Origin: Chthonomonas sp.
GTDB taxonomy: Bacteria; Armatimonadota; Fimbriimonadia; Fimbriimonadales; Fimbriimonadaceae
NCBI GenBank assembly: GCA_016788585.1
Contig: JAEURP010000011.1
Span: 62,001 to 126,000 of the forward strand
DNA: 64,000 nucleotides
Direction of reading: 5' to 3'
In this document: positions 1 through 64,000 of the stretch, piece by piece
Layout: every line of letters begins with the position of its first letter
Position numbering within the stretch: the first letter of the stretch is position 1
Notes under the pieces: model-generated
Seen by the model: the letters and a program-made list of their open reading frames with translations, nothing else
What the model was told of the DNA's origin: nothing
The model's database searches: none
Program-made: the position numbers and the translations under genes

Positions 1-649
1 TCGCGTGGACGAGTTGCGCGGCGCCGGCTTTGCCATTGCGGTCGGCCATGACTTGCACGCGGACGAGGTCCTCTGCGCGGACCAGGCGGTAGAGGGCGAA
101 GGGAGAGGCGGCGACGAGTTGGGTGTCCCACTCGGAATCCTGGTCGCGGCGTACAAAGAAGGAGCGACCATAGCATTCCTCGAACAGGGCATCGAGGTCT
201 GCATGAGGGTCTTTTAGTTTGGCGAGGACATTTAATACCAAGGCTTCGCCGAAGTCCACTTCCTCGTAGTTAACGAAGAACCCCTCGTCCCAACCGAGAT
301 CATAAAGGTAGGCCTCTAAGAGATCATCATGGACGCGAACATTTGTGAGGATGATCGGGCTCTCCAGAAGCAGTTGTGCTTTGGCTAATGGCCCAAGTGC
401 GATGAGGGCAAGCGTCTCACCCGGCCCAGGCACCGAGACGGCATCCGCGCAGACCATAGGGTTGTTGTCATCGAGTTCAACGAGGCCGTGGCACTCAAGT
501 GAAAGATCGTTGATCACGACACGTCGCTTCTTGCCGTTTTGAAGAAACTCGATTTGATCGCTAATGGGCTCGCCCAACACTTCCACAAAGGGGTGCTGGG
601 CGAGCAACTCATTAAGAGCAGGGGCCTTACTTGGCGAAGCCTGGATCAC
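1..649 (-). CDS. ArgC-like protein, catalytic Cys missing (3' end outside window)
   Basis: About 216 residues are visible; the C-terminus runs off the left edge. The translation resembles N-acetyl-gamma-glutamyl-phosphate reductase (ArgC/LysY) across its length: the start resembles the first Rossmann helix region (ELLAQHPFVEV), the middle the PGCYPTA region (here PGPGETLALIALGPL, residues about 74-88), and the end the ArgC dimer-domain signature (GRSFFVR, then DRNGKAGAAQLVHA for the usual DNL-KGAAGQAVQ). The nucleophilic Cys of PGCYPT is Pro76, and roughly 70 residues of the normal N-terminal NADP domain are absent, so reductase activity is unlikely. I chose the GTG at 649, two bases after the upstream stop; no good ribosome binding site is visible. 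It is the third gene of an apparent FKBP - exported protein - ArgC-like unit. The family match is by eye and the role is unknown. Confidence 0.55.
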   Translation of the reverse strand, partial: MIQASPSKAPALNELLAQHPFVEVLGEPISDQIEFLQNGKKRRVVINDLSLECHGLVELDDNNPMVCADAVSVPGPGETLALIALGPLAKAQLLLESPIILTNVRVHDDLLEAYLYDLGWDEGFFVNYEEVDFGEALVLNVLAKLKDPHADLDALFEECYGRSFFVRRDQDSEWDTQLVAASPFALYRLVRAEDLVRVQVMADRNGKAGAAQLVHA

Positions 650-651
650 GA

Positions 652-1347
652 TTACACTCGAGTGATCTTTGTTGTAAAGTTCATTTTGCTTGGCTGGGAT
701 TTGCTGTCGCTCGATTTCATCGTCAAGCTCATCGCCATGTTCCCGCCGCGAACAGATCCATCGGTGCCGTAGATCTCGACCTTGCCATTGCCGGCCATCG
801 ACCCCATCTCGCCCATACTGCCAGTCACCCTTTGTCCGACCTCAGCAATCATTTTGCCGTTTACGGTCTTGACACTGATCAAGGTGTAAGTTGCGTTCAG
901 GTTCATTCCCTGAGATACAGACATATCGCCTTTCCAGGATTGGCCGATCTTTACAGGCCCCTGCGGAAACGTTGGTGTCGCTGCTCCCGTCAAGCTACCA
1001 TTTGACTCGCCTATCACCTTGCCTCGGCTGTCGATCTTCATAGTCGAAACCTGTGGCTTAGTGTTCCGACTGCTACCAGTCGACGGCATAGTGACTTTCG
1101 ATTCGACCGTAGCAATGCCATTCTTAACGTCTTTAACCGTCATGATGCTACTGATCACCTGTGGCTTTGGCATCATCGAACCCGACATCGTGATGTTGTA
1201 CTTCATGACCTGGCCCTTGACCCACTTGATTCTGAGCAGGTAGCCAGGTCCAGACTTGGTGACTTGCGCATTCGCTGGCCGGGGAGCTTGAACAGTCGTC
1301 AAGGCGAGGCCTAGGGCGCCAATAAGGAGAAGATTCTTTAATTGCAT
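652..1347 (-). CDS. exported protein of unknown function
   Basis: 231 residues. The ATG at 1347 gives a clear Sec signal peptide (hydrophobic LLLIGALGLALTTV, likely cleavage after PANA), whereas upstream in-frame starts would bury it. The mature part is rich in Met, Ser, Gly and Lys with alternating beta-like segments and no Cys; I recognise no domain or catalytic motif. It lies 28 bp downstream of the FKBP lipoprotein gene and 2 bp upstream of the ArgC-like gene, so it is probably co-transcribed with both. It may be a periplasmic beta-rich protein; no specific function can be given. Confidence 0.75.
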   Translation of the reverse strand: MQLKNLLLIGALGLALTTVQAPRPANAQVTKSGPGYLLRIKWVKGQVMKYNITMSGSMMPKPQVISSIMTVKDVKNGIATVESKVTMPSTGSSRNTKPQVSTMKIDSRGKVIGESNGSLTGAATPTFPQGPVKIGQSWKGDMSVSQGMNLNATYTLISVKTVNGKMIAEVGQRVTGSMGEMGSMAGNGKVEIYGTDGSVRGGNMAMSLTMKSSDSKSQPSKMNFTTKITRV

Positions 1348-1375
1348 TGTCCTGATGAATTTACGATTACAAACG

Positions 1376-2200
1376 TTACTTGATGCCAAGAAGTTCAACT
1401 TCAAATACGAGAACAGAATTCGGTGGGATGCTCTCCCCCTTTTGTTCGGGACCATAGGCCAGCGCTGGTGGGATTACGAGCCGCCGCTTTCCGCCAACCT
1501 TCATGCCAACAATACCATCGTCCCAGCCCTTGATCACCGCGCCGACTCCCATTTGGAACTCAAATGGCTCCTTTCGGTCGTAAGAAGCATCAAACTTCTT
1601 GCCATTGAGCAATGTGCCAAGGTAGTGCACCTTGACGGTATCCGTGGACTTGACGGCTCGGCCCGTTCCGACTTTGAGATCGGTCGAATCATAAACCATC
1701 TCCTGCCCTTTCTTAACCACGTAGAGCAGGTCGATATCGTAAGTGAGGTCTGCATCAGGCGGGATGGGGCCGCTTCCTGCCTTGCCATAGGCCAATATGG
1801 CTGGAATCTCTAAGGTGCGCTTCCCGCCAACCTTCATGCCGGGAACTCCGCGATCCCAACCCGCAATGACTTGCCCCGAACCAATGACGAACGAGAAGGG
1901 AGACTTGTCCTTGCCGGCATTCGAGTCGAAGACCTTGCCGTCCTTCATCTTTCCTGTGTAAATCACGACAGCCATATCACCGGTTTCTGCCTTGAGCCCG
2001 GTACCTGCTTTTGAGTCCTTTATCTTGGGCAATAAGTCATCGGGAACCTTTTCTGGCTCGGCAGTTGACCCATGGCCGTGTCCGTCATCCGGTCCATGCC
2101 CATGACCATCATCGGGGCTATGGCCTGAACTCGCGTCTGGGCCGGGGCAACCCCATAAGAAGCATGAAATGAAGAGGGGGGCGAAGAGGGACTTTCGCAT
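1376..2200 (-). CDS. lipoprotein with two FKBP-type peptidyl-prolyl isomerase domains
   Basis: 274 residues. A lipoprotein signal peptide ends in FLWGC (lipidated Cys18), so the protein is probably membrane-anchored outside the cytoplasm. Residues about 26-44 form a His/Asp/Gly-rich linker of repeated GHSPDDGHGHG-like units, a possible metal-binding segment. Two FKBP folds follow (about 55-160 and 165-274), each with the typical VxYTG or VHYLG strand, FDSN/FDAS, FxxGxGxVIxGWDxGxxGMKVGGKR and IPxxLAYG motifs, and the second ends in the usual FEVELL strand. It should catalyse proline isomerisation in exported proteins. It is divergent from smpB with 37 bp between starts and is followed by an exported protein. 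Confidence 0.9.
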   Translation of the reverse strand: MRKSLFAPLFISCFLWGCPGPDASSGHSPDDGHGHGPDDGHGHGSTAEPEKVPDDLLPKIKDSKAGTGLKAETGDMAVVIYTGKMKDGKVFDSNAGKDKSPFSFVIGSGQVIAGWDRGVPGMKVGGKRTLEIPAILAYGKAGSGPIPPDADLTYDIDLLYVVKKGQEMVYDSTDLKVGTGRAVKSTDTVKVHYLGTLLNGKKFDASYDRKEPFEFQMGVGAVIKGWDDGIVGMKVGGKRRLVIPPALAYGPEQKGESIPPNSVLVFEVELLGIK

Positions 2201-2237
2201 GCCCTACTTTACCCAGCTAGGTACACTCGCGACCCCG

Positions 2238-2729
2238 ATGGCAAAGAAGGGCTCCAAACATGACGAGCCGAAAGGCCCGGCCACGATTCAAAACCGCCGC
2301 GCGGCCTTCGACTACAAAATCCTTGATACGATCGAGGCGGGCATTGTGCTGGCCGGCAGTGAGGTCAAATCTGTATTCCTTGGCCTTGCTAATCTAACGG
2401 ACAGCTATGTTCGCATCGAGAAAGGCGAAGCATGGCTCTACAACGCCGACATCGAGCCTTACAAGCATACGGCACACTTTGCCCCTCAGCGGCGGAGGGA
2501 CCGAAAGCTCTTGATGAAGCGGCGAGAGATCGATCAACTTGAGATGAAGATTCAGGGAAAGGGCCTCGCGCTGATACCGCTGAAAATCTACTTTAACGAA
2601 AGGGGCCGGGCCAAGGTGTCGATTGGCTTTGGGGAAGGCAAGAAGAACTACGACAAGCGAACGACTATTGCCGACCGCGAAACCAAGCGCCAGCAGGAAC
2701 GAATACAGCGCGGCATGCGCGACGACTAG
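2238..2729 (+). CDS. smpB: SsrA-binding protein SmpB
   Basis: 163 residues. SmpB binds tmRNA and takes it to stalled ribosomes for trans-translation. The family pattern is clear: an N-terminal NRRAAFDYKILDTIEAGIVL stretch, GSEVKSVFLGLANLTDSYV, the HTAHF/PQRRRDRKLL loop, then LIPLKIYFNERGRAKVSIGF and a basic tail (KKNYDKRTTIADRETKR). The reading frame is open further upstream, but the ATG at 2238 gives the usual length; upstream starts add unrelated residues. The stop overlaps the convergent rsmG stop by 4 bp. I looked for the tmRNA gene next to it and found none. Confidence 0.96.
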   Translation: MAKKGSKHDEPKGPATIQNRRAAFDYKILDTIEAGIVLAGSEVKSVFLGLANLTDSYVRIEKGEAWLYNADIEPYKHTAHFAPQRRRDRKLLMKRREIDQLEMKIQGKGLALIPLKIYFNERGRAKVSIGFGEGKKNYDKRTTIADRETKRQQERIQRGMRDD

Positions 2730-3391
2730 TCAAGCGGCCTCTTCTTGATCATCGCCCAGGGCCTCGGAAACATGTCCGGCGTTTCTCGGACCTTCTCATA
2801 GATGGGTAAGACTCTTTCGCGACCGTCTGCGAGTGGTTGTTTCCAGACTTCTTTGAATTCCAGACCGAGTTGATCGAGGCAATCGAGATCGAACTCCTCA
2901 CCATTGCTTCTGAACGGGATAACTGCGCCCCCAACTTTACAAGGGCGAACGCTGCACTCAAGCTGGATTGAAAGCGGAGCAAACGCCCTTCCGGTGACAA
3001 CGCCATACGCTTCAGTCGTACCCAATTCCTCAACCCTGCCCTCCAGCACGCGCAGATTCGGCAAGGGCTGACTTCGAAGGAAATCAAGCATCTTTCCATT
3101 ACTATCAATGGCCGTGACTTCGAGGTTTGGGCAGGCACAGGCCATGGGCCACGCTGGCAATCCCGGCCCGGTTCCTAAATCGAGCAAACCGCCGCGATCA
3201 CCCGTGAACTTGATGAGTAAGCAACTCTCAGCAAAGTGGCGCACGTCGCAGTCTTCAATCGGCACACGAGTGAGGTTTTTGTTCTTGTTCCACTTATACA
3301 GAGCATCGCGGTATTGGGCAAAAGCATCTAATTGAGTCTTAGAGAGCTTTATGCCTTGTTCTTGGCAGACGCGTTGCAGTTCGGGAAACAC
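2726..3391 (-). CDS. rsmG: 16S rRNA (guanine-527-N7) methyltransferase RsmG
   Basis: 221 residues. RsmG (GidB) methylates G527 of 16S rRNA using S-adenosylmethionine. Visible marks are the substrate-side YKWNKNKNLTRV segment (about 32-43), the SAM-binding loop LLDLGTGPGLPA (about 69-80), VTAIDSNGKMLDFL after it, and the VTGRAFAPL segment (about 132-140) corresponding to the family's SRAFA motif. Length is normal. It converges on smpB with a 4 bp overlap. Confidence 0.94.
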   Translation of the reverse strand: MFPELQRVCQEQGIKLSKTQLDAFAQYRDALYKWNKNKNLTRVPIEDCDVRHFAESCLLIKFTGDRGGLLDLGTGPGLPAWPMACACPNLEVTAIDSNGKMLDFLRSQPLPNLRVLEGRVEELGTTEAYGVVTGRAFAPLSIQLECSVRPCKVGGAVIPFRSNGEEFDLDCLDQLGLEFKEVWKQPLADGRERVLPIYEKVRETPDMFPRPWAMIKKRPLD

Positions 3392-3405
3392 AAGCGATAT
3401 GATGG

Positions 3406-3690
3406 ATGAAGATGAAGCGAACCAACAAGACGGTCGGATTAGTAGGGGCCGGAATGATCTTAGTTGGACTCATCGCTTCTTGGTTCGCGGTCGCCATCAG
3501 CCGGTCCAACCCAGCGATTGCCTTGGGATTCCTCTTTGGATCCTCGCTTGTTTACATCATTGGCGGAGTCTTGACCGTCTCCCACTTCGACTTCAGGCGT
3601 GGCACTAAGGTCTACCTCGTGATCTCGCTCAGTCGGCTGGTTTACGCCTGCGCGGCGGTGCTCACGATGATTGGAGTTGCCGGCTCGTAG
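3406..3690 (+). CDS. small membrane protein, unknown
   Basis: 94 residues with three to four hydrophobic segments (about 9-30, 36-57, 68-91) joined by short basic loops, so a small integral membrane protein. The ATG at 3406 and a second at 3412 are equally possible. It is divergent from rsmG with only 14 bp between starts and converges without a gap on the exported protein behind it. No family recognised. Real because hydrophobicity is regularly spaced and the opposite strand has no good competitor, but a function cannot be given. Confidence 0.6.
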   Translation: MKMKRTNKTVGLVGAGMILVGLIASWFAVAISRSNPAIALGFLFGSSLVYIIGGVLTVSHFDFRRGTKVYLVISLSRLVYACAAVLTMIGVAGS

Positions 3691-4248
3691 TCACTCTTGC
3701 TCTGCAACGGGCTTCCGCTCGCTCGCCGCTTCCCCACCGTAGCTCAAGGAAGCCATGACTTTCGTCAACTCCGCGGTGTTCTTTTGCTCTGCGCTTAAGG
3801 CGATCAAGACAATTTCTTCCTTTCCTCCGATGAGTGCGAACTCGGTGGTGCAACCTTCAGATTCCATAGCAAAAAAGTGGCATCGTCGCGATCCAAACTT
3901 CGCCGTTTCTCTTCGGATGAGCTTTCCTTCGCTCTTTACGGCATCTGCGAGCCCGCCGGCCATTGCCTCACACCATTCGGTAATCACATCGGCAAATTCA
4001 TCCTTTGGCTGGTAAGCCATGACCGAACCATAAACGCCTGCTTCGGTCTTAAATTCGAACTCATTGGCCTTTTTTAGAACAGCCTGGCTATCCTCATCGA
4101 GTTCTTTAAGGGTGTCGCCCTTACTTTCTATCTTGACCTCGATCCCCAGCGATAGCAGTGTGCCGGGCACAACCGTTTTTTCTCCGGCGGATGCGGCAAA
4201 CACTGCCATGCTAAGACAAACTAAAACCCCGAGACCCCATGCTCTCAT
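3691..4248 (-). CDS. exported protein of unknown function
   Basis: 185 residues from the ATG at 4248, which places MRAWGLGVLVCLSMAVFAASAG as a signal peptide; an upstream ATG at 4272 would add eight residues. The mature part is acidic and probably alpha/beta, with three cysteines in a WCEAMAGG / RRCHFF / EGCTTEF arrangement and a charged C-terminal tail. I recognise no domain. Its stop abuts the stop of the small membrane protein on the other strand. Confidence 0.65.
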   Translation of the reverse strand: MRAWGLGVLVCLSMAVFAASAGEKTVVPGTLLSLGIEVKIESKGDTLKELDEDSQAVLKKANEFEFKTEAGVYGSVMAYQPKDEFADVITEWCEAMAGGLADAVKSEGKLIRRETAKFGSRRCHFFAMESEGCTTEFALIGGKEEIVLIALSAEQKNTAELTKVMASLSYGGEAASERKPVAEQE

Positions 4249-4299
4249 GGGGAGCTTATGCCCGTAAACCACGGGTCACGGAACTTGAAGAATTACCGG

Positions 4300-5223
4300 T
4301 TAAGGTGTTCGGTGGGCTTTCTTTTCTTTTGGAATGCCCAAATTCTTCACTTTTACCGTTACGGTTCCCGAATACGGAATCGTGTCCGGAGCGAGAACTC
4401 TGATCTTCACTGGGATGCTAACCATGCTACCGGCTGGGATTCTCCTCCCATTCGCCGAAATGATTTCAATCCGAGCGTCTTTTGCGGTTTTTAGCCCTGC
4501 TTGAATGGCCGCTGCAATAACAGCCTGAACTTCGGAGGGCCTCGCGGGATCACCGCGCACTTCAGCCAGAAGTTCGGGAATCTCGTCCACGGCCGACGGC
4601 AGAACCTTGACTAAAAGCTGCGCGTGAGAGGTAGGCGTGTGAATTGCGACCGTGGTCTCTCCAAGAGCAAGTCCTACCACCTTTATGCCACCCATGATCC
4701 GTTCGATCCTCGCCACAGACGAATTCCCAACTTTGATCGTGGCAAACTGGGCTTCCGTCCCGACTAAGGCAACAAATGCATTGGCACCGACTCCAAGTTG
4801 TTCCGGGCCGGCTGGTGCCTGAATTGGCGGCAGGCCCAAGGCAGTCTCGAGGACCCTTTTCCACTGAGAAACGAGTTCCGTGATTGGCAAGTTGTGCGCT
4901 TTTGCCTCGGCGGCGGTGACTCTAACCACCCGCGTCTTTCCTGCGTACACCCAAGTGCCCTTGCTCGTCGGCTTGATGGTGAGCGGCAAGCTAACGCTTC
5001 CGTCGGTCAAGGTGTTTACAATCTTGAAGGCTCGATCTGATGGCGAGTATCCATCGAGGCTCGACTTCAACGTAAAGGTCGGCATCTCGTTCACGAAGAC
5101 CGTGCCCCCGTCTGAACGATACGAGTGGGCAAAGCTCAGGGCCGTTAGTAGGACAAACAGTTGGAACAGTAGAGGTCGCAGGCCTTTCACGATAGTGGCA
5201 GGATACCCCTCGCTCACCATCAA
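4300..5223 (-). CDS. exported protein with a Big2/pilus-assembly-like beta domain, unknown
   Basis: 307 residues. A signal peptide or anchor covers about residues 15-34. A middle segment (about 155-210) reads as a beta-sandwich of the bacterial Ig-like/secretin N-terminal kind (IKVGNSSVARIERIMGGIKVVG, then LGETTVAIHTPTSHAQLLVKVLP). The C-terminal third carries a second beta segment (IPVKIRVLAPDTIPYSGTVTVKV). No enzyme motif is visible. The gene stands alone on minus, between two unrelated exported proteins. It could be a surface or envelope-assembly protein; that is inference from fold appearance only. Confidence 0.65.
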   Translation of the reverse strand: MMVSEGYPATIVKGLRPLLFQLFVLLTALSFAHSYRSDGGTVFVNEMPTFTLKSSLDGYSPSDRAFKIVNTLTDGSVSLPLTIKPTSKGTWVYAGKTRVVRVTAAEAKAHNLPITELVSQWKRVLETALGLPPIQAPAGPEQLGVGANAFVALVGTEAQFATIKVGNSSVARIERIMGGIKVVGLALGETTVAIHTPTSHAQLLVKVLPSAVDEIPELLAEVRGDPARPSEVQAVIAAAIQAGLKTAKDARIEIISANGRRIPAGSMVSIPVKIRVLAPDTIPYSGTVTVKVKNLGIPKEKKAHRTP

Positions 5224-5232
5224 TAAGTAGTG

Positions 5233-5282
5233 TGGCCCCTACCCAAGTTGGCAGGGGCCATCTGGCTGCTCTCCCAGCAGCT
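5233..5282 (-). terminator. two adjacent hairpins after the PEP-CTERM gene
   Basis: Immediately downstream of the minus-strand PEP-CTERM gene are two perfect inverted repeats: GCTGCT/AGCAGC with a 5-base loop (5266-5282) and AGGGGCCA/TGGCCCCT around a 12-base loop (5233-5260). There is no long U-run, so this is a probable but not textbook intrinsic terminator. Confidence 0.45.
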
Positions 5283-5956
5283 TATCTGCGCTTACGCCTT
5301 AGCAGCGCGCCAAGGCCAAGTCCAACAGCGGCCAAGGTCGCCGGCTCAGGAACGACGTTGCCATGAATGGTGAGATTATCCATTCGCATGTTGCCCGATG
5401 TGCTTGTCGCACCACTGAAGGTGAAACGGATGCGAACGTCAGCATTGTTTTCTGCAGCAACGGGAAGTACGGTGTCGATGTCAGGCGCTGCAGGGAATGC
5501 GCTGGAACTTGCATTGTGGTTTGAAACTAGCGCAGACCAGCTGCCGCCGCCATTGGTGCTGATATCGATATCGATGTCATTAAAGCCTGTGCCGGTGCGT
5601 CGGAAAACGTCTTTTAGGCGAAGGTCCTTGTAGCCCGTCGTGTTCATTTGAAGCGTCAATGTGGCTCCGTTAGAAGCCGTTCCAACGACAACAAAGGCGC
5701 CACCGGCAGGATCGCCGAGTTGGGCATTTGTAAGGGTCCCCGAGAAGGACCCGAAGTTTCCATTGCCTGGGCTCGTAAAGGTTGGTGCGGCCGTGGCGCC
5801 CGCCACAGTGTAGTTGCCACTCAACAGGTTTACGCTGGACGAAAGGAACGCGCCGACGCTCGACGTATCATTGAAGTTCGTATACAGCAACAAAGTTTGC
5901 GCTGACGCGAATGTTCCTAAGGCGGAGAGACCCGCCAAAGTAGCCAATTTTTTCAT
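5282..5956 (-). CDS. PEP-CTERM sorting-domain exported protein
   Basis: 224 residues. It has an N-terminal signal peptide (about 1-19, ending FASA) and a C-terminal PEP-CTERM tail: VPEP motif, a hydrophobic helix and a terminal RRKRR cluster. In between is a Ser/Thr/Gly/Asn-rich, mostly beta region without Cys. Proteins with this tail are processed and exported by exosortase; no exosortase gene is in the window. A GAGCTG/CAGCTC hairpin followed by U residues sits in the leader just before the start. Confidence 0.85.
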   Translation of the reverse strand: MKKLATLAGLSALGTFASAQTLLLYTNFNDTSSVGAFLSSSVNLLSGNYTVAGATAAPTFTSPGNGNFGSFSGTLTNAQLGDPAGGAFVVVGTASNGATLTLQMNTTGYKDLRLKDVFRRTGTGFNDIDIDISTNGGGSWSALVSNHNASSSAFPAAPDIDTVLPVAAENNADVRIRFTFSGATSTSGNMRMDNLTIHGNVVPEPATLAAVGLGLGALLRRKRR

Positions 5957-5969
5957 AAGTAATGGTCCT

Positions 5970-5989
5970 AAAAGAGCTGCAGCCAGCTC
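5970..5989 (-). promoter_or_regulatory. terminator-like hairpin in the PEP-CTERM leader
   Basis: Reading the minus strand, GAGCTG-GCTG-CAGCTC is followed directly by TTTT, then AGGACC and the start codon of the PEP-CTERM gene 18 bases later. A six-base-pair stem with a U-tract inside a leader could act as an attenuator or a weak terminator. No ligand-binding fold recognised. Confidence 0.3.
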
Positions 5990-6097
5990 CTCACCTGCGA
6001 TTGTATTTCACGCGAAAGGCCAGTAATTGTAAATGCATGGCCCTTTAACGAATCTGAGCCCAGTCCGTTAAGGCAATCTAGTAATTCTGCGGGCACA

Positions 6098-7189
6098 TCA
6101 AGCCGGGGAGAAGGTCGGAGTTTGCGACTCGCTTTCACGACGTGCTAGCGCCAATACGCTTGCTTGCGCGGCAAGATCTTTGCTGATCGCCATAAAGGCC
6201 TTGGCTTGCGCCGAATCCGGTGCGCTCAACACGCTTGGCAAGCCCCGGTCGCCGGCCAGCCCGACTTCAGGATCGAGCGGAATGCTTCCCAAAAATGGAA
6301 CCTTGAGCTCAGCCGCTAGCTGACTGCCGGGCATGCCGCTGAATAGGCGATATTCCTTTCCAGTATCTGGCGCGATAAACGACGCCATATTCTCAATCAC
6401 ACCCATGAGCGGCGTGTTCATTCTCGTAAAGAGCTTTGCCGCCTTGCCTGCGATGTTTCCGGCGACGGTCTGCGGGGTCGAAACGATTACCACACCCGTT
6501 AGCGGAACCAATTGGGCGAGGCTCATCGGAGCATCACCGGTACCTGGCGGCAGGTCGACAAGGAGATAATCGAGATCCCCCCAATCCACGTCGGCCAAGA
6601 GTTGCTTAACTGTGCCAGCAACCATCGGTCCACGCCACATGACCGCTTGCCCTTCTTCCAACAGGAAGCCTATCGACATAATCCGGATACCGTGACGTTC
6701 GATCGGAACAATCTTTTTGCCACGAGTAAATGGATGTTCGTCTTGGCATCCCAGCATGAGTGGGATTGATGGGCCATACACATCGGCATCCAGCAATCCA
6801 ACTCGTGCACCGCTCTGGGCCAGCGCAACAGCTAGATTTGCCGAAACCGTGCTTTTGCCGACCCCGCCCTTGCCGCTCGCGATGGCAATGATTTGCTTAA
6901 CCTCAGGGACGAGATCCTCTTGCTCGGTAGCACGGCTACGAACCTGGGCCGTCATTTCAACCTCCACTTTCTCTACACCAGCAAGGGCAATCACAGCCTC
7001 TTCGCATTGGGCCTTGAGAATATCCTTGACAGGACACGCGGGAGTCGTGAGTTGAACCTGAAACTTGACCGAGCCGTCTTTGATCTGCACGTCCTTGACG
7101 AATCCCAGCCTCACAATATCCTGATGGAGATCGGGATCTTGGACTGTTCGGAGGGCGTCGAGAACTTGGGCTTCAGTGATCATCGGCAC
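6098..7189 (-). CDS. mrp: Mrp/NBP35-type iron-sulfur cluster carrier ATPase
   Basis: 363 residues. Mrp (ApbC) is a P-loop ATPase that assembles and transfers Fe-S clusters. Residues about 5-85 form the N-terminal MIP18-like (DUF59) domain (VLDALRTVQDPDLHQDIVRLG, with CPVKDIL), followed by the deviant Walker A SGKGGVGKST (about 105-114), the DADVYGPSIPLMLG segment and the DYLLVDLPPGTGD switch. The two C-terminal cluster-binding cysteines of many Mrp proteins (CxxC in ENMxxFxCPxC) are replaced here by ENMASFIAPDTGKEY. It follows kdsB by 3 bp. The start at 7189 or an ATG two codons later are both possible. Confidence 0.93.
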   Translation of the reverse strand: MPMITEAQVLDALRTVQDPDLHQDIVRLGFVKDVQIKDGSVKFQVQLTTPACPVKDILKAQCEEAVIALAGVEKVEVEMTAQVRSRATEQEDLVPEVKQIIAIASGKGGVGKSTVSANLAVALAQSGARVGLLDADVYGPSIPLMLGCQDEHPFTRGKKIVPIERHGIRIMSIGFLLEEGQAVMWRGPMVAGTVKQLLADVDWGDLDYLLVDLPPGTGDAPMSLAQLVPLTGVVIVSTPQTVAGNIAGKAAKLFTRMNTPLMGVIENMASFIAPDTGKEYRLFSGMPGSQLAAELKVPFLGSIPLDPEVGLAGDRGLPSVLSAPDSAQAKAFMAISKDLAAQASVLALARRESESQTPTFSPA

Positions 7190-7192
7190 CCA

Positions 7193-7924
7193 TCAAGGTA
7201 CCCGACTACTCAGGAGCTTACGAACCTCATTGGCTTGGTCTGGGGTGTCTACGGCTAACGCGGTCCCCTCAGCTTCGGCCATGAAAATGCGGACTCCATT
7301 TTCCAGGAATCGCAATTGCTCCAAGCTTTCTGCTGTTTCAGTTACGCCCATCGGCCACTTGGAAAACCTGAGTAGGGCGTCGCGGCTGTAGGCGTAGAGT
7401 CCCACATGCTTCTTCACTGGCGCGACGCGAGGATTGCGCTCAAATGGAATCGGGTGGCGACTGAAGTACATCGCAAAACCGGCATTGTCCGTAACAACCT
7501 TGACTACCGCTGGATTGTCGTATTCGTCCTCGGGGCAAAGGCTGAAAACACTGCCCATCTCGATGCTTGAGTCATTCAGTAGTGGTTCAGCGCATGCGGC
7601 GATACTCGAAGGCTGAATGAGCGGCTCGTCGCCCTGGACATTGACGTAGACCTCGGATTCGATCAGCTCGGCGACCTCGGCAATGCGATCCGTTCCCGTT
7701 ACGTGGTCATGCCTCGTTAGAATCGCTTCTCCTTCAAACCCCTGAACACGGTCGATGATTTCTTGATCGGGAGCCGCCACCACGACCCGTTCAGCAATCC
7801 CGCTGGCATGTGCGGCTTCGACCACCCACTGCACCATCGGCTTTCCCAAAAGATCAACCAAGGGCTTGCCAGGAAAGCGGGTCGCGCCCATGCGGGCAGG
7901 GATAACGATTACGCAGCGTGTCAT
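7193..7924 (-). CDS. kdsB: 3-deoxy-manno-octulosonate cytidylyltransferase (CMP-KDO synthetase)
   Basis: 243 residues. KdsB activates KDO with CTP to give CMP-KDO for lipid A-KDO assembly. Diagnostic segments: IPARMGATRFPGKPLVDLLGKPMVQWV at the N-terminus, then VNVQGDEPLIQPS (about 93-105), YFSRHPIPFERN and HVGLYAYSRDALL, and SLEQLRFLENG near the end. Length is typical. Its start overlaps the HD-GYP stop by 4 bp (ATGA). With waaA at 56.4 kb it shows that this organism makes KDO-containing LPS. Confidence 0.96.
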   Translation of the reverse strand: MTRCVIVIPARMGATRFPGKPLVDLLGKPMVQWVVEAAHASGIAERVVVAAPDQEIIDRVQGFEGEAILTRHDHVTGTDRIAEVAELIESEVYVNVQGDEPLIQPSSIAACAEPLLNDSSIEMGSVFSLCPEDEYDNPAVVKVVTDNAGFAMYFSRHPIPFERNPRVAPVKKHVGLYAYSRDALLRFSKWPMGVTETAESLEQLRFLENGVRIFMAEAEGTALAVDTPDQANEVRKLLSSRVP

Positions 7925-8517
7925 GTTCCAAGGGGTTGAATTAGCGGTTCGATTTGCAGGAATGCACTGACCACTTCAGGATCAAATTGCTTGCCTGCCT
8001 CATCCATCAGTACCTGGGTGGCGAGATCAGAGCCAAGAGGTTCTTTATAGCTCGAGCCAAAGGCGAGGTGGTCGAAAGTTTCAGCGACGCCGATGATCCG
8101 CGCGCCAAGGGGAATACATTCTTCTTTGAGCCCATCCGGGTAACCCGCGCCATCCCAGCGTTCGTGGTGATGGCGGATCATTGGGACGACATCATCGAGC
8201 CAAGGAAGATCAGACAGAACGGTCTCGCACATCGCGGCGTGCATTCTCAGGGCAGCGAAGTCATCATCGGTCAGCTCGCCGAGTTTGCAAAGCAGAGTGG
8301 AGTCAATCGCGATCTTGCCAACGTCGTGCAGAACTGCGCCGCGCCTCAACTTTAGGAGATCACTTTCGCTCAATCCCATTTTCTCGCCAGTGGCGACGGC
8401 GTAGGTGGCGACACGCTCGGCATGGTCAGCTTCTCCGGGGCCATGAAGGTCAAGCGCGCGCACCAACGACCGAATGGTGTCGTTTTGCGAAGCTAGCAAC
8501 AGGGGCTCGACTTCCAT
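7921..8517 (-). CDS. HD-GYP domain protein (probable cyclic-di-GMP phosphodiesterase)
   Basis: 198 residues, essentially a bare HD-GYP domain. Metal-ligand and signature motifs are present: HAERVATYA (about 32-40), LHDVGKIAID (about 63-72), HAAMCETVL, RHHHERWDGAGYPDGLKEECIPLGARII (the GYP signature). Family members hydrolyse cyclic-di-GMP or act as nucleotide-signal sensors. There is no receiver or membrane segment, so it is probably cytosolic. It is the first gene of an HD-GYP - kdsB - mrp unit; the link with LPS sugar synthesis may be only positional. Confidence 0.88.
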   Translation of the reverse strand: MEVEPLLLASQNDTIRSLVRALDLHGPGEADHAERVATYAVATGEKMGLSESDLLKLRRGAVLHDVGKIAIDSTLLCKLGELTDDDFAALRMHAAMCETVLSDLPWLDDVVPMIRHHHERWDGAGYPDGLKEECIPLGARIIGVAETFDHLAFGSSYKEPLGSDLATQVLMDEAGKQFDPEVVSAFLQIEPLIQPLGT

Positions 8518-8530
8518 CGCCCTTATTGTA

Positions 8531-8579
8531 CTACCGGCTTCCCAGCCGGTAGGGGCGCGTCACCGCCGGGTAGGCGGTG
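8531..8579. repeat. pair of palindromic hairpins, REP-like
   Basis: Two perfect palindromic units lie side by side between glmM and the HD-GYP gene: CTACCGGC-TTCCCA-GCCGGTAG (8531-8552) and CACCGCC-GGGTA-GGCGGTG (8561-8579). They occupy almost the whole 62 bp gap. Neither is followed by a U-run. They may be REP-type palindromes or factor-independent stops for glmM. Confidence 0.5.
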
Positions 8580-9950
8580 TTACTCTCCAAGCGAATATGT
8601 CAAGTCGGTTCGTGAGTAGACATCGCCACCCAACTCGCTAATAAGTGTCTTAACCACATGGTCAACTGCGCTATCACGGGTTTCAACATTAGGATGCTCT
8701 CCCATCACACGGAGGATGGGTTGAGTGCCGCTGGCTCGAACATTTAGTCGCCCGCTTGCCAATAACGATTCTGATGCTGAGATCGCCGACTGAATGGCTG
8801 CATTCTCTTGCCAACCGTCCTTGTTAGAGACCTTAACATTGACCAAGAGCTGCGGATAATTCTCAAACTCGTCGTAGAACGAAGCAAGGTCGCGCCCTTC
8901 GCGCTTGAGAACACGGCAAAGTTCAAGAGCCGTCACCAAACCATCGCCCGTTGGCCCCCATTTCGGGAAGATAATGTGACCGGATTGCTCTCCCCCAACT
9001 GGGGCACTATGTTCGTCGATCTTTGCCGAAACGTATTTGTCACCGACATCCGCACGCACGAGTTGGATTCCTTGTGAGCCTAAATACGCTTCAAATCCGC
9101 CATTACTCATGACGGTCCCGACAATCACTGGTGGATCAAATTCACCATGCTTACGCCAATGCGCCGCCCAGATCGCCATTGTTCGATCGCCATTCACGAG
9201 GCGGCCCTGGTTATCACTGAATACAGCCCGATCAGCGTCGCCGTCATAGGCAATTCCAATGTCGGCCCCAACCCTTCTTGTAAGTTCTTGAATCGTTGCC
9301 GGATGAGTCGCACCGCAGTGAAGGTTAATGTTTAGCCCATCAGGAGTGTTGCCAACAGCAAATACTTTGGCTCCAAGCCGTTCAAGCACACGAGTTCCTA
9401 GTTCGAAGCCAGCTCCGTGTGAGGCATCGACAGCTACCTTGAGGCCGTCGAAGCCCTCTGGAACTATCGTTAACAGCCATTCTAAGTAACGATCAACTTC
9501 CGATTTATCAAGGTTAATTGTCCCTATTTCGGCTCTCGTCGGCCGTTCATCGTCAATCGAAAACAGCTCGACGATTCGCTTCTCGTCGGCATCAGCTACC
9601 TTTTTGCCCGAATGGGCAAAGAGCTTTATCCCATTGTCCTCGGCGGGGTTGTGGCTTGCCGAGATGACGGCGCCTAAACCAAAGTTGGCAGTTCGTGTGA
9701 TGTAGCTGATTCCACCCGTCGGAACAACGCCGAGATCGTCAACATCGAGTCCAGCACTTGTGAATCCTGCCGCTAGTGCCGCTCCCAGCATCGAGCCACT
9801 TCGTCGCGTATCCATGCCCATGGCAACCCTAGGTGTAATGCCAGTTTCTTTGGCCATTCGGCCAGCGGCATAACCAATGGCTAGAGCATCTTCGGGCCGC
9901 AAAGCTTTGTTCGCAACGCCGCGAACACCATCCGTTCCAAATTTGATCAT
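8580..9950 (-). CDS. glmM: phosphoglucosamine mutase GlmM
   Basis: 456 residues. GlmM converts glucosamine-6-phosphate to glucosamine-1-phosphate on the way to UDP-GlcNAc for peptidoglycan and LPS. The N-terminal FGTDGVRGVAN, the phosphoserine loop ISASHNPAEDNGIK (Ser99), the metal loop DGDADRAVF and the sugar-binding GGEQSGHIIF segment are all present, and the C-terminal RASGTQPILRVMGE phosphate-binding loop is complete. The start overlaps the grpE stop by 4 bp. Confidence 0.96.
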   Translation of the reverse strand: MIKFGTDGVRGVANKALRPEDALAIGYAAGRMAKETGITPRVAMGMDTRRSGSMLGAALAAGFTSAGLDVDDLGVVPTGGISYITRTANFGLGAVISASHNPAEDNGIKLFAHSGKKVADADEKRIVELFSIDDERPTRAEIGTINLDKSEVDRYLEWLLTIVPEGFDGLKVAVDASHGAGFELGTRVLERLGAKVFAVGNTPDGLNINLHCGATHPATIQELTRRVGADIGIAYDGDADRAVFSDNQGRLVNGDRTMAIWAAHWRKHGEFDPPVIVGTVMSNGGFEAYLGSQGIQLVRADVGDKYVSAKIDEHSAPVGGEQSGHIIFPKWGPTGDGLVTALELCRVLKREGRDLASFYDEFENYPQLLVNVKVSNKDGWQENAAIQSAISASESLLASGRLNVRASGTQPILRVMGEHPNVETRDSAVDHVVKTLISELGGDVYSRTDLTYSLGE

Positions 9951-10501
9951 TGACTCTGCGAAACCTTGACGCGGGCTGGGCGAATGACGCGGTCATGTAG
10001 CCGATAGCCAGGAGATAGCACTTCAATGACCGTGTTCGGCTCGACATCGTCAGACGCCACAGTCTCAACGGCTTCATGCAAGTGAGGATCGAAGTGTTCG
10101 CCAATCGAGACGATGCGCTGAACATTAGCCGACTCCAGCGCCGAACGGAACTGCTTCTCAATCATCGTCACGCCTTGCATGATCGAATCGGCATCAGCAC
10201 CGGCGGCGAGGGCCAGAATCGTCCGTTCGAAGTTATCAAGCACAGGTAACAGCGTCTCGGCGAGGTCCTGCGAACCGTACTTGCGGGCCTCCTCCTTATC
10301 CGCCAAAGCGCGGCGGCGGAAGGTCTGAAGATCAGCTACTGAGCGAAGAAGTTGGTCGCGAAGTTGGTCACGCTCGTCCGTCAATGCCCGTATGATTTGG
10401 TCACGATCATCAGTGGGCAGTTCGTCTTCCTCTTCCAGCTCGGCGAGAGTCTCAAACTCCTCGTCTTCGTGATTCAATTGTGGCTCTTCTGAGTTCAACA
10501 T
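9947..10501 (-). CDS. grpE: nucleotide exchange factor GrpE
   Basis: 184 residues from the ATG at 10501; an upstream start would add a stretch unlike the family. GrpE releases ADP from DnaK. Visible are an acidic disordered N-terminus (EEEDELPTDD), the long coiled coil with the YKRRALADKE-like motif (FRRRALADKEEARKYGSQDLAETLLPVLDNFER), and the C-terminal beta part with GEHFDPHLHEAV and SPGYRLHDRVIRPARVKVSQ. No dnaK or dnaJ neighbour is seen; it pairs with glmM instead. Confidence 0.95.
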   Translation of the reverse strand: MLNSEEPQLNHEDEEFETLAELEEEDELPTDDRDQIIRALTDERDQLRDQLLRSVADLQTFRRRALADKEEARKYGSQDLAETLLPVLDNFERTILALAAGADADSIMQGVTMIEKQFRSALESANVQRIVSIGEHFDPHLHEAVETVASDDVEPNTVIEVLSPGYRLHDRVIRPARVKVSQSQ

Positions 10502-10582
10502 AAGTAAGAAAATGGTGACTTGATTGTACCTTTCGAGATCAGTTTCACCAGGACTTCTGCAATCTGGAGATTGCATGGCTAA

Positions 10583-10604
10583 AGCGGCATCAAGAGATGC
10601 CGCT
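10583..10604. repeat. palindromic hairpin between der and grpE
   Basis: AGCGGCATC-AAGA-GATGCCGCT forms a perfect 9 bp stem with a tetraloop, centred in the short gap between grpE and der. No U-run follows on either strand. Similar in style to the paired palindromes at 8531-8579. Confidence 0.5.
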
Positions 10605-10612
10605 CTCCAAAG

Positions 10613-11968
10613 TTAGTTGTCTTCCTGATCCTTATGGCTGCTTCTCGCGATCACTCGGATCGGCGTGCCTGGCAGTGGGTAGACCTTTCGAATCTGATTC
10701 TCCAGATACCGCTTATAGCTAAAGTGCATCAGATCCGGATCATTGCAGAATAGCAAGAAGGTGGGCGGACGGACGCTCACCTGAGTCGCGTAATAGATCT
10801 TAAGAATACGGCCCTTACTCGTATACGGCCGAGAAAACGCCGCTTCCTGAATCAACTTGTTCAGCGCGCCGGTTCCGATTCTAAAGCTCCACTGTTCAAC
10901 GGCATTTCGTGCAGCATCCAAAATCGGCTCTAGACCTGCCCCTTCCTGAGCCGATGTAAATGCAATCTGCGCGTACTTGATTTCTGGCTGCTCGTCTCGA
11001 ATCACTTTCTCAAGTGCCTTCTTCTCGTCGCTCTTTTGGCGGGGCTTGCCGTTGGGCGGCTCCACCAAGTCCCACTTGTTAACCGCGATCACCATCGCGC
11101 GGCCCATGTCGTGGCTGATTTTGCTCACGCGCTTATCCTGGTCGGTCAGACCTTCGTTGCCAGCGATCACAAGAAGCGAACAATCCGCCCTCTCTACCGC
11201 CCGCGTACTGCGAAGAGCCATGTAATACTCAACCGTGCCTTGAATCTTGCCGCGGCGACGGATACCCGCCGTGTCGATGAGCCGGAACGTCTCCCCTTTG
11301 TACTCAAGAACAGTGTCAATCGCATCGCGCGTTGTGCCCGGAATGTTGCTAACAATCGAGCGCGTCTCGCCCATGAAGGCGTTGACCATGCTGCTCTTGC
11401 CTACATTCGGGCGACCAATAATTGCGAGCTTGATCTCCTCGGGCGCCTCCTCAAGGTCCTCGACCTTCGGCAGGTGCGAAGCCATTTCGTCCATCATGTC
11501 CGCGACGCCGGCGCCATTCAGGCCACTAACAGCATAGACCTCGCCAAGCCCCAACTCATAGAACTCATTTGCCTGTACAGCGCGGTCCTTGTTATCGGCC
11601 TTGTTCGCCACGATCAGCACGGGCACCTTGATGCCGCGCAAGCGGTCCGCAAGGTCGTGGTCTCCCATGCTGAGCCCCTGAACGCAGTCCACCAAAAAGA
11701 TGACGACGGTCGCTTCCTGCAAAGCAATCTCTGCCTGAAGGCGAATCTGTTCGACTAGCGGATCGTCGTCGCCAAAGAGAATTCCGCCCGTATCTACGAG
11801 GAGAAACTTCTTGCCTCGCCAGTTGCAGTCCGCATACAAACGGTCGCGAGTAATGCCGGGAGAGTCCTCGACCACCGCCACCCGCTTCCCAATCATACGG
11901 TTAAAAAGGGTACTTTTGCCGACATTCGGCCTTCCCACGACGACAACGGTTGGCAATTTCAGTCCCAT
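10613..11968 (-). CDS. der: ribosome biogenesis GTPase Der (EngA)
   Basis: 451 residues from the ATG at 11968 (MGLKLPTVVVVGRPNVGKS); in-frame upstream starts would overlap tgt. Der has two GTPase domains and acts in 50S subunit maturation. Both domains show G1 (GRPNVGKST, GRPNVGKSS), G3 (DTGG, DTAG) and G4 (NKAD, NKWD), followed by the C-terminal KH-like domain (TKGRILKIYYATQVSVRPPTFLLF). It is divergent from tgt with 22 bp between starts, leaving little room for two separate promoters. Confidence 0.96.
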   Translation of the reverse strand: MGLKLPTVVVVGRPNVGKSTLFNRMIGKRVAVVEDSPGITRDRLYADCNWRGKKFLLVDTGGILFGDDDPLVEQIRLQAEIALQEATVVIFLVDCVQGLSMGDHDLADRLRGIKVPVLIVANKADNKDRAVQANEFYELGLGEVYAVSGLNGAGVADMMDEMASHLPKVEDLEEAPEEIKLAIIGRPNVGKSSMVNAFMGETRSIVSNIPGTTRDAIDTVLEYKGETFRLIDTAGIRRRGKIQGTVEYYMALRSTRAVERADCSLLVIAGNEGLTDQDKRVSKISHDMGRAMVIAVNKWDLVEPPNGKPRQKSDEKKALEKVIRDEQPEIKYAQIAFTSAQEGAGLEPILDAARNAVEQWSFRIGTGALNKLIQEAAFSRPYTSKGRILKIYYATQVSVRPPTFLLFCNDPDLMHFSYKRYLENQIRKVYPLPGTPIRVIARSSHKDQEDN

Positions 11969-11990
11969 GGGCAACGTTAAGGATACCGCC

Positions 11991-13082
11991 ATGCGCTTCG
12001 AACTCCTCGCCACATGCCCTATCACCGGCGCGCGAAGGGGCCGCCTTCACACGGCGAATGGCGTCGTCGAAACCCCGGCATTCATGCCTGTCGGTACCCA
12101 AGGCACCGTCAAAACCGTTTCTAGCGAAGACCTCGAAGCCATGGGTTATCAGCAGGTCCTGGCCAATACGTATCATTTGGCCCTAAGGCCCGGTTCTGCA
12201 CTCCTCGAGCGCATGGGCGGCCTGCACAAGTTCATGGGCTGGCGCGGCAGTATTCTCACGGATTCTGGGGGATATCAGGTCATGTCGCTCAGCAAAACGC
12301 GCAAGATCGACGATGAAGGCGTCACCTTTAAGAGCCATTTTGACGGTCGTGAATTGTTTTTGTCACCAGAAAAGTCCATCCAGATTCAAGGCGAGCTTGG
12401 CGTGGACATCAGCATGTGCCTCGACGAGTGCCCTCCCTACCCGTGCTCTCGCGAAGAGGCTGCTCGCGCCATGCAAAGAACCCACCTTTGGGCACCGCGC
12501 AACCTCTCGGCCGCCCGAGAGGGGCAAAACCTCTTCGGTATCGTCCAAGGCGGCGTCCACGAAGACCTCCGAAAGGAAAGCGCTGAGTTCATGTCTTCCC
12601 TGCCCTTCGCCAGCATGGCCATTGGCGGGGTCAGCGTGGGCGAGCCCACCGAGATGCAGTATCCGGTCGTTAAGTACACCGCTCCGCTCTTGCCGAAGGA
12701 CAAAGCTCGCTACCTCATGGGCGTTGGACACCCGTCCGATATCCTGCACGCCGTCTCTTGCGGCGTGGACCTCTTCGATTGCGTCCTCCCCACGCGCATG
12801 GCCCGCCACAACACTCTTTACACGCTCAACGGCAGAGCCAATATCACGAACAAGAAGTGGGAAGAACACAATGGCCCCGTAGACGAGAATTCGCTCTTCC
12901 CACCCCTCGAAAGGTACAGCGCCGCTTACTTGCGCCACCTCATGCGCGCCAAAGAACCCCTCGGCGCACGCCTCATGAGCCTCCACAACCTCTGGTTCTA
13001 TGCGCGGCTCATGAGCGAGATTCGAATTGCCATCGAACAAGGTTCATGGAACGATTTGATAGCCCGCTATCGCAACGCGTAA
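11991..13082 (+). CDS. tgt: queuine tRNA-ribosyltransferase (Tgt) lacking zinc cysteines
   Basis: 363 residues from the ATG at 11991. Tgt exchanges guanine-34 of GUN-anticodon tRNAs for preQ1. Catalytic parts are intact: the LTDSGGYQ loop (Asp about 90), GIVQGG, and the nucleophile segment FDCVLPTRMARH (Asp about 263). The structural zinc site is not: the family's C-x-C-x2-C-x25-H reads Ser301-x-Phe303-x2-Leu306-x25-His332, so the three cysteines are replaced while the spacing and the His remain, and the following YSAAYLRHLMRAKEPLG helix is normal. The product may fold without zinc or have altered activity. No other queuosine gene is in the window. Confidence 0.93.
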   Translation: MRFELLATCPITGARRGRLHTANGVVETPAFMPVGTQGTVKTVSSEDLEAMGYQQVLANTYHLALRPGSALLERMGGLHKFMGWRGSILTDSGGYQVMSLSKTRKIDDEGVTFKSHFDGRELFLSPEKSIQIQGELGVDISMCLDECPPYPCSREEAARAMQRTHLWAPRNLSAAREGQNLFGIVQGGVHEDLRKESAEFMSSLPFASMAIGGVSVGEPTEMQYPVVKYTAPLLPKDKARYLMGVGHPSDILHAVSCGVDLFDCVLPTRMARHNTLYTLNGRANITNKKWEEHNGPVDENSLFPPLERYSAAYLRHLMRAKEPLGARLMSLHNLWFYARLMSEIRIAIEQGSWNDLIARYRNA

Positions 13083-13105
13083 GAATATCCTCCTATTGCT
13101 AACAG

Positions 13106-13122
13106 TACACAGCATATGTGTA
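13106..13122. promoter_or_regulatory. candidate operator upstream of recQ
   Basis: A perfect inverted repeat TACACA-N5-TGTGTA lies 14 bp upstream of the recQ start in the 53 bp tgt-recQ gap. Its symmetry and position suit a dimeric repressor, possibly a damage-response regulator, but it does not match the E. coli or Bacillus LexA box. Confidence 0.35.
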
Positions 13123-13135
13123 AACTAGTTGACAA

Positions 13136-15331
13136 ATGGCTACCTGCATTGCTATCGACGAGATTCTGAAGCAAACTTGGGGTTACGGCTCGTTTCGGCC
13201 TTTGCAACAAGAGGCGGTAGAGGCGGCTCTCGCGGGTCAAGATGCCCTCGTTGTGATGCCCACCGGAAGCGGGAAAAGCCTTTGTTTCCAAATTCCGCCG
13301 CTCGTTGATGGTGGCTTGACAGTCGTCATTTCGCCCCTCATTTCCCTCATGGCGGATCAGGTGCACAGTCTTCACACAGTCGGCTACCCGGCTGGCGCAC
13401 TAAATAGCGCCATGGATGCCATAGAGAGCAGTGAAATCGAAGCCAAACTTCTCTCCGGAGAGTTGAAGCTCCTCTATGTCAGCCCGGAGCGCATGGCAAT
13501 GAATTCGTTCCGTGCGCTTTTGCGGCAAGCACACCAGGGTAAGGGCGTTGCGCGCTTTGCAATTGACGAAGCTCACTGTATCTCCGAATGGGGGCACGAT
13601 TTCCGCCCCGAGTACCGAATCCTCAGTACGTTGCGCGACGACTTCCCCACTGCGCCAATCCATGCGCTCACGGCAACCGCAACCGTTCAAGTGCGCGAGG
13701 ACATCATTCGGCAGCTCGGTCTGCGCGAACCGCAAGTTTTGGTCGGATCCTTTGACCGCCCCAACCTCACTTTTCGCGTGGTGCCGCGAGATCGAACGTA
13801 CTCTCAGGTCGCTGAGATCATCCGCAAGTACCCCGACGATGCCGCCATCGTGTATTGCCTCAGCCGCAAGGACACCGAATCCGTCGCCGCTGCGCTTGAT
13901 CATCAAGGCATCAAGGCGGTCGCGTATCACGCCGGCATCGATACCGCCGAGCGCGGGCGAATAAGCAAGGATTTCGCCCAGGAGCGCGTGAATGTCGTGG
14001 TCGCCACGATCGCGTTCGGCATGGGGATCGACCGCTCCAATGTTCGCTGCGTCATCCACACATGTCTGCTAAAAAGTGTCGAGGCGTATCAGCAGGAGAC
14101 TGGGCGCGCGGGACGTGACGGTCTCGATTCCGAGTGCGTTCTCCTTTATGGCGGCGGCGACGTCGCTCGAATCGAACGATTATTCGATGGCGGCGACCCG
14201 CACCACCTTGAAATCCAGCGGCGCAACCTCTCTCACATGCGCGCCTTTGCCACCACAGTAGATTGCCGCCACAAACTCCTCGTCGAATACTTCGGGCAAG
14301 GCTACGAAGGAGATCACCCGTGTGGCGCCTGCGACGTTTGTCTGGAGGGCACCGAAGTCGTCGAGGATGGCACTAAGATTGCCCAAAAGATCCTTGCCAC
14401 TATCCGCGAACTCAACCGCCGACACGCCGACTTTGGGTTCGGCGCGAACCATATCACGGCCATTCTTACCGGTGGGCACACCAAAGCCATCGAAAAGCAC
14501 GGGCACCAGGATCTCCCCGGCTATGCTTGCCTCGCTGGAACCGTTCGCGAGCGCATCGCCGCCTGGATTCATCAGCTCGAAGACCAGAAGTTGCTTCGCC
14601 AAAGCGGTGGAATTCGCTCGTATCTCAAGCTTTCGGAACTCGGCAACACGGTCCTCAATTCGCGCGAGGAGATTGTCCTGCGCGATCCCCGTGCGGTCAG
14701 CGACTTGCAGACCAAATCCGATGACTTCAGTGGCATTGATGGCGGCCTCATGGCGAAGCTGCGATCGTTTCGACGCGACCTTGCCAACGAACGCGGCATT
14801 CCGCCGTACGTCCTTTTCGACGACAGCACTTTGCGCCACCTCGCTACCATGCGGCCTGTGACGCAGGAAGCGCTGCTCGCCGTTCCAGGCATGGGCGAGA
14901 AACGAGCAGCCGATTTCGGCGAGCCGCTTATGGACCAAATCGCCGCTTACGCCAGTGCGAACGGGCTTGACACCAATATTGCCCGCTCAAGCCGGCCGCG
15001 CCGACGTGAACGGGCCGCCGCCCGGATCACTCCCTCCGCGATCACGCTCAAAGCTCTCTTCGACCGGCACATTAGCATCGCCGAATGCGCCGCCGAGGTC
15101 GGTCTCGCCGTTAGCACCGTCGGCGGCTACCTCGCCGAGTATCTCGAAAGCCACCCCGACGCAATATGGGCCTATGTAGACAATTCAACTTACGATCAGA
15201 TCATCAATGCCGCCAACGAGAACGCGGGCGACCGCCTAAAGCCAATCTTCGAAGCCCTTTCGGGCGAAGTTTCTTACGAGATTATCAGGATGGTTTTGGC
15301 CCACCGAAAGTCAACTGAAGCCGGTAGCTAA
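13136..15331 (+). CDS. recQ: ATP-dependent DNA helicase RecQ
   Basis: 731 residues. RecQ is a 3'-5' superfamily 2 helicase in recombination and fork repair. Motifs: FRPLQQEAVEA (motif 0), MPTGSGKS (Walker A, Lys47), DEAHCISEWGHDFRPEY, TATAT, then the helicase C part with GMGIDRSNVR and QQETGRAGRDG. Zinc ligands follow (one Cys in DCRHKLLVEYFG, then CGACDVC), the RQC winged helix, an HRDC domain (about 535-610, LAVPGMGEKRAADFG) and a C-terminal helix-turn-helix domain (about 635-690, ISIAECAAEVGLAVSTVGGYLAEYL). An inverted repeat upstream may control it. The stop overlaps the next convergent gene by 4 bp. Confidence 0.96.
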   Translation: MATCIAIDEILKQTWGYGSFRPLQQEAVEAALAGQDALVVMPTGSGKSLCFQIPPLVDGGLTVVISPLISLMADQVHSLHTVGYPAGALNSAMDAIESSEIEAKLLSGELKLLYVSPERMAMNSFRALLRQAHQGKGVARFAIDEAHCISEWGHDFRPEYRILSTLRDDFPTAPIHALTATATVQVREDIIRQLGLREPQVLVGSFDRPNLTFRVVPRDRTYSQVAEIIRKYPDDAAIVYCLSRKDTESVAAALDHQGIKAVAYHAGIDTAERGRISKDFAQERVNVVVATIAFGMGIDRSNVRCVIHTCLLKSVEAYQQETGRAGRDGLDSECVLLYGGGDVARIERLFDGGDPHHLEIQRRNLSHMRAFATTVDCRHKLLVEYFGQGYEGDHPCGACDVCLEGTEVVEDGTKIAQKILATIRELNRRHADFGFGANHITAILTGGHTKAIEKHGHQDLPGYACLAGTVRERIAAWIHQLEDQKLLRQSGGIRSYLKLSELGNTVLNSREEIVLRDPRAVSDLQTKSDDFSGIDGGLMAKLRSFRRDLANERGIPPYVLFDDSTLRHLATMRPVTQEALLAVPGMGEKRAADFGEPLMDQIAAYASANGLDTNIARSSRPRRRERAAARITPSAITLKALFDRHISIAECAAEVGLAVSTVGGYLAEYLESHPDAIWAYVDNSTYDQIINAANENAGDRLKPIFEALSGEVSYEIIRMVLAHRKSTEAGS

Positions 15332-15801
15332 TCGTCTTCCTCCCATACCCTTTCCCACTCTTCCCAATAGTTATCGTCTGCCGCCGTCTTAAGCAGAATC
15401 GCTGCTCGCGGGCGAAGTACTTCCACAAGGTGGGGCCAGTCTGACGGAACTCCAATCGTAATCTCCGGATGCGTCTCGCCCCGGTCAAGATGATCTGCAA
15501 CTGATTGCCACTGCTCGCCGAATGCCTGCATGGCCAACCTGGGGTGACGTCGATTGTCAGCGCTTACAAAGTCTGTGGGACCGTCGCCAACAATGACCCA
15601 AAAACCTACCCAGCCCGGATTCTCAGCCCTCTCAATCGCCCAGATCGAAGCAAACGGAGCCAAATGCCAGGCTGGCCACTCACCGATCTCTCCGTGGGCC
15701 AATTCCTCATGCTCAAGGTACTCGGGAATCCTAGCCCGTTGTTCCATTACCCAAGCTTCTTCAATCTTGGGCTCGTCATATCGGCTCGTATCTCCTGCCA
15801 T
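15328..15801 (-). CDS. DUF4826-like protein
   Basis: 157 residues, no signal peptide, acidic and Trp-rich. The central APFASIWAIE...FWVIVGDGPTDFV and the FGEQWQSVADHL segment resemble the DUF4826 family (usual WVISGDLPTDH motif). The role of that family is unknown. Convergent with recQ (4 bp overlap) and located after the rpsT terminator, so it is separately transcribed. Family recalled from memory, not searched. Confidence 0.75.
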   Translation of the reverse strand: MAGDTSRYDEPKIEEAWVMEQRARIPEYLEHEELAHGEIGEWPAWHLAPFASIWAIERAENPGWVGFWVIVGDGPTDFVSADNRRHPRLAMQAFGEQWQSVADHLDRGETHPEITIGVPSDWPHLVEVLRPRAAILLKTAADDNYWEEWERVWEEDD

Positions 15802-15810
15802 GCCGTATTA

Positions 15811-15840
15811 TAGAAAAGCACACCCAGTTAGGGTGTGCTT
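15811..15840 (-). terminator. intrinsic terminator of rpsT
   Basis: On the minus strand AAGCACACCC-TAACT-GGGTGTGCTT is a perfect 10 bp stem with a 5-base loop, followed by TTCTA. It lies 22 bp after the rpsT stop. Confidence 0.8.
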
Positions 15841-15862
15841 GAACTTTGGCTAAGGGCGAAAA

Positions 15863-16210
15863 CTACTCTGCCTTCTTCTCAGTAGGCTTCTTGGCTGGAG
15901 CCTTTTTCGTAGCCGCAGGCTTCTTTTCAGCGGCTGGCTTAGCCGCCTTCTTTGCCGGTGCCTCAACCGGGCCAACGGCCTTCACCAAGCGAGACTTGCG
16001 TCGGGCGGCTTGGTTCTTGTGGATCACTCCATTCTGAACTGCCTTATCGAGAGCCTTAATGGCCGAAACGACGGCGCTACCGGCAGCTTCGCCTTCCGCG
16101 CTCTTTGCCTTCTTGATATAGGTCTTGATCGCGCTCTTTGTGGCGCGATTCTTCTCCGTCTTCTTCGCGATCCGACGGATGTCTTTCTTGCTTGATCTCA
16201 GATTAGCCAT
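15863..16210 (-). CDS. rpsT: 30S ribosomal protein S20
   Basis: 115 residues. S20 binds 16S rRNA in the small-subunit body. The N-terminal helix (MANLRSSKKDIRRIAKKTEKN), KSAIKTYIKKA and the KNQAARRKSRLVKAV segment are typical. It is longer than the usual 85-90 residues because of a C-terminal low-complexity tail of Ala, Pro and Lys (about 28 residues). A strong terminator follows. The upstream neighbour is the 603-residue protein 29 bp away. Confidence 0.96.
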   Translation of the reverse strand: MANLRSSKKDIRRIAKKTEKNRATKSAIKTYIKKAKSAEGEAAGSAVVSAIKALDKAVQNGVIHKNQAARRKSRLVKAVGPVEAPAKKAAKPAAEKKPAATKKAPAKKPTEKKAE

Positions 16211-16239
16211 GGTTTCGGGGCGTTCTAATGTACCTCAAA

Positions 16240-18051
16240 CTAGCGCTTTAGCACAAACTTGCGCTTGGTCTTGTCGAATCCTTGCTCGACTTTCTTCGCA
16301 TCGTAGTGCCAGACCGGCGAGCCCGAGCGTTGATAGAAGCAAGCGTAGCTGCTCAGCAACGAGGCAACCAGTCGTCGGCTGACGCGGCGAACCACATTGA
16401 CTTCCCACAGCAGGGTGAGGAAGTCCGCGCCCTTCGGCCAGTGGCTCATCACTTCGCGTACGACATCGAATGTTGAAAGTCCTTCGCTTCGACCTTGGAG
16501 CTCTCGAAGCTCTTCCATGCGTTGGCTTGTAATGAAAACTACCGGATCGGTTTGATCAAGCCAAGCGAATTCGAACACGTTTGCCTTCGGCGTGCTCGTC
16601 AAGCTGAAAACCGCGCCGGACTCGACTGGCTGCTCATAGAACCAATCGATAAAGCCAAAGAGAAGGCGATCTTCCATGTTTGCCCACACCTGAAGCTCGC
16701 GCCCATCTCGATCCTGCAGGATGATTTCTTGGTGCTTGGGCTCATTTGGAACCCAGCCCAGAGGAATCTGGCAAAGCGGGAAGGTCCCGAGTTCTCGGTG
16801 CGTCGACTTCAGCACGCAACGAATGGACTCTGGCAATTGCTTTGGTACGGTACTGATGTCTTCGTCGTTTACATCCATCGCCAATGGGTGGTTCAGGAGC
16901 TTGCGAAGGGTCGAGCTGAGGCCGTCATCGTTGAGTTCGGCATCAACAAATTCTCCTTCTTCATCCTTAACATCCGTCTGTTCGAAATTGAAGAAGTCCT
17001 TGATCGTGTCGACAATCTCGGGTACGACGCCAGGCTTATTGAAGCGATCACCGCCAACCCACAAGACTTCCTTGCGGGCTTTGAGGGCTTCCATGAGGCC
17101 AGCCATGTCATCGGGGAAGGTCTTTACGGTTGGGGTGATTTCGTAGAACTCTTCGAGAAGCTTTGTCGCGGTCACGCTGCCCTCGGCGGCAACAATCTTC
17201 TTGACCATTTTGTCCACATCTCCGGTCTTAACTTCAATCGGCGCAGCGTCTTCAATCTCGACGCTTGGTGCAAGCTTGTCGGCAACCTTGATCGCCGTGC
17301 TTAGCCACTTCTTGGTTTGGTCGGCGGGGTAAAGAATTCCATCGGGAGAGTACACAAAACCGTCCGTCGAGAAGAGAATCTCGTTGAATTTCTTCCAATC
17401 GTATTCAAGGAATGCGTGCGCGTCTTGTGGGTTCAGGGCACGGAATGCGACCGCGCCAAAGAGCTTCGTACTTACTGGAGCGGCCTTTTCTAGAGCGGCT
17501 CGAATGGACTTCTCATTTCTGAAATCGGTACCAGCGAGTTTCTTACTGAGAGCGTCGACGTCATCTGCGTTGAGACCATGGAGTTCGAAAGCTGTTGCCT
17601 CTGGCTCGTCGCTTGCCGCAAAAACCCATGACTTCAGGAACAGCCTCTTGCCATCGGTGAGTCCGATTTGGGAGCTATTGGTGATGACGCGGATAGCTTG
17701 CTCCTCGTTGGCTTCAGGCTGCGTAATGCTGAGCTCATTTACGACCAAGCTAAGCGGCATTGGACCACCAAAGCGATCTACGATCAGGCGGATTTGCTCG
17801 GCAAATGGTCTACCTGCGCCTTCAAGTCTTGCCGCGGGCATCCATCGGCGCTCATTGTAAGCGAACTTGTTTGGATTAGAAGCCAGGAGGGAACGCACTT
17901 CAGCGAGGCCAAGTCCTTCTTTGCTCAATCGGTCTGCAATTTCGCTTAGCTTGACGACGTTTTGGAGCTCGGACAATTGGGCTAAGATCAAGCGATCGGC
18001 GTATTCGCGGGCGATTTGTTCTTCTGGGTTAATTGCGGTGGTTTTGGCCAA
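16240..18051 (-). CDS. 603-residue protein with winged-helix-like repeats, unknown
   Basis: No signal peptide or membrane segment; acidic and mostly helical. The N-terminal part (about 15-95) reads like winged-helix modules of the HARE-HTH type (LSELQNVVKLSEIADRLSKEGLGLAEVRSLL, then IRLIVDRFGGPMPLSLVVNELS), and comparable units seem to recur near 110-150 and 275-350. The C-terminal half has alternating charged and aromatic segments and ends with a basic KTKRKFVLKR tail. I recognise no catalytic motif. It could be a DNA- or RNA-binding scaffold. It precedes rpsT at 29 bp and may share a transcript. Confidence 0.75.
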   Translation of the reverse strand: MAKTTAINPEEQIAREYADRLILAQLSELQNVVKLSEIADRLSKEGLGLAEVRSLLASNPNKFAYNERRWMPAARLEGAGRPFAEQIRLIVDRFGGPMPLSLVVNELSITQPEANEEQAIRVITNSSQIGLTDGKRLFLKSWVFAASDEPEATAFELHGLNADDVDALSKKLAGTDFRNEKSIRAALEKAAPVSTKLFGAVAFRALNPQDAHAFLEYDWKKFNEILFSTDGFVYSPDGILYPADQTKKWLSTAIKVADKLAPSVEIEDAAPIEVKTGDVDKMVKKIVAAEGSVTATKLLEEFYEITPTVKTFPDDMAGLMEALKARKEVLWVGGDRFNKPGVVPEIVDTIKDFFNFEQTDVKDEEGEFVDAELNDDGLSSTLRKLLNHPLAMDVNDEDISTVPKQLPESIRCVLKSTHRELGTFPLCQIPLGWVPNEPKHQEIILQDRDGRELQVWANMEDRLLFGFIDWFYEQPVESGAVFSLTSTPKANVFEFAWLDQTDPVVFITSQRMEELRELQGRSEGLSTFDVVREVMSHWPKGADFLTLLWEVNVVRRVSRRLVASLLSSYACFYQRSGSPVWHYDAKKVEQGFDKTKRKFVLKR

Positions 18052-18107
18052 GTGAAATCCTCGGCGCCAAGGCGGGCGCGAACCCTAATTATAGCACTTC
18101 GAGTGAG

Positions 18108-19067
18108 TTAAACGCTACCTGTCGGCATGACGACAAACTGCCGATAAACGCGGCGCTGCGCAGCGCTGAGCGGTAGCCGAGCAATCTCTTCGGCCGTCTT
18201 CCAATCTTCAAATTCCTGGTCTCGCACGTCCTGGACTCGCAGCTTAATGCGGTGATGGGTGATAACATGGCGTATCTCACCGATGACCTCGCCGCTCCAT
18301 GGTTCTTCTCGGGTCGGAAACTCCCACATGCCACCAGCCCATTCACTGGATGCCGTTTGACGTATGGCATATGATCCCATTCGCCGACAAAGCGCGGCGT
18401 ATCGGATCAACTCCACGCTTTCTTTTTTCACTTTCGGAACTGGATATTGCAGGGGGTTCTCCTTTCCCTTGCACTGACTCTCAATTGGGCAGGTCGAGCA
18501 GCTGGCTTCTCGAGGGCGACACACTCGTGCTCCCAACTCCATTAGCGCCTGATTCCACTCTCCGGGTGCCTCTTTAAACACGACCCCGTTGGCCCAGCCT
18601 CTAGCTAGATTGGCAAGTTTCGGCAATTCCGCATTCGAGCCCATTAGGCGCGCATAGACGCGATGAACATTGCCGTCCACGGCCGGCACGGCCTCGCCGA
18701 GACAGATAGAGGCGATTGCACCAGCCGTGTACATGCCAACTCCAGGAACCTTGAGCCACTCCGAATAGCTTTTTGGGAAGCCGTGCTCGACAATCCATTG
18801 GGCACCCCGATGCAAGTTCCGGGCACGTTGGTAGTATCCGAGGCCGGCCCAAAGCCCCAAAACGTCTTGCACATCGGCCTTCGCCAAATGGTGAACGGTC
18901 GGAAGTTTCTCGAGCCAACGTTCCCAATACGGTATGACCGTCGCCACCTGAGTTTGCTGGCACATCACCTCGCTAAGCCAGATCGCATACGGGTCTTTTG
19001 TGCGACGCCAAGGCAGGTCTCGCCCTTCGGCTCGGTACCAAGCTAATAACTCATTTTGAAAGTTCAG
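18108..19067 (-). CDS. mutY: A/G-specific adenine glycosylase MutY (CTG start)
   Basis: 319 residues. MutY removes adenine opposite 8-oxoguanine. In-frame sequence upstream of the first standard start (GTG 18968) encodes an excellent MutY N-terminus (FQNELLAWYRAEGRDLPWR, KDPYAIWLSE), including the catalytic Glu33 just before VMCQQTQVATVIPYWERW. No ATG, GTG or TTG lies in frame upstream of it before a stop at about 19120, but a CTG at 19067 gives exactly the expected length and overlaps the pyrF stop as CTGA. The helix-hairpin-helix VPGVGMYTAGA with Asp in AVDGNVHRVYAR, and the 4Fe-4S ligands C-x6-C-x2-C-x5-C, follow; then the NUDIX-like C-terminal domain. Confidence 0.92.
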   Translation of the reverse strand: MNFQNELLAWYRAEGRDLPWRRTKDPYAIWLSEVMCQQTQVATVIPYWERWLEKLPTVHHLAKADVQDVLGLWAGLGYYQRARNLHRGAQWIVEHGFPKSYSEWLKVPGVGMYTAGAIASICLGEAVPAVDGNVHRVYARLMGSNAELPKLANLARGWANGVVFKEAPGEWNQALMELGARVCRPREASCSTCPIESQCKGKENPLQYPVPKVKKESVELIRYAALCRRMGSYAIRQTASSEWAGGMWEFPTREEPWSGEVIGEIRHVITHHRIKLRVQDVRDQEFEDWKTAEEIARLPLSAAQRRVYRQFVVMPTGSV

Positions 19068-19780
19068 TGGCTGCCTGCCACGTCGTAGAGTTCGTAGTCT
19101 GCAAGGGTACGCGCCGGATCATCGCTTGCCATCAGACCCCGCCCAATCACCAAATAGTCGGCACCGTCAGCAATCGCTTGCTGCCCCGTTCCCGTCCGGC
19201 TGTGATCGTGGGTGCTTTGGTCAGGACGCCGAATGCCTGGGGTCACTACTACGCCGTGACCGATCGCCTTACGGATGTCTTTAACTTCTTCCGGGCTCGA
19301 CACGACCCCATCCATTCCGCAATCTACAGCCAATTTGCTCAAGTAGGCCATGTGCTCGGGAACCGAGCGATTGGTGCCCAAATGGTCGGTTAGAATGTGC
19401 TGATTGAGTGACGTAAGTACGCTTACCGCCAGGAGAATCGGCTGCAATTCCTCGCTATGCGTTCGTGCTTCTTCCACGGCCGCCGTCATCATCGCTGGTC
19501 CGCCAGAGGCATGAAGGGTCATCATCCAAACGCCATGCCGCGTCGCTTCACGTACTGCCAGAGCGACAGAATTTGGAATGTCGTGAAACTTAAGGTCGAG
19601 AAAGATGCGTTGGGCTCCGGCTTCGCGCAGCGTTTCGATAACCCCAAGTCCGTGTGGCAGGGTGAGCGCATGCCCGACCTTGAACCCTCCAACGTACGGA
19701 CTAAGTCGCCTGATCGCATCGACTGCATCAGCGACACTGCTTGTATCTAAAGCACAGATGACTTTTCTCTGAATTCCCAT
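19064..19780 (-). CDS. pyrF: orotidine 5'-phosphate decarboxylase
   Basis: 238 residues. PyrF makes UMP from OMP, the last step of de novo pyrimidine synthesis. The N-terminal VICALDTSS strand, FKVGHALTLPHG, the catalytic DLKFHDIPN (D-x-K-x2-D) motif and the C-terminal VVTPGIRRP and ADYLVIGRGLMASDDP phosphate-binding loops are complete. It is followed by mutY through a CTGA overlap. Confidence 0.96.
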   Translation of the reverse strand: MGIQRKVICALDTSSVADAVDAIRRLSPYVGGFKVGHALTLPHGLGVIETLREAGAQRIFLDLKFHDIPNSVALAVREATRHGVWMMTLHASGGPAMMTAAVEEARTHSEELQPILLAVSVLTSLNQHILTDHLGTNRSVPEHMAYLSKLAVDCGMDGVVSSPEEVKDIRKAIGHGVVVTPGIRRPDQSTHDHSRTGTGQQAIADGADYLVIGRGLMASDDPARTLADYELYDVAGSH

Positions 19781-19830
19781 CCTATTTCATCCTACACCAT
19801 TCGGGACGGCTTGTCGGGTTCAATCGAAAC

Positions 19831-21264
19831 ATGATTCTCCACGAGGAGCTACTGATCGATGGCCTGTTTGTGGGCGGCCCGTGCGATACGTCCATTGCAA
19901 AGCAGATCGCTACCTCACCCTACGATGGCTCGCGGGTCGGGGTTGCCGCCGAAGGGACTTGGTCAGAAGCCGACGCAGCCCTACAGGCTTCCACTCGGGC
20001 CTTCTTAAAGTGGTCGCGGACTCCTCGCCAAGATCGTCAGGGGCTCATTCTCGCCTGCGCTGAGGCCATTCAGAAGCACAAGGCAGAACTCTGCGAACTG
20101 ATGGCGCTTGAGATTGGAAAACCCATCGACGTCGGCAGCGCAGAGATTGACAGGGCCGTAATCACGTTTAAGCTCGCTGCCAAATTTTTGGAAGAACCGG
20201 AATGGACTTCGATAGATGTCTCCTACGATGTCCGCTCTGCTGGAGCAACGGTCGAATCGCGGCGCGAAGCGATCGGTCCAGTCCTTTGCATCACTCCCTT
20301 CAATTGGCCCATTAACCTCGCTGCTCACAAAATAGCTCCTGCACTAGCGGCTGGAAACACCGTGATTCTCAAAGGCTCGGAGCAAGCTTCGCTTTGCACG
20401 TTACGGCTGGCGAGAATTCTTCAATCGGTGGGGCTACCAAATGGCGTGCTAAATGCGCTGAACTGCGAACCTGAAACTACAGAACGGATGGCATTGGACG
20501 CCCGTGTAAAGATGGTCTCATTTACCGGATCCGAGCGTATCGGCTGGCAACTCAAAGAAAAGTGCTGGAACAAGAGAGTGAGCCTCGAACTTGGGGGTAC
20601 GGCTTCCATCTATGTCCACAACGACGTCGATGTGTCTGGCCTGGCCGAGCAGATCGCAAAGAGCGCTTTTGGTTACGCAGGGCAGACCTGCATTTCGGCC
20701 CAAAATGTCTATATCCACTTCGATGTTTACGATGCGTTGCGAGAAGGCCTGATTCAGGCTACAAACGGCTTGGCAGCCGGCGACCCCAGAAAATCAGGAG
20801 TCATCTGTGGGCCCGTAATCAGCAAAAGCGCAGCTGAGCGGATCGAAACTTGGGTGAATGGTTCGGGAGGCAAAGTAATCGCTGGTGGAGGCCGTACAAA
20901 AACCCTGCTTCAACCCACGTTGCTCGAATCACCAAATCCGAACTCAGATGCGGTAGCACAGGAAATCTTTGGACCCGTACTGAACTTGCAACGCGTGGAT
21001 GTGCCTAGTATGGCAATGGTGGAACTTGCCCGCTCTCAGTACGGCATTCACCATTCGATATTCACGAAGTCCAACGATCTCGTGGACCAATTCTTGAAGT
21101 TCGTATCATGCGGCGGACTGATCGTCAATGATGTGCCCACTCTCCGTTTCGACGCCATGCCGTATGGCGGAGTTAAGCGCAGCGGCTTTGGGCGGGAGGG
21201 GGTCCGCTATGCAATCGAAGAAATGACCGAATTACGAGCGGTGGTTCGGCGAGACTTACCTTGA
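19831..21264 (+). CDS. NAD(P)-dependent aldehyde dehydrogenase
   Basis: 477 residues. ALDH superfamily: ITPFNWPINLAAHKIAPALAAGNTVILK cofactor region, SFTGSERIGW, catalytic Glu253 in LELGGTAS and catalytic Cys287 in GQTCISAQNVYIH, and a C-terminal MPYGGVKRSGFGREG segment. Substrate cannot be read; the shape is that of glyceraldehyde-3-phosphate, lactaldehyde or related small-aldehyde members. The next gene starts 24 bp later, so they may be co-transcribed. Confidence 0.93.
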   Translation: MILHEELLIDGLFVGGPCDTSIAKQIATSPYDGSRVGVAAEGTWSEADAALQASTRAFLKWSRTPRQDRQGLILACAEAIQKHKAELCELMALEIGKPIDVGSAEIDRAVITFKLAAKFLEEPEWTSIDVSYDVRSAGATVESRREAIGPVLCITPFNWPINLAAHKIAPALAAGNTVILKGSEQASLCTLRLARILQSVGLPNGVLNALNCEPETTERMALDARVKMVSFTGSERIGWQLKEKCWNKRVSLELGGTASIYVHNDVDVSGLAEQIAKSAFGYAGQTCISAQNVYIHFDVYDALREGLIQATNGLAAGDPRKSGVICGPVISKSAAERIETWVNGSGGKVIAGGGRTKTLLQPTLLESPNPNSDAVAQEIFGPVLNLQRVDVPSMAMVELARSQYGIHHSIFTKSNDLVDQFLKFVSCGGLIVNDVPTLRFDAMPYGGVKRSGFGREGVRYAIEEMTELRAVVRRDLP

Positions 21265-21287
21265 TCTCGGTACAACCAAGAGGCGTA

Positions 21288-22649
21288 ATGAAGGTCACTC
21301 ATGTTTCAATTCAACCCACTGAAGCAGCACAAAATGCCGGGCGTCCTTCCTTAACCCCCGAGCTTCTGGCAGCCAGCGGCGCCCGATACAGCCGCAACAA
21401 CGAAGGCTTGGAGTCGATCCTCGCCAAGATAGACCCACAGAACCTCGACAAGTCGGTCGATGGAATCTTTCGGATGATCGACTATGGGCACCAGTCCATT
21501 GCCGACATGGCACCGATTGCGATGTTCATGGATGGCATTACCATGTGGCTAGCCTATCTGGTCTGGTCGCAGGTGCCCACGGCAGGAGGGCAAGAATCAA
21601 GCACTCGCTACCTAAAACTCGCGATTAGCGATCTCCCAAGCGCCGACGATCTTGAAATCCCAGTTGCTCATCACGGCGAATGGAATGACCTTATGACCCG
21701 AAGTATGGAGGGCTATGAGGCCGCCTATCGAGTTTGGGAGAACTTTGCGGAATCCAACCCAGAAGCTACGCGCATTCCCAAAGGGCTCATAGAAGACCCT
21801 AGTGATAAGGCCCAAAAGCAGGTCGCAAGGATGAGAAGGAACTTCGCCTTCGATCGAGCCCGCTACCTTCTTCCAGTGGCATTGCGCACGAACATGATGC
21901 TGGTAATGTCGGCTCGTGGCTGGGTCCAATTGACGCAGTGGCTCCTTAGTCACTACTTGCCTGAAGCCAACCACCTCGGTCGCCTGATCGTGGGTGAGCT
22001 CGGACTTTCGGCACCTCGGCTACTTCGCCATGCAACCGAGAAGGACTCCATCGTTAAGGGGCATCTAGACGAATTGGCTGCGCTTAGCTCTTTTTCCACG
22101 ACTCAACCAGAAGTTGGCGTCAGCATTTTGATGCCAAGTGGGGCCAGCAACGCCGATCTAGCGGACTCGTTGCGCCACCACGATAACCGCTATGCTTACT
22201 TCGGCGAGGCGATTCGGCGCACTGCAGTTCGGGTCGCTTGGCCCAAGATGGCCTTTGCCGAGATTCGTGACTTGAACCGCCACCGAACGGGAACCAAGTA
22301 TTGCCCGCCGCTCGGCCTCGGATTCTATGGAGCAGAAGACCAGTTTCCAACTGCCCTGACCGAGGAGCTTTCGGACTTGCTAAGGATCGGCGCAGAAGTC
22401 ACACAGCGAGGCATCGAACTGGCAAAAGGCGGTTTCCATGCATTTCCGTACTTCTACGTGCTTGGAACCGAGTTCTACTTTGAGCATACGATGACGGCAG
22501 ACAAGTTCGTGTATGAATCCGAGTTACGCACAGGGACCGGGGCTCACTACCGCTATGCGGACCAAATGCGCGAAGCCTTAGCGAAATGGTACGAACAGGT
22601 TCCCGAAACGAAGGGCCTCATCCTAGAAGGCTCCGCTGAGCCAGAGTAA
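21288..22649 (+). CDS. tandem ThyX-like (flavin-dependent thymidylate synthase family) protein
   Basis: 453 residues from the ATG at 21288, which has AAGAGG upstream. The protein is two ThyX-like halves. The first (about 25-240) has GHQSIADMAPI and QESSTRYLKL, resembling the xEH and S-x-R-Y part of the flavin/dUMP signature, but the RHR triplet is lost. The second (about 260-440) keeps RHR (331-333, LNRHRTGTKY) but has no S-x-R-Y. Each half also resembles the ThyX C-terminal region (ARYLLPVALRTNMML; YVLGTEFYFEHTM with AHYRYADQMREAL). ThyX makes dTMP with FAD and methylene-THF. Whether this version is active is open. It follows the aldehyde dehydrogenase. Confidence 0.8.
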   Translation: MKVTHVSIQPTEAAQNAGRPSLTPELLAASGARYSRNNEGLESILAKIDPQNLDKSVDGIFRMIDYGHQSIADMAPIAMFMDGITMWLAYLVWSQVPTAGGQESSTRYLKLAISDLPSADDLEIPVAHHGEWNDLMTRSMEGYEAAYRVWENFAESNPEATRIPKGLIEDPSDKAQKQVARMRRNFAFDRARYLLPVALRTNMMLVMSARGWVQLTQWLLSHYLPEANHLGRLIVGELGLSAPRLLRHATEKDSIVKGHLDELAALSSFSTTQPEVGVSILMPSGASNADLADSLRHHDNRYAYFGEAIRRTAVRVAWPKMAFAEIRDLNRHRTGTKYCPPLGLGFYGAEDQFPTALTEELSDLLRIGAEVTQRGIELAKGGFHAFPYFYVLGTEFYFEHTMTADKFVYESELRTGTGAHYRYADQMREALAKWYEQVPETKGLILEGSAEPE

Positions 22650-22651
22650 TC

Positions 22652-23989
22652 CTACTCAAATCCTTCAGGCAGCTTGCCGAGCTTCATTTCGATCGCGAAG
22701 TCTCGAGCGCGCGCGCCGATGTTGGCCCGTTCGTTCGCCGAAGCGTTTTCTCGCTTGAACACGGCCGCCGACAGGCGTAGAAGCTCACGCGGTTCCATGT
22801 CTCTCAAAACGATGCCCTTGACATCCCCATCTTGCAGTCTCACCTGCATGGCGCCATCAGCAGTCCACAGTTCGTAGTCCTTGTCGGTAGCTTCACCCCC
22901 ACCGCGAACCATGATTGGCCGAGCATATGTGGCCCCTGAGATTCCACCCTCAAGCCAACGTCTGAACTCGCCTAACCGCCGGAGCCGAGCAATTCTCACC
23001 GCGTGCCGACCACGATCTTCTTTTCGATCGAGCATGTCAGCTGCCGTATCGAATTCGTAGTTAGAGATCAGTCCGGCGACTTCGTCGGTTGGCGGTGGCT
23101 CAGGGCTCTGCTGACCCGGGTCGCCTTCAGAATTCGCGGGCTTACTTGCTTCGGTACTGCTTCCTGAGCCAGTGACTGGCGATTCAGAGGGCGACTGATT
23201 TGAATCACTTGACTTTTCTTGCTTCTTGGCCGCGACTGAATTGGGGCTCGGCTTTAAAGCCTGGCCATTCGCGTTCACGTTTGCAACCATTTTGCCGAGG
23301 AAAGCCAAGGCGGCAACACAGAGGACGATACCTACCGCGATTGCCGCTAGACGAAGTCCACTCTGATTCGGCTCGCGCTGGGGCTCCAATGAGAACCCCG
23401 GGACCGTCGCTGGATGGATAGGTTGCCCCACTGGTGCCGGTTCGTCGTGCGGTGGAATCATCCAGACATTGACCGTCTCGACAATGTGCTTCAGGTTTCG
23501 TGGCCCCAAATTCGTGGCCTTAAATGGAAGCTTGCCTCGAACAACAGCGTAGATCGCGTCACTGATGGCGATACCGCCAGCTTTCGCTTCGTGTTGAAGC
23601 CTTGAGGCAACATTTACACCGTCGCCAATAACATCGTTGGGTAGCAGGATTACGTCGCCTAGGTGAACTCCAATTCGGTGCTTAAGCACTTCGGAGCCAG
23701 GCAATTTCTCATTCTGCAACCGAATGGCCTCTTGGATGTCAATTGCGGCTTGAACGGCGGCAACAGCGCTACTGAAGCAAACCAACATCCCGTCGCCGGT
23801 GCCCTTCACGAGCGACGATCCGTGGCGCTGGCATATCTCTCTTACCAGTGCCGTATCTCTTTCAAGGAGACGAACCGCCTTTGCCTCATCGATTCCAGCT
23901 AGCGTAGAGAAGCCAACGACGTCCGTAAACACGATTGCCGCCAGCATTCTTTGGCCCTGTTGACCACCGGGAGAAGCTGCTTGATCCAT
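22652..23989 (-). CDS. membrane class III nucleotidyl cyclase with N-terminal catalytic domain
   Basis: 445 residues. Residues about 14-180 form a class III adenylate/guanylate cyclase domain: metal Asp23 in FTDVVGFST, the LVKGTGDGMLVCFS segment (Lys62, Asp67), GVHLGDVI, and DGVNVASRLQ with the transition-state Asn/Arg. Lys62 suggests adenylate cyclase, by family rule. A Pro-rich stretch precedes one membrane helix (about 205-228), then an Asn/Ser/Pro/Gln-rich linker and a C-terminal domain of about 140 residues, probably outside the cytoplasm. The catalytic domain is N-terminal, the reverse of the more common sensor-first order. Convergent with the ThyX-like gene, 2 bp apart. Confidence 0.9.
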   Translation of the reverse strand: MDQAASPGGQQGQRMLAAIVFTDVVGFSTLAGIDEAKAVRLLERDTALVREICQRHGSSLVKGTGDGMLVCFSSAVAAVQAAIDIQEAIRLQNEKLPGSEVLKHRIGVHLGDVILLPNDVIGDGVNVASRLQHEAKAGGIAISDAIYAVVRGKLPFKATNLGPRNLKHIVETVNVWMIPPHDEPAPVGQPIHPATVPGFSLEPQREPNQSGLRLAAIAVGIVLCVAALAFLGKMVANVNANGQALKPSPNSVAAKKQEKSSDSNQSPSESPVTGSGSSTEASKPANSEGDPGQQSPEPPPTDEVAGLISNYEFDTAADMLDRKEDRGRHAVRIARLRRLGEFRRWLEGGISGATYARPIMVRGGGEATDKDYELWTADGAMQVRLQDGDVKGIVLRDMEPRELLRLSAAVFKRENASANERANIGARARDFAIEMKLGKLPEGFE

Positions 23990-23999
23990 TCTCTGTTAA

Positions 24000-24199
24000 A
24001 TCAGTAGTACAAGACGCATGCTGTTGTTCCCGAGAATCCACAAACTTTTCTTTGCGTAATGAACTAATTGCAATTGTTGAGGCGTCAACCATTCGAAAGA
24101 GACCCATAAAAGGGGTCTGTGTTGAAAGCAATCATAAAAACACAAGAAGACGATAAGCACAAGACCTGAAGTCGCCCACCGAAAGGTGGGCTTTTTTTT
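24000..24199 (+). ncRNA. candidate small RNA or leader ending in a strong terminator
   Basis: No protein gene lies on plus between 22649 and 24239, yet a strong plus-strand terminator ends at 24199. In front of it are a hairpin AGACCC/GGGTCT (24100-24118) and an alternative pairing of GGTCTGTG (24114-24121) with CACAAGACC (24158-24166, one bulge), which exclude each other. This fits a small RNA or an attenuator leader for the lipoprotein at 24239. The 5' end is not determined; I see no clear promoter. Confidence 0.4.
24174..24199 (+). terminator. intrinsic terminator without an upstream gene
   Basis: GCCCACC-GAAA-GGTGGGC followed by eight T residues on the plus strand: a textbook intrinsic terminator with a stable tetraloop. 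It lies 40 bp before the lipoprotein start and downstream of no plus-strand gene. Confidence 0.85.
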
Positions 24200-24238
24200 G
24201 TTCCTGACGTGAACCTGGCACTTCTGCTATCCTAAGTT

Positions 24239-25255
24239 ATGCGCAAGGCTTGGCTCCCGTCCCTCATTCTCGCTGGTGTGATTATTGGTTGTGGAGGCAG
24301 TAGCGACGTCGAGATCGCATCGTACGACGCGGCAATTTTTGAACCTATTGCCGACTGCCGGGTGACTCGCATGGCGACTTCCGGTGGAACAGAGCATATT
24401 ATTGGTCAAGCTGGCGGTTTGGCCTTTATGGTCACCAACACGCCCCGAGCCGCCGTCGGGTTCCCCGATCAACTATCGGTCGCTGAAGATATCGTTGCAG
24501 ACGTGAACTCAGGTGGAGATATCGTTGGTTACGATTCGGGCGTTGTGCTCGACACCCCCGGGCTCAAGGGAGACTTATCGTCGTTCACCCCCAACGCCTT
24601 GGGATTTACTTTAAGTGATCAGCGGCTTCGCTATTACGCGATTTCGGATTCAGACTTGGTCGCAGCGATTCTTTTCCCTGCTTCGGGAGCTGGGACCGTC
24701 TACCGAATCGGTGCTCCGAATACCTCGTTTGTCAACTTCGAAGACCTCATTCCCTCTTACCTGTCGGGCATCAATGACGATGGCAAGATGTGTGGAACTG
24801 GAACCGTGAAAGGTCTTCCGCATGCCTTTATGACCGGGGCCGACGCAAACCTTATCGACCTTGGTGAAGGAACAGCGAGGGCAATGAATGCCGAAGGGGT
24901 TGTTGTTGGGAAGAATCAGGACTCAAAGCCCTACTACACTGACGGCGGGACTTCTTCCAATCGGATTGCACTCCCGCTTCTGCCTGGATTTACGCTAGGT
25001 GAAGCCATGGACATTAATGACAGCGGCTTGATCGTGGGGTGGCAACAAGAAACGGAGGTTTCGGACCCAGTGCCGGTCGCCTGGTACGAGAATGGAGCTC
25101 TTGTCGACTTGAGAACTCGGATCAACGTGATGCCGGCCGATGTGGGGCTTTACACGGCTGTCTCGATTTCAAATGACGGGACGATTCTGATCCAAGGTCG
25201 CCGTACAACCGGAGGCTTGACGCAACTGGGGATCATCCTTAGGCCGACGCCGTAA
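24239..25255 (+). CDS. lipoprotein with HAF-type extracellular repeats
   Basis: 338 residues. A lipoprotein signal peptide ends at VIIGCGGS (Cys about 19). The mature part carries repeating segments of the kind AMNAEGVVVGK, AMDINDSGLIVGW and INDDGKMCGTG, which resemble the HAF extracellular repeat; these usually build beta-propeller-like extracellular domains of unknown role. No catalytic residues visible. The gene follows the candidate leader and terminator, so its expression may be controlled by read-through. Confidence 0.8.
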   Translation: MRKAWLPSLILAGVIIGCGGSSDVEIASYDAAIFEPIADCRVTRMATSGGTEHIIGQAGGLAFMVTNTPRAAVGFPDQLSVAEDIVADVNSGGDIVGYDSGVVLDTPGLKGDLSSFTPNALGFTLSDQRLRYYAISDSDLVAAILFPASGAGTVYRIGAPNTSFVNFEDLIPSYLSGINDDGKMCGTGTVKGLPHAFMTGADANLIDLGEGTARAMNAEGVVVGKNQDSKPYYTDGGTSSNRIALPLLPGFTLGEAMDINDSGLIVGWQQETEVSDPVPVAWYENGALVDLRTRINVMPADVGLYTAVSISNDGTILIQGRRTTGGLTQLGIILRPTP

Positions 25256-25280
25256 GGTCAGGTTTCGCGCGAAGAGCGAG

Positions 25281-26600
25281 TTACGGAGTTGCGATATCCG
25301 CGCCGCGATTCTGGCTGACAACCATATCTGGCTCTGGATCAATATCATCCGGGACAGACTCGATAGGCAACGAATTGGCCCAGTTATCAAATTCCAACTG
25401 AGCCACTTCGCTACCAAGGAACTTCGAACTCATGCGGCGGGCGCCAGCAAAGCGATTGGCGTAATAGCCACTTAGCTCGTTGACGCGAACCCGGCCGCCG
25501 CCACTGCTGGCGTGAACAAATCGGTTATTGCCGATGTAGATTCCAACGTGGCTGATCGATCGGCCACGCGTCACGAAGAACAGGCAGTCGCCAGCTCGGA
25601 GTGCGCCCTTGGAAACCGGAGTGCCACGTGTTGCTTGCTCCCGCGACGTCCTCGGAAGGTTTACGCCGTGCTGGCGGAAAACGTACTGCACGAAACCAGA
25701 ACAATCGAAACCATTTCGACTGGTTCCTCCCCAAACATAGCGGACCCCTTGCTGAGCCAGAGCTGTTGTAATCAAGCTCTTTCCAGCCGAGCTAGACAAA
25801 CCGGTAGTCATAGCCACGCTGGTTGGAGCGGTGGCTTTCGGCTTTGCAGCGGTGGGAATCGGAGTTGTCGCCTTCGATGTGTTCTTCAGGAGATCGCCGC
25901 TGACCCAGCCGACGATGCCACCTGTGAACTTAAGGCGATACCAATCGCCCTGTCGGTCGATCACTTGACCTACATTTCCCTTATTAAGGGAAGCTATCTT
26001 TCCTGCCGACGTTGCACCCGCACTTCGCAAGGCGACACCCGTTCCATTAACTTCAGCGTTAACCGAGGTAATTCCAACTGGTAAGGCTGGCGTTGTCGCG
26101 GCAGCCTTTGCAACCGGTTTCGCCTGCGGTTTGGTGGCCGTAGCTTTGGCAACCGGCTTCAATGCCGGCTTGATCGGTGCCTTGGCGACCGGCTTTGTTG
26201 CGACTCCGGCCTTGTGAACACGTAGCTTTGCCCCAAGGCGGAGGGGACTGAGCGTCACACCTGGGTTCAATGCCTGTAACTGAGCGACCGATAGGCCGTA
26301 CTTACGCGAAACCGACCAATCTGACTCGCCGGCTACAACGATATGGGTGGCGTTTGCCTTGGGAGCGGAAACAGGCTTCGCCTTTGAAACTGGTTTGGGT
26401 TTGCCGGGAATATTGAGGCTCTTACCAATCTGGAGCTTTCTCCAATCGATCCCGGAATTAGCTTGATGAAGCTGGCTTACAGAGATTCCGTACTTCTGGG
26501 CGATGCTGTGATCGTTATCCCCAGGTTTCACTTTGTGCGTATTTGCGAATGCGGCGCTTACTAAAAGTAGCAAGCAGGCCCATAAGGTGGTCTTTCTCAA
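25281..26600 (-). CDS. secreted LysM / SH3 / NlpC-P60 cell-wall hydrolase (TTG start)
   Basis: 439 residues from TTG at 26600, which has AGGAGGAG ten bases upstream and gives a signal peptide (LRKTTLWACLLLLVSAAFA); longer starts add implausible Arg/Ser-rich residues. Two LysM domains (about 25-70 and 85-130; KYGISVSQLHQANSG and KYGLSVAQLQALNPG) bind peptidoglycan, followed by a Lys/Pro/Ala linker, an SH3b domain (about 180-240, WYRLKFTGGIVGWVSGDLL) and an NlpC/P60 domain (about 285-390) with the catalytic Cys in FDCSGFVQYV, His in SHVGIYIG and a further His in FVHASS. Family enzymes cut gamma-D-Glu-diaminopimelate bonds. Convergent with the HAF lipoprotein. Confidence 0.93.
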   Translation of the reverse strand: MRKTTLWACLLLLVSAAFANTHKVKPGDNDHSIAQKYGISVSQLHQANSGIDWRKLQIGKSLNIPGKPKPVSKAKPVSAPKANATHIVVAGESDWSVSRKYGLSVAQLQALNPGVTLSPLRLGAKLRVHKAGVATKPVAKAPIKPALKPVAKATATKPQAKPVAKAAATTPALPVGITSVNAEVNGTGVALRSAGATSAGKIASLNKGNVGQVIDRQGDWYRLKFTGGIVGWVSGDLLKNTSKATTPIPTAAKPKATAPTSVAMTTGLSSSAGKSLITTALAQQGVRYVWGGTSRNGFDCSGFVQYVFRQHGVNLPRTSREQATRGTPVSKGALRAGDCLFFVTRGRSISHVGIYIGNNRFVHASSGGGRVRVNELSGYYANRFAGARRMSSKFLGSEVAQLEFDNWANSLPIESVPDDIDPEPDMVVSQNRGADIATP

Positions 26601-26734
26601 ATCTATAGTTCTCCTCCTCTGGCGCCTGGAAAGTAATACGGGTCCCCTGAAGGACCCTTTTCCTGACCCTCTGAAGATACCCGCTAAGCTCCGGAATGTC
26701 AACCGTTCCCGGCGGGTACCCTCTGCCAACCACC

Positions 26735-27592
26735 ATGCTGAGTGTTCTGATCGTGAACTGGAACAGCCGAGAAGAACTCCGTAATTGCTTACATTCCCTT
26801 CGCCAGTTCCCACCCTCTCAAAAACACGAGGTCATCGTGGTGGACAATCAATCTACGGACGACTCAGCAGATTTAGTTGCCTCAACATTCCCCGAGGTTC
26901 GGCTCATTCGTGCTGATTCGAACCTGGGCTATGCTAAAGGAAATAACCTTGCATTCACCCATGCGAGCGGTGACCTGCTACTCACTCTCAACCCCGATAC
27001 CGTCATTCGTGACGGTGCCTTAGACCTGGCAATTCAAGAGCTTTTGGCACATGAGGACGCAGGGGCGCTCGGCGCGAAGTTGGTGGGGGTTGATGGCAAG
27101 ACGCAAGCGAGCGTCCGCGGATTTCCGACTGTCCTAGGGATTATCGGTAATCTTTTGGGGATCGACCACCTGATGCCTAGGACCCCCTTTGGTTCCTACC
27201 GCTTGCCCACCTTCAATTACGATGTCAGCCAGTGGGCCCCCCAACCGATGGGCACATTTCTCCTCTTTAGACGCGAAGCACTTTCGGAGGTCGGATCTGC
27301 TTCCGCGCCATTTGACTCTGCATTCCCCATCTTCTTCAACGAAGTCGACCTGCTTAAGCGCCTCTATGACAAAGGTTTGAAATGCTGGTATTCGGCTGAT
27401 GTCATCGTCGAGCACCTCGGTGGCGTAAGTACACGCCAGGTTCGCAAGTCGATGATTTGGGAATCGCACCGGTCGCTGATGCGCTATCTGAAGAAGCACC
27501 GTCCCTCGCCGCTATTGCCACTCTTCGGAGTATTCGTCTCGCTCGGAGCGTTGTTCCGGGCAAGGGGCTTCAGCCATGGATTTCGACCTTAG
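26735..27592 (+). CDS. GT2-family glycosyltransferase
   Basis: 285 residues from the ATG at 26735, giving the usual MLSVLIVNWNSREEL start; an ATG at 26696 would add 13 residues. GT-A fold with VIVVDNQSTDDSADL (nucleotide-sugar binding), SNLGYAKGNNLAF, LLTLNPDTV as the metal motif and FPIFFNEVDLLKRL towards the C-terminus. It resembles rhamnosyl/galactofuranosyl-transferase-like enzymes of surface polysaccharide clusters. The stop overlaps the next GT2 gene by 17 bp; no membrane helix is obvious. Confidence 0.92.
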   Translation: MLSVLIVNWNSREELRNCLHSLRQFPPSQKHEVIVVDNQSTDDSADLVASTFPEVRLIRADSNLGYAKGNNLAFTHASGDLLLTLNPDTVIRDGALDLAIQELLAHEDAGALGAKLVGVDGKTQASVRGFPTVLGIIGNLLGIDHLMPRTPFGSYRLPTFNYDVSQWAPQPMGTFLLFRREALSEVGSASAPFDSAFPIFFNEVDLLKRLYDKGLKCWYSADVIVEHLGGVSTRQVRKSMIWESHRSLMRYLKKHRPSPLLPLFGVFVSLGALFRARGFSHGFRP

Positions 27593-28472
27593 CGTTTGCA
27601 TTTGTAGCTGGAACACGCGTGACGATCTCCAGCGGTGCCTTAGCGCCTTGGAGGACGCAAGGCAAGAAGCGAACTTTGAGGTAATCGTCGTCGAAAACAA
27701 CTCAGAGGACGGGAGTGGCCAAATGGTCCTTGATGAGTTCAAATGGGTGAGACTATTGCAACAGTATCAGAACCTTGGCTTCACCGGTGGAAACAACCTT
27801 GCCATCGCGCAGCGACGCGGTAGCCACGTTTTGCTATTGAATTCCGATGCTTTTGTTCATGGAGGAGCGATCCAATCTCTCATGCGGCACTTGCAGGCCG
27901 ATACCACGATTGGAGTCTTCGGACCGAAGCTCCTGAACGAAGACGCCTCGTTACAGTACTCCTGTCGTCGGTTCCCTAATCCAATTGCCGCTCTATTCCG
28001 AAATACCTTCCTCGGGCGTTGGTTCCCAGAAAATCGATTCACTCGAGACTACTTGATGAGCGATTGGGATCACGCAAGTGAACGAGACGTGGATTGGGTG
28101 AGTGGGGCCGCGCTCCTCATTCGAGAGGAGGCGCTTGGCAAGGTTGGCGGGCTCGACCCAGACTTTTTTATGTTTTGCGAAGACATGGACCTGTGTTGGC
28201 GGGTTCATGAGGCGGGATTTCGCGTCCGCTATGTTCCGGATGCCGTCGTGACCCACAAGATTGGGAGTAGCACGAGCAAGGCCCCAAACCGAATGATCTT
28301 TCGGTTTCATCGCTCGATGCTGCTCTTCTTCAAGAAGCATCTGCTTCGTCCCTTACATCCCCTTCTTCGGCCACTGGCCTATGTACTGGCGGCGACCGGA
28401 TTGGCTGCTCGTGCGTCCCTGTTCTTGGTGAAGAACCAATACGACCGACTGAAACGGAGGCTACGGCGTTGA
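27576..28472 (+). CDS. GT2-family glycosyltransferase
   Basis: 298 residues. A paralogue of the gene before it: VCICSWNTRDDL, VIVVENNSEDGSGQM, YQNLGFTGGNNLAI, LLLNSDAFV and the PDFFMFCEDMDLCWRVHEAGF acceptor region. A C-terminal hydrophobic patch (about 255-285) could associate with the membrane. It shares a 4 bp TTGA overlap with the O-antigen-ligase-like gene, so the three genes are a unit for a surface polysaccharide. Confidence 0.92.
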   Translation: MDFDLSVCICSWNTRDDLQRCLSALEDARQEANFEVIVVENNSEDGSGQMVLDEFKWVRLLQQYQNLGFTGGNNLAIAQRRGSHVLLLNSDAFVHGGAIQSLMRHLQADTTIGVFGPKLLNEDASLQYSCRRFPNPIAALFRNTFLGRWFPENRFTRDYLMSDWDHASERDVDWVSGAALLIREEALGKVGGLDPDFFMFCEDMDLCWRVHEAGFRVRYVPDAVVTHKIGSSTSKAPNRMIFRFHRSMLLFFKKHLLRPLHPLLRPLAYVLAATGLAARASLFLVKNQYDRLKRRLRR

Positions 28473-30541
28473 AGCAGGCTCCGCTTACCTTGCTCGTAGT
28501 GGGGGCCTTTCTTGCCCCAGTTCTCGGAGGCCAAGTGTTTATTGGAGAACAAGCGCTCGACGGTGGCTTCTTCAATTCGCTTCGCACTGCCGCACTTCCC
28601 TTGACTGCACACGCGATTCTCGGCGTCCTGGTCTTAGCCGCATTTGGTATTCAGGTTGGAATTCGGAAAGTGATTCCACTGCCCAATCCTGCGATCACGA
28701 TTTCCTTGGTTTCGGTGATTTGTGCCTTTGGCATGGCGTGCGCGATTTCATCGTTCAAATGGCTTAGTTGGACACAGTGGCTCGAGTGGATTACCTATGC
28801 ATTCGCACTGCTTGCCACTGTTTCGATTGTTGGTCGAGACCGTGGGCCCAGGGTCGTGCTCTGGGCCCTAGTCGCCGGATGCGCAATCACCTCCCTCATT
28901 GGCATTCAAGAATATGCTTCTATGCGCTCCACGGATCCCTCGTGGCGAATCTTTGCGCATTGGATCAATCCAAATGCCCTCGCGGGAATGCTCTTGATCG
29001 GGGTCGTTCTCGCATTGGGTCTTGCTGTTTCCGAAGAAGATCGGTTGCATAAGCTGATCGCGGGATTCGCAGCGATCGCAATTGGCTTTGCTATCTTGCT
29101 GACCCAATCTAAGGGTGGCTTCTTGGGTGTGGGCGTTGGGCTTGTCAGCTTGGCTGTCCTTCAGTTTTGGTTTGGAGCCCGAAAGCAGTTGCTCGCTCTT
29201 TTGGTCCCTCTACTTGTGGTTACTCTGCTTGCTGCCGCATTGCGCTCAAATTCAACAACCGGCGCCGGCTTGGCAAGGGTTGAAGCGGCGGGCGGCACTG
29301 CTGAACAATCGGCGGGATTTAGGCAGTTGCTTTGGAAAGGTGCCGTCGAGATGGTCAAGGAAAACCCATTCGGCTACGGGCTCGGCACTTTCCGTTACGA
29401 GTCAGCGAGGCCAGGCTTAACTCCCCAGACGCAATTTGCCCACCAGGGTTGGCTACAGATCGCAGCAGAAACCGGAGTAGTGGGGTTTGCCGCGTGGCTC
29501 GCGCTCGCCGTAGCATGGTTCGCGACCGTTTTGCGGGGGGCTCGTAGGGCACCGAAGGACCGCTCTGTCCGACTGGGGGCCGTCATTGCGGCGGTGATTG
29601 CCTGCGCTACTCACAACATGGTCGACAGCGACTGGCAGCACTTTGGTATTGGTTTCGCGTTCTTCTTGCTCCTTGGGATTGGCACCCAACTCGCTGCTGA
29701 TGGCTCTTTGCCTGAACTCTTGCCAAGGCCAGCGCGCATCACAGCCTTATTGTTGCCCAGCGTGATCGCGCTTGCCCTCATTCACTCGGGCACGGTCGAG
29801 ATTCTCAAGGCGACGGCCTCTGCCATGCTGAGGACAAATTACCCCAAAGCAGGCGAAATTCTGAACACTGCCAAGAGCCTTGCTCCCGGTGATGGTGAGG
29901 TTTACTGGCTCCTGTCTTACACGACTCCAAATGAGCCTAAGACAACATGGGCGAACATCGAGTTAGCAGCGCAGCGTCAGCCAACGACCAGCAACTTGCG
30001 AATGGTTGCGATGACCAGACGAATCCAGGGCGATAAAGTTGGAGCTCAACGCGCCCTCACAGAAGCGCTCCAGCGAGACCCGAACAACTTGCCGACCCTC
30101 GCCATGCTCACCCGTTGGGCCAGTGAAGACGGCGATGCAGACGGAGTTAGGAAATGGGCTAGTCGCGCGATTGGGGTCAAAAGCACGTCCTACTACCTCG
30201 TCCGAGCCCTGCCGCAGGTCATTCCAACGGAGATCGCCGAATGCGAACTGGTTCTCGCAAAGCATGCTGGCCAGGACGAAGCCGACGACCTACGACTAGA
30301 CGCGTTGCGCATTTATGCTGAATATGCGCGGATCACTGTTCCGCTCATTAAGGCGCATTGGCAGGCAGGGGCCGGAGCTTATGCAGGCGAACTTCCTACT
30401 GAGGCTACTTTCAAGTTGGCGGCTGCGGAAACAGTGGCCAAGGAGATGCTCCTGCGCTATCAGCGCGAAGGGCGACCAACCGAGGAGTTGGCTGAACTTA
30501 CCAAGGTCTTGGCGCCGCCAGATTTTGGCCCGTTAAGGTAA
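28469..30541 (+). CDS. O-antigen ligase/polymerase-like membrane protein with TPR tail
   Basis: 690 residues from a TTG at 28469 that overlaps the preceding stop as TTGA and has ACGGAGG upstream. About ten to twelve hydrophobic segments fill residues 1-440, with a large central periplasmic loop (about 255-330) holding GTFRYESARPGL and QFAHQGWLQIAAETGVVGF, the Wzy/WaaL-type signature region. The C-terminal part (about 440-690) is soluble and helical with TPR-like repeats. Such proteins ligate or polymerise O-antigen in the outer leaflet of the inner membrane. The last 82 bp overlap the mrdA gene on the opposite strand. Confidence 0.85.
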   Translation: MKQAPLTLLVVGAFLAPVLGGQVFIGEQALDGGFFNSLRTAALPLTAHAILGVLVLAAFGIQVGIRKVIPLPNPAITISLVSVICAFGMACAISSFKWLSWTQWLEWITYAFALLATVSIVGRDRGPRVVLWALVAGCAITSLIGIQEYASMRSTDPSWRIFAHWINPNALAGMLLIGVVLALGLAVSEEDRLHKLIAGFAAIAIGFAILLTQSKGGFLGVGVGLVSLAVLQFWFGARKQLLALLVPLLVVTLLAAALRSNSTTGAGLARVEAAGGTAEQSAGFRQLLWKGAVEMVKENPFGYGLGTFRYESARPGLTPQTQFAHQGWLQIAAETGVVGFAAWLALAVAWFATVLRGARRAPKDRSVRLGAVIAAVIACATHNMVDSDWQHFGIGFAFFLLLGIGTQLAADGSLPELLPRPARITALLLPSVIALALIHSGTVEILKATASAMLRTNYPKAGEILNTAKSLAPGDGEVYWLLSYTTPNEPKTTWANIELAAQRQPTTSNLRMVAMTRRIQGDKVGAQRALTEALQRDPNNLPTLAMLTRWASEDGDADGVRKWASRAIGVKSTSYYLVRALPQVIPTEIAECELVLAKHAGQDEADDLRLDALRIYAEYARITVPLIKAHWQAGAGAYAGELPTEATFKLAAAETVAKEMLLRYQREGRPTEELAELTKVLAPPDFGPLR

Positions 30542-32352
30542 CGCTCAACAACTTTGGCGGCGATCGGAGCGGCTACTGTGCCTCCGTGACCTGCATTCTC
30601 GGCGATGACCGCGATGGCAATCTTTGGGTTGTCAAGCGGAGCCATTCCAACGAAGACGGAGTCCGTCCTTCCCTTTCGGGGGTTTTCCGCGCTACCAGTC
30701 TTTCCTCCCCAAATCAAATTTGGGATCTTTGCAGACTGAGCCGTACCGGTTTGGATAACGCTTGCCATCGCGCCTCTAAGCAGGGACCAGTAATGCGGAT
30801 CAACGTCGATTGTTGACCCAATCACCGGCTGCACTTTTGAGACTTTACCGCTGAGATCTACGGATTGATTCACAAAGTGTGGCCTTACAAAGGTACCGCT
30901 ATTTGCCACTGTTGAAACCATCACGGCCATCTGAAGCGGTGTCAATAGGTTTGCACCCTGACCGAGGGCCATGTGGGCAGTGTCGGCGAGATGCCATTCG
31001 CGCTCGTACTTTTGAGCGGCGATCCTTCGCTGACGTTCTTTTTCAGAGTACTTCTTGGTGATTGCTAACTGGCTCAAATTGTAATCGGCAATCCGTTGCT
31101 TCCACTCAGGATTCGGGACCACTCCGCTTGATTCCGAGCGCATATCGATCCCCGTCTTTTGACCCAAGCCAAGCGCCCTAGCTGCCTTTTCGATCGCCCG
31201 ATTTCCAACCTCGACACCGAGGGCCATGAAGTAGGTGTTACATGACTTTTCGAAGGCCCGTTGAAATGAAATGGCGCCATGATGACCCAAGCACTTGGTC
31301 TTTGTTGGCACATACATTCCGCCGCAATAGAAGGTCTTGTTGGGATTAAACTTCCCTGACATCGCGGCCGCTAACGAAACTACGATTTTGTACGTGGATC
31401 CCGGCGCATAGCCCGTTTGGATGGTCCGATTGAGAATTGGCTGGCGTGGGTCGTTGAGCAAGGCATTGTACGCCTGTGGGGTCATGCCCTTCAGCCAAAT
31501 GTTCGCGTCGTAAGTAGGTTTGCTAACAAAACAAAGAACCAAGCCGGTGGAAGGCTCTATTGCCACGATCGAGCCTGTCCGCTCGCCCAGTAACTCGTAG
31601 GCATATTTCTGCAGTTCAATATCCAGTCCCAAGACGAGCTTTGCCCCTGGTTTGGGAGAAATCATTTCCAGGGTCCGTAGCGGCTTGTTGCGGCTATCGA
31701 TGGTCATCGCCTCTACACCGGCTTGACCACTTAGTGCGAAATCGTGCGAGTATTCCAGTCCGGTCTTGCCCACGTATTCTGGTGTCCGCAATCCTTGCTT
31801 GCTGTATCGTTCAACATCCTGGTCATCCGCGGCGCGAACATATCCAAGCACATGAGTCATCATTTTCGGCTCGACATAGCTACGCGTCGGTTGGGTGATG
31901 ACCGCGACCCCCTCTAGAGAAAGGTCTTCCACCAACGCCGTTGCCTGCTTGCTCGTCGCGCCTTCGAAGATCGGGGTGGGCAAGCTCGGCCGCCAGATGC
32001 CTTCGCGAAGCTTCTTGTCCAATTGCGCGAACGGAACTCCCAAAACTTGGGCTACTCGCTTCATGACTTCGGGCTTCTTCTGCAGGATTTGCGGCACGCC
32101 AGTGACCACGTACTGCGACTTCACAGCCGCAATGGGGCGTCCCTTGCGGTCTACGATCAGGCCCCGAGGAGCCGTCAACAAGACCCGGCTCGACCGGCTT
32201 CGCTCCGCCCGAAGCTTGAGTTCCTCCGATTGCACCACCTGCAGTTCCCAAAGACGAACTAGGAAAACGACTAATGCTAAGCCAACTACAAGTGGGAACA
32301 GCAGTGAGCGAAGATCAAGGCGCAAGCCTCGTTCTTGATGAATAACAGACAT
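30460..32352 (-). CDS. mrdA: penicillin-binding protein 2 (peptidoglycan transpeptidase)
   Basis: 630 residues. PBP2 (class B) cross-links peptidoglycan in elongation. One N-terminal membrane helix (about 17-38), a dimerisation domain (LTAPRGLIVDRKGRPIA), then the transpeptidase domain with SxxK at Ser319 (APGSTYKIV), SxN at Ser370 (KSCNTYF) and KTG at Lys551 (GGKTGSAEN). The C-terminal 20 residues (KTLVSSANSSVGRPSR) extend beyond the normal end and overlap the O-antigen-ligase-like gene tail on plus by 82 bp. The gene is second after PBP1A at 2 bp spacing, probably the end of the sigma-factor unit. Confidence 0.94.
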   Translation of the reverse strand: MSVIHQERGLRLDLRSLLFPLVVGLALVVFLVRLWELQVVQSEELKLRAERSRSSRVLLTAPRGLIVDRKGRPIAAVKSQYVVTGVPQILQKKPEVMKRVAQVLGVPFAQLDKKLREGIWRPSLPTPIFEGATSKQATALVEDLSLEGVAVITQPTRSYVEPKMMTHVLGYVRAADDQDVERYSKQGLRTPEYVGKTGLEYSHDFALSGQAGVEAMTIDSRNKPLRTLEMISPKPGAKLVLGLDIELQKYAYELLGERTGSIVAIEPSTGLVLCFVSKPTYDANIWLKGMTPQAYNALLNDPRQPILNRTIQTGYAPGSTYKIVVSLAAAMSGKFNPNKTFYCGGMYVPTKTKCLGHHGAISFQRAFEKSCNTYFMALGVEVGNRAIEKAARALGLGQKTGIDMRSESSGVVPNPEWKQRIADYNLSQLAITKKYSEKERQRRIAAQKYEREWHLADTAHMALGQGANLLTPLQMAVMVSTVANSGTFVRPHFVNQSVDLSGKVSKVQPVIGSTIDVDPHYWSLLRGAMASVIQTGTAQSAKIPNLIWGGKTGSAENPRKGRTDSVFVGMAPLDNPKIAIAVIAENAGHGGTVAAPIAAKVVERYLNGPKSGGAKTLVSSANSSVGRPSR

Positions 32353-32354
32353 GG

Positions 32355-34535
32355 CTAGCCGTCCCCGGGGCCATCGGGCAACTCAGGATTACCATCGGGC
32401 AAAGTTGGTGTTTCCGCAGGCGGCGGAGCGTCGCCACCGGTCGTTCCACCCTCAGGTGGCGCTGGCGTTTCGTTGGGTTGTTGATCGACACTGGGGACAG
32501 CAGGCTCTTCTGCCTTTTCTTCTGGCTTGTCACCACCAACATGCCCCATTTCTCGCGCAATCCTCGCGCTGGTTTCACCGTCATCGGTAACGTAAGCCTC
32601 TCGCTCCTTTTCGCGATCAAGAGGATCAGCCTTAACCTCGGGCTCCCCGAAGAGCTCCTGACACTTTTTCATGACGTCGCGCCACATGAGGATCGGCACT
32701 TTTCCGCCCATCACATAGTTCGACATTGGCTTATAAAGCCATTGCCGTTTCGTTCGATCGAATTGCTCATTGGCAACCCAAGAAACGGCCAAATAGTTAT
32801 CCGTATAGCCGACGAACCAAGCATCACGATTATCGTTGGTCGTTCCCGTCTTTCCTCGGGCCCGCTTAACCGAGCCGGCATAGCTTCCTGTTCCTCCCTG
32901 GACTACCTTTCGTAGGCAGTAATCCATATCTTCGGCAGAAGATGTGCTTAGAACCGCTCTAGATATCTGAGGTTCAAACTTGCGAACAACATTCCCATTG
33001 CTATCGAGAATTGCCCGAACTCCAAATGGCTTGACTCGGCTGCCTTCATGTTGAAACACGGAGTACGCTTGAGCTAACTCGATTGGACGAACCGCGACCG
33101 AGCCAAGGACCAACGAAGGGACCGCAACCATCGAGGTCGTCAACCCATAAACGCGTCGAGAGTAGCCTTCAACGAAGACGCGTGGGTTCACCATGATCAT
33201 GGCACGAACGGCCGGTGGATTCATTGAATGTTGAATGGCAGAAGAAACACTGACCGAGCCAGCAGATTTTCGCCCTTCAACAACCCATGTGCCATTGCCA
33301 TCTCGGTCACGATACGTATCGGCTCGAATGCCATCGTTAGGGGTCAGCACGCCTTGTTCGAAAGCTGCAGCGTAAACCAGCGGCTTCATTGCAGATCCCG
33401 GCTGACGCTTACCTTGGGTCACCGCGTTAAATTTGTTCTTGGCGTAATCTACACCGCCGATCATGCAGAGAATCTCACCAGAACGATTCATCAGCATGAA
33501 TGCGTTTGTGGTCACGCCCGACCGTTTGTAGCTTTCGACAAGGCGCTTGGCACGGTCTTCGGCATAGCTTTGAAGCCGAGAATCTAGTGAAGTCTGTATC
33601 GTGTATCCGCCCGAAGCGACATCGACGCCGAGTTCCAGTCGAACTTGATCAAGTACGTAACGAACGAAGTGCGGCGCCATTTTGATCGTCGCTTGCAACC
33701 GCTTTTCGTCTGTCTCCAATTTAGGCTTGTCAGCAATTGCTTCGTCATACTCAGCTTTGGTGATCATCTTTTCCTCAAGCATCACCGCTAACACAGCGTC
33801 GCGATTTTCGATTGCTTTATCGAGATTGGCAAAAGGATTTTCGCTACTGGGGCGCCGAACACAGCGAGAGAGCATGGCGGCTTCACTCACCGTCAGTTCA
33901 TCGAGGTCTTTACCGAAGTAGACATCGGCGGCCGCAGCAATCCCATAAGCTCCAGAGCCGTAAAAGACCTGGTTGAGATAGAGCTCCAGAATTTGACTCT
34001 TGGTCAGCTTCCGCTCTATCTGAAGGGCGATTGCGGCGTCTTCCAGCTTGCGCTTAAAGCTCTGCTCGGAGCTGGTGTAAAGCCGTTTCGCCAACTGCAT
34101 GGTTAGCGTACTCGCGCCACCAGCCACTCGCTGCTCCTTTACATTCGTAAAAACCTGACGAAGGATGGCCCACGGGTCTATGCCGTCGTGCTCATAGAAC
34201 CGCTTGTCCTCGGCCGCCAAGGTTGCCTTCTGAACGACTTCGGGAACGTCGGCAATTTCGATCGGAATCCGGTACTCGGTTGCACTCTCGTACATCAGCT
34301 TGTTATCAGCGCTGTACATGCGAGTAGGCCCGATTCTAACCTTGGCCATTTTGGCGTCGAGGGTTGGAATCTGATCACTTGCCTCGTTGAGCATCATCGC
34401 GAAGAGGGTGCCCACCACCAGTACCCCAGCGGCAAGAAGGATGAAGAGTATCGAGAAGACAACTCGAACCTTCTTCCAAGCTGTGGAAGGGCGTCGTGTT
34501 GCGGAGTTTCTCCGGGTTTTCGCGCGAGTCGCCAC
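32355..34535 (-). CDS. bifunctional penicillin-binding protein 1A family
   Basis: 726 residues. Class A PBP: basic cytoplasmic start, membrane helix (about 24-48), GT51 transglycosylase domain (Glu109 in AAEDKRFYEHDGID, then GGASTLTMQLAK, RKLTKSQILELYLNQVFYG), and a transpeptidase domain with SxxK at Ser381 (QPGSAMKPL), SxN in QHSMNPPA and KTG in ARGKTGTTND. The C-terminal 100 residues are a Pro/Glu/Thr-rich low-complexity tail. It synthesises and cross-links glycan strands. It follows the MucB-like gene by 60 bp and precedes mrdA by 2 bp. Confidence 0.94.
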   Translation of the reverse strand: MATRAKTRRNSATRRPSTAWKKVRVVFSILFILLAAGVLVVGTLFAMMLNEASDQIPTLDAKMAKVRIGPTRMYSADNKLMYESATEYRIPIEIADVPEVVQKATLAAEDKRFYEHDGIDPWAILRQVFTNVKEQRVAGGASTLTMQLAKRLYTSSEQSFKRKLEDAAIALQIERKLTKSQILELYLNQVFYGSGAYGIAAAADVYFGKDLDELTVSEAAMLSRCVRRPSSENPFANLDKAIENRDAVLAVMLEEKMITKAEYDEAIADKPKLETDEKRLQATIKMAPHFVRYVLDQVRLELGVDVASGGYTIQTSLDSRLQSYAEDRAKRLVESYKRSGVTTNAFMLMNRSGEILCMIGGVDYAKNKFNAVTQGKRQPGSAMKPLVYAAAFEQGVLTPNDGIRADTYRDRDGNGTWVVEGRKSAGSVSVSSAIQHSMNPPAVRAMIMVNPRVFVEGYSRRVYGLTTSMVAVPSLVLGSVAVRPIELAQAYSVFQHEGSRVKPFGVRAILDSNGNVVRKFEPQISRAVLSTSSAEDMDYCLRKVVQGGTGSYAGSVKRARGKTGTTNDNRDAWFVGYTDNYLAVSWVANEQFDRTKRQWLYKPMSNYVMGGKVPILMWRDVMKKCQELFGEPEVKADPLDREKEREAYVTDDGETSARIAREMGHVGGDKPEEKAEEPAVPSVDQQPNETPAPPEGGTTGGDAPPPAETPTLPDGNPELPDGPGDG

Positions 34536-34595
34536 GTGTGTGTTCAGTATAACCGACGAGTTGCGCCGGCCCGTTCCGAACTATGGACGTCTGGC

Positions 34596-35588
34596 CTAGT
34601 TGACTTGATCTGCCAATTTCTGTAAGTCAGCCTGAGGAACATTGCCGATAAGTACGACGGTTAGGTCGCCAATAGTCCTAGCGATCGACGCGAGCGCCGG
34701 GCCCTGCCGCCCACTGATCCTTCTCGCATCGACAGAAGACCGCGTAATGAAAACAGAGACTCTCTTGCCTTGGCGGCTGAAATAGCTTTGGCTCAATGCG
34801 CGCTTGCCTTCGCCGAGCGGCACGACATTAACAGCTTCAAGGATAAACCCGCTCGATTCTTGCAGGCGCAACGGACGCACGCCTACCGAACCCGCTAATC
34901 GCCTCAACATCTCGTCGATCGTGACGACACGCGCCCCTTTTCGAGTGATCTTGAAGTCACTCTCATCAAATTTTGGATTGAGGTCGACACGAATAAACTC
35001 CATCGAACCGACCAGGCGACCAGACGCATCGAAAAGCTCCCGCTTGAGGACCATTGCCGTATCTGGATCAACCCAAAGTTTGCCAATGGCATTGCCATTG
35101 GAATCGGAAAAGGTTAGCAAGTTAGTTTGTTGCCCGGCCACCGCGCCGCCTGAGCTTTCCTTGATCTGGGTACCCCGACCGCCACGCAACATCTCACCAA
35201 GGCGCATTAATGGTTCATCCATCATGGCTGGCCGAACTTGAATCTCATTCGAACTTGGGAAAAAATGGGAGCGGACGCCATTGGCAATCACAATAACCTG
35301 CCCGGCATCGACCGATCCTGGTTCAAACTCAACTCTATAGCGAGAACCGTCCTGCCAAACCCGCTCGACATTCGTCCGTGCTTGCGGCCCTAGTCTCATG
35401 ACCATTCTGCGAACACCTGTGAAGCGCAACTTGGCCTGGGCCCGAACGGCGCGCTCCAAAAGAGGGTTTCGTTGGCCCGACATTCCATGAGCCCCTCCGG
35501 GCCCTCGGGGCGGATTGCCTGGTCCCCTCTGGGCGTAGGCGGTCCCCATGAGGACCACAAGAATCAAAGTAGAACTGAACCGCCTCAA
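34596..35588 (-). CDS. MucB/RseB-like periplasmic regulator of ECF sigma factor (TTG start)
   Basis: 330 residues. Start chosen at TTG 35588: TAGGAG precedes it and it overlaps the anti-sigma stop as TTGA, giving a clean signal peptide (RRFSSTLILVVLMGTAYA); an in-frame ATG at 35615 is an alternative. The mature part has a lipid-carrier-like beta half (RTNVERVWQDGSRYRVEFEPG, GKLWVDPDTAMVLKRELFDASGRLVGSMEF) and a C-terminal part (SYFSRQGKRVSVFITRSSV), matching the layout of RseB/MucB proteins that protect the anti-sigma factor from site-1 cleavage. The family call rests on this layout and the gene order. Confidence 0.72.
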   Translation of the reverse strand: MRRFSSTLILVVLMGTAYAQRGPGNPPRGPGGAHGMSGQRNPLLERAVRAQAKLRFTGVRRMVMRLGPQARTNVERVWQDGSRYRVEFEPGSVDAGQVIVIANGVRSHFFPSSNEIQVRPAMMDEPLMRLGEMLRGGRGTQIKESSGGAVAGQQTNLLTFSDSNGNAIGKLWVDPDTAMVLKRELFDASGRLVGSMEFIRVDLNPKFDESDFKITRKGARVVTIDEMLRRLAGSVGVRPLRLQESSGFILEAVNVVPLGEGKRALSQSYFSRQGKRVSVFITRSSVDARRISGRQGPALASIARTIGDLTVVLIGNVPQADLQKLADQVN

Positions 35589-36052
35589 AACGCTCCTAAA
35601 TCGGCCTCCGTCCATTGATGCGTAGTTCCTTCGCTTGAGGTCTCGAGCGGCTCAGAGCCGTCGCCGGCACCCGTACTCAAAGCAAAAACGTTCATTCGGT
35701 GAGCATCAAGCATAATCTGCTCTGCACTAGCCCTTGAAGCTAGCGAAGAGCTAGGCATGCTAGTGGGGGCCGGCTTTGCAAAAAAGAACACTGAAGCCGC
35801 AACAGCTACCGCGGTTCCAAATCCTGTCACTCCCCAAACTCGGGCCTTCACTCGCTTGGGTGCGTGCATCGACAGCAAACGTTCATTAAGCCCCGATCGC
35901 CATGCCATGCTCGGCTCGGAATCTTCAAGACCGCGAAGAGTCACCCCAACACCATCGGAAGCTGAAAGCATCTGATCAAGTTCATGAGACTCTGCCATCT
36001 GCAGCGACTCTTCTTGAACAAGTTTCTTCGTAATCTCAGGATTCAGCTTCAT
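35585..36052 (-). CDS. membrane anti-sigma factor
   Basis: 155 residues. An N-terminal cytoplasmic part (about 1-75) reads like an anti-sigma domain (EESLQMAESHELDQMLSASDGV), one membrane helix follows (about 76-92, VTGFGTAVAVAASVFFF), then a periplasmic Ser/Thr-rich tail. No zinc-binding HxxxCxxC is present, so it is a non-ZAS type. It starts inside the sigma gene end (4 bp ATGA overlap) and overlaps the MucB-like start. Role inferred from position and topology. Confidence 0.75.
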   Translation of the reverse strand: MKLNPEITKKLVQEESLQMAESHELDQMLSASDGVGVTLRGLEDSEPSMAWRSGLNERLLSMHAPKRVKARVWGVTGFGTAVAVAASVFFFAKPAPTSMPSSSLASRASAEQIMLDAHRMNVFALSTGAGDGSEPLETSSEGTTHQWTEADLGAF

Positions 36053-36654
36053 CGTCGATAACTCTCCACGGCTTTTTGGACATGACTTCGGGCCAAAAAA
36101 AGCCGGCTCTTGATCGTCCCAACCGGAACGTTAAGCATGCCCGCGAGTTCCTCATAACCTAGTTCTTCCCTATCGTGTAGCAGAAGTACGGTTCTAAGCT
36201 TCTCACTCATTGTAAGAATCGCATTCTCAATGACATCTCGCAATTCATCACCCAAAACAATCGCCTCAGGGTCCCAGCGCACATCGCTGACATCGATCGA
36301 GTCCTCATTCTCTGTCATGCTGAACTCGGGTGCGATGCGTTGCTTCTTGCGTGCGTGGTCCACGCACAGGTTGTAGGCAATGCGGAAGAGCCAAGTTCTA
36401 AGGCTCGATCGTCCATCAAACCGGCTCATGTTTTGGTAAGCCCGAATGAAGACCTCTTGGGCGATATCTTCTGCTTCTTCTCCAGAGGCAACCATCCGTC
36501 TAACAAAGCCAGTTACTCTCGATTGATAAGCATCGACGATTTTGCCGAAGGCTTCAAAGTTTTGCCTTCGGCACTGCTCAACCAGAGCTTGCTCGGCGGA
36601 TGCATCGAGTCGTTCTTGGTTCGCCAATCGTTTGACTCCGAAAATCGCGGACAT
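36049..36654 (-). CDS. ECF RNA polymerase sigma factor (SigE/RpoE-like)
   Basis: 201 residues from the ATG at 36654; an in-frame TTG at 36708 would add 18. Region 2 (about 25-95) has AYQSRVTGFVRRMV, EEAEDIAQEVFIRAYQNMSRFDGRSSLRTWLFRIAYN, and region 4 (about 145-195) LRTVLLLHDREELGYEELAGMLNVPVGTIKSRLFLAR. This is an extracytoplasmic-function sigma factor of the RpoE type. It heads sigma - anti-sigma - MucB-like - PBP1A - PBP2 and is probably released when the envelope is stressed. Confidence 0.93.
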   Translation of the reverse strand: MSAIFGVKRLANQERLDASAEQALVEQCRRQNFEAFGKIVDAYQSRVTGFVRRMVASGEEAEDIAQEVFIRAYQNMSRFDGRSSLRTWLFRIAYNLCVDHARKKQRIAPEFSMTENEDSIDVSDVRWDPEAIVLGDELRDVIENAILTMSEKLRTVLLLHDREELGYEELAGMLNVPVGTIKSRLFLARSHVQKAVESYRR

Positions 36655-36664
36655 TCTATGGAGA

Positions 36665-36691
36665 TTAAACGCAGGGCATGAGCACAAGTTC
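36665..36691 (-). promoter_or_regulatory. candidate ECF-type autoregulated promoter
   Basis: Upstream of the sigma gene the minus strand reads GAACTT-N15-GTTTAA, near the ECF pattern GGAACTT-N15-17-GTCTAA. The -10 would end 10 bases before the ATG, so the transcript would be nearly leaderless; this lowers confidence. Confidence 0.28.
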
Positions 36692-36759
36692 ACTTCTTCT
36701 TGTGCCAATTGACCAGTAATGCCACCTGTTCTTGAATGGTCGCGAGACCCAATTGCAGA

Positions 36760-37278
36760 TTAGAATCGAAATCCGGCGTAGATTCCCCAACCGTTGAACC
36801 GCTGCTGAGAGGAACCAATCCATTTCAACTCGGCAAACATAGGCATGGCGTTCATGGCGAATTTGTAGCCAAGACCCAATTGATATGCTGGGCGAATCCG
36901 GTTCTCGTTCTCGTTTTCGTCGTTTCGCAGCTTCGTAAACCCGGCGCCAGCGCCGAGGAAATAGTACATTTGGCCCGATTCGGAAACGTAGTTCAGCAAA
37001 ATTGGGGTGTTGCGGAATGTGCCCTTCTGAAGAAAGTCCAGGGAAAGCGAGATGCTGTTCTCAGAACCGTCTGTGTTAGAGCCAAGACGCTTGATGCGAT
37101 AGTCGATGCCAAATGTCGTCCACTGCTTGCCAGCCAGAGACTTAGTTGCGCTATCAACTGGAAAGAAGAGGCCGATTCGAATTGCGGCACCCATTGTGGT
37201 CATTTCTTGCCCGTGAGCCCAAGCTGCTGGCAATAGTGTTGCACCCAAGGCCAATGTCAATATGGTCGCGTTCTTCAT
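36760..37278 (-). CDS. outer-membrane beta-barrel-like exported protein
   Basis: 172 residues from the ATG at 37278, which has GATGAGG before it. A signal peptide (KNATILTLALGATLLPAAWA) is followed by about eight amphipathic strands (GAAIRIGLFFPV, WTTFGIDYRIKRLG, NSISLSLDFLQKG, PILLNYVSESGQMYYFLGAGAGFTKL) and a terminal aromatic residue (YAGFRF), which is typical of outer-membrane beta-barrels. No enzyme motif. The start lies 17 bp inside the aat end only if the upstream ATGs are used. Confidence 0.75.
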   Translation of the reverse strand: MKNATILTLALGATLLPAAWAHGQEMTTMGAAIRIGLFFPVDSATKSLAGKQWTTFGIDYRIKRLGSNTDGSENSISLSLDFLQKGTFRNTPILLNYVSESGQMYYFLGAGAGFTKLRNDENENENRIRPAYQLGLGYKFAMNAMPMFAELKWIGSSQQRFNGWGIYAGFRF

Positions 37279-37294
37279 AAAGGTCCTCATCATG

Positions 37295-37918
37295 TTATCT
37301 CCAGACGACCGGCTTGTGCTCAATGCGCCTCAGATGCCGTAAAAATTCCTCCTGCGGAATCTCATAGGCTCCAAGGCTCTTCGTGTGCTCGTTCGCGAAC
37401 TGTGCATCAAACAGTTCGAATCCAAGGCTTCGACAGCGTTCGACCATATGATAAAGCGCAACTTTGCTGGCATTGGGAACTCGGTGAAACATAGATTCGG
37501 CAAAGAAACACCCTCCGATGGCCAACCCATAGACACCCCCAGCTAATTCTCCCTGCTTCCAAACTTCACACGAGTGGCCCCATCCTTCACGGTGGATTTG
37601 CGTCCAGACCCTGATTATCTCCTCATTAATCCAAACCTCTGTATCTCGTTGGCAACCTCGAATGACTGACTCAAAGTCTCGGTCGAAGGATATCTGGAAG
37701 TTCGGGTGGCTACCTTCCACTAGATCGTTACTCAAAAGAACGTCGGATTGCTTGAGAACTCTCAGTAGAGATCGACTAACTCGGATTCCCGTGATGGGCA
37801 TCAGGGCCCTCATATTCGTTGAGTAAAAACTCGTTGGACCATCCCTGCCATCACCCATTGCAAAGTAGCCCTGCCGGTAGGCTCGGGATACTAACCAAGG
37901 TGTGATCGGATCTTCCAC
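37295..37918 (-). CDS. aat: leucyl/phenylalanyl-tRNA-protein transferase
   Basis: About 207 residues from GTG at 37918; the open frame extends to 38038 with unrelated residues that run over the divergent gene start. Aat attaches Leu or Phe to N-terminal Arg/Lys of proteins for N-degron proteolysis. Family segments: ITPWLVSRAYRQGYFAMG, WINEEIIRVWTQIHREGWGHSCEVW, GELAGGVYGLAIGGCFFAESMFHRVPNASKVAL and FELFDAQFANEHTKSLGAYEIP. The start choice is uncertain. Confidence 0.9.
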   Translation of the reverse strand: MEDPITPWLVSRAYRQGYFAMGDGRDGPTSFYSTNMRALMPITGIRVSRSLLRVLKQSDVLLSNDLVEGSHPNFQISFDRDFESVIRGCQRDTEVWINEEIIRVWTQIHREGWGHSCEVWKQGELAGGVYGLAIGGCFFAESMFHRVPNASKVALYHMVERCRSLGFELFDAQFANEHTKSLGAYEIPQEEFLRHLRRIEHKPVVWR

Positions 37919-37942
37919 AGCAATGTCAGCTATTCTAACGCC

Positions 37943-38362
37943 ATGAGTGCCCCTGCCTTCTTCTTGCACTGCCTGGAATCCTCTGCCAAACAAGTCAACA
38001 GCGTCTTCAATGGAATCGCCGAAAGTCTTTGGGACCATCAGATCACGCCGGAAGCGATGTCACCGCGGCAAACCGCCATTCACTTGGCCCAATGCTACAC
38101 CGCATTTATTACCGAGGCCAATGGAGAGCCTTGGGACTGGTCCAAACCCTTTGACCTTGGCACCAGTGAACCCAGTGCCGTGCTAAGTCGAGTCAACACG
38201 CTGCGCGCGGAGGCCATCGACCTCGTAAGGTCAACCGAGATCGAAGAAGTCCTTACAAAAGCCGCGGACTTCATTCTGATGCATGATTGTTACCACGTTG
38301 GCCAGATGGCGCTCTTCCGAATGAGAACAGACCCAAACTGGGATCCCTACTCAATCTACTAA
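37943..38362 (+). CDS. DinB-like protein
   Basis: 139 residues. A four-helix DinB/YfiT-like fold (DUF664 group): MSPRQTAIHLAQCYTAF near the middle and HDCYHVGQMALFRM at the C-terminus, with the His residues typical of its metal site. Such proteins often act as bacillithiol- or mycothiol-dependent transferases; here the substrate is unknown. Divergent from aat; stop overlaps the GHL10 stop by 4 bp. Confidence 0.8.
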   Translation: MSAPAFFLHCLESSAKQVNSVFNGIAESLWDHQITPEAMSPRQTAIHLAQCYTAFITEANGEPWDWSKPFDLGTSEPSAVLSRVNTLRAEAIDLVRSTEIEEVLTKAADFILMHDCYHVGQMALFRMRTDPNWDPYSIY

Positions 38363-39945
38363 TTTGCGCGAAAATTCTGTCCGATGACCGTCGCATCGAG
38401 GACCCTGTTCGCGAGCGGACTGATGTTTCCGAGCCGGTCGACCGCTCCGACCCCATAGGCTCGAACGCTTGGTGACTTCGGTACCGAAAATGAAGTCGCT
38501 GTGCCAGCGACTAAGTACTGTTGCCACACCTGTCCGATCAGGACATTGACAGCCCACCAGTGAGCGGCCTCCGTTCCATTGGGTGTCCAGGAAATTGCAA
38601 AACTCCCGCCAGTAATCGAATGCGACACGCTTGGGCGAGAGGGCGGCACGTTGTCCTTCCAAGGTGACGTTGGGGGCAGTGCAGGCACGCTGTAAAGTGA
38701 CGACTTCAGAGAAGAGCGCAACCCATTAGTGTTATCGCGAATCCCCTTGACACTATAAAAGACATTTCCAGTAGCCCCAGGAGTCAGCCGGGTGAGTGAA
38801 ACTTGGTCGATGATTTCTTGAACAGGCCAAGTTCCCGAGAGCGTTTGGCTAGCATTATTCGATGGCCACAAGTGGCGATTCTGTGTGTTCTGGCTAGCCC
38901 ACCAACTCAGGAGCGACCCATATGGCTGCCCGGATGATGCAATCGTCCAATAAAGCTGCGGAGCGAGGTAATCGACCCAACCGTTGTTGAACCATAGCTT
39001 GGAGTCGGCGTAGATGGAGTCATAGGCGGACAGTCCTGTGACTCCGGGCGGATTTCCGGGCTTCCAAATACCAAATGGGCCGATGCCAAAGAGAACGTGC
39101 CCTTTACCCGGCTCAAGTTGAATCGAATTGTAAATGTCAAAGACGAAATCGTTAACGTTCTTTCGACGCCAGTTCGCAAGGCTCAAGCCGCCACCGTATA
39201 GAGCGTAGGTGTTCGTATCGGGAAAGCTCAGTCCGGTAACAGGATAGGGATAGAAGTAATCGTCGAAGACAATGCCGTCGACATCGTACCGACGAACGAT
39301 GTCCAGAATGACGTTTTTAACGTGGGTTCTCGATGCAGGATCGCCAGGATCGAGCAACCAGAGGCCGTCGTATTCTCTTACCGAGTTCGGAAAAGAACGA
39401 TAGGGGCTGGTTGGCGCAACATAGCTACTGCTAGAGGTTGTCGCGGTGTCATTCCAGCCGGTTCCCGGGGGAGGCGTGAATTGCGGAGCCGACACGTCGA
39501 CCCGGTAAGGGTTAATCCATGCGTGCAGTTGTATGCCACGGGCATGGGCGCCTGCGATCCACTCAGCAAGCGGGTCATAGCCGCCCGTGGTGGACAATCC
39601 CTCTCGCCCAGTCAAAAAGTATGCTCTCGGCTCTAGCGACGATGGATAAATCGCGTCCGCCTGCGCACGAACCTGCAGAAATGCCGCGTTCATCTTGGCG
39701 TCGGCCATCGCATTAAGGATGCTGTCCATCTGAGCTCGCTGCGCCGTTACATAGGAACTTCCAACCCCTCGTGAAGTGGGCCAGTCGATTTGCCACACGG
39801 TGGCGACCCAAGCCGCCCGCATTTCCCTCGGAAATGTGGGCACCACAAGCAAAGGCGTATTTACGAAAGCACCCTGGCCCATGGCTGCCGAGCTCGCAAG
39901 GATGGGTAATGCGCCAAGGCATCGTCGGAAAGTCACGGTGAACAT
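38359..39945 (-). CDS. exported DUF187/GHL10-family glycoside hydrolase-like protein
   Basis: 528 residues from the ATG at 39945, with a signal peptide (FRRCLGALPILASSAAMG). The TIM-barrel shows REMRAAWVATVWQIDWP, NAAFLQVRAQADAIYPS, QLHAWINPYRVD, DGIVFDDYFYPYP (the acid pair typical of this family), SPFGI-like GPFGIWKPGN and DYLAPQLYWTI. The C-terminal about 80 residues form a fibronectin-like beta domain. Substrate unknown; related enzymes act on alpha- or beta-linked polysaccharides. Paralogue of the next gene. Confidence 0.88.
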   Translation of the reverse strand: MFTVTFRRCLGALPILASSAAMGQGAFVNTPLLVVPTFPREMRAAWVATVWQIDWPTSRGVGSSYVTAQRAQMDSILNAMADAKMNAAFLQVRAQADAIYPSSLEPRAYFLTGREGLSTTGGYDPLAEWIAGAHARGIQLHAWINPYRVDVSAPQFTPPPGTGWNDTATTSSSSYVAPTSPYRSFPNSVREYDGLWLLDPGDPASRTHVKNVILDIVRRYDVDGIVFDDYFYPYPVTGLSFPDTNTYALYGGGLSLANWRRKNVNDFVFDIYNSIQLEPGKGHVLFGIGPFGIWKPGNPPGVTGLSAYDSIYADSKLWFNNGWVDYLAPQLYWTIASSGQPYGSLLSWWASQNTQNRHLWPSNNASQTLSGTWPVQEIIDQVSLTRLTPGATGNVFYSVKGIRDNTNGLRSSLKSSLYSVPALPPTSPWKDNVPPSRPSVSHSITGGSFAISWTPNGTEAAHWWAVNVLIGQVWQQYLVAGTATSFSVPKSPSVRAYGVGAVDRLGNISPLANRVLDATVIGQNFRAN

Positions 39946-39970
39946 GATACAAAACTCGGAGACGTACTGG

Positions 39971-41395
39971 TTACGGCAAAACTCTTGGGGCTGAAGCATT
40001 GCCCACTCGATCAATCAGACTGACGGCAAACGTGCCCGATCCCCGCATCACCACACTTTGGCCGACCGCCTCGACGACCTTAACTAGCTTCCACGTGCCG
40101 GCAACTTCTTGCTGTATGGCGAAGAAACGACCATCGCTAACGGCTGGCTTTTCGATGATCAGAATGCTGCCTTCTCTCTTAACCGTCGGTGTGGGTGGAG
40201 CCTTAGCATCAAGCCAAGGACTAGCGGGGACAAGCTTACGCTCTTGGTATGGCCCTTCCAGGAGTGCTGCGTTCAGGCCCTTCCAGTCATTCAGTAGAGC
40301 CTTCATGCTGAAGTGCACGGCGCCTCCAACTGCGGGATCATGGGTCAGTTGGATCTGCCTGACGACCTGTTTGGCATCCCAGTTCGGAGCATTCTCGCCA
40401 AGTCTGCTGGTGAAAAGGCCAGGCCACAGGTGGCGCTTCTTTGCGTTCGTCGATTTCCAGTAATCCAACAAAACCGGAAAGCTCTGCGGAGTCTGCTCTA
40501 TAGGCCAGTAGAGCTGCGGCGTGAAGTAGTCCAGCCATCCTTCCTGCCACCACTTTAAGGCATCTGCTGAGAGGTCCTCGTACTGATCGACTCCAGCGGT
40601 AATGCCTTGCGGAATGCCTGGACGATAGATGCCAAACGGGCTGATTCCGAATTTGACCCAGGACTTACGTTGTTTCAGGCCCTTGTAGACACGTTCAATG
40701 AAGTCGTCAACGTTCTTTCTTCGCCAATCGCTAAGCCCAAGCGTGCCTCCGCTCTGGCGGTAAGCAGAATAGGTCTTTGCGTCGGGAAAAGGAACGACCT
40801 TGCCAGATTCACGAACCGGGTAGGGATAGAAGTAATCGTCGATGTGGATACCATCGACATCGTATCGATCCACGACATCCATAAAAACATTGAAGCTACG
40901 ATCTTGTATTGCCTTGGCGCCGGGGTCCATCCAGCGGAAGCTTCCGTAGGTCGGGACAATGTCTTTGTGTGTATTGGCAATATGGTCCGTTGCGATGGGC
41001 CCCTTTTGGGCTGGATGAAACGCCCGATAGGGGTTGAACCAAACATGCAATTCGAGTCCACGCTTGTGTGCCTCTTTGATTGCAAATTCCAATGGATCAT
41101 AATCGGGGCCCTTTCCAGCCTCGCCTGACAAAAAATATGACCAAGGTTCCAGCTTGCTGCGGTAGAGAGCATCAGCGCTTGGTCGAATCTGAAAGATGAT
41201 CGCGTTCATGTTGAGCTTCTGAGCCCGATCAAGAATCTTCACCATCTCTAACTGTTGCTGGTCGCTACTCAGGCCAGGTTTTGTTGGCCAATCGATGTTG
41301 TCGACAGTCGCTACCCAAGCTGCACGGAACTCACGCTCGATTGGTGGTGGTGTAGCTTGAGCCATAAGGGTAGTCGCGATAATCGCTGAGAGCAT
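39971..41395 (-). CDS. exported DUF187/GHL10-family glycoside hydrolase-like protein
   Basis: 474 residues with a short signal peptide (LSAIIATTLMAQA). Same architecture as its neighbour: EFRAAWVATVDNIDWPTKPG, NAIIFQIRPSADALY, ELHVWFNPYRAF, DGIHIDDYFYPYP, FGISPFGIYRPG, DYFTPQLYWPI and a beta domain at the C-terminus ending SLIDRVGNASAP. The two genes are 25 bp apart in tandem, so a local duplication is likely. They are probably secreted enzymes acting on the same polymer. Confidence 0.88.
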   Translation of the reverse strand: MLSAIIATTLMAQATPPPIEREFRAAWVATVDNIDWPTKPGLSSDQQQLEMVKILDRAQKLNMNAIIFQIRPSADALYRSKLEPWSYFLSGEAGKGPDYDPLEFAIKEAHKRGLELHVWFNPYRAFHPAQKGPIATDHIANTHKDIVPTYGSFRWMDPGAKAIQDRSFNVFMDVVDRYDVDGIHIDDYFYPYPVRESGKVVPFPDAKTYSAYRQSGGTLGLSDWRRKNVDDFIERVYKGLKQRKSWVKFGISPFGIYRPGIPQGITAGVDQYEDLSADALKWWQEGWLDYFTPQLYWPIEQTPQSFPVLLDYWKSTNAKKRHLWPGLFTSRLGENAPNWDAKQVVRQIQLTHDPAVGGAVHFSMKALLNDWKGLNAALLEGPYQERKLVPASPWLDAKAPPTPTVKREGSILIIEKPAVSDGRFFAIQQEVAGTWKLVKVVEAVGQSVVMRGSGTFAVSLIDRVGNASAPRVLP

Positions 41396-41438
41396 GGTTC
41401 TACCTTAGCAGACGGTTAGTGGTTACCGCAAGCTTTGA

Positions 41439-41966
41439 ATGCGTCAGAATCCAGTGATGCTCGTCAGCGCAGACTCACTTGCCGCCTTTGCACAAAACGT
41501 TAAGCTGCCGATGGGGCTGGTGCTCGACGAGGTGGAAGTAAAGGCGGCGGGAATATCGTTTGATGGAGATGCCAGCCTGCTGGAACCAGCTCAGGTCATC
41601 GCCCGTATCTCTCCCGAATCCTTGACGACCTTTGTGGCCGCGCAGCTGCCTCCAATTGTTCAAAGAGTTGAGATTGGCTTCAAGGAAGGCCTAATTGTGG
41701 CGAGAGTCGTGGTCAAACTCGTCGTTGAAGTCACCGCCACCGCGAGATTACTTCCTGAGATTCAAGATAAAAAGAGCTTGACGCTAAAGCTTGTGGACTT
41801 TGAAGGCCCCGCAATTGCCCGTGGCTTCTTGGAAAAGCAGATCGCCGATCGTAACCCAGTCTTTGAATCAGCCAGCGTCCCGTTTCCATTGGACCTTGAC
41901 GATGTTCAAGTTAACGAAAGCCTAGAGATTTACGCCCATGCAAACCTTCCTGTGCTCAAGGGCTAG
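41439..41966 (+). CDS. hypothetical protein, DUF2993-like
   Basis: 175 residues, no clear signal peptide. It is an alternating amphipathic beta protein with LLPEIQDKKSLTLKLVDFEGP and an IYAHANLPVLKG C-terminus, reminiscent of the DUF2993/LmeA lipid-binding fold. A second ATG six codons in (41457) is an alternative start. It lies just upstream of tRNA-Leu. The family call is a guess. Confidence 0.6.
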   Translation: MRQNPVMLVSADSLAAFAQNVKLPMGLVLDEVEVKAAGISFDGDASLLEPAQVIARISPESLTTFVAAQLPPIVQRVEIGFKEGLIVARVVVKLVVEVTATARLLPEIQDKKSLTLKLVDFEGPAIARGFLEKQIADRNPVFESASVPFPLDLDDVQVNESLEIYAHANLPVLKG

Positions 41967-41994
41967 GGCCATGCTGGTATCTTCTTGGCGGACC

Positions 41995-42080
41995 GGGCGA
42001 GTGGCGAAATTGGTAGACGCACTGGATTTAGGTTCCAGCGGTTAATAGCCGTGAGAGTTCAAGTCTCTCCTTGCCCACCA
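41995..42080 (+). tRNA. tRNA-Leu (anticodon UAG)
   Basis: Acceptor stem GGGCGAG pairs with CTTGCCC, the loop CTGGA-TTTAGGT-TCCAG puts TAG in the anticodon, a long variable arm follows and the T-loop is GTTCAAGTC. 86 nt including the encoded 3' CCA. Confidence 0.95.
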
Positions 42081-42081
42081 C

Positions 42082-42501
42082 TTAACCCAATTGCCCTATG
42101 AGCAAAACATAGCCGTCGGGATCGTGAACCCTTAGTTCGCCATCCGGCATGTAAAACGGCTTGTTGATATCGAACAGCCGCCCATTCCTTGGCCAATCCA
42201 TCTCGTCTCCATTGAACTTACCGCCGTTATGAACTCCACTCTGCAGTAGATGCTCCCGAAGAGCTGAAATGTCCTCTGAATAAAGATAAAAAAGTGCGGC
42301 CTGAGTAGTAGGATCGATCGGTCCCGAAGCCTTGGCGAGCATCAAGTCCGAATTCTTTCCCTTCATTCTCGCCCAGTACGGATCGCCTTCCTCTCCGAAA
42401 CGCGAGTCTAGAATCATCCCTAACTTCTCGTAGAACGCCTGGCTCTCGAGCACGCTCTGAACATGAATGTAGGGCACAAACCCAGTGATTTGATGTGACA
42501 T
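42082..42501 (-). CDS. VOC-family (glyoxalase/bleomycin-resistance-like) protein
   Basis: 139 residues from the ATG at 42501. The VOC fold appears as FVPYIHVQSVLESQAFYEKLGMIL at the start and FYMPDGELRVHDPDGYVLLIGQ at the end, with metal-ligand-like His in YIHV and Glu in GELRVHDPDG. These proteins are dioxygenases, isomerases or binding proteins; the substrate cannot be read. Its stop lies just after the tRNA-Leu 3' end. Confidence 0.85.
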   Translation of the reverse strand: MSHQITGFVPYIHVQSVLESQAFYEKLGMILDSRFGEEGDPYWARMKGKNSDLMLAKASGPIDPTTQAALFYLYSEDISALREHLLQSGVHNGGKFNGDEMDWPRNGRLFDINKPFYMPDGELRVHDPDGYVLLIGQLG

Positions 42502-42564
42502 AAGCCTAATCAAGCGGGAGCAACCGCTTCACTTCATTATGAATCCCGTTCATACTCTCAAGCG

Positions 42565-43314
42565 ATGCTCACAGTTGAGGCGAATGGCCCCGTCACGACA
42601 ATCACCCTCAATCGCCCGGAGGTTCGCAACGCCCTCAGCGATCACCTGATCGCCGCCCTTACCGAGGCTTTCCGAGGCGTGTCCACAGAGACAAGGGCGA
42701 TCGTCCTCACTGGTGCCGATCCAGCTTTTTGCGCCGGTGGCGATCTCGAATGGATGAAGCGGGCCGCGAGCTACACAACCGAGGAAAACATCGCTGATGC
42801 CCTCAAGCTCGCCGAGCTTTTTCAAGCCATCGCAACCTGCAAACCAATCGTCGTCGCCCGAGTTAATGGTCATGCCTTCGGCGGCGGCGCGGGCCTCGTA
42901 GCCTGCTGCGATGCTGCCGTCATGGCCCCGAAAGCGCTCATGAGCTTCAGCGAAGTGAAGCTTGGCCTCATCGCCGCTACGATCAGCCGCTTCGTCGTCC
43001 CCAAGATCGGACAAGGGCATGCCCGCCATCTTTTTTCAACCGGCGAAGTCTTTGGTGCTGACCACGCGTTGCGCATCGGAATGGTTCACGCTGTCGGCGA
43101 CGACCTCGACGACCTTGTCAACGCCAAACTCAAAGCCATCCTTGCCGCCGGGCCCGAGTCCGCCTATGCCAGCAAGATGCTTGCCCAAGACCCCGCGCTC
43201 GAACCTGATGTCGGCGCACGTCTTCTCGCCGAACGTCGCGCAACCGCCGAAGCCAAAGAAGGCATCAGCGCATTTCTCGAAAAGCGCAAGGCATCATTCG
43301 TGGTGGAACCATGA
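42565..43314 (+). CDS. enoyl-CoA hydratase/isomerase family protein, methylglutaconyl-CoA hydratase-like
   Basis: 249 residues. Crotonase fold: ITLNRPEVRNALS, oxyanion-hole loops AFCAGGDLEWMK and HAFGGGAGLVACCD, and SEVKLGLIAATISRFVVPKIGQGHARHLFSTGEVF, a stretch close to methylglutaconyl-CoA hydratases of leucine breakdown. It overlaps the biotin carboxylase gene by 4 bp, which fits a methylcrotonyl-CoA carboxylase partner, but the exact substrate is inferred. Confidence 0.86.
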   Translation: MLTVEANGPVTTITLNRPEVRNALSDHLIAALTEAFRGVSTETRAIVLTGADPAFCAGGDLEWMKRAASYTTEENIADALKLAELFQAIATCKPIVVARVNGHAFGGGAGLVACCDAAVMAPKALMSFSEVKLGLIAATISRFVVPKIGQGHARHLFSTGEVFGADHALRIGMVHAVGDDLDDLVNAKLKAILAAGPESAYASKMLAQDPALEPDVGARLLAERRATAEAKEGISAFLEKRKASFVVEP

Positions 43315-44810
43315 GAGTCCTGATCGCCAATCGTGGCGAAATCGCCATCCGCATCATGCGCACCTTGCGCGAGATGGGTATCCCGTCGGTCGCGATCTAT
43401 TCCGACGCTGACCGCGACGCACTCCACCCCAAGCTCGCTGATCAAGCCATCGCCATCGGGGGCAACGCCCCCGCGGAGAGCTACCTCGACATGGCCAAGG
43501 TAATTGCCGCCGCCAAAGAATCCGGTGCCGACGCCATCCACCCCGGCTACGGCTTTCTTTCGGAAAGAGCCGAGTTCGCCGACGAATGCCGCAAAGCCGG
43601 AATCAGGTTCATCGGCCCCAGCCCCGAAGCTATGCGCGCCCTCGGAGGCAAAATTGAATCCAAGCAAATCGCGGTCGCGGCCGGCGTCCCAATCACTCCT
43701 GGCTTCTTCGAACCAGGCGCAACCGACACCCAGTTAGAAAGAGCCGCTATGGAGATCGGCTTCCCCGTGATGCTCAAAGCCAGCGCAGGCGGCGGTGGTC
43801 GTGGCATGCGCGCCGTTCACAGCCAAGACGGGTTCAGTAGCGCCCTCCAAATGGCCCGCGACGAGGCAGTTAACGCCTTCGGCGACGGTGCGATGATGGT
43901 CGAGAAGCTCGTCCAGCAGCCCCGCCATATCGAGGTACAAATCATCGCTGACGAGCATGGCAATGTCGCTCCGCTCTTCGAGCGCGAGTGCAGCATTCAG
44001 CGCCGCCACCAAAAGCTCCTCGAAGAGTGCCCTTCTCCGCTGGTCGAGGAGCATCCAGAGCTTTGGGATGGCATGCGCGAGGCAGCGGTCAGCCTCATCA
44101 AGAAAGCCAACTACACTGGCGCTGGCACCTGCGAGTTCATCGTAGACCCGGTCACGCGCGAGTTCTATTTCCTTGAGGTGAATGCTCGCCTCCAAGTCGA
44201 GCACACGGTCACCGAAGGTGTTACAGGTCTTGATCTCGTGCGACTCCAAATTGAGGTCGCCAACGGCAAGACCCTTAAAAACCTCATTCCCGAGTTTCTT
44301 GATGGCGACCGCCGCAACCTGCGTGGTCACTGCCTCGAGGCGCGCATTGTAGCTGAGAATCCCGCCCAAAACTTCTTGCCCAGCATCGGCAAGATTCTCG
44401 CCTGGGCCGAGCCACGCGGAGTCCGCGTAGACACAGGCTTTGCAGCCGGTAGCGAAGTTAGCAGCCACTACGACAGCATGATCGCCAAGGTCATCACCGA
44501 AGCTCCCGACCGTGCGCAATGCTTAGAAAGGATGGTGGATGCGTTGGAGGACTTCCATGTGCTCGGCGTTCACACCAATATCGCCTACTTGCTCGATGTT
44601 GTTCAGCACCCCGAGTTTGCGTCTGGCAATTTGGACACCGGCTTTCTCGCACGCCACTTCGAGGACTGGTCCGGCTCTGGAGAGGTGCCTGCCGTGATCG
44701 CAAACCTCATGGCGGCGGCGAGCCTCAGTTCAGCTGGACCAACACAATGCAAGGAAGTCAGCCCGTCTGCATGGTCTGACTCTTCAGGTTGGCGAAATGC
44801 TCGAGCCTAG
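43311..44810 (+). CDS. biotin carboxylase subunit (acyl-CoA carboxylase alpha), no biotin carrier domain
   Basis: 499 residues. Biotin carboxylase domain: LIANRGEIAIRIMRTLREMGI, HPGYGFLSERAEFAD, the ATP-grasp loop KASAGGGGRGMRAV, RDCSIQRRHQK-like RECSIQRRHQKLLEECPSP, EFYFLEVNARLQVEHTVTE and the C-terminal HYDSMIAKVI. It carboxylates biotin with ATP and bicarbonate. The usual linker follows (SPSAWSDSSGWRN), and the protein then stops, without the AMKM biotinyl domain normally found in methylcrotonyl/propionyl-CoA alpha subunits. A separate carrier protein is needed and is not in the window. Overlaps the next gene by 14 bp. Confidence 0.9.
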   Translation: MRVLIANRGEIAIRIMRTLREMGIPSVAIYSDADRDALHPKLADQAIAIGGNAPAESYLDMAKVIAAAKESGADAIHPGYGFLSERAEFADECRKAGIRFIGPSPEAMRALGGKIESKQIAVAAGVPITPGFFEPGATDTQLERAAMEIGFPVMLKASAGGGGRGMRAVHSQDGFSSALQMARDEAVNAFGDGAMMVEKLVQQPRHIEVQIIADEHGNVAPLFERECSIQRRHQKLLEECPSPLVEEHPELWDGMREAAVSLIKKANYTGAGTCEFIVDPVTREFYFLEVNARLQVEHTVTEGVTGLDLVRLQIEVANGKTLKNLIPEFLDGDRRNLRGHCLEARIVAENPAQNFLPSIGKILAWAEPRGVRVDTGFAAGSEVSSHYDSMIAKVITEAPDRAQCLERMVDALEDFHVLGVHTNIAYLLDVVQHPEFASGNLDTGFLARHFEDWSGSGEVPAVIANLMAAASLSSAGPTQCKEVSPSAWSDSSGWRNARA

Positions 44811-45171
44811 CAACGAAGAAGTTTCTCGCCGCGCCGAGGTTATGGCGGCGATTTTCGAGTGCATCCGCGCTAACCGTCCCGTCAAGCTCCCGCCGTTCGA
44901 CCCCGCCGCTGGCAACCAAGTCGGCGCCGAGCCCAATCCGTTCAATGGCAAGGTCGGCGACCTAGCCTATCAGTTTGAAGGCGAAGAAGACCTACTCCAT
45001 CTCATCATTCGCCGAGCCGACCACCAGCCGCTTCCACCCAACGAAGCCCGCGCCGTCGCCGCCTGGCTCTTCTCCGGCGTCCCCCCCGCCCTCATCTGGT
45101 TCAAAGCAGGCACAATTGAGCAGCACTTCTATCTGGGCCACGATGACCTCCTTAAGTACTCAGGCGGTTAA
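44797..45171 (+). CDS. hypothetical protein
   Basis: 124 residues, no signal peptide or membrane helix. Helical and acidic at the start (EEVSRRAEVMAAIFECIRANRP), with ADHQPLPPNEARAVAAWLFSGVPPALIWFKAGTIEQHFYLGHD at the C-terminus, an unusual His/aromatic-rich region. It overlaps the biotin carboxylase end by 14 bp and may be co-translated. No family recognised. Confidence 0.6.
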   Translation: MLEPSNEEVSRRAEVMAAIFECIRANRPVKLPPFDPAAGNQVGAEPNPFNGKVGDLAYQFEGEEDLLHLIIRRADHQPLPPNEARAVAAWLFSGVPPALIWFKAGTIEQHFYLGHDDLLKYSGG

Positions 45172-45192
45172 CAGTTAGCAGTTAGCGGTTAG
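45172..45192. repeat. three 7-bp tandem units after the hypothetical gene
   Basis: CAGTTAG-CAGTTAG-CGGTTAG, directly after the stop of the hypothetical gene. It begins the 117 bp gap before the lyase gene, which otherwise shows no recognisable promoter. Confidence 0.4.
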
Positions 45193-45288
45193 CGAATCCG
45201 AACTCTGAACTCAAATCTCCGAACTTCGACAAAACTAGCAACTATCCGGTAACACTGGCCCGAAACTTGTGATTCTGCATTTCAAGAC

Positions 45289-47028
45289 ATGCGAACACTT
45301 CTTTTGTCAGCCATCACTGCACTCAGCGCTATCTCCTTCGGTCAAGCCCCACGGCTCATCCTCGATCCCGCCACGTCGCAGAACAACCTGAGCGTTTTCG
45401 CTAACTCCACCCAGAACACGCAACTCACAGCCCGACTGATCCAAGAAGCCGACCGCACCCTCGGCACCCGACTCGAAGACTACAGCCTCGTTCAAAACTC
45501 GCTCCTCACGACCTCACGTGACATCCTCGCGACCGTGATGAACACCAGCATGGCCTACCGCGTAACCGGCGACACCAAGTACAAAGATTACGCCGTTCGC
45601 CAGATGCTTGCCGCCGCTAACTTCCCCGATTGGTACCCAGCTCACTTCCTCGGCACTTCCGAGCTCACCCTTGCCATGGCAATTGGCTACGACTGGCTCG
45701 GCAATGCGATTTCCGATACCGACCGCGCCGTGATTCGTAAGGCGATCATCGACAAAGGCCTGACACCTGGCCTCGACCAATTCACCAAGCGAGCTGATTG
45801 GACGCAAAAGACGACGAATTGGAGCCAGGTCTGTGCCTCGAGCCTCGGCATGGCAGCCGTTGCTATTCAAAAGGACGACAAGGCCATGTACACCCGTGTT
45901 ATCAACCTCGCGGCGCCATGCGCCAAGCGAGCGGTCAGCGAATACAACAAGGGAGGCATCCCCAGCGAAGGCCCCGTCTACTGGCGCTATGGCATGGCAT
46001 TCCACACGATGTTCAACCGAACGATGGTTAACCAGTTTGGCAAGTTCCAGTCGGTCATGAGCGACAAGGCTTACGCTCAAACCGCTTGGTATCCGGTCTA
46101 CGTCCTCGGCCCCAGCGGCAAGAACTTCAACTTTAGCGACTCCAGCGACTGGTTCGTCCCAACCCCGGCCACGCTCGAGCTCGCTCGTCAAACCAACCAA
46201 CCTCAAATCGCCGCTTGGACCAACGCCCGCGTTCAAGAACTCCTCAATGATCCGCAGACTTGGAACGAAGAGCACCGCCTCTCGGCTCTCTTCCTCGCTT
46301 GGAGCATGGAAGCAGGCGACATGAACACAACCAACCTTCCGCTGGATCGCTTCTTCGATGGCGACACCGACATCGTCACGATGCGCGGCTCGTGGACCGA
46401 TGAGAGCTCTAGCTTCGTCGGCATCAAGGGTGGTAAGAACGGCGTTCCTCACGGCCACCTCGACCTCGGTTCCTTCATCTTCGATGCCCTCGGCGAGCGA
46501 TGGGCCATGGACCTCGGCAAGGACAGCTACAACCTTCCTGGCTACTTCAGCAAGGAGCGATACAGCTACTATCGAACCGGCTCCGCGAGCCAGAACACGG
46601 TCTACTTTGGCAACAACCAAGCGACAAACGGAACTTCGACCTTTAAGAACAAGCTTAACGTTGCCTCGCCTTACGCTTCGATCGACATGACCAAGGCTCA
46701 GTCTAATGCCACATCCGTCGTTCGCCGCTTCGACTTCGTCAACCGTACCGACCTCGTGATTACCGACACCGTCAAGACTGCCAAGGGCGCATGGCGATGG
46801 CAAATGGTTACGACCGCAAATATCACCCTGAACGGCAAACAAGCCATTCTTGAGATCAATGGCAAGCAAGTTATTGCAGAAATCCTCTCCAATAATGGTG
46901 TCTTCGAGATCACAAGCACAAAGCCAGCAACGGTAGCAGAGAATCAAAACACGGGGACGCAAATGCTATCCGTGATGATGTCAGCCGGCACGAGTGAACT
47001 CAAGGTTGCGCTCAAGCCAGTTCTATAA
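45289..47028 (+). CDS. heparinase II/III-like exported polysaccharide lyase
   Basis: 579 residues with a signal peptide (LLLSAITALSAISFG). An N-terminal alpha/alpha toroid (about 30-320; WYPAHFLGTSELTLAMAIGYDWL, then GIPSEGPVYWRYGMAFHTMF) precedes a C-terminal beta-sandwich with GVPHGHLDLGSFIFDALGERWAMDLGKDSYNLPGYF, the Heparinase II/III domain signature. Likely a secreted lyase for uronate-containing polysaccharide; the exact family and substrate cannot be read. Followed by a long inverted repeat. Confidence 0.88.
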   Translation: MRTLLLSAITALSAISFGQAPRLILDPATSQNNLSVFANSTQNTQLTARLIQEADRTLGTRLEDYSLVQNSLLTTSRDILATVMNTSMAYRVTGDTKYKDYAVRQMLAAANFPDWYPAHFLGTSELTLAMAIGYDWLGNAISDTDRAVIRKAIIDKGLTPGLDQFTKRADWTQKTTNWSQVCASSLGMAAVAIQKDDKAMYTRVINLAAPCAKRAVSEYNKGGIPSEGPVYWRYGMAFHTMFNRTMVNQFGKFQSVMSDKAYAQTAWYPVYVLGPSGKNFNFSDSSDWFVPTPATLELARQTNQPQIAAWTNARVQELLNDPQTWNEEHRLSALFLAWSMEAGDMNTTNLPLDRFFDGDTDIVTMRGSWTDESSSFVGIKGGKNGVPHGHLDLGSFIFDALGERWAMDLGKDSYNLPGYFSKERYSYYRTGSASQNTVYFGNNQATNGTSTFKNKLNVASPYASIDMTKAQSNATSVVRRFDFVNRTDLVITDTVKTAKGAWRWQMVTTANITLNGKQAILEINGKQVIAEILSNNGVFEITSTKPATVAENQNTGTQMLSVMMSAGTSELKVALKPVL

Positions 47029-47040
47029 CTAGAAAGGCGG

Positions 47041-47089
47041 CGTGGGTGGCGAACGATTACTCAGCGTTATCGTTTACGTCCCACCCACG
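47041..47089. repeat. large imperfect inverted repeat after the lyase gene
   Basis: CGTGGGTGG (47041-47049) pairs with CCACCCACG (47081-47089), with inner AACGAT/ATCGTT (47052-47057 / 47069-47074). No U-run follows, so it may be a palindromic element rather than a terminator. It lies 12 bp after the lyase stop. Confidence 0.5.
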
Positions 47090-47146
47090 GAGTCATGGGT
47101 GTTGACGTCGTTGACTGTCTCGGGTTGGAGACGACACCCATGCCAC

Positions 47147-47234
47147 AAAGCTAGCCGTTTGAGTCACCCCGACCACGGAAGAAGGCTCACAAAGCAAGCC
47201 GTTTGAGTCACCCCTGCCACGGAAGTGGGCACCC
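47147..47234. repeat. two 44-bp tandem units
   Basis: Two copies of a 44 bp unit follow each other (47147-47190 and 47191-47234), sharing GCCGTTTGAGTCACCCC and CCACGGAAG with a few changes. The remainder of the 271 bp gap between the lyase and the small membrane protein has no recognisable gene. Confidence 0.6.
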
Positions 47235-47237
47235 AAA

Positions 47238-47275
47238 GTACAAGAAGAAGCCTCCCGCACTAAATCGCGAGAGGC
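47238..47275 (-). terminator. terminator of the small membrane protein gene
   Basis: On minus, GCCTCTCGC-GATTTAGT-GCGGGAGGC (one mismatch) is followed by TTCTTCTTGTACTTTG, an interrupted U-rich tract. It begins 25 bp after the stop of the small gene. Confidence 0.6.
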
Positions 47276-47299
47276 ATTGACCTATCTTTCGGCTGAAGA

Positions 47300-47515
47300 C
47301 TAGCGGCCAGCTGGCATGCTGGGGTCGCCTCCACCAGCATTAGGTGACGGCGGATTCAAAGGCAAACCCGTCTCATGGTTAACTCCCTCTTCCAGCGATC
47401 CAGCCTTTTTCTCTGGTCCCTCGCCGCCAACATTCTTGGCCATCATAAAGCCGACTGCTCCCAATGCCAGAACGATGACTCCAACAAGGGCAGCAAGTTT
47501 CTTCTTGTCATCCAT
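47300..47515 (-). CDS. small membrane protein downstream of a prepilin-like gene
   Basis: 71 residues from the ATG at 47515, whose A overlaps the stop of the preceding prepilin-like gene (TGATG). One membrane helix near the N-terminus (KKKLAALVGVIVLALGAVGFMMA) is followed by a Gly/Pro/Glu-rich tail. Such small anchored proteins often follow prepilin-like genes in this group. No function recognised. Confidence 0.6.
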   Translation of the reverse strand: MDDKKKLAALVGVIVLALGAVGFMMAKNVGGEGPEKKAGSLEEGVNHETGLPLNPPSPNAGGGDPSMPAGR

Positions 47516-48342
47516 CAAATCTTGAAGTCCTCCATGTAGTGGACCATGTTGTACGCTTTGGCGGTGACTGCGGCATTTGGATTGGTCACCCATCGCTCAT
47601 CCATGGTTTGAATCTGGCGCATGCTCTTAACGTGACCATCAGCAAATCCCCAGTTCGACTGGCCCATGTAACCACCGATGCTGCCGCGGCCATCTCCGGC
47701 TCCGCTGCAATCATAAGTGATATATGAGGGGTAGACGGGCCACGACCGAATGTTTGCGCTGTAGTATCGATAGTGACTTCGATAGTTGAAGGCGGAACTG
47801 GTCATCCATAGGCTGTAAAGGTGAATTGTCGATGCAGGCATTGCGACGGAACCAAGTGTTAACGAGTCACTAACAAAGGTTCCGGACGGATTAGCGAGCC
47901 CGTGGAGGCCGAAGCAGTAGACCTGTGGCGGCTCCACCGAAGTGTCGCTGCCCTTAAACGTCCAGCTGTAGCTAATCATTTGACCGGCGTTGGCAGTCGA
48001 CCCGCAGATTTTTCGCTGGAAGGTATCTCCTGGCGCCTTGAACAATTCTTGGTTCTTGATATAAGGCATCAAAGCGTCTTCAGAACCAAAAACCTGATTG
48101 GCTTGGGCCGCAACCTGGGCACCGTTCTGAATACGGTGAAACATATCGTCGTTGTCAGTCAGATACATTTGAGCCCCAAGAAGCAGTTGCTTCATGCTGT
48201 TAAGGTCTTGGGTCTTCTTGGCGGCATTTCGGGCCTGAGCAAAGACGGGGAAAAGAATGGCGGCAAGGATCGCAATGATGGCGATAACGACCAGCAGTTC
48301 GATCAGGGTAAAAGCTCGCCGTCGAGCATTTGCAAAAATCAT
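47515..48342 (-). CDS. prepilin-type exported protein with H-X9-DG-like C-terminus
   Basis: 275 residues. The N-terminus ([28 protein letters not shown]) is a type IV prepilin leader and helix, with G/A before FTLIE and Glu at +5. The C-terminal [18 protein letters not shown] matches the H-X9-DG type domain seen in large paralogous sets of planctomycetes and armatimonads. Probable pseudopilin or surface protein; its partner is the small membrane protein behind it. Confidence 0.9.
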
Positions 48343-48417
48343 GAGTATGAGTGCCTCAAAGCTAGTTTACATGGAAATCGCCGGTTCAGTTCAAGCTTGC
48401 GAAAGTAAACTCTTCTC

Positions 48418-49596
48418 ATGGCCTTTCAGAAGAAAATCGTGCGCGATGTCGACGTTACCGATAAGCGTGTCCTCGTTCGTTGCGATTTCAATGTTCCGCT
48501 AGATAATGGACAGATTACCGATGACCGCCGCATCGCCGCAAGTGTTCCGACGTTGCGGTTCTTGGTGCAGGCTGGAGCAAAGGTCATCGTTTGCAGCCAC
48601 CTTGGGCGCCCTAAGGGCGTAACTCCCGAGTTCTCGTTGGGGGTCGTGGCGGAGCGGCTTTCGGAGCTACTAGGTGTACCCGTGCCTTTGGCGCCAAATT
48701 GTGTCGGCGCGGCGGTGGTGGACATGGTTGACAGAATGGTGGGCGGAGAGGTGGTGCTTTTAGAGAACGTTAGATTCCACCCCGAAGAAGAAGCCAACGA
48801 CCCCGCATTCGCCGCTCAGCTTGCCTCACTCGCCGACGTTTATGTGAACGATGCTTTTGGCACCGCCCACCGCGCCCACGCCAGCACCGAAGGCGTCGCC
48901 CACATCATCCCGGGCGTGGCGGGCTTCCTCATCGAGAAGGAAATCGAATACCTCGGTAGCGCGCTCGACCACCCCAAGCGACCGTTTGTCGCGATTCTCG
49001 GCGGCGCAAAGGTGAAGGACAAAATTCCCGTCATCGAATCGCTCTTGCCTAAGGTGGATAAGCTGATTATCGGCGGCGGTATGGCGTTTACATTCCTCAA
49101 GGCGCAGGGTCACGAGATCGGCAAGTCGCTGTTCGATGAATCGAACTTTGATTTCTGCAAGAAGGTGATTGCTGAGCACTCTTCCAAACTTGCCCTACCT
49201 ACGGATGTCATTGTCGCCTCAGAACTCTCCGATACCGCTCTGGCATCAGCAGTGGGAGTGAACGCCATCGGAGTGAACGACATCGGCGCAGACATAGGGC
49301 CGGCGACCATCCATGACTTCTCCGAGATCATCGCAACTGCCGGCACGGTCGTTTGGAACGGCCCAATGGGAGTTTTCGAAATGAAGCCTTTCGAAGCCGG
49401 CACACGCAGCGTGGCCGAAGCCATGGCGAACTCGGCAGCGGTCACGGTCGTCGGCGGCGGTGATAGCGCTGCGGCGGCCGAGCAATTCGGCTTTGCCGAC
49501 GACATGTCGCACGTTAGCACGGGTGGCGGAGCCTCCCTCGAGTTCCTGGAGGGGCAAGTGCTACCGGGACTTGCCGCGTTGCAGGACCGCGCTTAG
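48418..49596 (+). CDS. pgk: phosphoglycerate kinase
   Basis: 392 residues. Pgk transfers the phosphate of 1,3-bisphosphoglycerate to ADP. Signature VLVRCDFNVPLDNG at the start, SHLGRPKG, VLLENVRFHPEEE, AHRAHAS, then the C-domain with AILGGAKVKDKI, GGGMAFTFLKAQG, VWNGPMGVFEMKPFEAGT and the GGGDSAAA tail. Length is normal. It stands alone, not with gapA. Confidence 0.97.
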   Translation: MAFQKKIVRDVDVTDKRVLVRCDFNVPLDNGQITDDRRIAASVPTLRFLVQAGAKVIVCSHLGRPKGVTPEFSLGVVAERLSELLGVPVPLAPNCVGAAVVDMVDRMVGGEVVLLENVRFHPEEEANDPAFAAQLASLADVYVNDAFGTAHRAHASTEGVAHIIPGVAGFLIEKEIEYLGSALDHPKRPFVAILGGAKVKDKIPVIESLLPKVDKLIIGGGMAFTFLKAQGHEIGKSLFDESNFDFCKKVIAEHSSKLALPTDVIVASELSDTALASAVGVNAIGVNDIGADIGPATIHDFSEIIATAGTVVWNGPMGVFEMKPFEAGTRSVAEAMANSAAVTVVGGGDSAAAAEQFGFADDMSHVSTGGGASLEFLEGQVLPGLAALQDRA

Positions 49597-49599
49597 CGA

Positions 49600-50289
49600 C
49601 TATTTGGCGAGACAATCCCGGACAACCTCGACTGGCGTCAGTTGTGAGGGTGCGCGAGTCGGCCCCACGTCGAGATCGCGATACTGTAGGACGGCCTTCG
49701 CAAAGCGCGCCAAGCCATGGGTCTTCATGTTTTGGGTTGCAGTAGCAGGATTCTCGGGCGACAACAGTCCCCCGCTCGAGCATGTTGCAGCTTCGCAGGT
49801 GAAGTCATCTAAGGTGCCATTGGCCAGCGAGGATCCTGAGAATTGGGCTAACTGGTCTTTGGAGTCTTGATTCAATGACCCCTTCGGGTCCACGATGATC
49901 ATCTGGGCGGGGCCAAACTTTGCGATCATGCGGAAGTGATGGACCAACTCTTCTTGAGTCAGATCACCATAGTACGGCGGCATCGCGACGCAACCCGCAA
50001 CTCCATGATGGGCAGCATGCTGCGCGAGGTCCATAGCCGCCATGCTTGTAATTGTTGTGACATTAACCCAAACGGGAACCACACCCGCGCACTCTCGCAT
50101 AGTGACCTCGAGAACGCTTTTGCGTTCGCTATTGGTCAAGGATGTGAATTCACCAAGATCGCCGCAAACCAAGTATCCGCGCGGCTGAAGGGGCATGAGT
50201 GACCGAATCAACCGCGCAAGACGAACTTCGCTAACTTGCGATTGGTCGTCCGTGAAAGGCGTCACCAGTGGAATGATAAATTCAGTCAA
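49600..50289 (-). CDS. DapA-family protein without its Schiff-base lysine
   Basis: 229 residues, shorter than the usual 290. The N-terminal part resembles dihydrodipicolinate synthase/N-acetylneuraminate lyase proteins (FIIPLVTPFTDDQSQV, VCGDLGEFTSLTNSERKSVLEV for GTTGEFATLT, then CVAMPPYYGDLTQEELVHHFRMIA). The catalytic Lys of IKEASGD is absent (SSLANGTLDDF) and the Tyr of YNVPGR is replaced (IIVDPKGS). The last part of the barrel is reduced. It cannot work as a normal class I aldolase. It overlaps the next gene by 8 bp, suggesting co-expression. Confidence 0.7.
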   Translation of the reverse strand: MTEFIIPLVTPFTDDQSQVSEVRLARLIRSLMPLQPRGYLVCGDLGEFTSLTNSERKSVLEVTMRECAGVVPVWVNVTTITSMAAMDLAQHAAHHGVAGCVAMPPYYGDLTQEELVHHFRMIAKFGPAQMIIVDPKGSLNQDSKDQLAQFSGSSLANGTLDDFTCEAATCSSGGLLSPENPATATQNMKTHGLARFAKAVLQYRDLDVGPTRAPSQLTPVEVVRDCLAK

Positions 50290-51544
50290 GCACTAAATAT
50301 TCGGTTGTTATGATTGTTTTCTCTCCAATTTGAATTCGAATTGGAATCGAATGCAACCCACTCAATCCCTGGGGACTCACTAATTCAACCCCCATCTTGG
50401 TCTGGCCCCGCTCGCGGTAAATACCAAATCCTGCATCATTTCCCTTTCGTAAGGCCCAGCCGTCTGGCAGATCGAAGTACATCTTGCCCTTAAGGCTCTC
50501 ATTAGTATTCGAAATGAGCTTGACGTCACCGCGGATTAGCCGTGGAGTCCCAACTTCACCCTTTTCGACTCGCAAGTTAGGCACTACAGTCAGAATGTCA
50601 GTGATTTGGTAACTCGACTCGATGACGGCGACGCTACCATCGGGCTTATCCAGTTTGGCAACCAAGCGTGTGTACCCATATGGCGCACCTTCGGCGATGA
50701 CGGCTTGGTAATCGACAAATGCGCGCTTCTTCTTATCGAATGATGGGAATGGCAGTTGATGGCTACTCGTGAAGAGCGACGCAAATCCAAGCGTGCGAAG
50801 ATCAATTCTGCCTACCCCAGATTCTCCCTTGTTCACGAAGTTGAGGCGAAGCTTGATCTGCTCACCAGGAACTACACTGCGAACCGCATGCTCAGGCGCC
50901 CAAGACATCCCCTCCGGTAGTCCAGTAGCACGGTCTAAGGCGAGTTCGATAGGAGCCGTTGCCCTTGGCACAAATGCCATTACCTCAGGACCGTTAATTT
51001 CCCGCGCTTCCATGCGCACATTAAATTTCTTGCCCCTTTCGAAGGATGTGGCCCCGAGCCCCAGCCAACGAAACTCGAAGGCGTATCCCGACTCGTTAGA
51101 CTCAGTTTTGCAAAGAATCGTCTGGGCGATCAATGGCTCATCCTGCCACCTGGCCCCAGCTTGTATGTCTTGGATTAGCCGTCTCACCTTGACGCCGTCT
51201 TGGCTTACTGTAACCTCGAGGTTGTCTTCACCAATGATCCAGCCGTCACTCTTGAGGTCAAAGCTCACTCTTGCCTCTTGTCCACTTGGAACTTCACCCG
51301 CGACGTAAAGCGCCCCTGGCTCCCATTGCAAAAACCCCCTGAACGGTTCGGGCGAAACAAACGGATCCCACTCCTCACTGTCGATCACGCCATCGATCTT
51401 TGGCGTAAGGGCGAGCCGTAGGCTCATCGGAAGTGGCTCTTGTGCCGTGGCAAGTAGTCCGGTCAATAAAAAGGGAATCATAGTTAACATCAAGACGACG
51501 GGCCGAAAGAAATGGACTCTGGAGCTATCGCTTAAGGTTAACAA
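50282..51544 (-). CDS. exported protein with a CBM9-like domain, unknown
   Basis: 420 residues. A signal peptide ends near LLATAQ. An N-terminal beta domain (about 40-190; ALTPKIDGVIDSEEWDPF) resembles the carbohydrate-binding-9/DOMON-like set, and a C-terminal beta part (about 240-420) is like an NPCBM-associated Ig-like domain (VPGEQIKLRLNFVNKGES). The TTG at 51544 overlaps dnaB by 20 bp; an ATG at 51490 would shorten the signal region. No catalytic motif. It precedes the DapA-like gene. Confidence 0.65.
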   Translation of the reverse strand: MLTLSDSSRVHFFRPVVLMLTMIPFLLTGLLATAQEPLPMSLRLALTPKIDGVIDSEEWDPFVSPEPFRGFLQWEPGALYVAGEVPSGQEARVSFDLKSDGWIIGEDNLEVTVSQDGVKVRRLIQDIQAGARWQDEPLIAQTILCKTESNESGYAFEFRWLGLGATSFERGKKFNVRMEAREINGPEVMAFVPRATAPIELALDRATGLPEGMSWAPEHAVRSVVPGEQIKLRLNFVNKGESGVGRIDLRTLGFASLFTSSHQLPFPSFDKKKRAFVDYQAVIAEGAPYGYTRLVAKLDKPDGSVAVIESSYQITDILTVVPNLRVEKGEVGTPRLIRGDVKLISNTNESLKGKMYFDLPDGWALRKGNDAGFGIYRERGQTKMGVELVSPQGLSGLHSIPIRIQIGEKTIITTEYLVLD

Positions 51545-52883
51545 ACCTGGCGTAGGCTGGCTGAAATCCTAAGACAATCTTGCCGGTTGGCCCATTACGG
51601 TGCTTGGCAATGATGATTTCCGCTTCTTCGACCGCCTCGGGGTGATAGTCCTGCTGGGGGGCCCCTTCTTCCTTGGCCTTGTAGTACGAATCGCGGTAGA
51701 TAAACATCACAAGATCGGCTTCAGCTTCAATAGAGCCCGATTCCCGAATGTCGCTGAGCATTGGCCGCTTGTCCGGCCTTTGCTCCACTTGGCGGCTCAG
51801 TTGGCTTAGCGCAACGACCGGGACATCTAGCTCTTTGGCAAGAGACTTCAACGAACGGGCAATCTCGCTGACCTCTTGCACCCGATTTTCAGTACGCCGA
51901 TTGGACTTCATGAGCTGAAGGTAGTCCACGATTACCATGCTGAGGCCATGCTCCGATTGGAGGCGTCGGCATTTGCTTCTCATTTCAAATGCGCTAATCT
52001 CGGCATTGTCGTCGACGTAAATGGGAAGGCTATAGAGGTGCTCGCAAGCATCGATCAGTTTCTCGTAATCGTCGCCGCTGAGGTTGGTGCGCTTCAGAAT
52101 GCCCGACGATAACTGGCTCCGGCTGCTAACCATACGACGAACGAGCTGCTTTGAGCTCATTTCTAAGGAAAAGACTGCCACGGCACCCTTGCCTGCTTGT
52201 GCGACGTGTGAGCCTATGCCCATGGCAAAGGCCGTCTTTCCCATGGCGGGCCGAGCGGCCAGGATGGTCAGATCGCTTCCATAGAATCCGCCTGTCATCT
52301 TGTCAAGATCGTAAAAGCCGCTGGCATGACCCAAAATTGGCGTGCCTGTCTCATAGAGATTGTCCACCTCATCCCGAAACTCTCGAGTGACGTCTCGCAC
52401 CGAAACCAGACTGTTTTTCATCTCGCGGCGGCTGATCTCGTGCACCATTCGCTCGGATTCGTCCACCTTCTGCTGGGCATCCGTCGACGTGTCGTGAACG
52501 ACTGCGACGATCTTGTGTCCTGCTTCTTCTAAGCGGCGGAGAACCGCCTTTTCGCGGATGATCTCGGCGTAGTCGATTGCGTTCGCTGCGCTGGGAACGG
52601 TTTCAGCGATATTGACGAGGTATTCAATCCCGCCAACGCTTTGGATAAGGCCGCGGCCTTCAAGTTCTGCCCGGACAGTCATGAGGTCCACGGCCCGGCC
52701 CTTATCCATGAGGGCGACCATTGTCTCATACACGGTTCGGTGAGCAGGACGATAGAAGTCTTCCTCTTGCAGGACTTCTCTGACTTGCTCGCGGGCCCGT
52801 TCGTTAAGGAACATTGCGCCCAAGGCGCACATTTCGGCCTCGATGCTGTGGGGTGGAATGAATCCTTCGATTACGGCGCTCAT
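51525..52883 (-). CDS. dnaB: replicative DNA helicase DnaB
   Basis: 452 residues from the ATG at 52883; an ATG three codons upstream is possible. The N-terminal domain (IPPHSIEAEMCALGAMFLNERA) is followed by a RecA-like motor with Walker A in ILAARPAMGKTAFAMG, VVDYLQLMK as Walker B, and the SQLSRQVEQRPDKRPMLSDIRESGSIEAEADLVMFIYRDSYY segment with the arginine-finger region. No intein is present. It overlaps the next gene start. Confidence 0.97.
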   Translation of the reverse strand: MSAVIEGFIPPHSIEAEMCALGAMFLNERAREQVREVLQEEDFYRPAHRTVYETMVALMDKGRAVDLMTVRAELEGRGLIQSVGGIEYLVNIAETVPSAANAIDYAEIIREKAVLRRLEEAGHKIVAVVHDTSTDAQQKVDESERMVHEISRREMKNSLVSVRDVTREFRDEVDNLYETGTPILGHASGFYDLDKMTGGFYGSDLTILAARPAMGKTAFAMGIGSHVAQAGKGAVAVFSLEMSSKQLVRRMVSSRSQLSSGILKRTNLSGDDYEKLIDACEHLYSLPIYVDDNAEISAFEMRSKCRRLQSEHGLSMVIVDYLQLMKSNRRTENRVQEVSEIARSLKSLAKELDVPVVALSQLSRQVEQRPDKRPMLSDIRESGSIEAEADLVMFIYRDSYYKAKEEGAPQQDYHPEAVEEAEIIIAKHRNGPTGKIVLGFQPAYARFVNLKR

Positions 52884-52970
52884 CAACCCCACTATTGTGC
52901 TTCTTGGAGTCTTGCGATAAGCGGTTGTGGGACCAAATCTGCGATAGTCGCAGGTTTTCCACCGAGTTAG

Positions 52971-53255
52971 TTACACTCGGCAATCGACCCGGACAAACAA
53001 AGCCCGAAGTAACCCAGGTAAGCGGGCGCTTCGCCGGGGGTTTGCAGCGGCGCAAATGACTTCCAACAGCTCGGGTGCACGAAACTCCAAGTCGGCGATG
53101 CCAAGCCGTAGCGACTCGTGATCGAATTCAAACACACCACGCCAGCCACACACGTAGCATTCATTGCTGGTGCGTAAATTCAAGTTCTGGCATAGGGGAC
53201 ACGACTTTAGGCTCTTCATGAGCGCTCGCAGCCGGGTCGGAGTAATGTTTGTCAT
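52971..53255 (-). CDS. small zinc-ribbon-like protein
   Basis: 94 residues. Two CxxC pairs at the start (SCPLCQN and ECYVCGWRG) make a probable zinc ribbon, followed by a charged helix FEFDHESLRLGIADLEFRAPELLEVI. No family recognised. It is on the minus strand divergent from the next gene with 59 bp between. A second start 12 codons in is possible. Confidence 0.5.
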   Translation of the reverse strand: MTNITPTRLRALMKSLKSCPLCQNLNLRTSNECYVCGWRGVFEFDHESLRLGIADLEFRAPELLEVICAAANPRRSARLPGLLRALFVRVDCRV

Positions 53256-53314
53256 CGCCGTAAAGTAATATCGGCGAGTTCCGGAAATCCTTAACCCGGC
53301 AATAGTCCCTAAAG

Positions 53315-54130
53315 ATGGAGCGACAATTCCCTGGCGAAAAGGTATGGCGGTTCGAGTACGGCCCCGATGAGTTCATGAACGACGTGCCGGGTCTCGCTGC
53401 TGAGGTCATTGGATTCGGACTCTTCAAGGTGCACGAGTTCGCCGGTGAGCTGAGAATCGACGGTGAAGTTTCTGACCTAAAAGAGGGCGTTTTTCATCAC
53501 AGTCTGCAGGCGGTCGAAAAGAAAGGGGAGTCGCGCATTGAGACTCATGTGGGAAGGACCACAACGCTAAATCCAGTTTTTTGGCCAATTCCGGAGCACG
53601 TACACGAGTTTTCGGGCTGGACCCTTGCCCCGAAGGGCTGGAGTTTCTTCGAGCCCATTTACACCTATGAGGCGCTTGATCCTGATCGGCCGGTTGGCGC
53701 CCCCGGGCTCTATGCCTGCTATACGGTCAATTCCTTCTTCCTCCGTAACGAGGGCTCTCTTGAGGAGGCGCAATGGAAATCCGAGGCACTCGAGTTTTAC
53801 GAACTTGATGGCTTCCCGGCACCATTTGCTAATCACGCACGCTGCCAGTTCGTGGTTGATATTCCCGAGGAAAACCGAGGAATTCAGATCGCGCGATTCT
53901 TGGATGCAAGTTCTGGAGGAGGGACGGTTCATGTTCGAGTCGACGGTCAATCGGCGGGAGACTGGCGGTACCCGTTCGTCAATCGCATCGAACCCGTTCA
54001 AGCGGATGTATTCGGGCTACCCGTCCACCTCACCGAAGGAAAAGCCTCCCTCCAAATCGAACTCATCGCCACGGAAGGTTGGAATGCCGCCTGGTACGGC
54101 ATCGACGCCCTTTTGCCACGACTCCAGTAA
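53315..54130 (+). CDS. conserved-looking hypothetical protein
   Basis: 271 residues, no signal peptide. Aromatic- and Glu-rich with beta segments such as GWSFFEPIYTYEAL, DGFPAPFANHARCQFVVDIP and VHVRVDGQSAGDWRYPFVNRI, resembling a sugar-handling or carbohydrate-binding protein, but I cannot identify a family. It is followed at 13 bp by the CBS protein. Confidence 0.6.
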   Translation: MERQFPGEKVWRFEYGPDEFMNDVPGLAAEVIGFGLFKVHEFAGELRIDGEVSDLKEGVFHHSLQAVEKKGESRIETHVGRTTTLNPVFWPIPEHVHEFSGWTLAPKGWSFFEPIYTYEALDPDRPVGAPGLYACYTVNSFFLRNEGSLEEAQWKSEALEFYELDGFPAPFANHARCQFVVDIPEENRGIQIARFLDASSGGGTVHVRVDGQSAGDWRYPFVNRIEPVQADVFGLPVHLTEGKASLQIELIATEGWNAAWYGIDALLPRLQ

Positions 54131-54143
54131 ACTCTGAGCATCC

Positions 54144-54536
54144 ATGACCCTCCGCGAAGTCCTGCATGCTCACATTCCGACGCTCACGCCAGCGAGCACG
54201 CTTCGAGATGCCGTGGACAAGATGGACATCTACCAGTTCCCCGCCTTGGTTGTAGTCGATGATGATAAAGCAGTTTTGGCAATTCTCACCGAAGGCGACG
54301 TTTGCCGAGCAGTTGCTCAACAAGGCAGTCTCCTAAAGTTGTCCGATCAACCTGCTCTCCAGTTTTCTACAATGCAGCCAACAACGGCAAATCCAGATAC
54401 CGAGGTGAGTGATGCACTCCACCAAATGCTGAGTTCTGGAATCACTCTATTGCCAGTGGTAGAACACGATCGCTTGCTTGGTATTGTCCTTCGTGTGGAC
54501 CTGATGCAAGCGATGCTGATGGACCAGCTAGACTAG
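54144..54536 (+). CDS. CBS domain pair protein
   Basis: 130 residues, one CBS pair. First CBS: TLTPASTLRDAVDKMDIYQFPALVVVDDDKAVLAILTEGDVC; second: TANPDTEVSDALHQMLSSGITLLPVVEHDRLLGIVLRVDLMQ. Bateman pairs bind adenine nucleotides and regulate partners; which partner here is unknown. It is followed at 3 bp by the peroxiredoxin, so they are probably co-expressed. Confidence 0.92.
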   Translation: MTLREVLHAHIPTLTPASTLRDAVDKMDIYQFPALVVVDDDKAVLAILTEGDVCRAVAQQGSLLKLSDQPALQFSTMQPTTANPDTEVSDALHQMLSSGITLLPVVEHDRLLGIVLRVDLMQAMLMDQLD

Positions 54537-54539
54537 AGC

Positions 54540-54989
54540 ATGCTTAACGTTGGCGATAGCTTCCCTGATTTTGAATTGTCTGATCAAGACGGTCGCATCT
54601 GGACCAAGACCGATCTCCTTGGATCTCCAACCGTGGTGTTTTTCTATCCCAAGGATAACACTCCCGGTTGCACAAAGGAAGCTTGCGACCTTCGAGACCG
54701 AATGCCAAAGTTCGCAGGAACCAAGATTTTTGGCGTATCGCCAGACAGCGTCAAGAGTCACAAGAAGTTTGCTGATAAGTTCAAGCTCGAGTTTCCTCTC
54801 TTGGCTGATACGAGCAAAGCGCTCTCTGAAGCCTGCGGAGTTTGGGGCGAGAAATCACTCTATGGGCGAATCTTCATGGGAGTCCAGCGCACCACGTTCT
54901 TGCTTGACAGCGAGGGCAAGATCCTCTTAGTGTGGAACAAAGTGAAGGTTCCTGGGCATGCCGACGACATCCTATCCAAGCTGGCCTGA
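54540..54989 (+). CDS. bcp: thiol peroxidase, BCP/AhpC-TSA family peroxiredoxin
   Basis: 149 residues. Peroxiredoxins reduce hydrogen and organic peroxides. The peroxidatic Cys44 and Cys49 lie in NTPGCTKEACDLRD, as in atypical two-Cys BCP enzymes, with FFYPKDNTPGC (the Thr of P-x3-T/S-x2-C) and a C-terminal RTTFLLDSEGKI. It is cytosolic. Confidence 0.94.
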   Translation: MLNVGDSFPDFELSDQDGRIWTKTDLLGSPTVVFFYPKDNTPGCTKEACDLRDRMPKFAGTKIFGVSPDSVKSHKKFADKFKLEFPLLADTSKALSEACGVWGEKSLYGRIFMGVQRTTFLLDSEGKILLVWNKVKVPGHADDILSKLA

Positions 54990-55014
54990 TCTTACGGGTA
55001 TCATCCCGCCGGGT

Positions 55015-55089
55015 GCCGAAGTAGCTCAGTGGTAGAGCGGCTGTTTTGTAAACAGCGGGTCGCGGGTTCGAATCCTGTCTTCGGCTCCA
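55015..55089 (+). tRNA. tRNA-Thr (anticodon UGU)
   Basis: Acceptor GCCGAAG pairs with CTTCGGC, D-arm GCTC/GAGC, anticodon loop TTTGTAA with TGT, T-loop GGTTCGAATCC. 75 nt including the encoded CCA. Confidence 0.95.
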
Positions 55090-55090
55090 T

Positions 55091-56332
55091 TTAGTCCACG
55101 CCTTGCAAGCGTTTGCCATTCACCCAGGCAAGCAGGGCGCCGGCGAGAACGACCGCTCCCCCGAACCGCATCGCCAAGCCAACGGAGAGGTTTGATGCCA
55201 ACCAGCCAAAGAGTGGGAGCGCAGCAGGTGAGCTGCCATTGAGGGCCCACACGTGCATCGAGATCACCCGCCCTTTCATTCGCTCTGGAGACAGAGTTTG
55301 AAAGAGTGTATTTGTGGTGTTGAACTGCATGATTGCGCTTAGACCTATCAGCGCGAACATCGGATAAATAACCCAGAGTGAATGGGTCAGCGAAATCAGA
55401 ATCAAAGCAATTCCCATCATCGTCATCGAGACCTTGACGATAATCCTCTTGATGGGCCTCTGTGAGATTGCGATCAGCGTTCCAAGCCCCGTCATGGCCC
55501 CAATCCCTACCGCCGTAAAGATCGAGCCCAGCAGATTTGGATTTTTCAGCTCTTGGACTGCAAAAGCTGGCAACAAGGGGATGTAGGCCAAGCCAAAAAT
55601 TGACACCGTGCACTCCATAAGGAAGAGCATTCGAAGACGACGGTCCCTCCAGGTATATCGAACCCCCTCCGAAATAAGGTCGATGATCGGTTGAGAGTGC
55701 CGCTTTACCGAACTCAGGTCGGCTCGGATCGCAGTCGCAGCAAAAATCAGAGCAAGGTAGCTCAGGCCATTGACAAGATAATTCGCCTGGGGTCCAAATT
55801 TGGCCAACAAGACGCCCCCAATTGCTGGACCAATAATGCGGGCGAGGTTGAAGCTCATAGCCTGCATTGGCACCGCGCTCGCCATGTTCTCTGGTGGCAC
55901 TACTCGCGAAACTAGACTTTGCCGCGTTGGGATCTCGACCATCGTATTAAAGCCGTTGATCAGGGCAACGATGTAGATGAACTCAAGCCTTAGAAATCCA
56001 AAGTGTATTGAAGTAGCCAGAAAAAGAGCGTTTGCGGAGTATACAAGCTGATTGGCAATGAGGACGGCCCGTTTATTTAGCGTGTCAGCAAACGTTCCAG
56101 CAAATGGTCCAAACAGCGCAACAGGCATCGAGTTCGTAAACGTAACCCAAGTCAGCATTGCCGGATTGTTCGTCAGCTTCATGACGAGAATGCCTTGGGC
56201 GACGTTTTGCACCCAACTCCCGATAAAGGACAAGAACGCGCCGCTCCACAATAGGCGGAAGTCGCGGATGCGGAACGGAGTGAGTTGCGGTGAATGAAAG
56301 AACCTGATGATTAGGTTGGGTTCCTTCATCAA
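55091..56332 (-). CDS. MFS transporter (EntS-like family)
   Basis: 413 residues with about twelve membrane helices. Typical MFS segments: FRLLWSGAFLSFIGSWVQNVAQGIL, FGPFAGTFADTLNKRAVLIANQLVY, ALINGFNTMVEIPTRQSLVSRVVPP (a signature of this efflux group) and RMKGRVISMHVW. It resembles enterobactin-exporter-type and other drug or siderophore exporters; substrate unknown. It lies after tRNA-Thr, on the opposite strand. Confidence 0.9.
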   Translation of the reverse strand: MMKEPNLIIRFFHSPQLTPFRIRDFRLLWSGAFLSFIGSWVQNVAQGILVMKLTNNPAMLTWVTFTNSMPVALFGPFAGTFADTLNKRAVLIANQLVYSANALFLATSIHFGFLRLEFIYIVALINGFNTMVEIPTRQSLVSRVVPPENMASAVPMQAMSFNLARIIGPAIGGVLLAKFGPQANYLVNGLSYLALIFAATAIRADLSSVKRHSQPIIDLISEGVRYTWRDRRLRMLFLMECTVSIFGLAYIPLLPAFAVQELKNPNLLGSIFTAVGIGAMTGLGTLIAISQRPIKRIIVKVSMTMMGIALILISLTHSLWVIYPMFALIGLSAIMQFNTTNTLFQTLSPERMKGRVISMHVWALNGSSPAALPLFGWLASNLSVGLAMRFGGAVVLAGALLAWVNGKRLQGVD

Positions 56333-56364
56333 GCCAGTATATCCAGACTGGTATCTTCAGACAA

Positions 56365-57588
56365 TTGGAAGCTAGGCGCTTTAGTTTTGAAGTAGTGGTG
56401 GTCTACTTATCAGAGTGCCTCTTCTTTGTCCTGACTTCCCCACTGCATCTTCGAAACTTCGTTATCCGGTCTCGCGAGGGCCGTTATCGTGGGGTTTTTT
56501 GGCTCAGGTTCTTTGGCCTAACTCCTGGCAAACGCGGGGTGATTACTTTTATCGCGAGTGGAATGGGCGAAACCATGCAGTCAACGGTCTATGCCCCTCG
56601 GGTTCCTGGAGAAACTCAGATTCTGAGTCAACTCTCGCGCACCTTTGCGCACCTCGATGATCTGCCACAGGATATAAAATGTGCGCCATTTAAGTGGCCG
56701 CTCGGTGCCATCATCCTACTCCTACGACTTCGACCATCGAGGCTGGTTTTCGTTGGTAATGTTTCGGATATCCATCTTGCCTTTTGGGGGCGACTCCTGG
56801 GAATACCAATCATCCTCATTCACACCAGTCTGGATGAGTACGATGTCGTACGGCGGGAAAAGCGTGCTCGATCCCGACTCCGATTTCACCTTCTCGATAA
56901 GGCGCTGGTTCGGTGCGAGGACCAAATCGCATTATTGGCACGATTTGGCGTTCCTTCGGAATGGATCCAAATCATCGGGCCGCAACTTCGCATGGGGATT
57001 AAAGTTGATCGGGAGGCGATTCAGGACAAGTGGAGAAGGACCCTCGCGCTCTCGGCGACCGACCAAGTGATCGTTGCGGGCAGTACCTGGGGAAATGATG
57101 AAGAGGTCGTCATCGATGCCATTCTCAGGCTTTGGGACACCGACCCAGCGGTCAAGCTCATCCTTGCGCCGAGAAGGCTAGACCGAGAGGTTAACGCAAC
57201 AGAGACTCTCAGCAGGCTTGGGATTCCTTTTGCATTACGTTCAACGGGCGTTGCTAGCTCCGACCGCCTAATCGTGCTCAATACGATGGGCGAGCTAGCC
57301 GAGGTTTATTCTGTAGCTTCGGCAGTGTTTGTAGGCGGCACCTTTTCGCATGCGATCGGCGGACATAGCTTTTCAGAAGCCATCGAATGGGATGTGTGGT
57401 TCACCAGCGGCCCCGACACGTCTCATCAGACCGCAATTGTCACCGAATTACAAACACGCGGACTCTTAACTGTTTGCAGAGGAGCTGACTCGCTCTCCTC
57501 GGCTTGGAAGAGGCAATTGGAGCACCCGCCAGAAATCGACTTGGTTGATCGATCTATCGAGAAGATAGTGGCTGCGATTACGGGTTGA
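56365..57588 (+). CDS. waaA: 3-deoxy-D-manno-octulosonic acid transferase (KDO transferase)
   Basis: 407 residues, TTG start at 56365. WaaA adds KDO from CMP-KDO to lipid A. A membrane-anchor helix region (about 8-30) is followed by GT-B halves: ASGMGE with the conserved Glu of the WaaA active site, VFVGNVSDIHLAFWGRLLGIPIILIHTSL, GSTWGNDEEVVIDAILRL for the GSTH-EE motif, LILAPRRLDR, and the C-terminal TMGELAEVYSVASAVFVGGTFSHAIGGHSFSEAI. KdsB at 7.2 kb makes its donor. The tail overlaps the next gene by 11 bp. Confidence 0.88.
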   Translation: MEARRFSFEVVVVYLSECLFFVLTSPLHLRNFVIRSREGRYRGVFWLRFFGLTPGKRGVITFIASGMGETMQSTVYAPRVPGETQILSQLSRTFAHLDDLPQDIKCAPFKWPLGAIILLLRLRPSRLVFVGNVSDIHLAFWGRLLGIPIILIHTSLDEYDVVRREKRARSRLRFHLLDKALVRCEDQIALLARFGVPSEWIQIIGPQLRMGIKVDREAIQDKWRRTLALSATDQVIVAGSTWGNDEEVVIDAILRLWDTDPAVKLILAPRRLDREVNATETLSRLGIPFALRSTGVASSDRLIVLNTMGELAEVYSVASAVFVGGTFSHAIGGHSFSEAIEWDVWFTSGPDTSHQTAIVTELQTRGLLTVCRGADSLSSAWKRQLEHPPEIDLVDRSIEKIVAAITG

Positions 57589-58273
57589 ATGGCTTACCAA
57601 GAAGTGAATTCCAAATCGTGCGCTGCCCCGCTGAAAGCACGGCCATAATTCGCGCTCGCCCATCTGTTTGGATCTTTGTTAGCTTGGGCTCGATCTTCTT
57701 CATTTCTTCGCGAAGGCGCTTCTGATACTGCTCGGCCAATCTTCGCTTTTCGGCATCTGTCTTGGGGTTTTTGCCCTTGAATTCGCTCTCTAATTTTTTA
57801 TGCACGGCTTCGGTGAGATCGCCCGCTTGCTGATAAGAATCCTTCAAATAGGTTTTTACTTTCGATACCTGCGATGCGCTCAGGCCAACTTTCTTTGTTA
57901 CGGCAGGATCAGTTAGAGCAAGGAGGCCAGCAGTCTGCAACGAGATCTCTCGTAGTCGCTTAATCTGGACGGCCGTCAAAACATTGAGAACACCAATTCG
58001 CATCTTGTCGAAAGCTGCTCGCATTTGCTTTTGCTCGGCCTCTGTAGGTTGCTGGCCCTTTCGCATCTTGTCTTCAATCTTCTTTGCAACAGCGTTGTAG
58101 CCAGACGAAGCCGAATTCATCTTTGCGCGCTGAGCTTGAGTCACTTTGAGTTCAGTCTTAACCTCAGTTGTTTGGAGCAAGGTGATATCGCACACCTCCT
58201 TATCGAATTCGATTTGAGCGAATACCGAGCCCATCAAGGCGATTGCAATAGAGACACTGAGCGGCTTGACCAT
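57578..58273 (-). CDS. exported helical protein with LTxxQ-like repeats
   Basis: 231 residues. A signal peptide (KPLSVSIAIALMGSVFA) is followed by a long, highly charged helix-rich protein with repeated segments LKVTQAQRAKM, LTAVQIKRLREI, LSASQVSKVKTYL and LSAGQRTIWNSLLGKPF. The LTxxQ-like pattern and final WNSLLGKPF are typical of Spy/CpxP-like or planctomycete periplasmic chaperone-like proteins. Role inferred only from that resemblance. Confidence 0.75.
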   Translation of the reverse strand: MVKPLSVSIAIALMGSVFAQIEFDKEVCDITLLQTTEVKTELKVTQAQRAKMNSASSGYNAVAKKIEDKMRKGQQPTEAEQKQMRAAFDKMRIGVLNVLTAVQIKRLREISLQTAGLLALTDPAVTKKVGLSASQVSKVKTYLKDSYQQAGDLTEAVHKKLESEFKGKNPKTDAEKRRLAEQYQKRLREEMKKIEPKLTKIQTDGRARIMAVLSAGQRTIWNSLLGKPFNP

Positions 58274-58288
58274 AAACTTTCCCGTGGA

Positions 58289-61200
58289 TTATGACGCTTC
58301 AACCGGTTCGAGGGCACTTTCTGGTTCCTCGGCTGGGGCATCGTCCCCACCAATCGCCGGGCTCCGAGGGATCATATCCACCGCACCTCGTCCGATAAGA
58401 CTCTCTAACTCCTGCCGCAGCACGTCGTTGAATTCGACGCGGTGAATCAACTCAACAGGATCAAGCCGCTCCACACCGCCGAACTCCAAGACCACTCGAT
58501 AGTCCCCCGGCTTCGCCTCAATCATTTGACGCATCTGCACCAGTTGGTCTCGTTTTGCCGCTCCAATACGGACGACAACCGTTCCCAGTGCACTGGCATC
58601 AACGAGCTCAATCTCCTTCGGAGCTTCAAAGGCCGTCACCTCTTCGATTCGGACCTCCATCGTTGGCTCGCCACCATTCCGCTGTTGACGAACATTAGCT
58701 ACGCCCTTGATAACAACTACCGTGTCCTTTTGCAAGAGGTGCTGGAATTTTGCATAGGTGGCTGCGAAAGCCGTACAGGTCGCTTGACCAGAAAAGTCCT
58801 CGAGAACGATCGTGGCCATTTTGTCTCCACGCTGCTTGGTGATGATTTCTCGCTTTCCAGCGATGACCCCGCAAAGGGTCACTCCAGTTCCATCCTCAAG
58901 CTCGCTTACTTGGCCACAGTTGGTGTTACTAGCTTGCCGTATCGCTCGCTCCAGGCCCCGTAAAGGATGGTCGGAGACGTAGATTCCCATCGTCTCCTTC
59001 TCCCAATTCAGGAGCTCAGACCGCGAAGGCGCCGGTAGTTCAGGCAATTCCGGCAGCGTGAGTTCGTCACCGCTTCCCTCGCCGAAGAGTGAGTCTTGCC
59101 CGGCTTGTCGCTGGCGAATCGCTTGATCTGCATACGCTAAGGCTCCCTCTGAGACCTCAAGCAAGCTTGGGCGATTCTTCCCCAAAGCGTCGAATGCACC
59201 GGCCTTGATCAGGGCATCCAAGGACAACCGATTGAGGCCGAAGCCACGGGTACGCTCGCAGAACTCATAAAGGTGGGTAAAGCGCCCTTCAGCCTCACGT
59301 GTAGCTAGGATTCCCTCGACCAACTTCTCGCCAACTCCCTTAATTGCCGCTAGGCCAAATCGAATTGCCCCATTCCAACCCTTGGGCGCCGCTCTTTCGA
59401 TGTCGAAACTAAGGCCGGAGCTATTGATATCGGGAGGAATGACGGCGATGAGATTTCGGCGACACTCTTCGACAAAACTGGTCACCCGGTCTTCCTTTTC
59501 ACGATAGACTTCGAGGAGAGCTGCCATGTACTCAGTTGGATAATTGGCCTTGAGATAAGCAGTTTGATAGGCGAGCATCGCGTAACAAACGGCATGGGCT
59601 TTATTAAAGGCGTAGCCGGCAAATGGCAGAAGCAGTTCCCATACCTTTCCGGCAACTTCGGTAGAGATGCCTCTCTCCGCGCATCCCGCTTGGAATTCCG
59701 ACTGCATGGACTTCATTTCCTGCAAGTTCTTCTTTCCCATGGCGCGCCGCAAGATGTCAGCGCGACCAAGCGAGAATCCCGCAAGCGCTTGCACCAACTT
59801 GAGCACTTGATCTTGATAGACGATCACCCCGTATGTCTCTTCCAAGATCGGCTTCATACGCTCGTCGAGGTAAGTGATGGGACGTCGTCCAAACTTGCCA
59901 TCCATGTACCGTGGGATATGCTCCATCGGGCCCGGTCGGTAGAGGGCAACCATGGCGGCTAATTCTCGAATGCTGTTCGGCTTCAGCTCAATGATGTTCC
60001 GGCGCATCCCTGCGGATTCGAGTTGGAAAACGCCCACCGTGTCTCCTTTTCCCAGTAGCTCATAAGTCTTCTCATCGTCGAGCGGCAAGTTCAGCCACTC
60101 AACCGGGGGCTCGCCGGGCCTTCCCTTCGCGATATGTTGAACCGCTCGACTGAGGACAGTGAGGTTGGATAACCCTAAGAAGTCCATCTTGAGCAACCCA
60201 ATCTTGTCGAGAATGCCCATTTCGAAAGCCGTGACCGATTGACCGTCCGATCCTTTGTAAAGCGGGATGTAATTTGTGAGCGGATCGCCGGAGATCACAA
60301 CTCCCGCCGCATGCACACCGGCGTGTCGGGCCATGCCCTCGATCCCTTGAGCGACTTCCACAAGACGCGACACTTTCGGATCGGTATCCACCATTTGGCG
60401 GAACTCGGCGCTGTCCTTCATCGCCTCCTTCAGCGTGATTTTTGGAGCATTCGGGATGGTTTTGCAGATCTTGTCGGTCTCGATTGGCGCATAGCCTAGA
60501 ACACGGCCCGCGTCCTTGACGGCAGCCTTGGCTCCCATCGTTCCAAACGTGATAATTTGCGCTACTTGCTCTTGACCGAAGCGATCGACGACGTACTTGA
60601 TCACCTCGTCGCGTCGCTCGTCTTCAAAGTCCATGTCGATATCGGGCATGGAGACTCTTTCCGGGTTAAGGAAGCGCTCAAAAGTAAGATCATATTCCAA
60701 CGGATCGACGTCGGTGATTCCGAGTCCATATGAGACGAGGCTTGCGGCGGCCGATCCCCTAGCCCCGTAAGCAATTCCATTTTCGCGGGCATAGGTCGTG
60801 AACTCCTGCACGAGCAGGAAGTAGTCGGAGTAGCCCGTCTTCTGAATGACGTCTAGTTCGTACTGGAGACGCTCGGCCGCCTTTTCGTCAAACTTGTCGA
60901 GTCTTTCGCGAACACCTAGCTCAGCCTTAGTCGACAGATGCGCCATGCTGTCTACACCTTCGGGCAGCATGGGGCTCGGCATCGGCGCCGCTAACTTGCC
61001 AAGCTCCAAGTTGCACATGTCGGCGATTCTTAGCGAGTTCTCGATGGCCTCTGGAGTCTCCGAGAAAAGTGCCTCCATTTCGTCCGCCGACTTCAAATAG
61101 AATTCGTTGGTCTCAAACCTAAGACGGCGATCATCACTAACTAATGCTCCAGTGCCGATGCAAAGGAGGACATCATGCATTTGGCTCGACTCTCGACAAA

Positions 61201-61828
61201 GGTAGTGAGCATCGTTGGTAGCGATAAGCGGAAGGCCCACTTCCCGAGCGATTTGCAGGAGCTGAGGCTTTATCTGAGCTTGCTCGGGCAAACGGTGATC
61301 TTGAAGCTCGATGAAGAACGAATCCTCGTCGAAGACCTCCTTGTAGAAACCCGCCGTTCGCTGGGCAGATTCATAGTCGCCCCGAAGGAGGGCCTGGCAG
61401 ATTTCGCTTCCCAGGCAAGCGCTGGTACCGATCAAGCCGCCCGCATGCTCCTTCAATATCTCATGGTCGATCCTAGGCTTGTAATAGAAGCCCTCGAGCG
61501 CCGCGACCGTATGAAGCTTGCAGAGATTGCGATACCCCTCCAGGTCCTTGGCTAGAAGCAACAGGTGATAAGTTTCATTCTCCTCTCGGCCCGATTTCTT
61601 CTGCCGTCCATTGGGGGCCATGTAGGCTTCCATGCCAATGATTGGCTTTACCCCATGCTTCTGGCATTCGAAGTAAAAGGCCATCGCTCCAAACATCACT
61701 CCGTGATCTGTGATCGCAAGGGCAGGCTGCTCGAGTTCCTTGGCTCGTGCCACCAGATCCGACACACGATTCGCCCCATCGAGAAGGCTGTATTCCGTGT
61801 GGTTATGGATATGGACAAAAGGCTTCAT
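58289..61828 (-). CDS. dnaE: DNA polymerase III alpha subunit DnaE
   Basis: 1179 residues. DnaE is the replicative polymerase catalytic subunit. The PHP domain starts at HIHNHTEYSLLDGANR, the palm has PDIDMDFEDERRDEVI and the GARGSAAASLVSYGLGIT loop, the thumb/fingers contain VYQDQVLKLVQALAGFSLGRADILRRAMGKK, then the HhH, OB-fold (GVTLCGVIAGKREIITKQRGDKMATIVLEDFSG) and C-terminal domains. The start at 61828 gives the standard N-terminus. Confidence 0.97.
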   Translation of the reverse strand: MKPFVHIHNHTEYSLLDGANRVSDLVARAKELEQPALAITDHGVMFGAMAFYFECQKHGVKPIIGMEAYMAPNGRQKKSGREENETYHLLLLAKDLEGYRNLCKLHTVAALEGFYYKPRIDHEILKEHAGGLIGTSACLGSEICQALLRGDYESAQRTAGFYKEVFDEDSFFIELQDHRLPEQAQIKPQLLQIAREVGLPLIATNDAHYLCRESSQMHDVLLCIGTGALVSDDRRLRFETNEFYLKSADEMEALFSETPEAIENSLRIADMCNLELGKLAAPMPSPMLPEGVDSMAHLSTKAELGVRERLDKFDEKAAERLQYELDVIQKTGYSDYFLLVQEFTTYARENGIAYGARGSAAASLVSYGLGITDVDPLEYDLTFERFLNPERVSMPDIDMDFEDERRDEVIKYVVDRFGQEQVAQIITFGTMGAKAAVKDAGRVLGYAPIETDKICKTIPNAPKITLKEAMKDSAEFRQMVDTDPKVSRLVEVAQGIEGMARHAGVHAAGVVISGDPLTNYIPLYKGSDGQSVTAFEMGILDKIGLLKMDFLGLSNLTVLSRAVQHIAKGRPGEPPVEWLNLPLDDEKTYELLGKGDTVGVFQLESAGMRRNIIELKPNSIRELAAMVALYRPGPMEHIPRYMDGKFGRRPITYLDERMKPILEETYGVIVYQDQVLKLVQALAGFSLGRADILRRAMGKKNLQEMKSMQSEFQAGCAERGISTEVAGKVWELLLPFAGYAFNKAHAVCYAMLAYQTAYLKANYPTEYMAALLEVYREKEDRVTSFVEECRRNLIAVIPPDINSSGLSFDIERAAPKGWNGAIRFGLAAIKGVGEKLVEGILATREAEGRFTHLYEFCERTRGFGLNRLSLDALIKAGAFDALGKNRPSLLEVSEGALAYADQAIRQRQAGQDSLFGEGSGDELTLPELPELPAPSRSELLNWEKETMGIYVSDHPLRGLERAIRQASNTNCGQVSELEDGTGVTLCGVIAGKREIITKQRGDKMATIVLEDFSGQATCTAFAATYAKFQHLLQKDTVVVIKGVANVRQQRNGGEPTMEVRIEEVTAFEAPKEIELVDASALGTVVVRIGAAKRDQLVQMRQMIEAKPGDYRVVLEFGGVERLDPVELIHRVEFNDVLRQELESLIGRGAVDMIPRSPAIGGDDAPAEEPESALEPVEAS

Positions 61829-61973
61829 TAAGCAAAGTCAAGGACTCAAGACGATGGAAGGGCTACCGGTTTGAAGCAAACAACGACGTTCAGCACCGGC
61901 TCAGCACAGAATCAGTTCCTTTCATCATCTCAAATTGTGTATGGACAAGACGGCTTCACGGGACCGAAAGCAC

Positions 61974-63869
61974 TTACTTGCCGTCGGCATCTTCGACCCA
62001 AGCCCGGAGCCACTCCCCAACGCTCCACGCTTGCCAAGGGCACCCTCCTGGCTGCCGGGGCTCGTCGCCGTCGTAGACTTCGGCAATTCCTCCAAGACCG
62101 TATTCTTGTGTCAATTCCTTGGCTTTCTTTAGGATTCGTTTTGCCTCGACCTTGTCACTGGTCAACCGTACTAAGGCGCTTACATAGGGCCCGATCAACC
62201 AGGGCCAGACAGTTCCCTGATGGTACGCCGAATCTAACTCCTGCAAAGGCCCTTCGAATCGTCCTCGATACTTGACATCGTCTGGGGACAGAGTACGCAG
62301 CCCGACCGGAGTTAAGAGTTCTCTGCTGATCTGTCCAAGCGCAGCCTGCGCCTTTTCTCCCTTGGCTGGGCCGAAGGGCAGTGCCATCGCAATCAGCTGA
62401 TTGGGCCGAAGAGAGGCATCATCAGGATCGGCGGTGTCGAGGTAGTAACCGACACTTTCCTTCCAGAACTTCTTTTCGAAGTGACTTTCAGCCTTAGCCG
62501 CAAGCTCTCGGTAAGCGCTTTGGTCTTCTCCCAACTTGCCGGCTAGCCATTCCATGACACGGAGGGCATTGATCCAAAGGCCATTAACTTCGATTGGCTT
62601 ACCATGCCGCGGGGTTACCACCCAATCGCCAATCTTTGCATCCATCCATGTTAGCTGCACGCCCTCGGCTCCTTGCTTCAGGAGACCATCTTCCGGATCC
62701 ATCTGGATTCCGTAGTGGGTGCCCTTAATATGCCAGTCGAGCATATGCTGAAGGGCCGTCAGCGCTTCCGAGGCAAATGGGGCGTTCCATTCCGCTTCGA
62801 GCGTCTTATAAATTGCATTGGCAAACCAAAGGGTCGCGTCCACCGTGTTGTATTCCGGCTCCTCGCCATCGTCCACAAAACGATTTGGAATAAGCCCCTG
62901 GTTCATCTGTCCGGCGTAATCGAGAATGATTTTGCGCGCTAAATCGACGCGCCCGGTCTGGAGACATATGCCGGGGATAGAGATCATCGTGTCCCGCCCC
63001 CAATCGGTAAACCAAGGGTAGCCAGCAATAATCGACGTCCGTGTAGGCGTCGCCACGAGAAATCGCTCGGCGGCATCTCGCAGTTGAGAAGCGAGGCTCG
63101 TATCCTTCTCGGGCTCATCCCAGGCCAAAAATGCCTCTGTTTCGTCGTTCAGACTCGCGACGAGAATCGCCGATTCATTCGGTAGCAATTCGTATCGTAA
63201 CTCACAAGGACAAAAAAGGTCGTCGCGGCCATCGAGCCCTCGCTCTAATTCTCTCGGATACTCGAACCGGTAATACCAACCCACCGCCGGCAGTCTTTGC
63301 GCGCCCTCGTGGTGCAGAATCAGTGTTCGCCCTTCATGCTCAATAATAGTGCGGCTCTTGGGGAAAGCTTGAACGTGAGGGTACGTGTCATCCGAGCGAA
63401 AATTCTCGTGATAGAACTTGTGCTGAACTAGTGGGCGCAATTGCAACGCGATCGGATTACTGCCGGTGTTCGTGTACTTAATCGTGCAAGCATTCTCGTT
63501 CGGATGCATTGCCATGCGCTTTTCAACATGCATGCCGGCGACGCGATGACGCCAAAGCACCCAGTTCTTCGTTGCTGAAAAGCTCTCCAATGTATGATGC
63601 CCTTCTGGGTTTATTGCACCCTGATACTGGTGGCAACTGATGCCAATTGGGTTGCCCTCGCCCTGAACAAACGCCTCGATTCCTCCCAGAAGAACAAGTC
63701 GGTGCGCCGGCGCCGGATCAGCGACTACGAGATGTCCGTGGTACCGCCTTGTGTTACTGCCGGCAACGGTGCTCATGGCAAAACCGCCGATTCCATTCGT
63801 TAAAATCCACTCGCGCCTCGACGAAAGGTCGTAGTTTCGGCATTGGCTCGAATCCAGCGAGTAAAGCAT
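61974..63869 (-). CDS. glycogen debranching enzyme (amylo-alpha-1,6-glucosidase type)
   Basis: 631 residues from the ATG at 63869; a TTG at 63899 is an alternative start. N-terminal GDE_N domain (REWILTNGIGGFAMSTVAGSNTRRYHGHLVV) and C-terminal (alpha/alpha)6 barrel (IIAGYPWFTDWGRDTMISIPGIC, YNTVDATLWFANAIYKTLEAEW, DSAYHQGTVWPWLIGPYVSAL). It hydrolyses alpha-1,6 glycogen branches. Divergent from the partial gene at the right edge. Confidence 0.93.
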   Translation of the reverse strand: MLYSLDSSQCRNYDLSSRREWILTNGIGGFAMSTVAGSNTRRYHGHLVVADPAPAHRLVLLGGIEAFVQGEGNPIGISCHQYQGAINPEGHHTLESFSATKNWVLWRHRVAGMHVEKRMAMHPNENACTIKYTNTGSNPIALQLRPLVQHKFYHENFRSDDTYPHVQAFPKSRTIIEHEGRTLILHHEGAQRLPAVGWYYRFEYPRELERGLDGRDDLFCPCELRYELLPNESAILVASLNDETEAFLAWDEPEKDTSLASQLRDAAERFLVATPTRTSIIAGYPWFTDWGRDTMISIPGICLQTGRVDLARKIILDYAGQMNQGLIPNRFVDDGEEPEYNTVDATLWFANAIYKTLEAEWNAPFASEALTALQHMLDWHIKGTHYGIQMDPEDGLLKQGAEGVQLTWMDAKIGDWVVTPRHGKPIEVNGLWINALRVMEWLAGKLGEDQSAYRELAAKAESHFEKKFWKESVGYYLDTADPDDASLRPNQLIAMALPFGPAKGEKAQAALGQISRELLTPVGLRTLSPDDVKYRGRFEGPLQELDSAYHQGTVWPWLIGPYVSALVRLTSDKVEAKRILKKAKELTQEYGLGGIAEVYDGDEPRQPGGCPWQAWSVGEWLRAWVEDADGK

Positions 63870-63909
63870 TGGAACCCGTAGTTTACTGGCTTTGCCCAAA
63901 GGAAACTTT

Positions 63910-64000
63910 GTGACTATCGCCCGCCTCTACGGTGAGCCAGCGTCTGTAGATCGATTTCTTGATTTGAATTTTCGCCCCTGCAACAACTCTACAAACTCGT
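63910..64000 (+). CDS. partial gene at the right edge, unknown
   Basis: A plus-strand frame opens at GTG 63910 with AAAGGA six bases upstream and is open to the window end (30 residues, beginning MTIARLYGEPASVDRFLDL). It is divergent from the debranching enzyme. Only 30 residues are visible, so no family can be assigned. Confidence 0.5.
   Translation, partial: MTIARLYGEPASVDRFLDLNFRPCNNSTNS

Follow-up and report, generated by a model that had tools for sequence, protein, structure and literature searches.

The gene for the A/G-specific adenine glycosylase MutY follows the orotidine-5'-phosphate decarboxylase gene pyrF on the minus strand of the window, by which we mean the whole stretch of 64,000 nucleotides that was analysed. 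The final codons of pyrF are AGC CAC TGA, and a CTG codon (19067-19065) overlaps the pyrF stop codon TGA (19066-19064), the junction being read as CTGA. From this CTG to a TAA at 18110-18108, the mutY frame encodes 319 residues beginning LNFQNELLAWYRAEGRDLPWRRTKDPYAIWLSEVMCQQTQ. The features of the locus are the following:

18108..19067, minus strand: mutY coding sequence, A/G-specific adenine glycosylase, 319 aa, from CTG to TAA (profile and structure matches)
19065..19067, minus strand: CTG, probable start of mutY, kept in the congeners G001 and G004; TTG in the congener G002
19064..19066, minus strand: TGA, stop codon of pyrF, overlapping the CTG (sequence)
18969..18971, minus strand: GAG, Glu33 of MutY, within the stretch aligned to solved MutY chains
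18966..18968, minus strand: GTG, codon 34, first conventional start, with a 286-aa product that would lack Glu33; both near congeners have GTC
19064..19780, minus strand: pyrF, orotidine-5'-phosphate decarboxylase, upstream gene, probably coupled to mutY (profile matches)
19071..19087, minus strand: stretch 4-20 bases ahead of the CTG with weak Shine-Dalgarno-like pairing (duplex predicted at -5.5 kcal/mol)

Ahead of the CTG, the mutY frame is closed by a stop at a distance of 17 codons, and between this stop and GTG 18968 there is no in-frame ATG, GTG, or TTG; a start upstream of the CTG was thus rejected. Because the GTG is the codon directly after Glu33, a conventional call drops this residue by one codon. 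A sequence-only reading of the window had placed Glu33 and about 33 residues of MutY sequence upstream of the first ATG, GTG, or TTG, had proposed CTG 19067 as a start that overlaps the pyrF stop, and had expected annotation from the conventional GTG to yield a MutY without its catalytic Glu. These points are borne out by GTG 18968 being the first such codon, by the sequence together with two congeners that carry the same CTGA, and by the place of the GTG right behind Glu33, respectively. Translation from the CTG would give the predicted N-terminus MNFQNELLAWY..., with Glu33 intact. The window genome contains one mutY match.

In a profile search, the protein matched the HhH-GPD domain (PF00730, 2e-21), the HhH motif (PF00633, 2.4e-7), and the NUDIX-like C-terminal domain (NUDIX_4, PF14815, 36.1 bits vs a cut-off of 35). 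The best of the five models matching the protein is TIGR01084 (mutY), with a score of 280.8 bits for the complete protein and 229.1 bits when the first 33 residues are removed. The equivalog cut-off of 286.5, which is a score threshold and not a biological feature, is missed by 5.7 bits with the full N-terminus and is also missed without it. Solved MutY chains align with the protein from residue 2 onwards and also cover Glu33, which is part of the protein if translation begins at the CTG and which we take to be the catalytic Glu of MutY in the motif SEVMxQQT. On the basis of its domains, Glu33, and the matches to solved structures, the protein was classified as MutY. As a side observation, position 1 of the NCBIfam model NF010488 (PRK13910) aligns with residue 34 of the window MutY, and this model may therefore itself have been built on MutY proteins whose annotated start cuts off the catalytic Glu.

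Five genomes of the genus were searched and mutY was found in four of them. The sequence-only reading had called for a comparison with orthologues, and this comparison shows CTGA at the homologous place in G001 and G004 (both with 61% MutY identity to the window) and TTGA in the remaining congener with mutY, G002 (46%). The window genome, G001, and G004, which are draft assemblies of 27, 250, and 120 contigs, form a CTG clade in which the non-canonical start codon is conserved; because G001 and G004 are close to each other, the three genomes amount to about two independent lines. Between the window and G001, 26 of the 33 residues that follow the CTG agree and 13 codons differ silently, compared to agreement at 5 of the 17 residues before the CTG in the mutY frame, where pyrF is encoded in another frame. 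From the aligned sequences we conclude that the stretch before GTG 18968 is translated and that protein-level constraint in the mutY frame sets in at about the CTG. GTG 18968 was rejected as a start because the two near congeners do not share it, both having GTC at codon 34.

The conservation of the C in the CTG was also considered as proof of selection. CTGA is kept in all three clade genomes, while the four-fold sites of pyrF are equal in only 24 of 83 cases between the window and G001, which puts the silent sites of pyrF near saturation. Moreover, if the pyrF codon CAC changed silently to CAT, a TTG would replace the CTG, and none of the three genomes has CAT. Among the C-ending two-fold codons of pyrF, however, C is retained in 12 of 19 (window vs G001) and 11 of 20 (window vs G004). 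Since 12 of 19 comparable codons keep their C anyway, the kept C does not prove selection and this argument was dropped.

Other codons near the junction were examined as starts as well. ATG 19054 was rejected as it is out of frame (ATG AGT TAT TAG) and absent from G001 and G004, and the CTG at codon 18 was discarded as it is not kept in the congeners. Codon 29 is ATC in the window and ATT in both congeners, and thus ATN in all three, but it encodes the conserved Ile of YAIW and a start at this place would cost 28 residues. An in-frame TTG at codon 7 of G004 would retain Glu33 and is absent from the window and G001. Taken together, mutY of the window genome very probably starts at CTG 19067, as judged from the sequence comparisons.

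Readings without a CTG start have to be weighed against this. Given that GTG 18968 is the first conventional start, only the 286-aa form might be made, with mutY decaying or its glycosylase activity lost. Yet the stretch preceding the GTG is constrained at the protein level, the congeners carry GTC at codon 34, and the HhH-GPD, HHH, and NUDIX_4 matches are retained, which together leave this reading highly improbable. A PyrF-MutY fusion through -1 frameshifting at the pyrF stop would draw on the -1 position of the mutY frame relative to pyrF and on its being free of stops over the 17 codons ahead of the CTG. Sites of -1 frameshifting typically carry a slippery heptamer, however, and none was seen by eye before the stop (AGC CAC TGA). 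Furthermore, there are pairs in the family with ATGA, GTGA, or TTGA at this position or close to it, as fits a start, and in other relatives the pyrF end lies further away or no pyrF was found upstream, so that we give the fusion just as little credence. A normal start masked by an assembly or sequencing error finds some ground in the draft state of the three clade genomes, but the CTGA is identical in all three assemblies, the MutY of G001 and G004 being 61% identical to that of the window, and such an error is hardly believable. The sequence-only reading had itself named a sequencing error at 19067, or a normal start further upstream combined with a frameshift, as what would speak against the CTG; neither was seen, and a sequencing error or an upstream start is unlikely.

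The start of mutY was further surveyed across the Fimbriimonadaceae, a family of the phylum Armatimonadota (85 genomes, 76 loci examined). Genomes without a match (G003, G024, and G061), with a gene cut near a contig end (G034 and G086), or with weak partial matches only (G089, G096, G097, and G100) were left out. A locus was considered to have a conventional start if an ATG, GTG, or TTG was present within 45 codons upstream and 5 codons downstream of the position of the window CTG. In nine of the 76 loci (window, G001, G004, G067, G068, G080, G018, G021, and G035) no usable ATG, GTG, or TTG was present. These comprise the window clade with CTG, a second clade with ATC, a single genome with ATT, and two unclear cases (G021 and G035). 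In the second clade (G067, G068, and G080; loci L043, L101, and L099), the gene upstream of mutY matches glycosyltransferase families and its stop codon lies in the mutY frame. The nearest candidate there is an ATC three bases after the upstream stop (ATC CAA), with an additional ATC directly after the stop in G068; readthrough of the stop codon is a rival to the ATC start in these three genomes. The G018 locus has an ATT that shares bases with the stop of pyrF (ATTAG), and a CTG lies nine codons further up. G021 has either a CTG nine bases after the pyrF stop, preceded by AGGGG, or a TTG at codon 8. In G035 (L006, ~1470-1500), a strong Shine-Dalgarno sequence (GGGGAGG, predicted -12.5 kcal/mol) is found with no NTG or ATN codon near it, and the start would be GTC or AGG, reminiscent of the GTC of sigR.

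On the MutY tree, the nine rows need five state changes (4-5 on the bootstrap trees), at least two of which are required by well-supported branches. Support is full for both the CTG clade and the ATC clade, while the bootstrap has not settled and many deep forks are open. Judging from these sequences, the relatives seem to have evolved similarly weak mutY starts more than once. Of the 57 loci with a same-strand pyrF, 23 carry an NTGA in the mutY frame, either directly at the expected start or close to it (TTG in nine, CTG in six, GTG in five, and ATG in three), and in three of the six CTGA loci a GTG lies no more than four codons away. When the range was set from 12 codons before to 5 codons after the expected start and one partial mutY locus was left out, an ATG was available in 23 of 75 mutY loci, compared to 50 of 56 for pyrF, 17 of 29 for glmM, and 24 of 30 for kdsB, and 13 of the 75 mutY loci had no conventional start in that range. 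The mutY starts of the Fimbriimonadaceae are thus weak in general.

None of the 112 control loci (53 pyrF, 29 glmM, and 30 kdsB) lacked a conventional start. For pyrF, four edge loci and one partial locus were dropped to obtain 53, including L028 from a sister family. The glmM and kdsB loci were the best 30 of 84 and the best 30 of 79 matched genomes, respectively, and therefore lean toward near relatives; L209 of glmM was dropped for masked bases. The difference between mutY (9/76) and the controls (0/112) corresponds to a Fisher p of 0.0002, which becomes 0.0015 without the two unclear genomes (7/76), 0.008 with the two clades collapsed (5/72), and 0.055 when the three clear origins only are counted (3/70). 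The infC gene for initiation factor IF3 was included as positive control. Among its best 30 of 79 loci, the window genome included, 19 lack a conventional start, and in all 19 an ATA occupies the same position, preceded by GAGGTGA or a sequence close to it. The infC of the window genome (L150, G000:C18:184490-184984; the other family infC loci are L152-L180) is one of these, with ATA behind GAGGTGA and a predicted Shine-Dalgarno pairing of -11.8 kcal/mol. The recurrence of non-canonical mutY starts in the Fimbriimonadaceae and the conserved ATA start of their infC go beyond what the sequence-only reading had described.

Within the window, 34 genes were scanned, of which 20 entered the start test after exclusion of nine without a match and five with a partial one; in 19 of the 20, a conventional start coincides with the beginning of the profile match or precedes it, mutY being the exception. 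In other families of the order, from which 20 mutY loci of 19 genomes were fetched, a conventional start is present in all 19 evaluable loci, L147 being cut by a contig end. In another set of 52 mutY loci, five belong to the family; of the 47 from outside it, 46 have a conventional start in the range tested, and the exception is L052 from a Myxococcales MAG.

The CTG start is well supported; coupling, low output, and control by IF3 are what we infer beyond it. A ribosome that ends PyrF at the UGA would be left with the CUG at hand and could reinitiate there, which we consider likely from the arrangement of the two genes. fMet would be placed at the CUG by the ordinary initiator tRNA. As the CUG is a poor start that would be disfavoured by IF3, MutY would be made at a small fraction of PyrF; this IF3-limited low output is a more tentative suggestion, the sensitivity to IF3 being deduced from the codon type only.

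In termination-reinitiation pairs, stop and start overlap or are separated by a few bases on the same strand, as is the case for pyrF and mutY with CTGA. In archaea as well as in bacteria, overlapping stops and starts have been described to support termination-reinitiation (PMC6728339). In the initiator tRNA that was found in the window genome, the anticodon stem shows, by eye, the three G-C pairs that are usual for it. In this comparison, which covered the initiator tRNA alone, an altered initiator was thus rejected and a special tRNA is not called for. The Shine-Dalgarno pairing before the CTG is ordinary (-5.5 kcal/mol vs a median of -4.0 kcal/mol for the closest conventional starts in 67 mutY loci of the family) and unremarkable compared to the strong ones at the infC ATA; strong Shine-Dalgarno sequences are also described for the non-canonical start cases of S. 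aureus (PMC13009471). In cryo-EM complexes of CUG with the initiator tRNA variant M1, the first pair is reported as too wide for strong pairing (PMC11497404), and by analogy the CUG of mutY is expected to pair poorly at its first position. In E. coli, excess IF3 lowers reinitiation in the absence of a Shine-Dalgarno sequence (PMC2268962), for which reason the MutY output could be very low. From the CUG pairing, the literature on IF3 and on overlaps, and the 23 of 57 loci with NTGA, we infer low-level reinitiation at the CUG.

Whether low MutY would also be favoured by selection is a separate matter. The CTG might serve as start only because coupling relaxes the constraint on the start codon, with no selection for low MutY; this competes with a selective reading and not with the CTG start itself. 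In line with relaxed constraint, the C is kept about as often as comparable silent positions (12/19), and the CTG, ATC, and ATT cases lie at junctions where the two genes overlap or adjoin. That mutY has repeatedly departed from ATG (ATG in 23/75 vs 50/56 for pyrF) suggests a gene-specific cause instead, although relaxed coupling could likewise produce it. We regard relaxed constraint as evenly balanced between true and false, and low MutY may about equally well be tolerated as selected. That selection in the Fimbriimonadaceae keeps MutY low by repeated start swaps (CUG, AUC, AUU, and perhaps GUC or AGG), often at junctions, appears rather unlikely to us; if true, base-excision repair and the mutation rate would follow the IF3 level and the translation of the upstream gene. 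Selected weak starts would thereby tie a gene for the mutation rate to the fidelity of initiation.

Non-canonical starts as such are already known, and their recurrence in one gene of one family is the unusual part. The closest precedent is infC with its AUU, AUC, or AUA starts and IF3 autoregulation (PMC5472188, PMC13009471), which shares with mutY a start other than ATG, GTG, or TTG; the infC start is disfavoured by IF3, as that of mutY would be. However, the infC ATA stands behind a strong Shine-Dalgarno sequence, whereas the mutY CTG overlaps a stop codon behind a weak one, and MutY, unlike IF3, has no role in initiation. The IF3-repressed GTC start of Streptomyces sigR is described to keep an oxidative-stress protein low and, as would be expected for that of mutY, is misplaced by gene finders (PMC5472188). 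In contrast to mutY, a repair gene at the downstream position, sigR is the upstream gene of its pair and has a strong ribosome-binding site (PMC5472188). In S. aureus, cvfC1 (AUU) and ccpN (AUA) have conserved non-canonical starts as mutY does, and their reporters reached ~10% of AUG in poor medium (PMC13009471); they differ by extended Shine-Dalgarno motifs, and an overlapping stop is not mentioned in the accessible part of that source (PMC13009471).

The pyrF-mutY junction further resembles the co-directed AUGA and UGAUG pairs with termination-reinitiation and a 4-nt overlap of stop and start (PMC6728339, PMC10666635). The text of PMC6728339, as far as it was available, names AUGA and UGAUG, and GUGA, UUGA, and CUGA (or their spellings with T) are absent from that part. 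In a reconstruction from close genomes, a change of start to CUG was reported for 2 of 61,358 AUG, 1 of 5,080 GUG, and 1 of 2,468 UUG starts of the ancestral state (PMC5622118). PMC4648390 deals with Xenopus oocytes and was set aside as a comparison. Among the matches listed for titles and abstracts of open-licence PMC articles, no report of a bacterial mutY with a non-canonical start was found, and very few non-canonical start codons are said to have been characterised experimentally (PMC5472188). A repair enzyme seems to use CUG in the window genome, and AUC or AUU in relatives. If ATG, GTG, and TTG were the only starts allowed, annotation would report a MutY lacking the catalytic Glu, and the repair capacity of the organism would be misjudged.

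Two other genes of the window may be mentioned here. Directly downstream of mutY, positions 16240-18051 encode a 603-aa protein with a TTG start and zero NCBIfam matches. The 462-aa protein encoded at 21261-22649 has a weak ThyX match (29.8 bits vs a cut-off of 87.9) and is about twice as long as the ThyX model.
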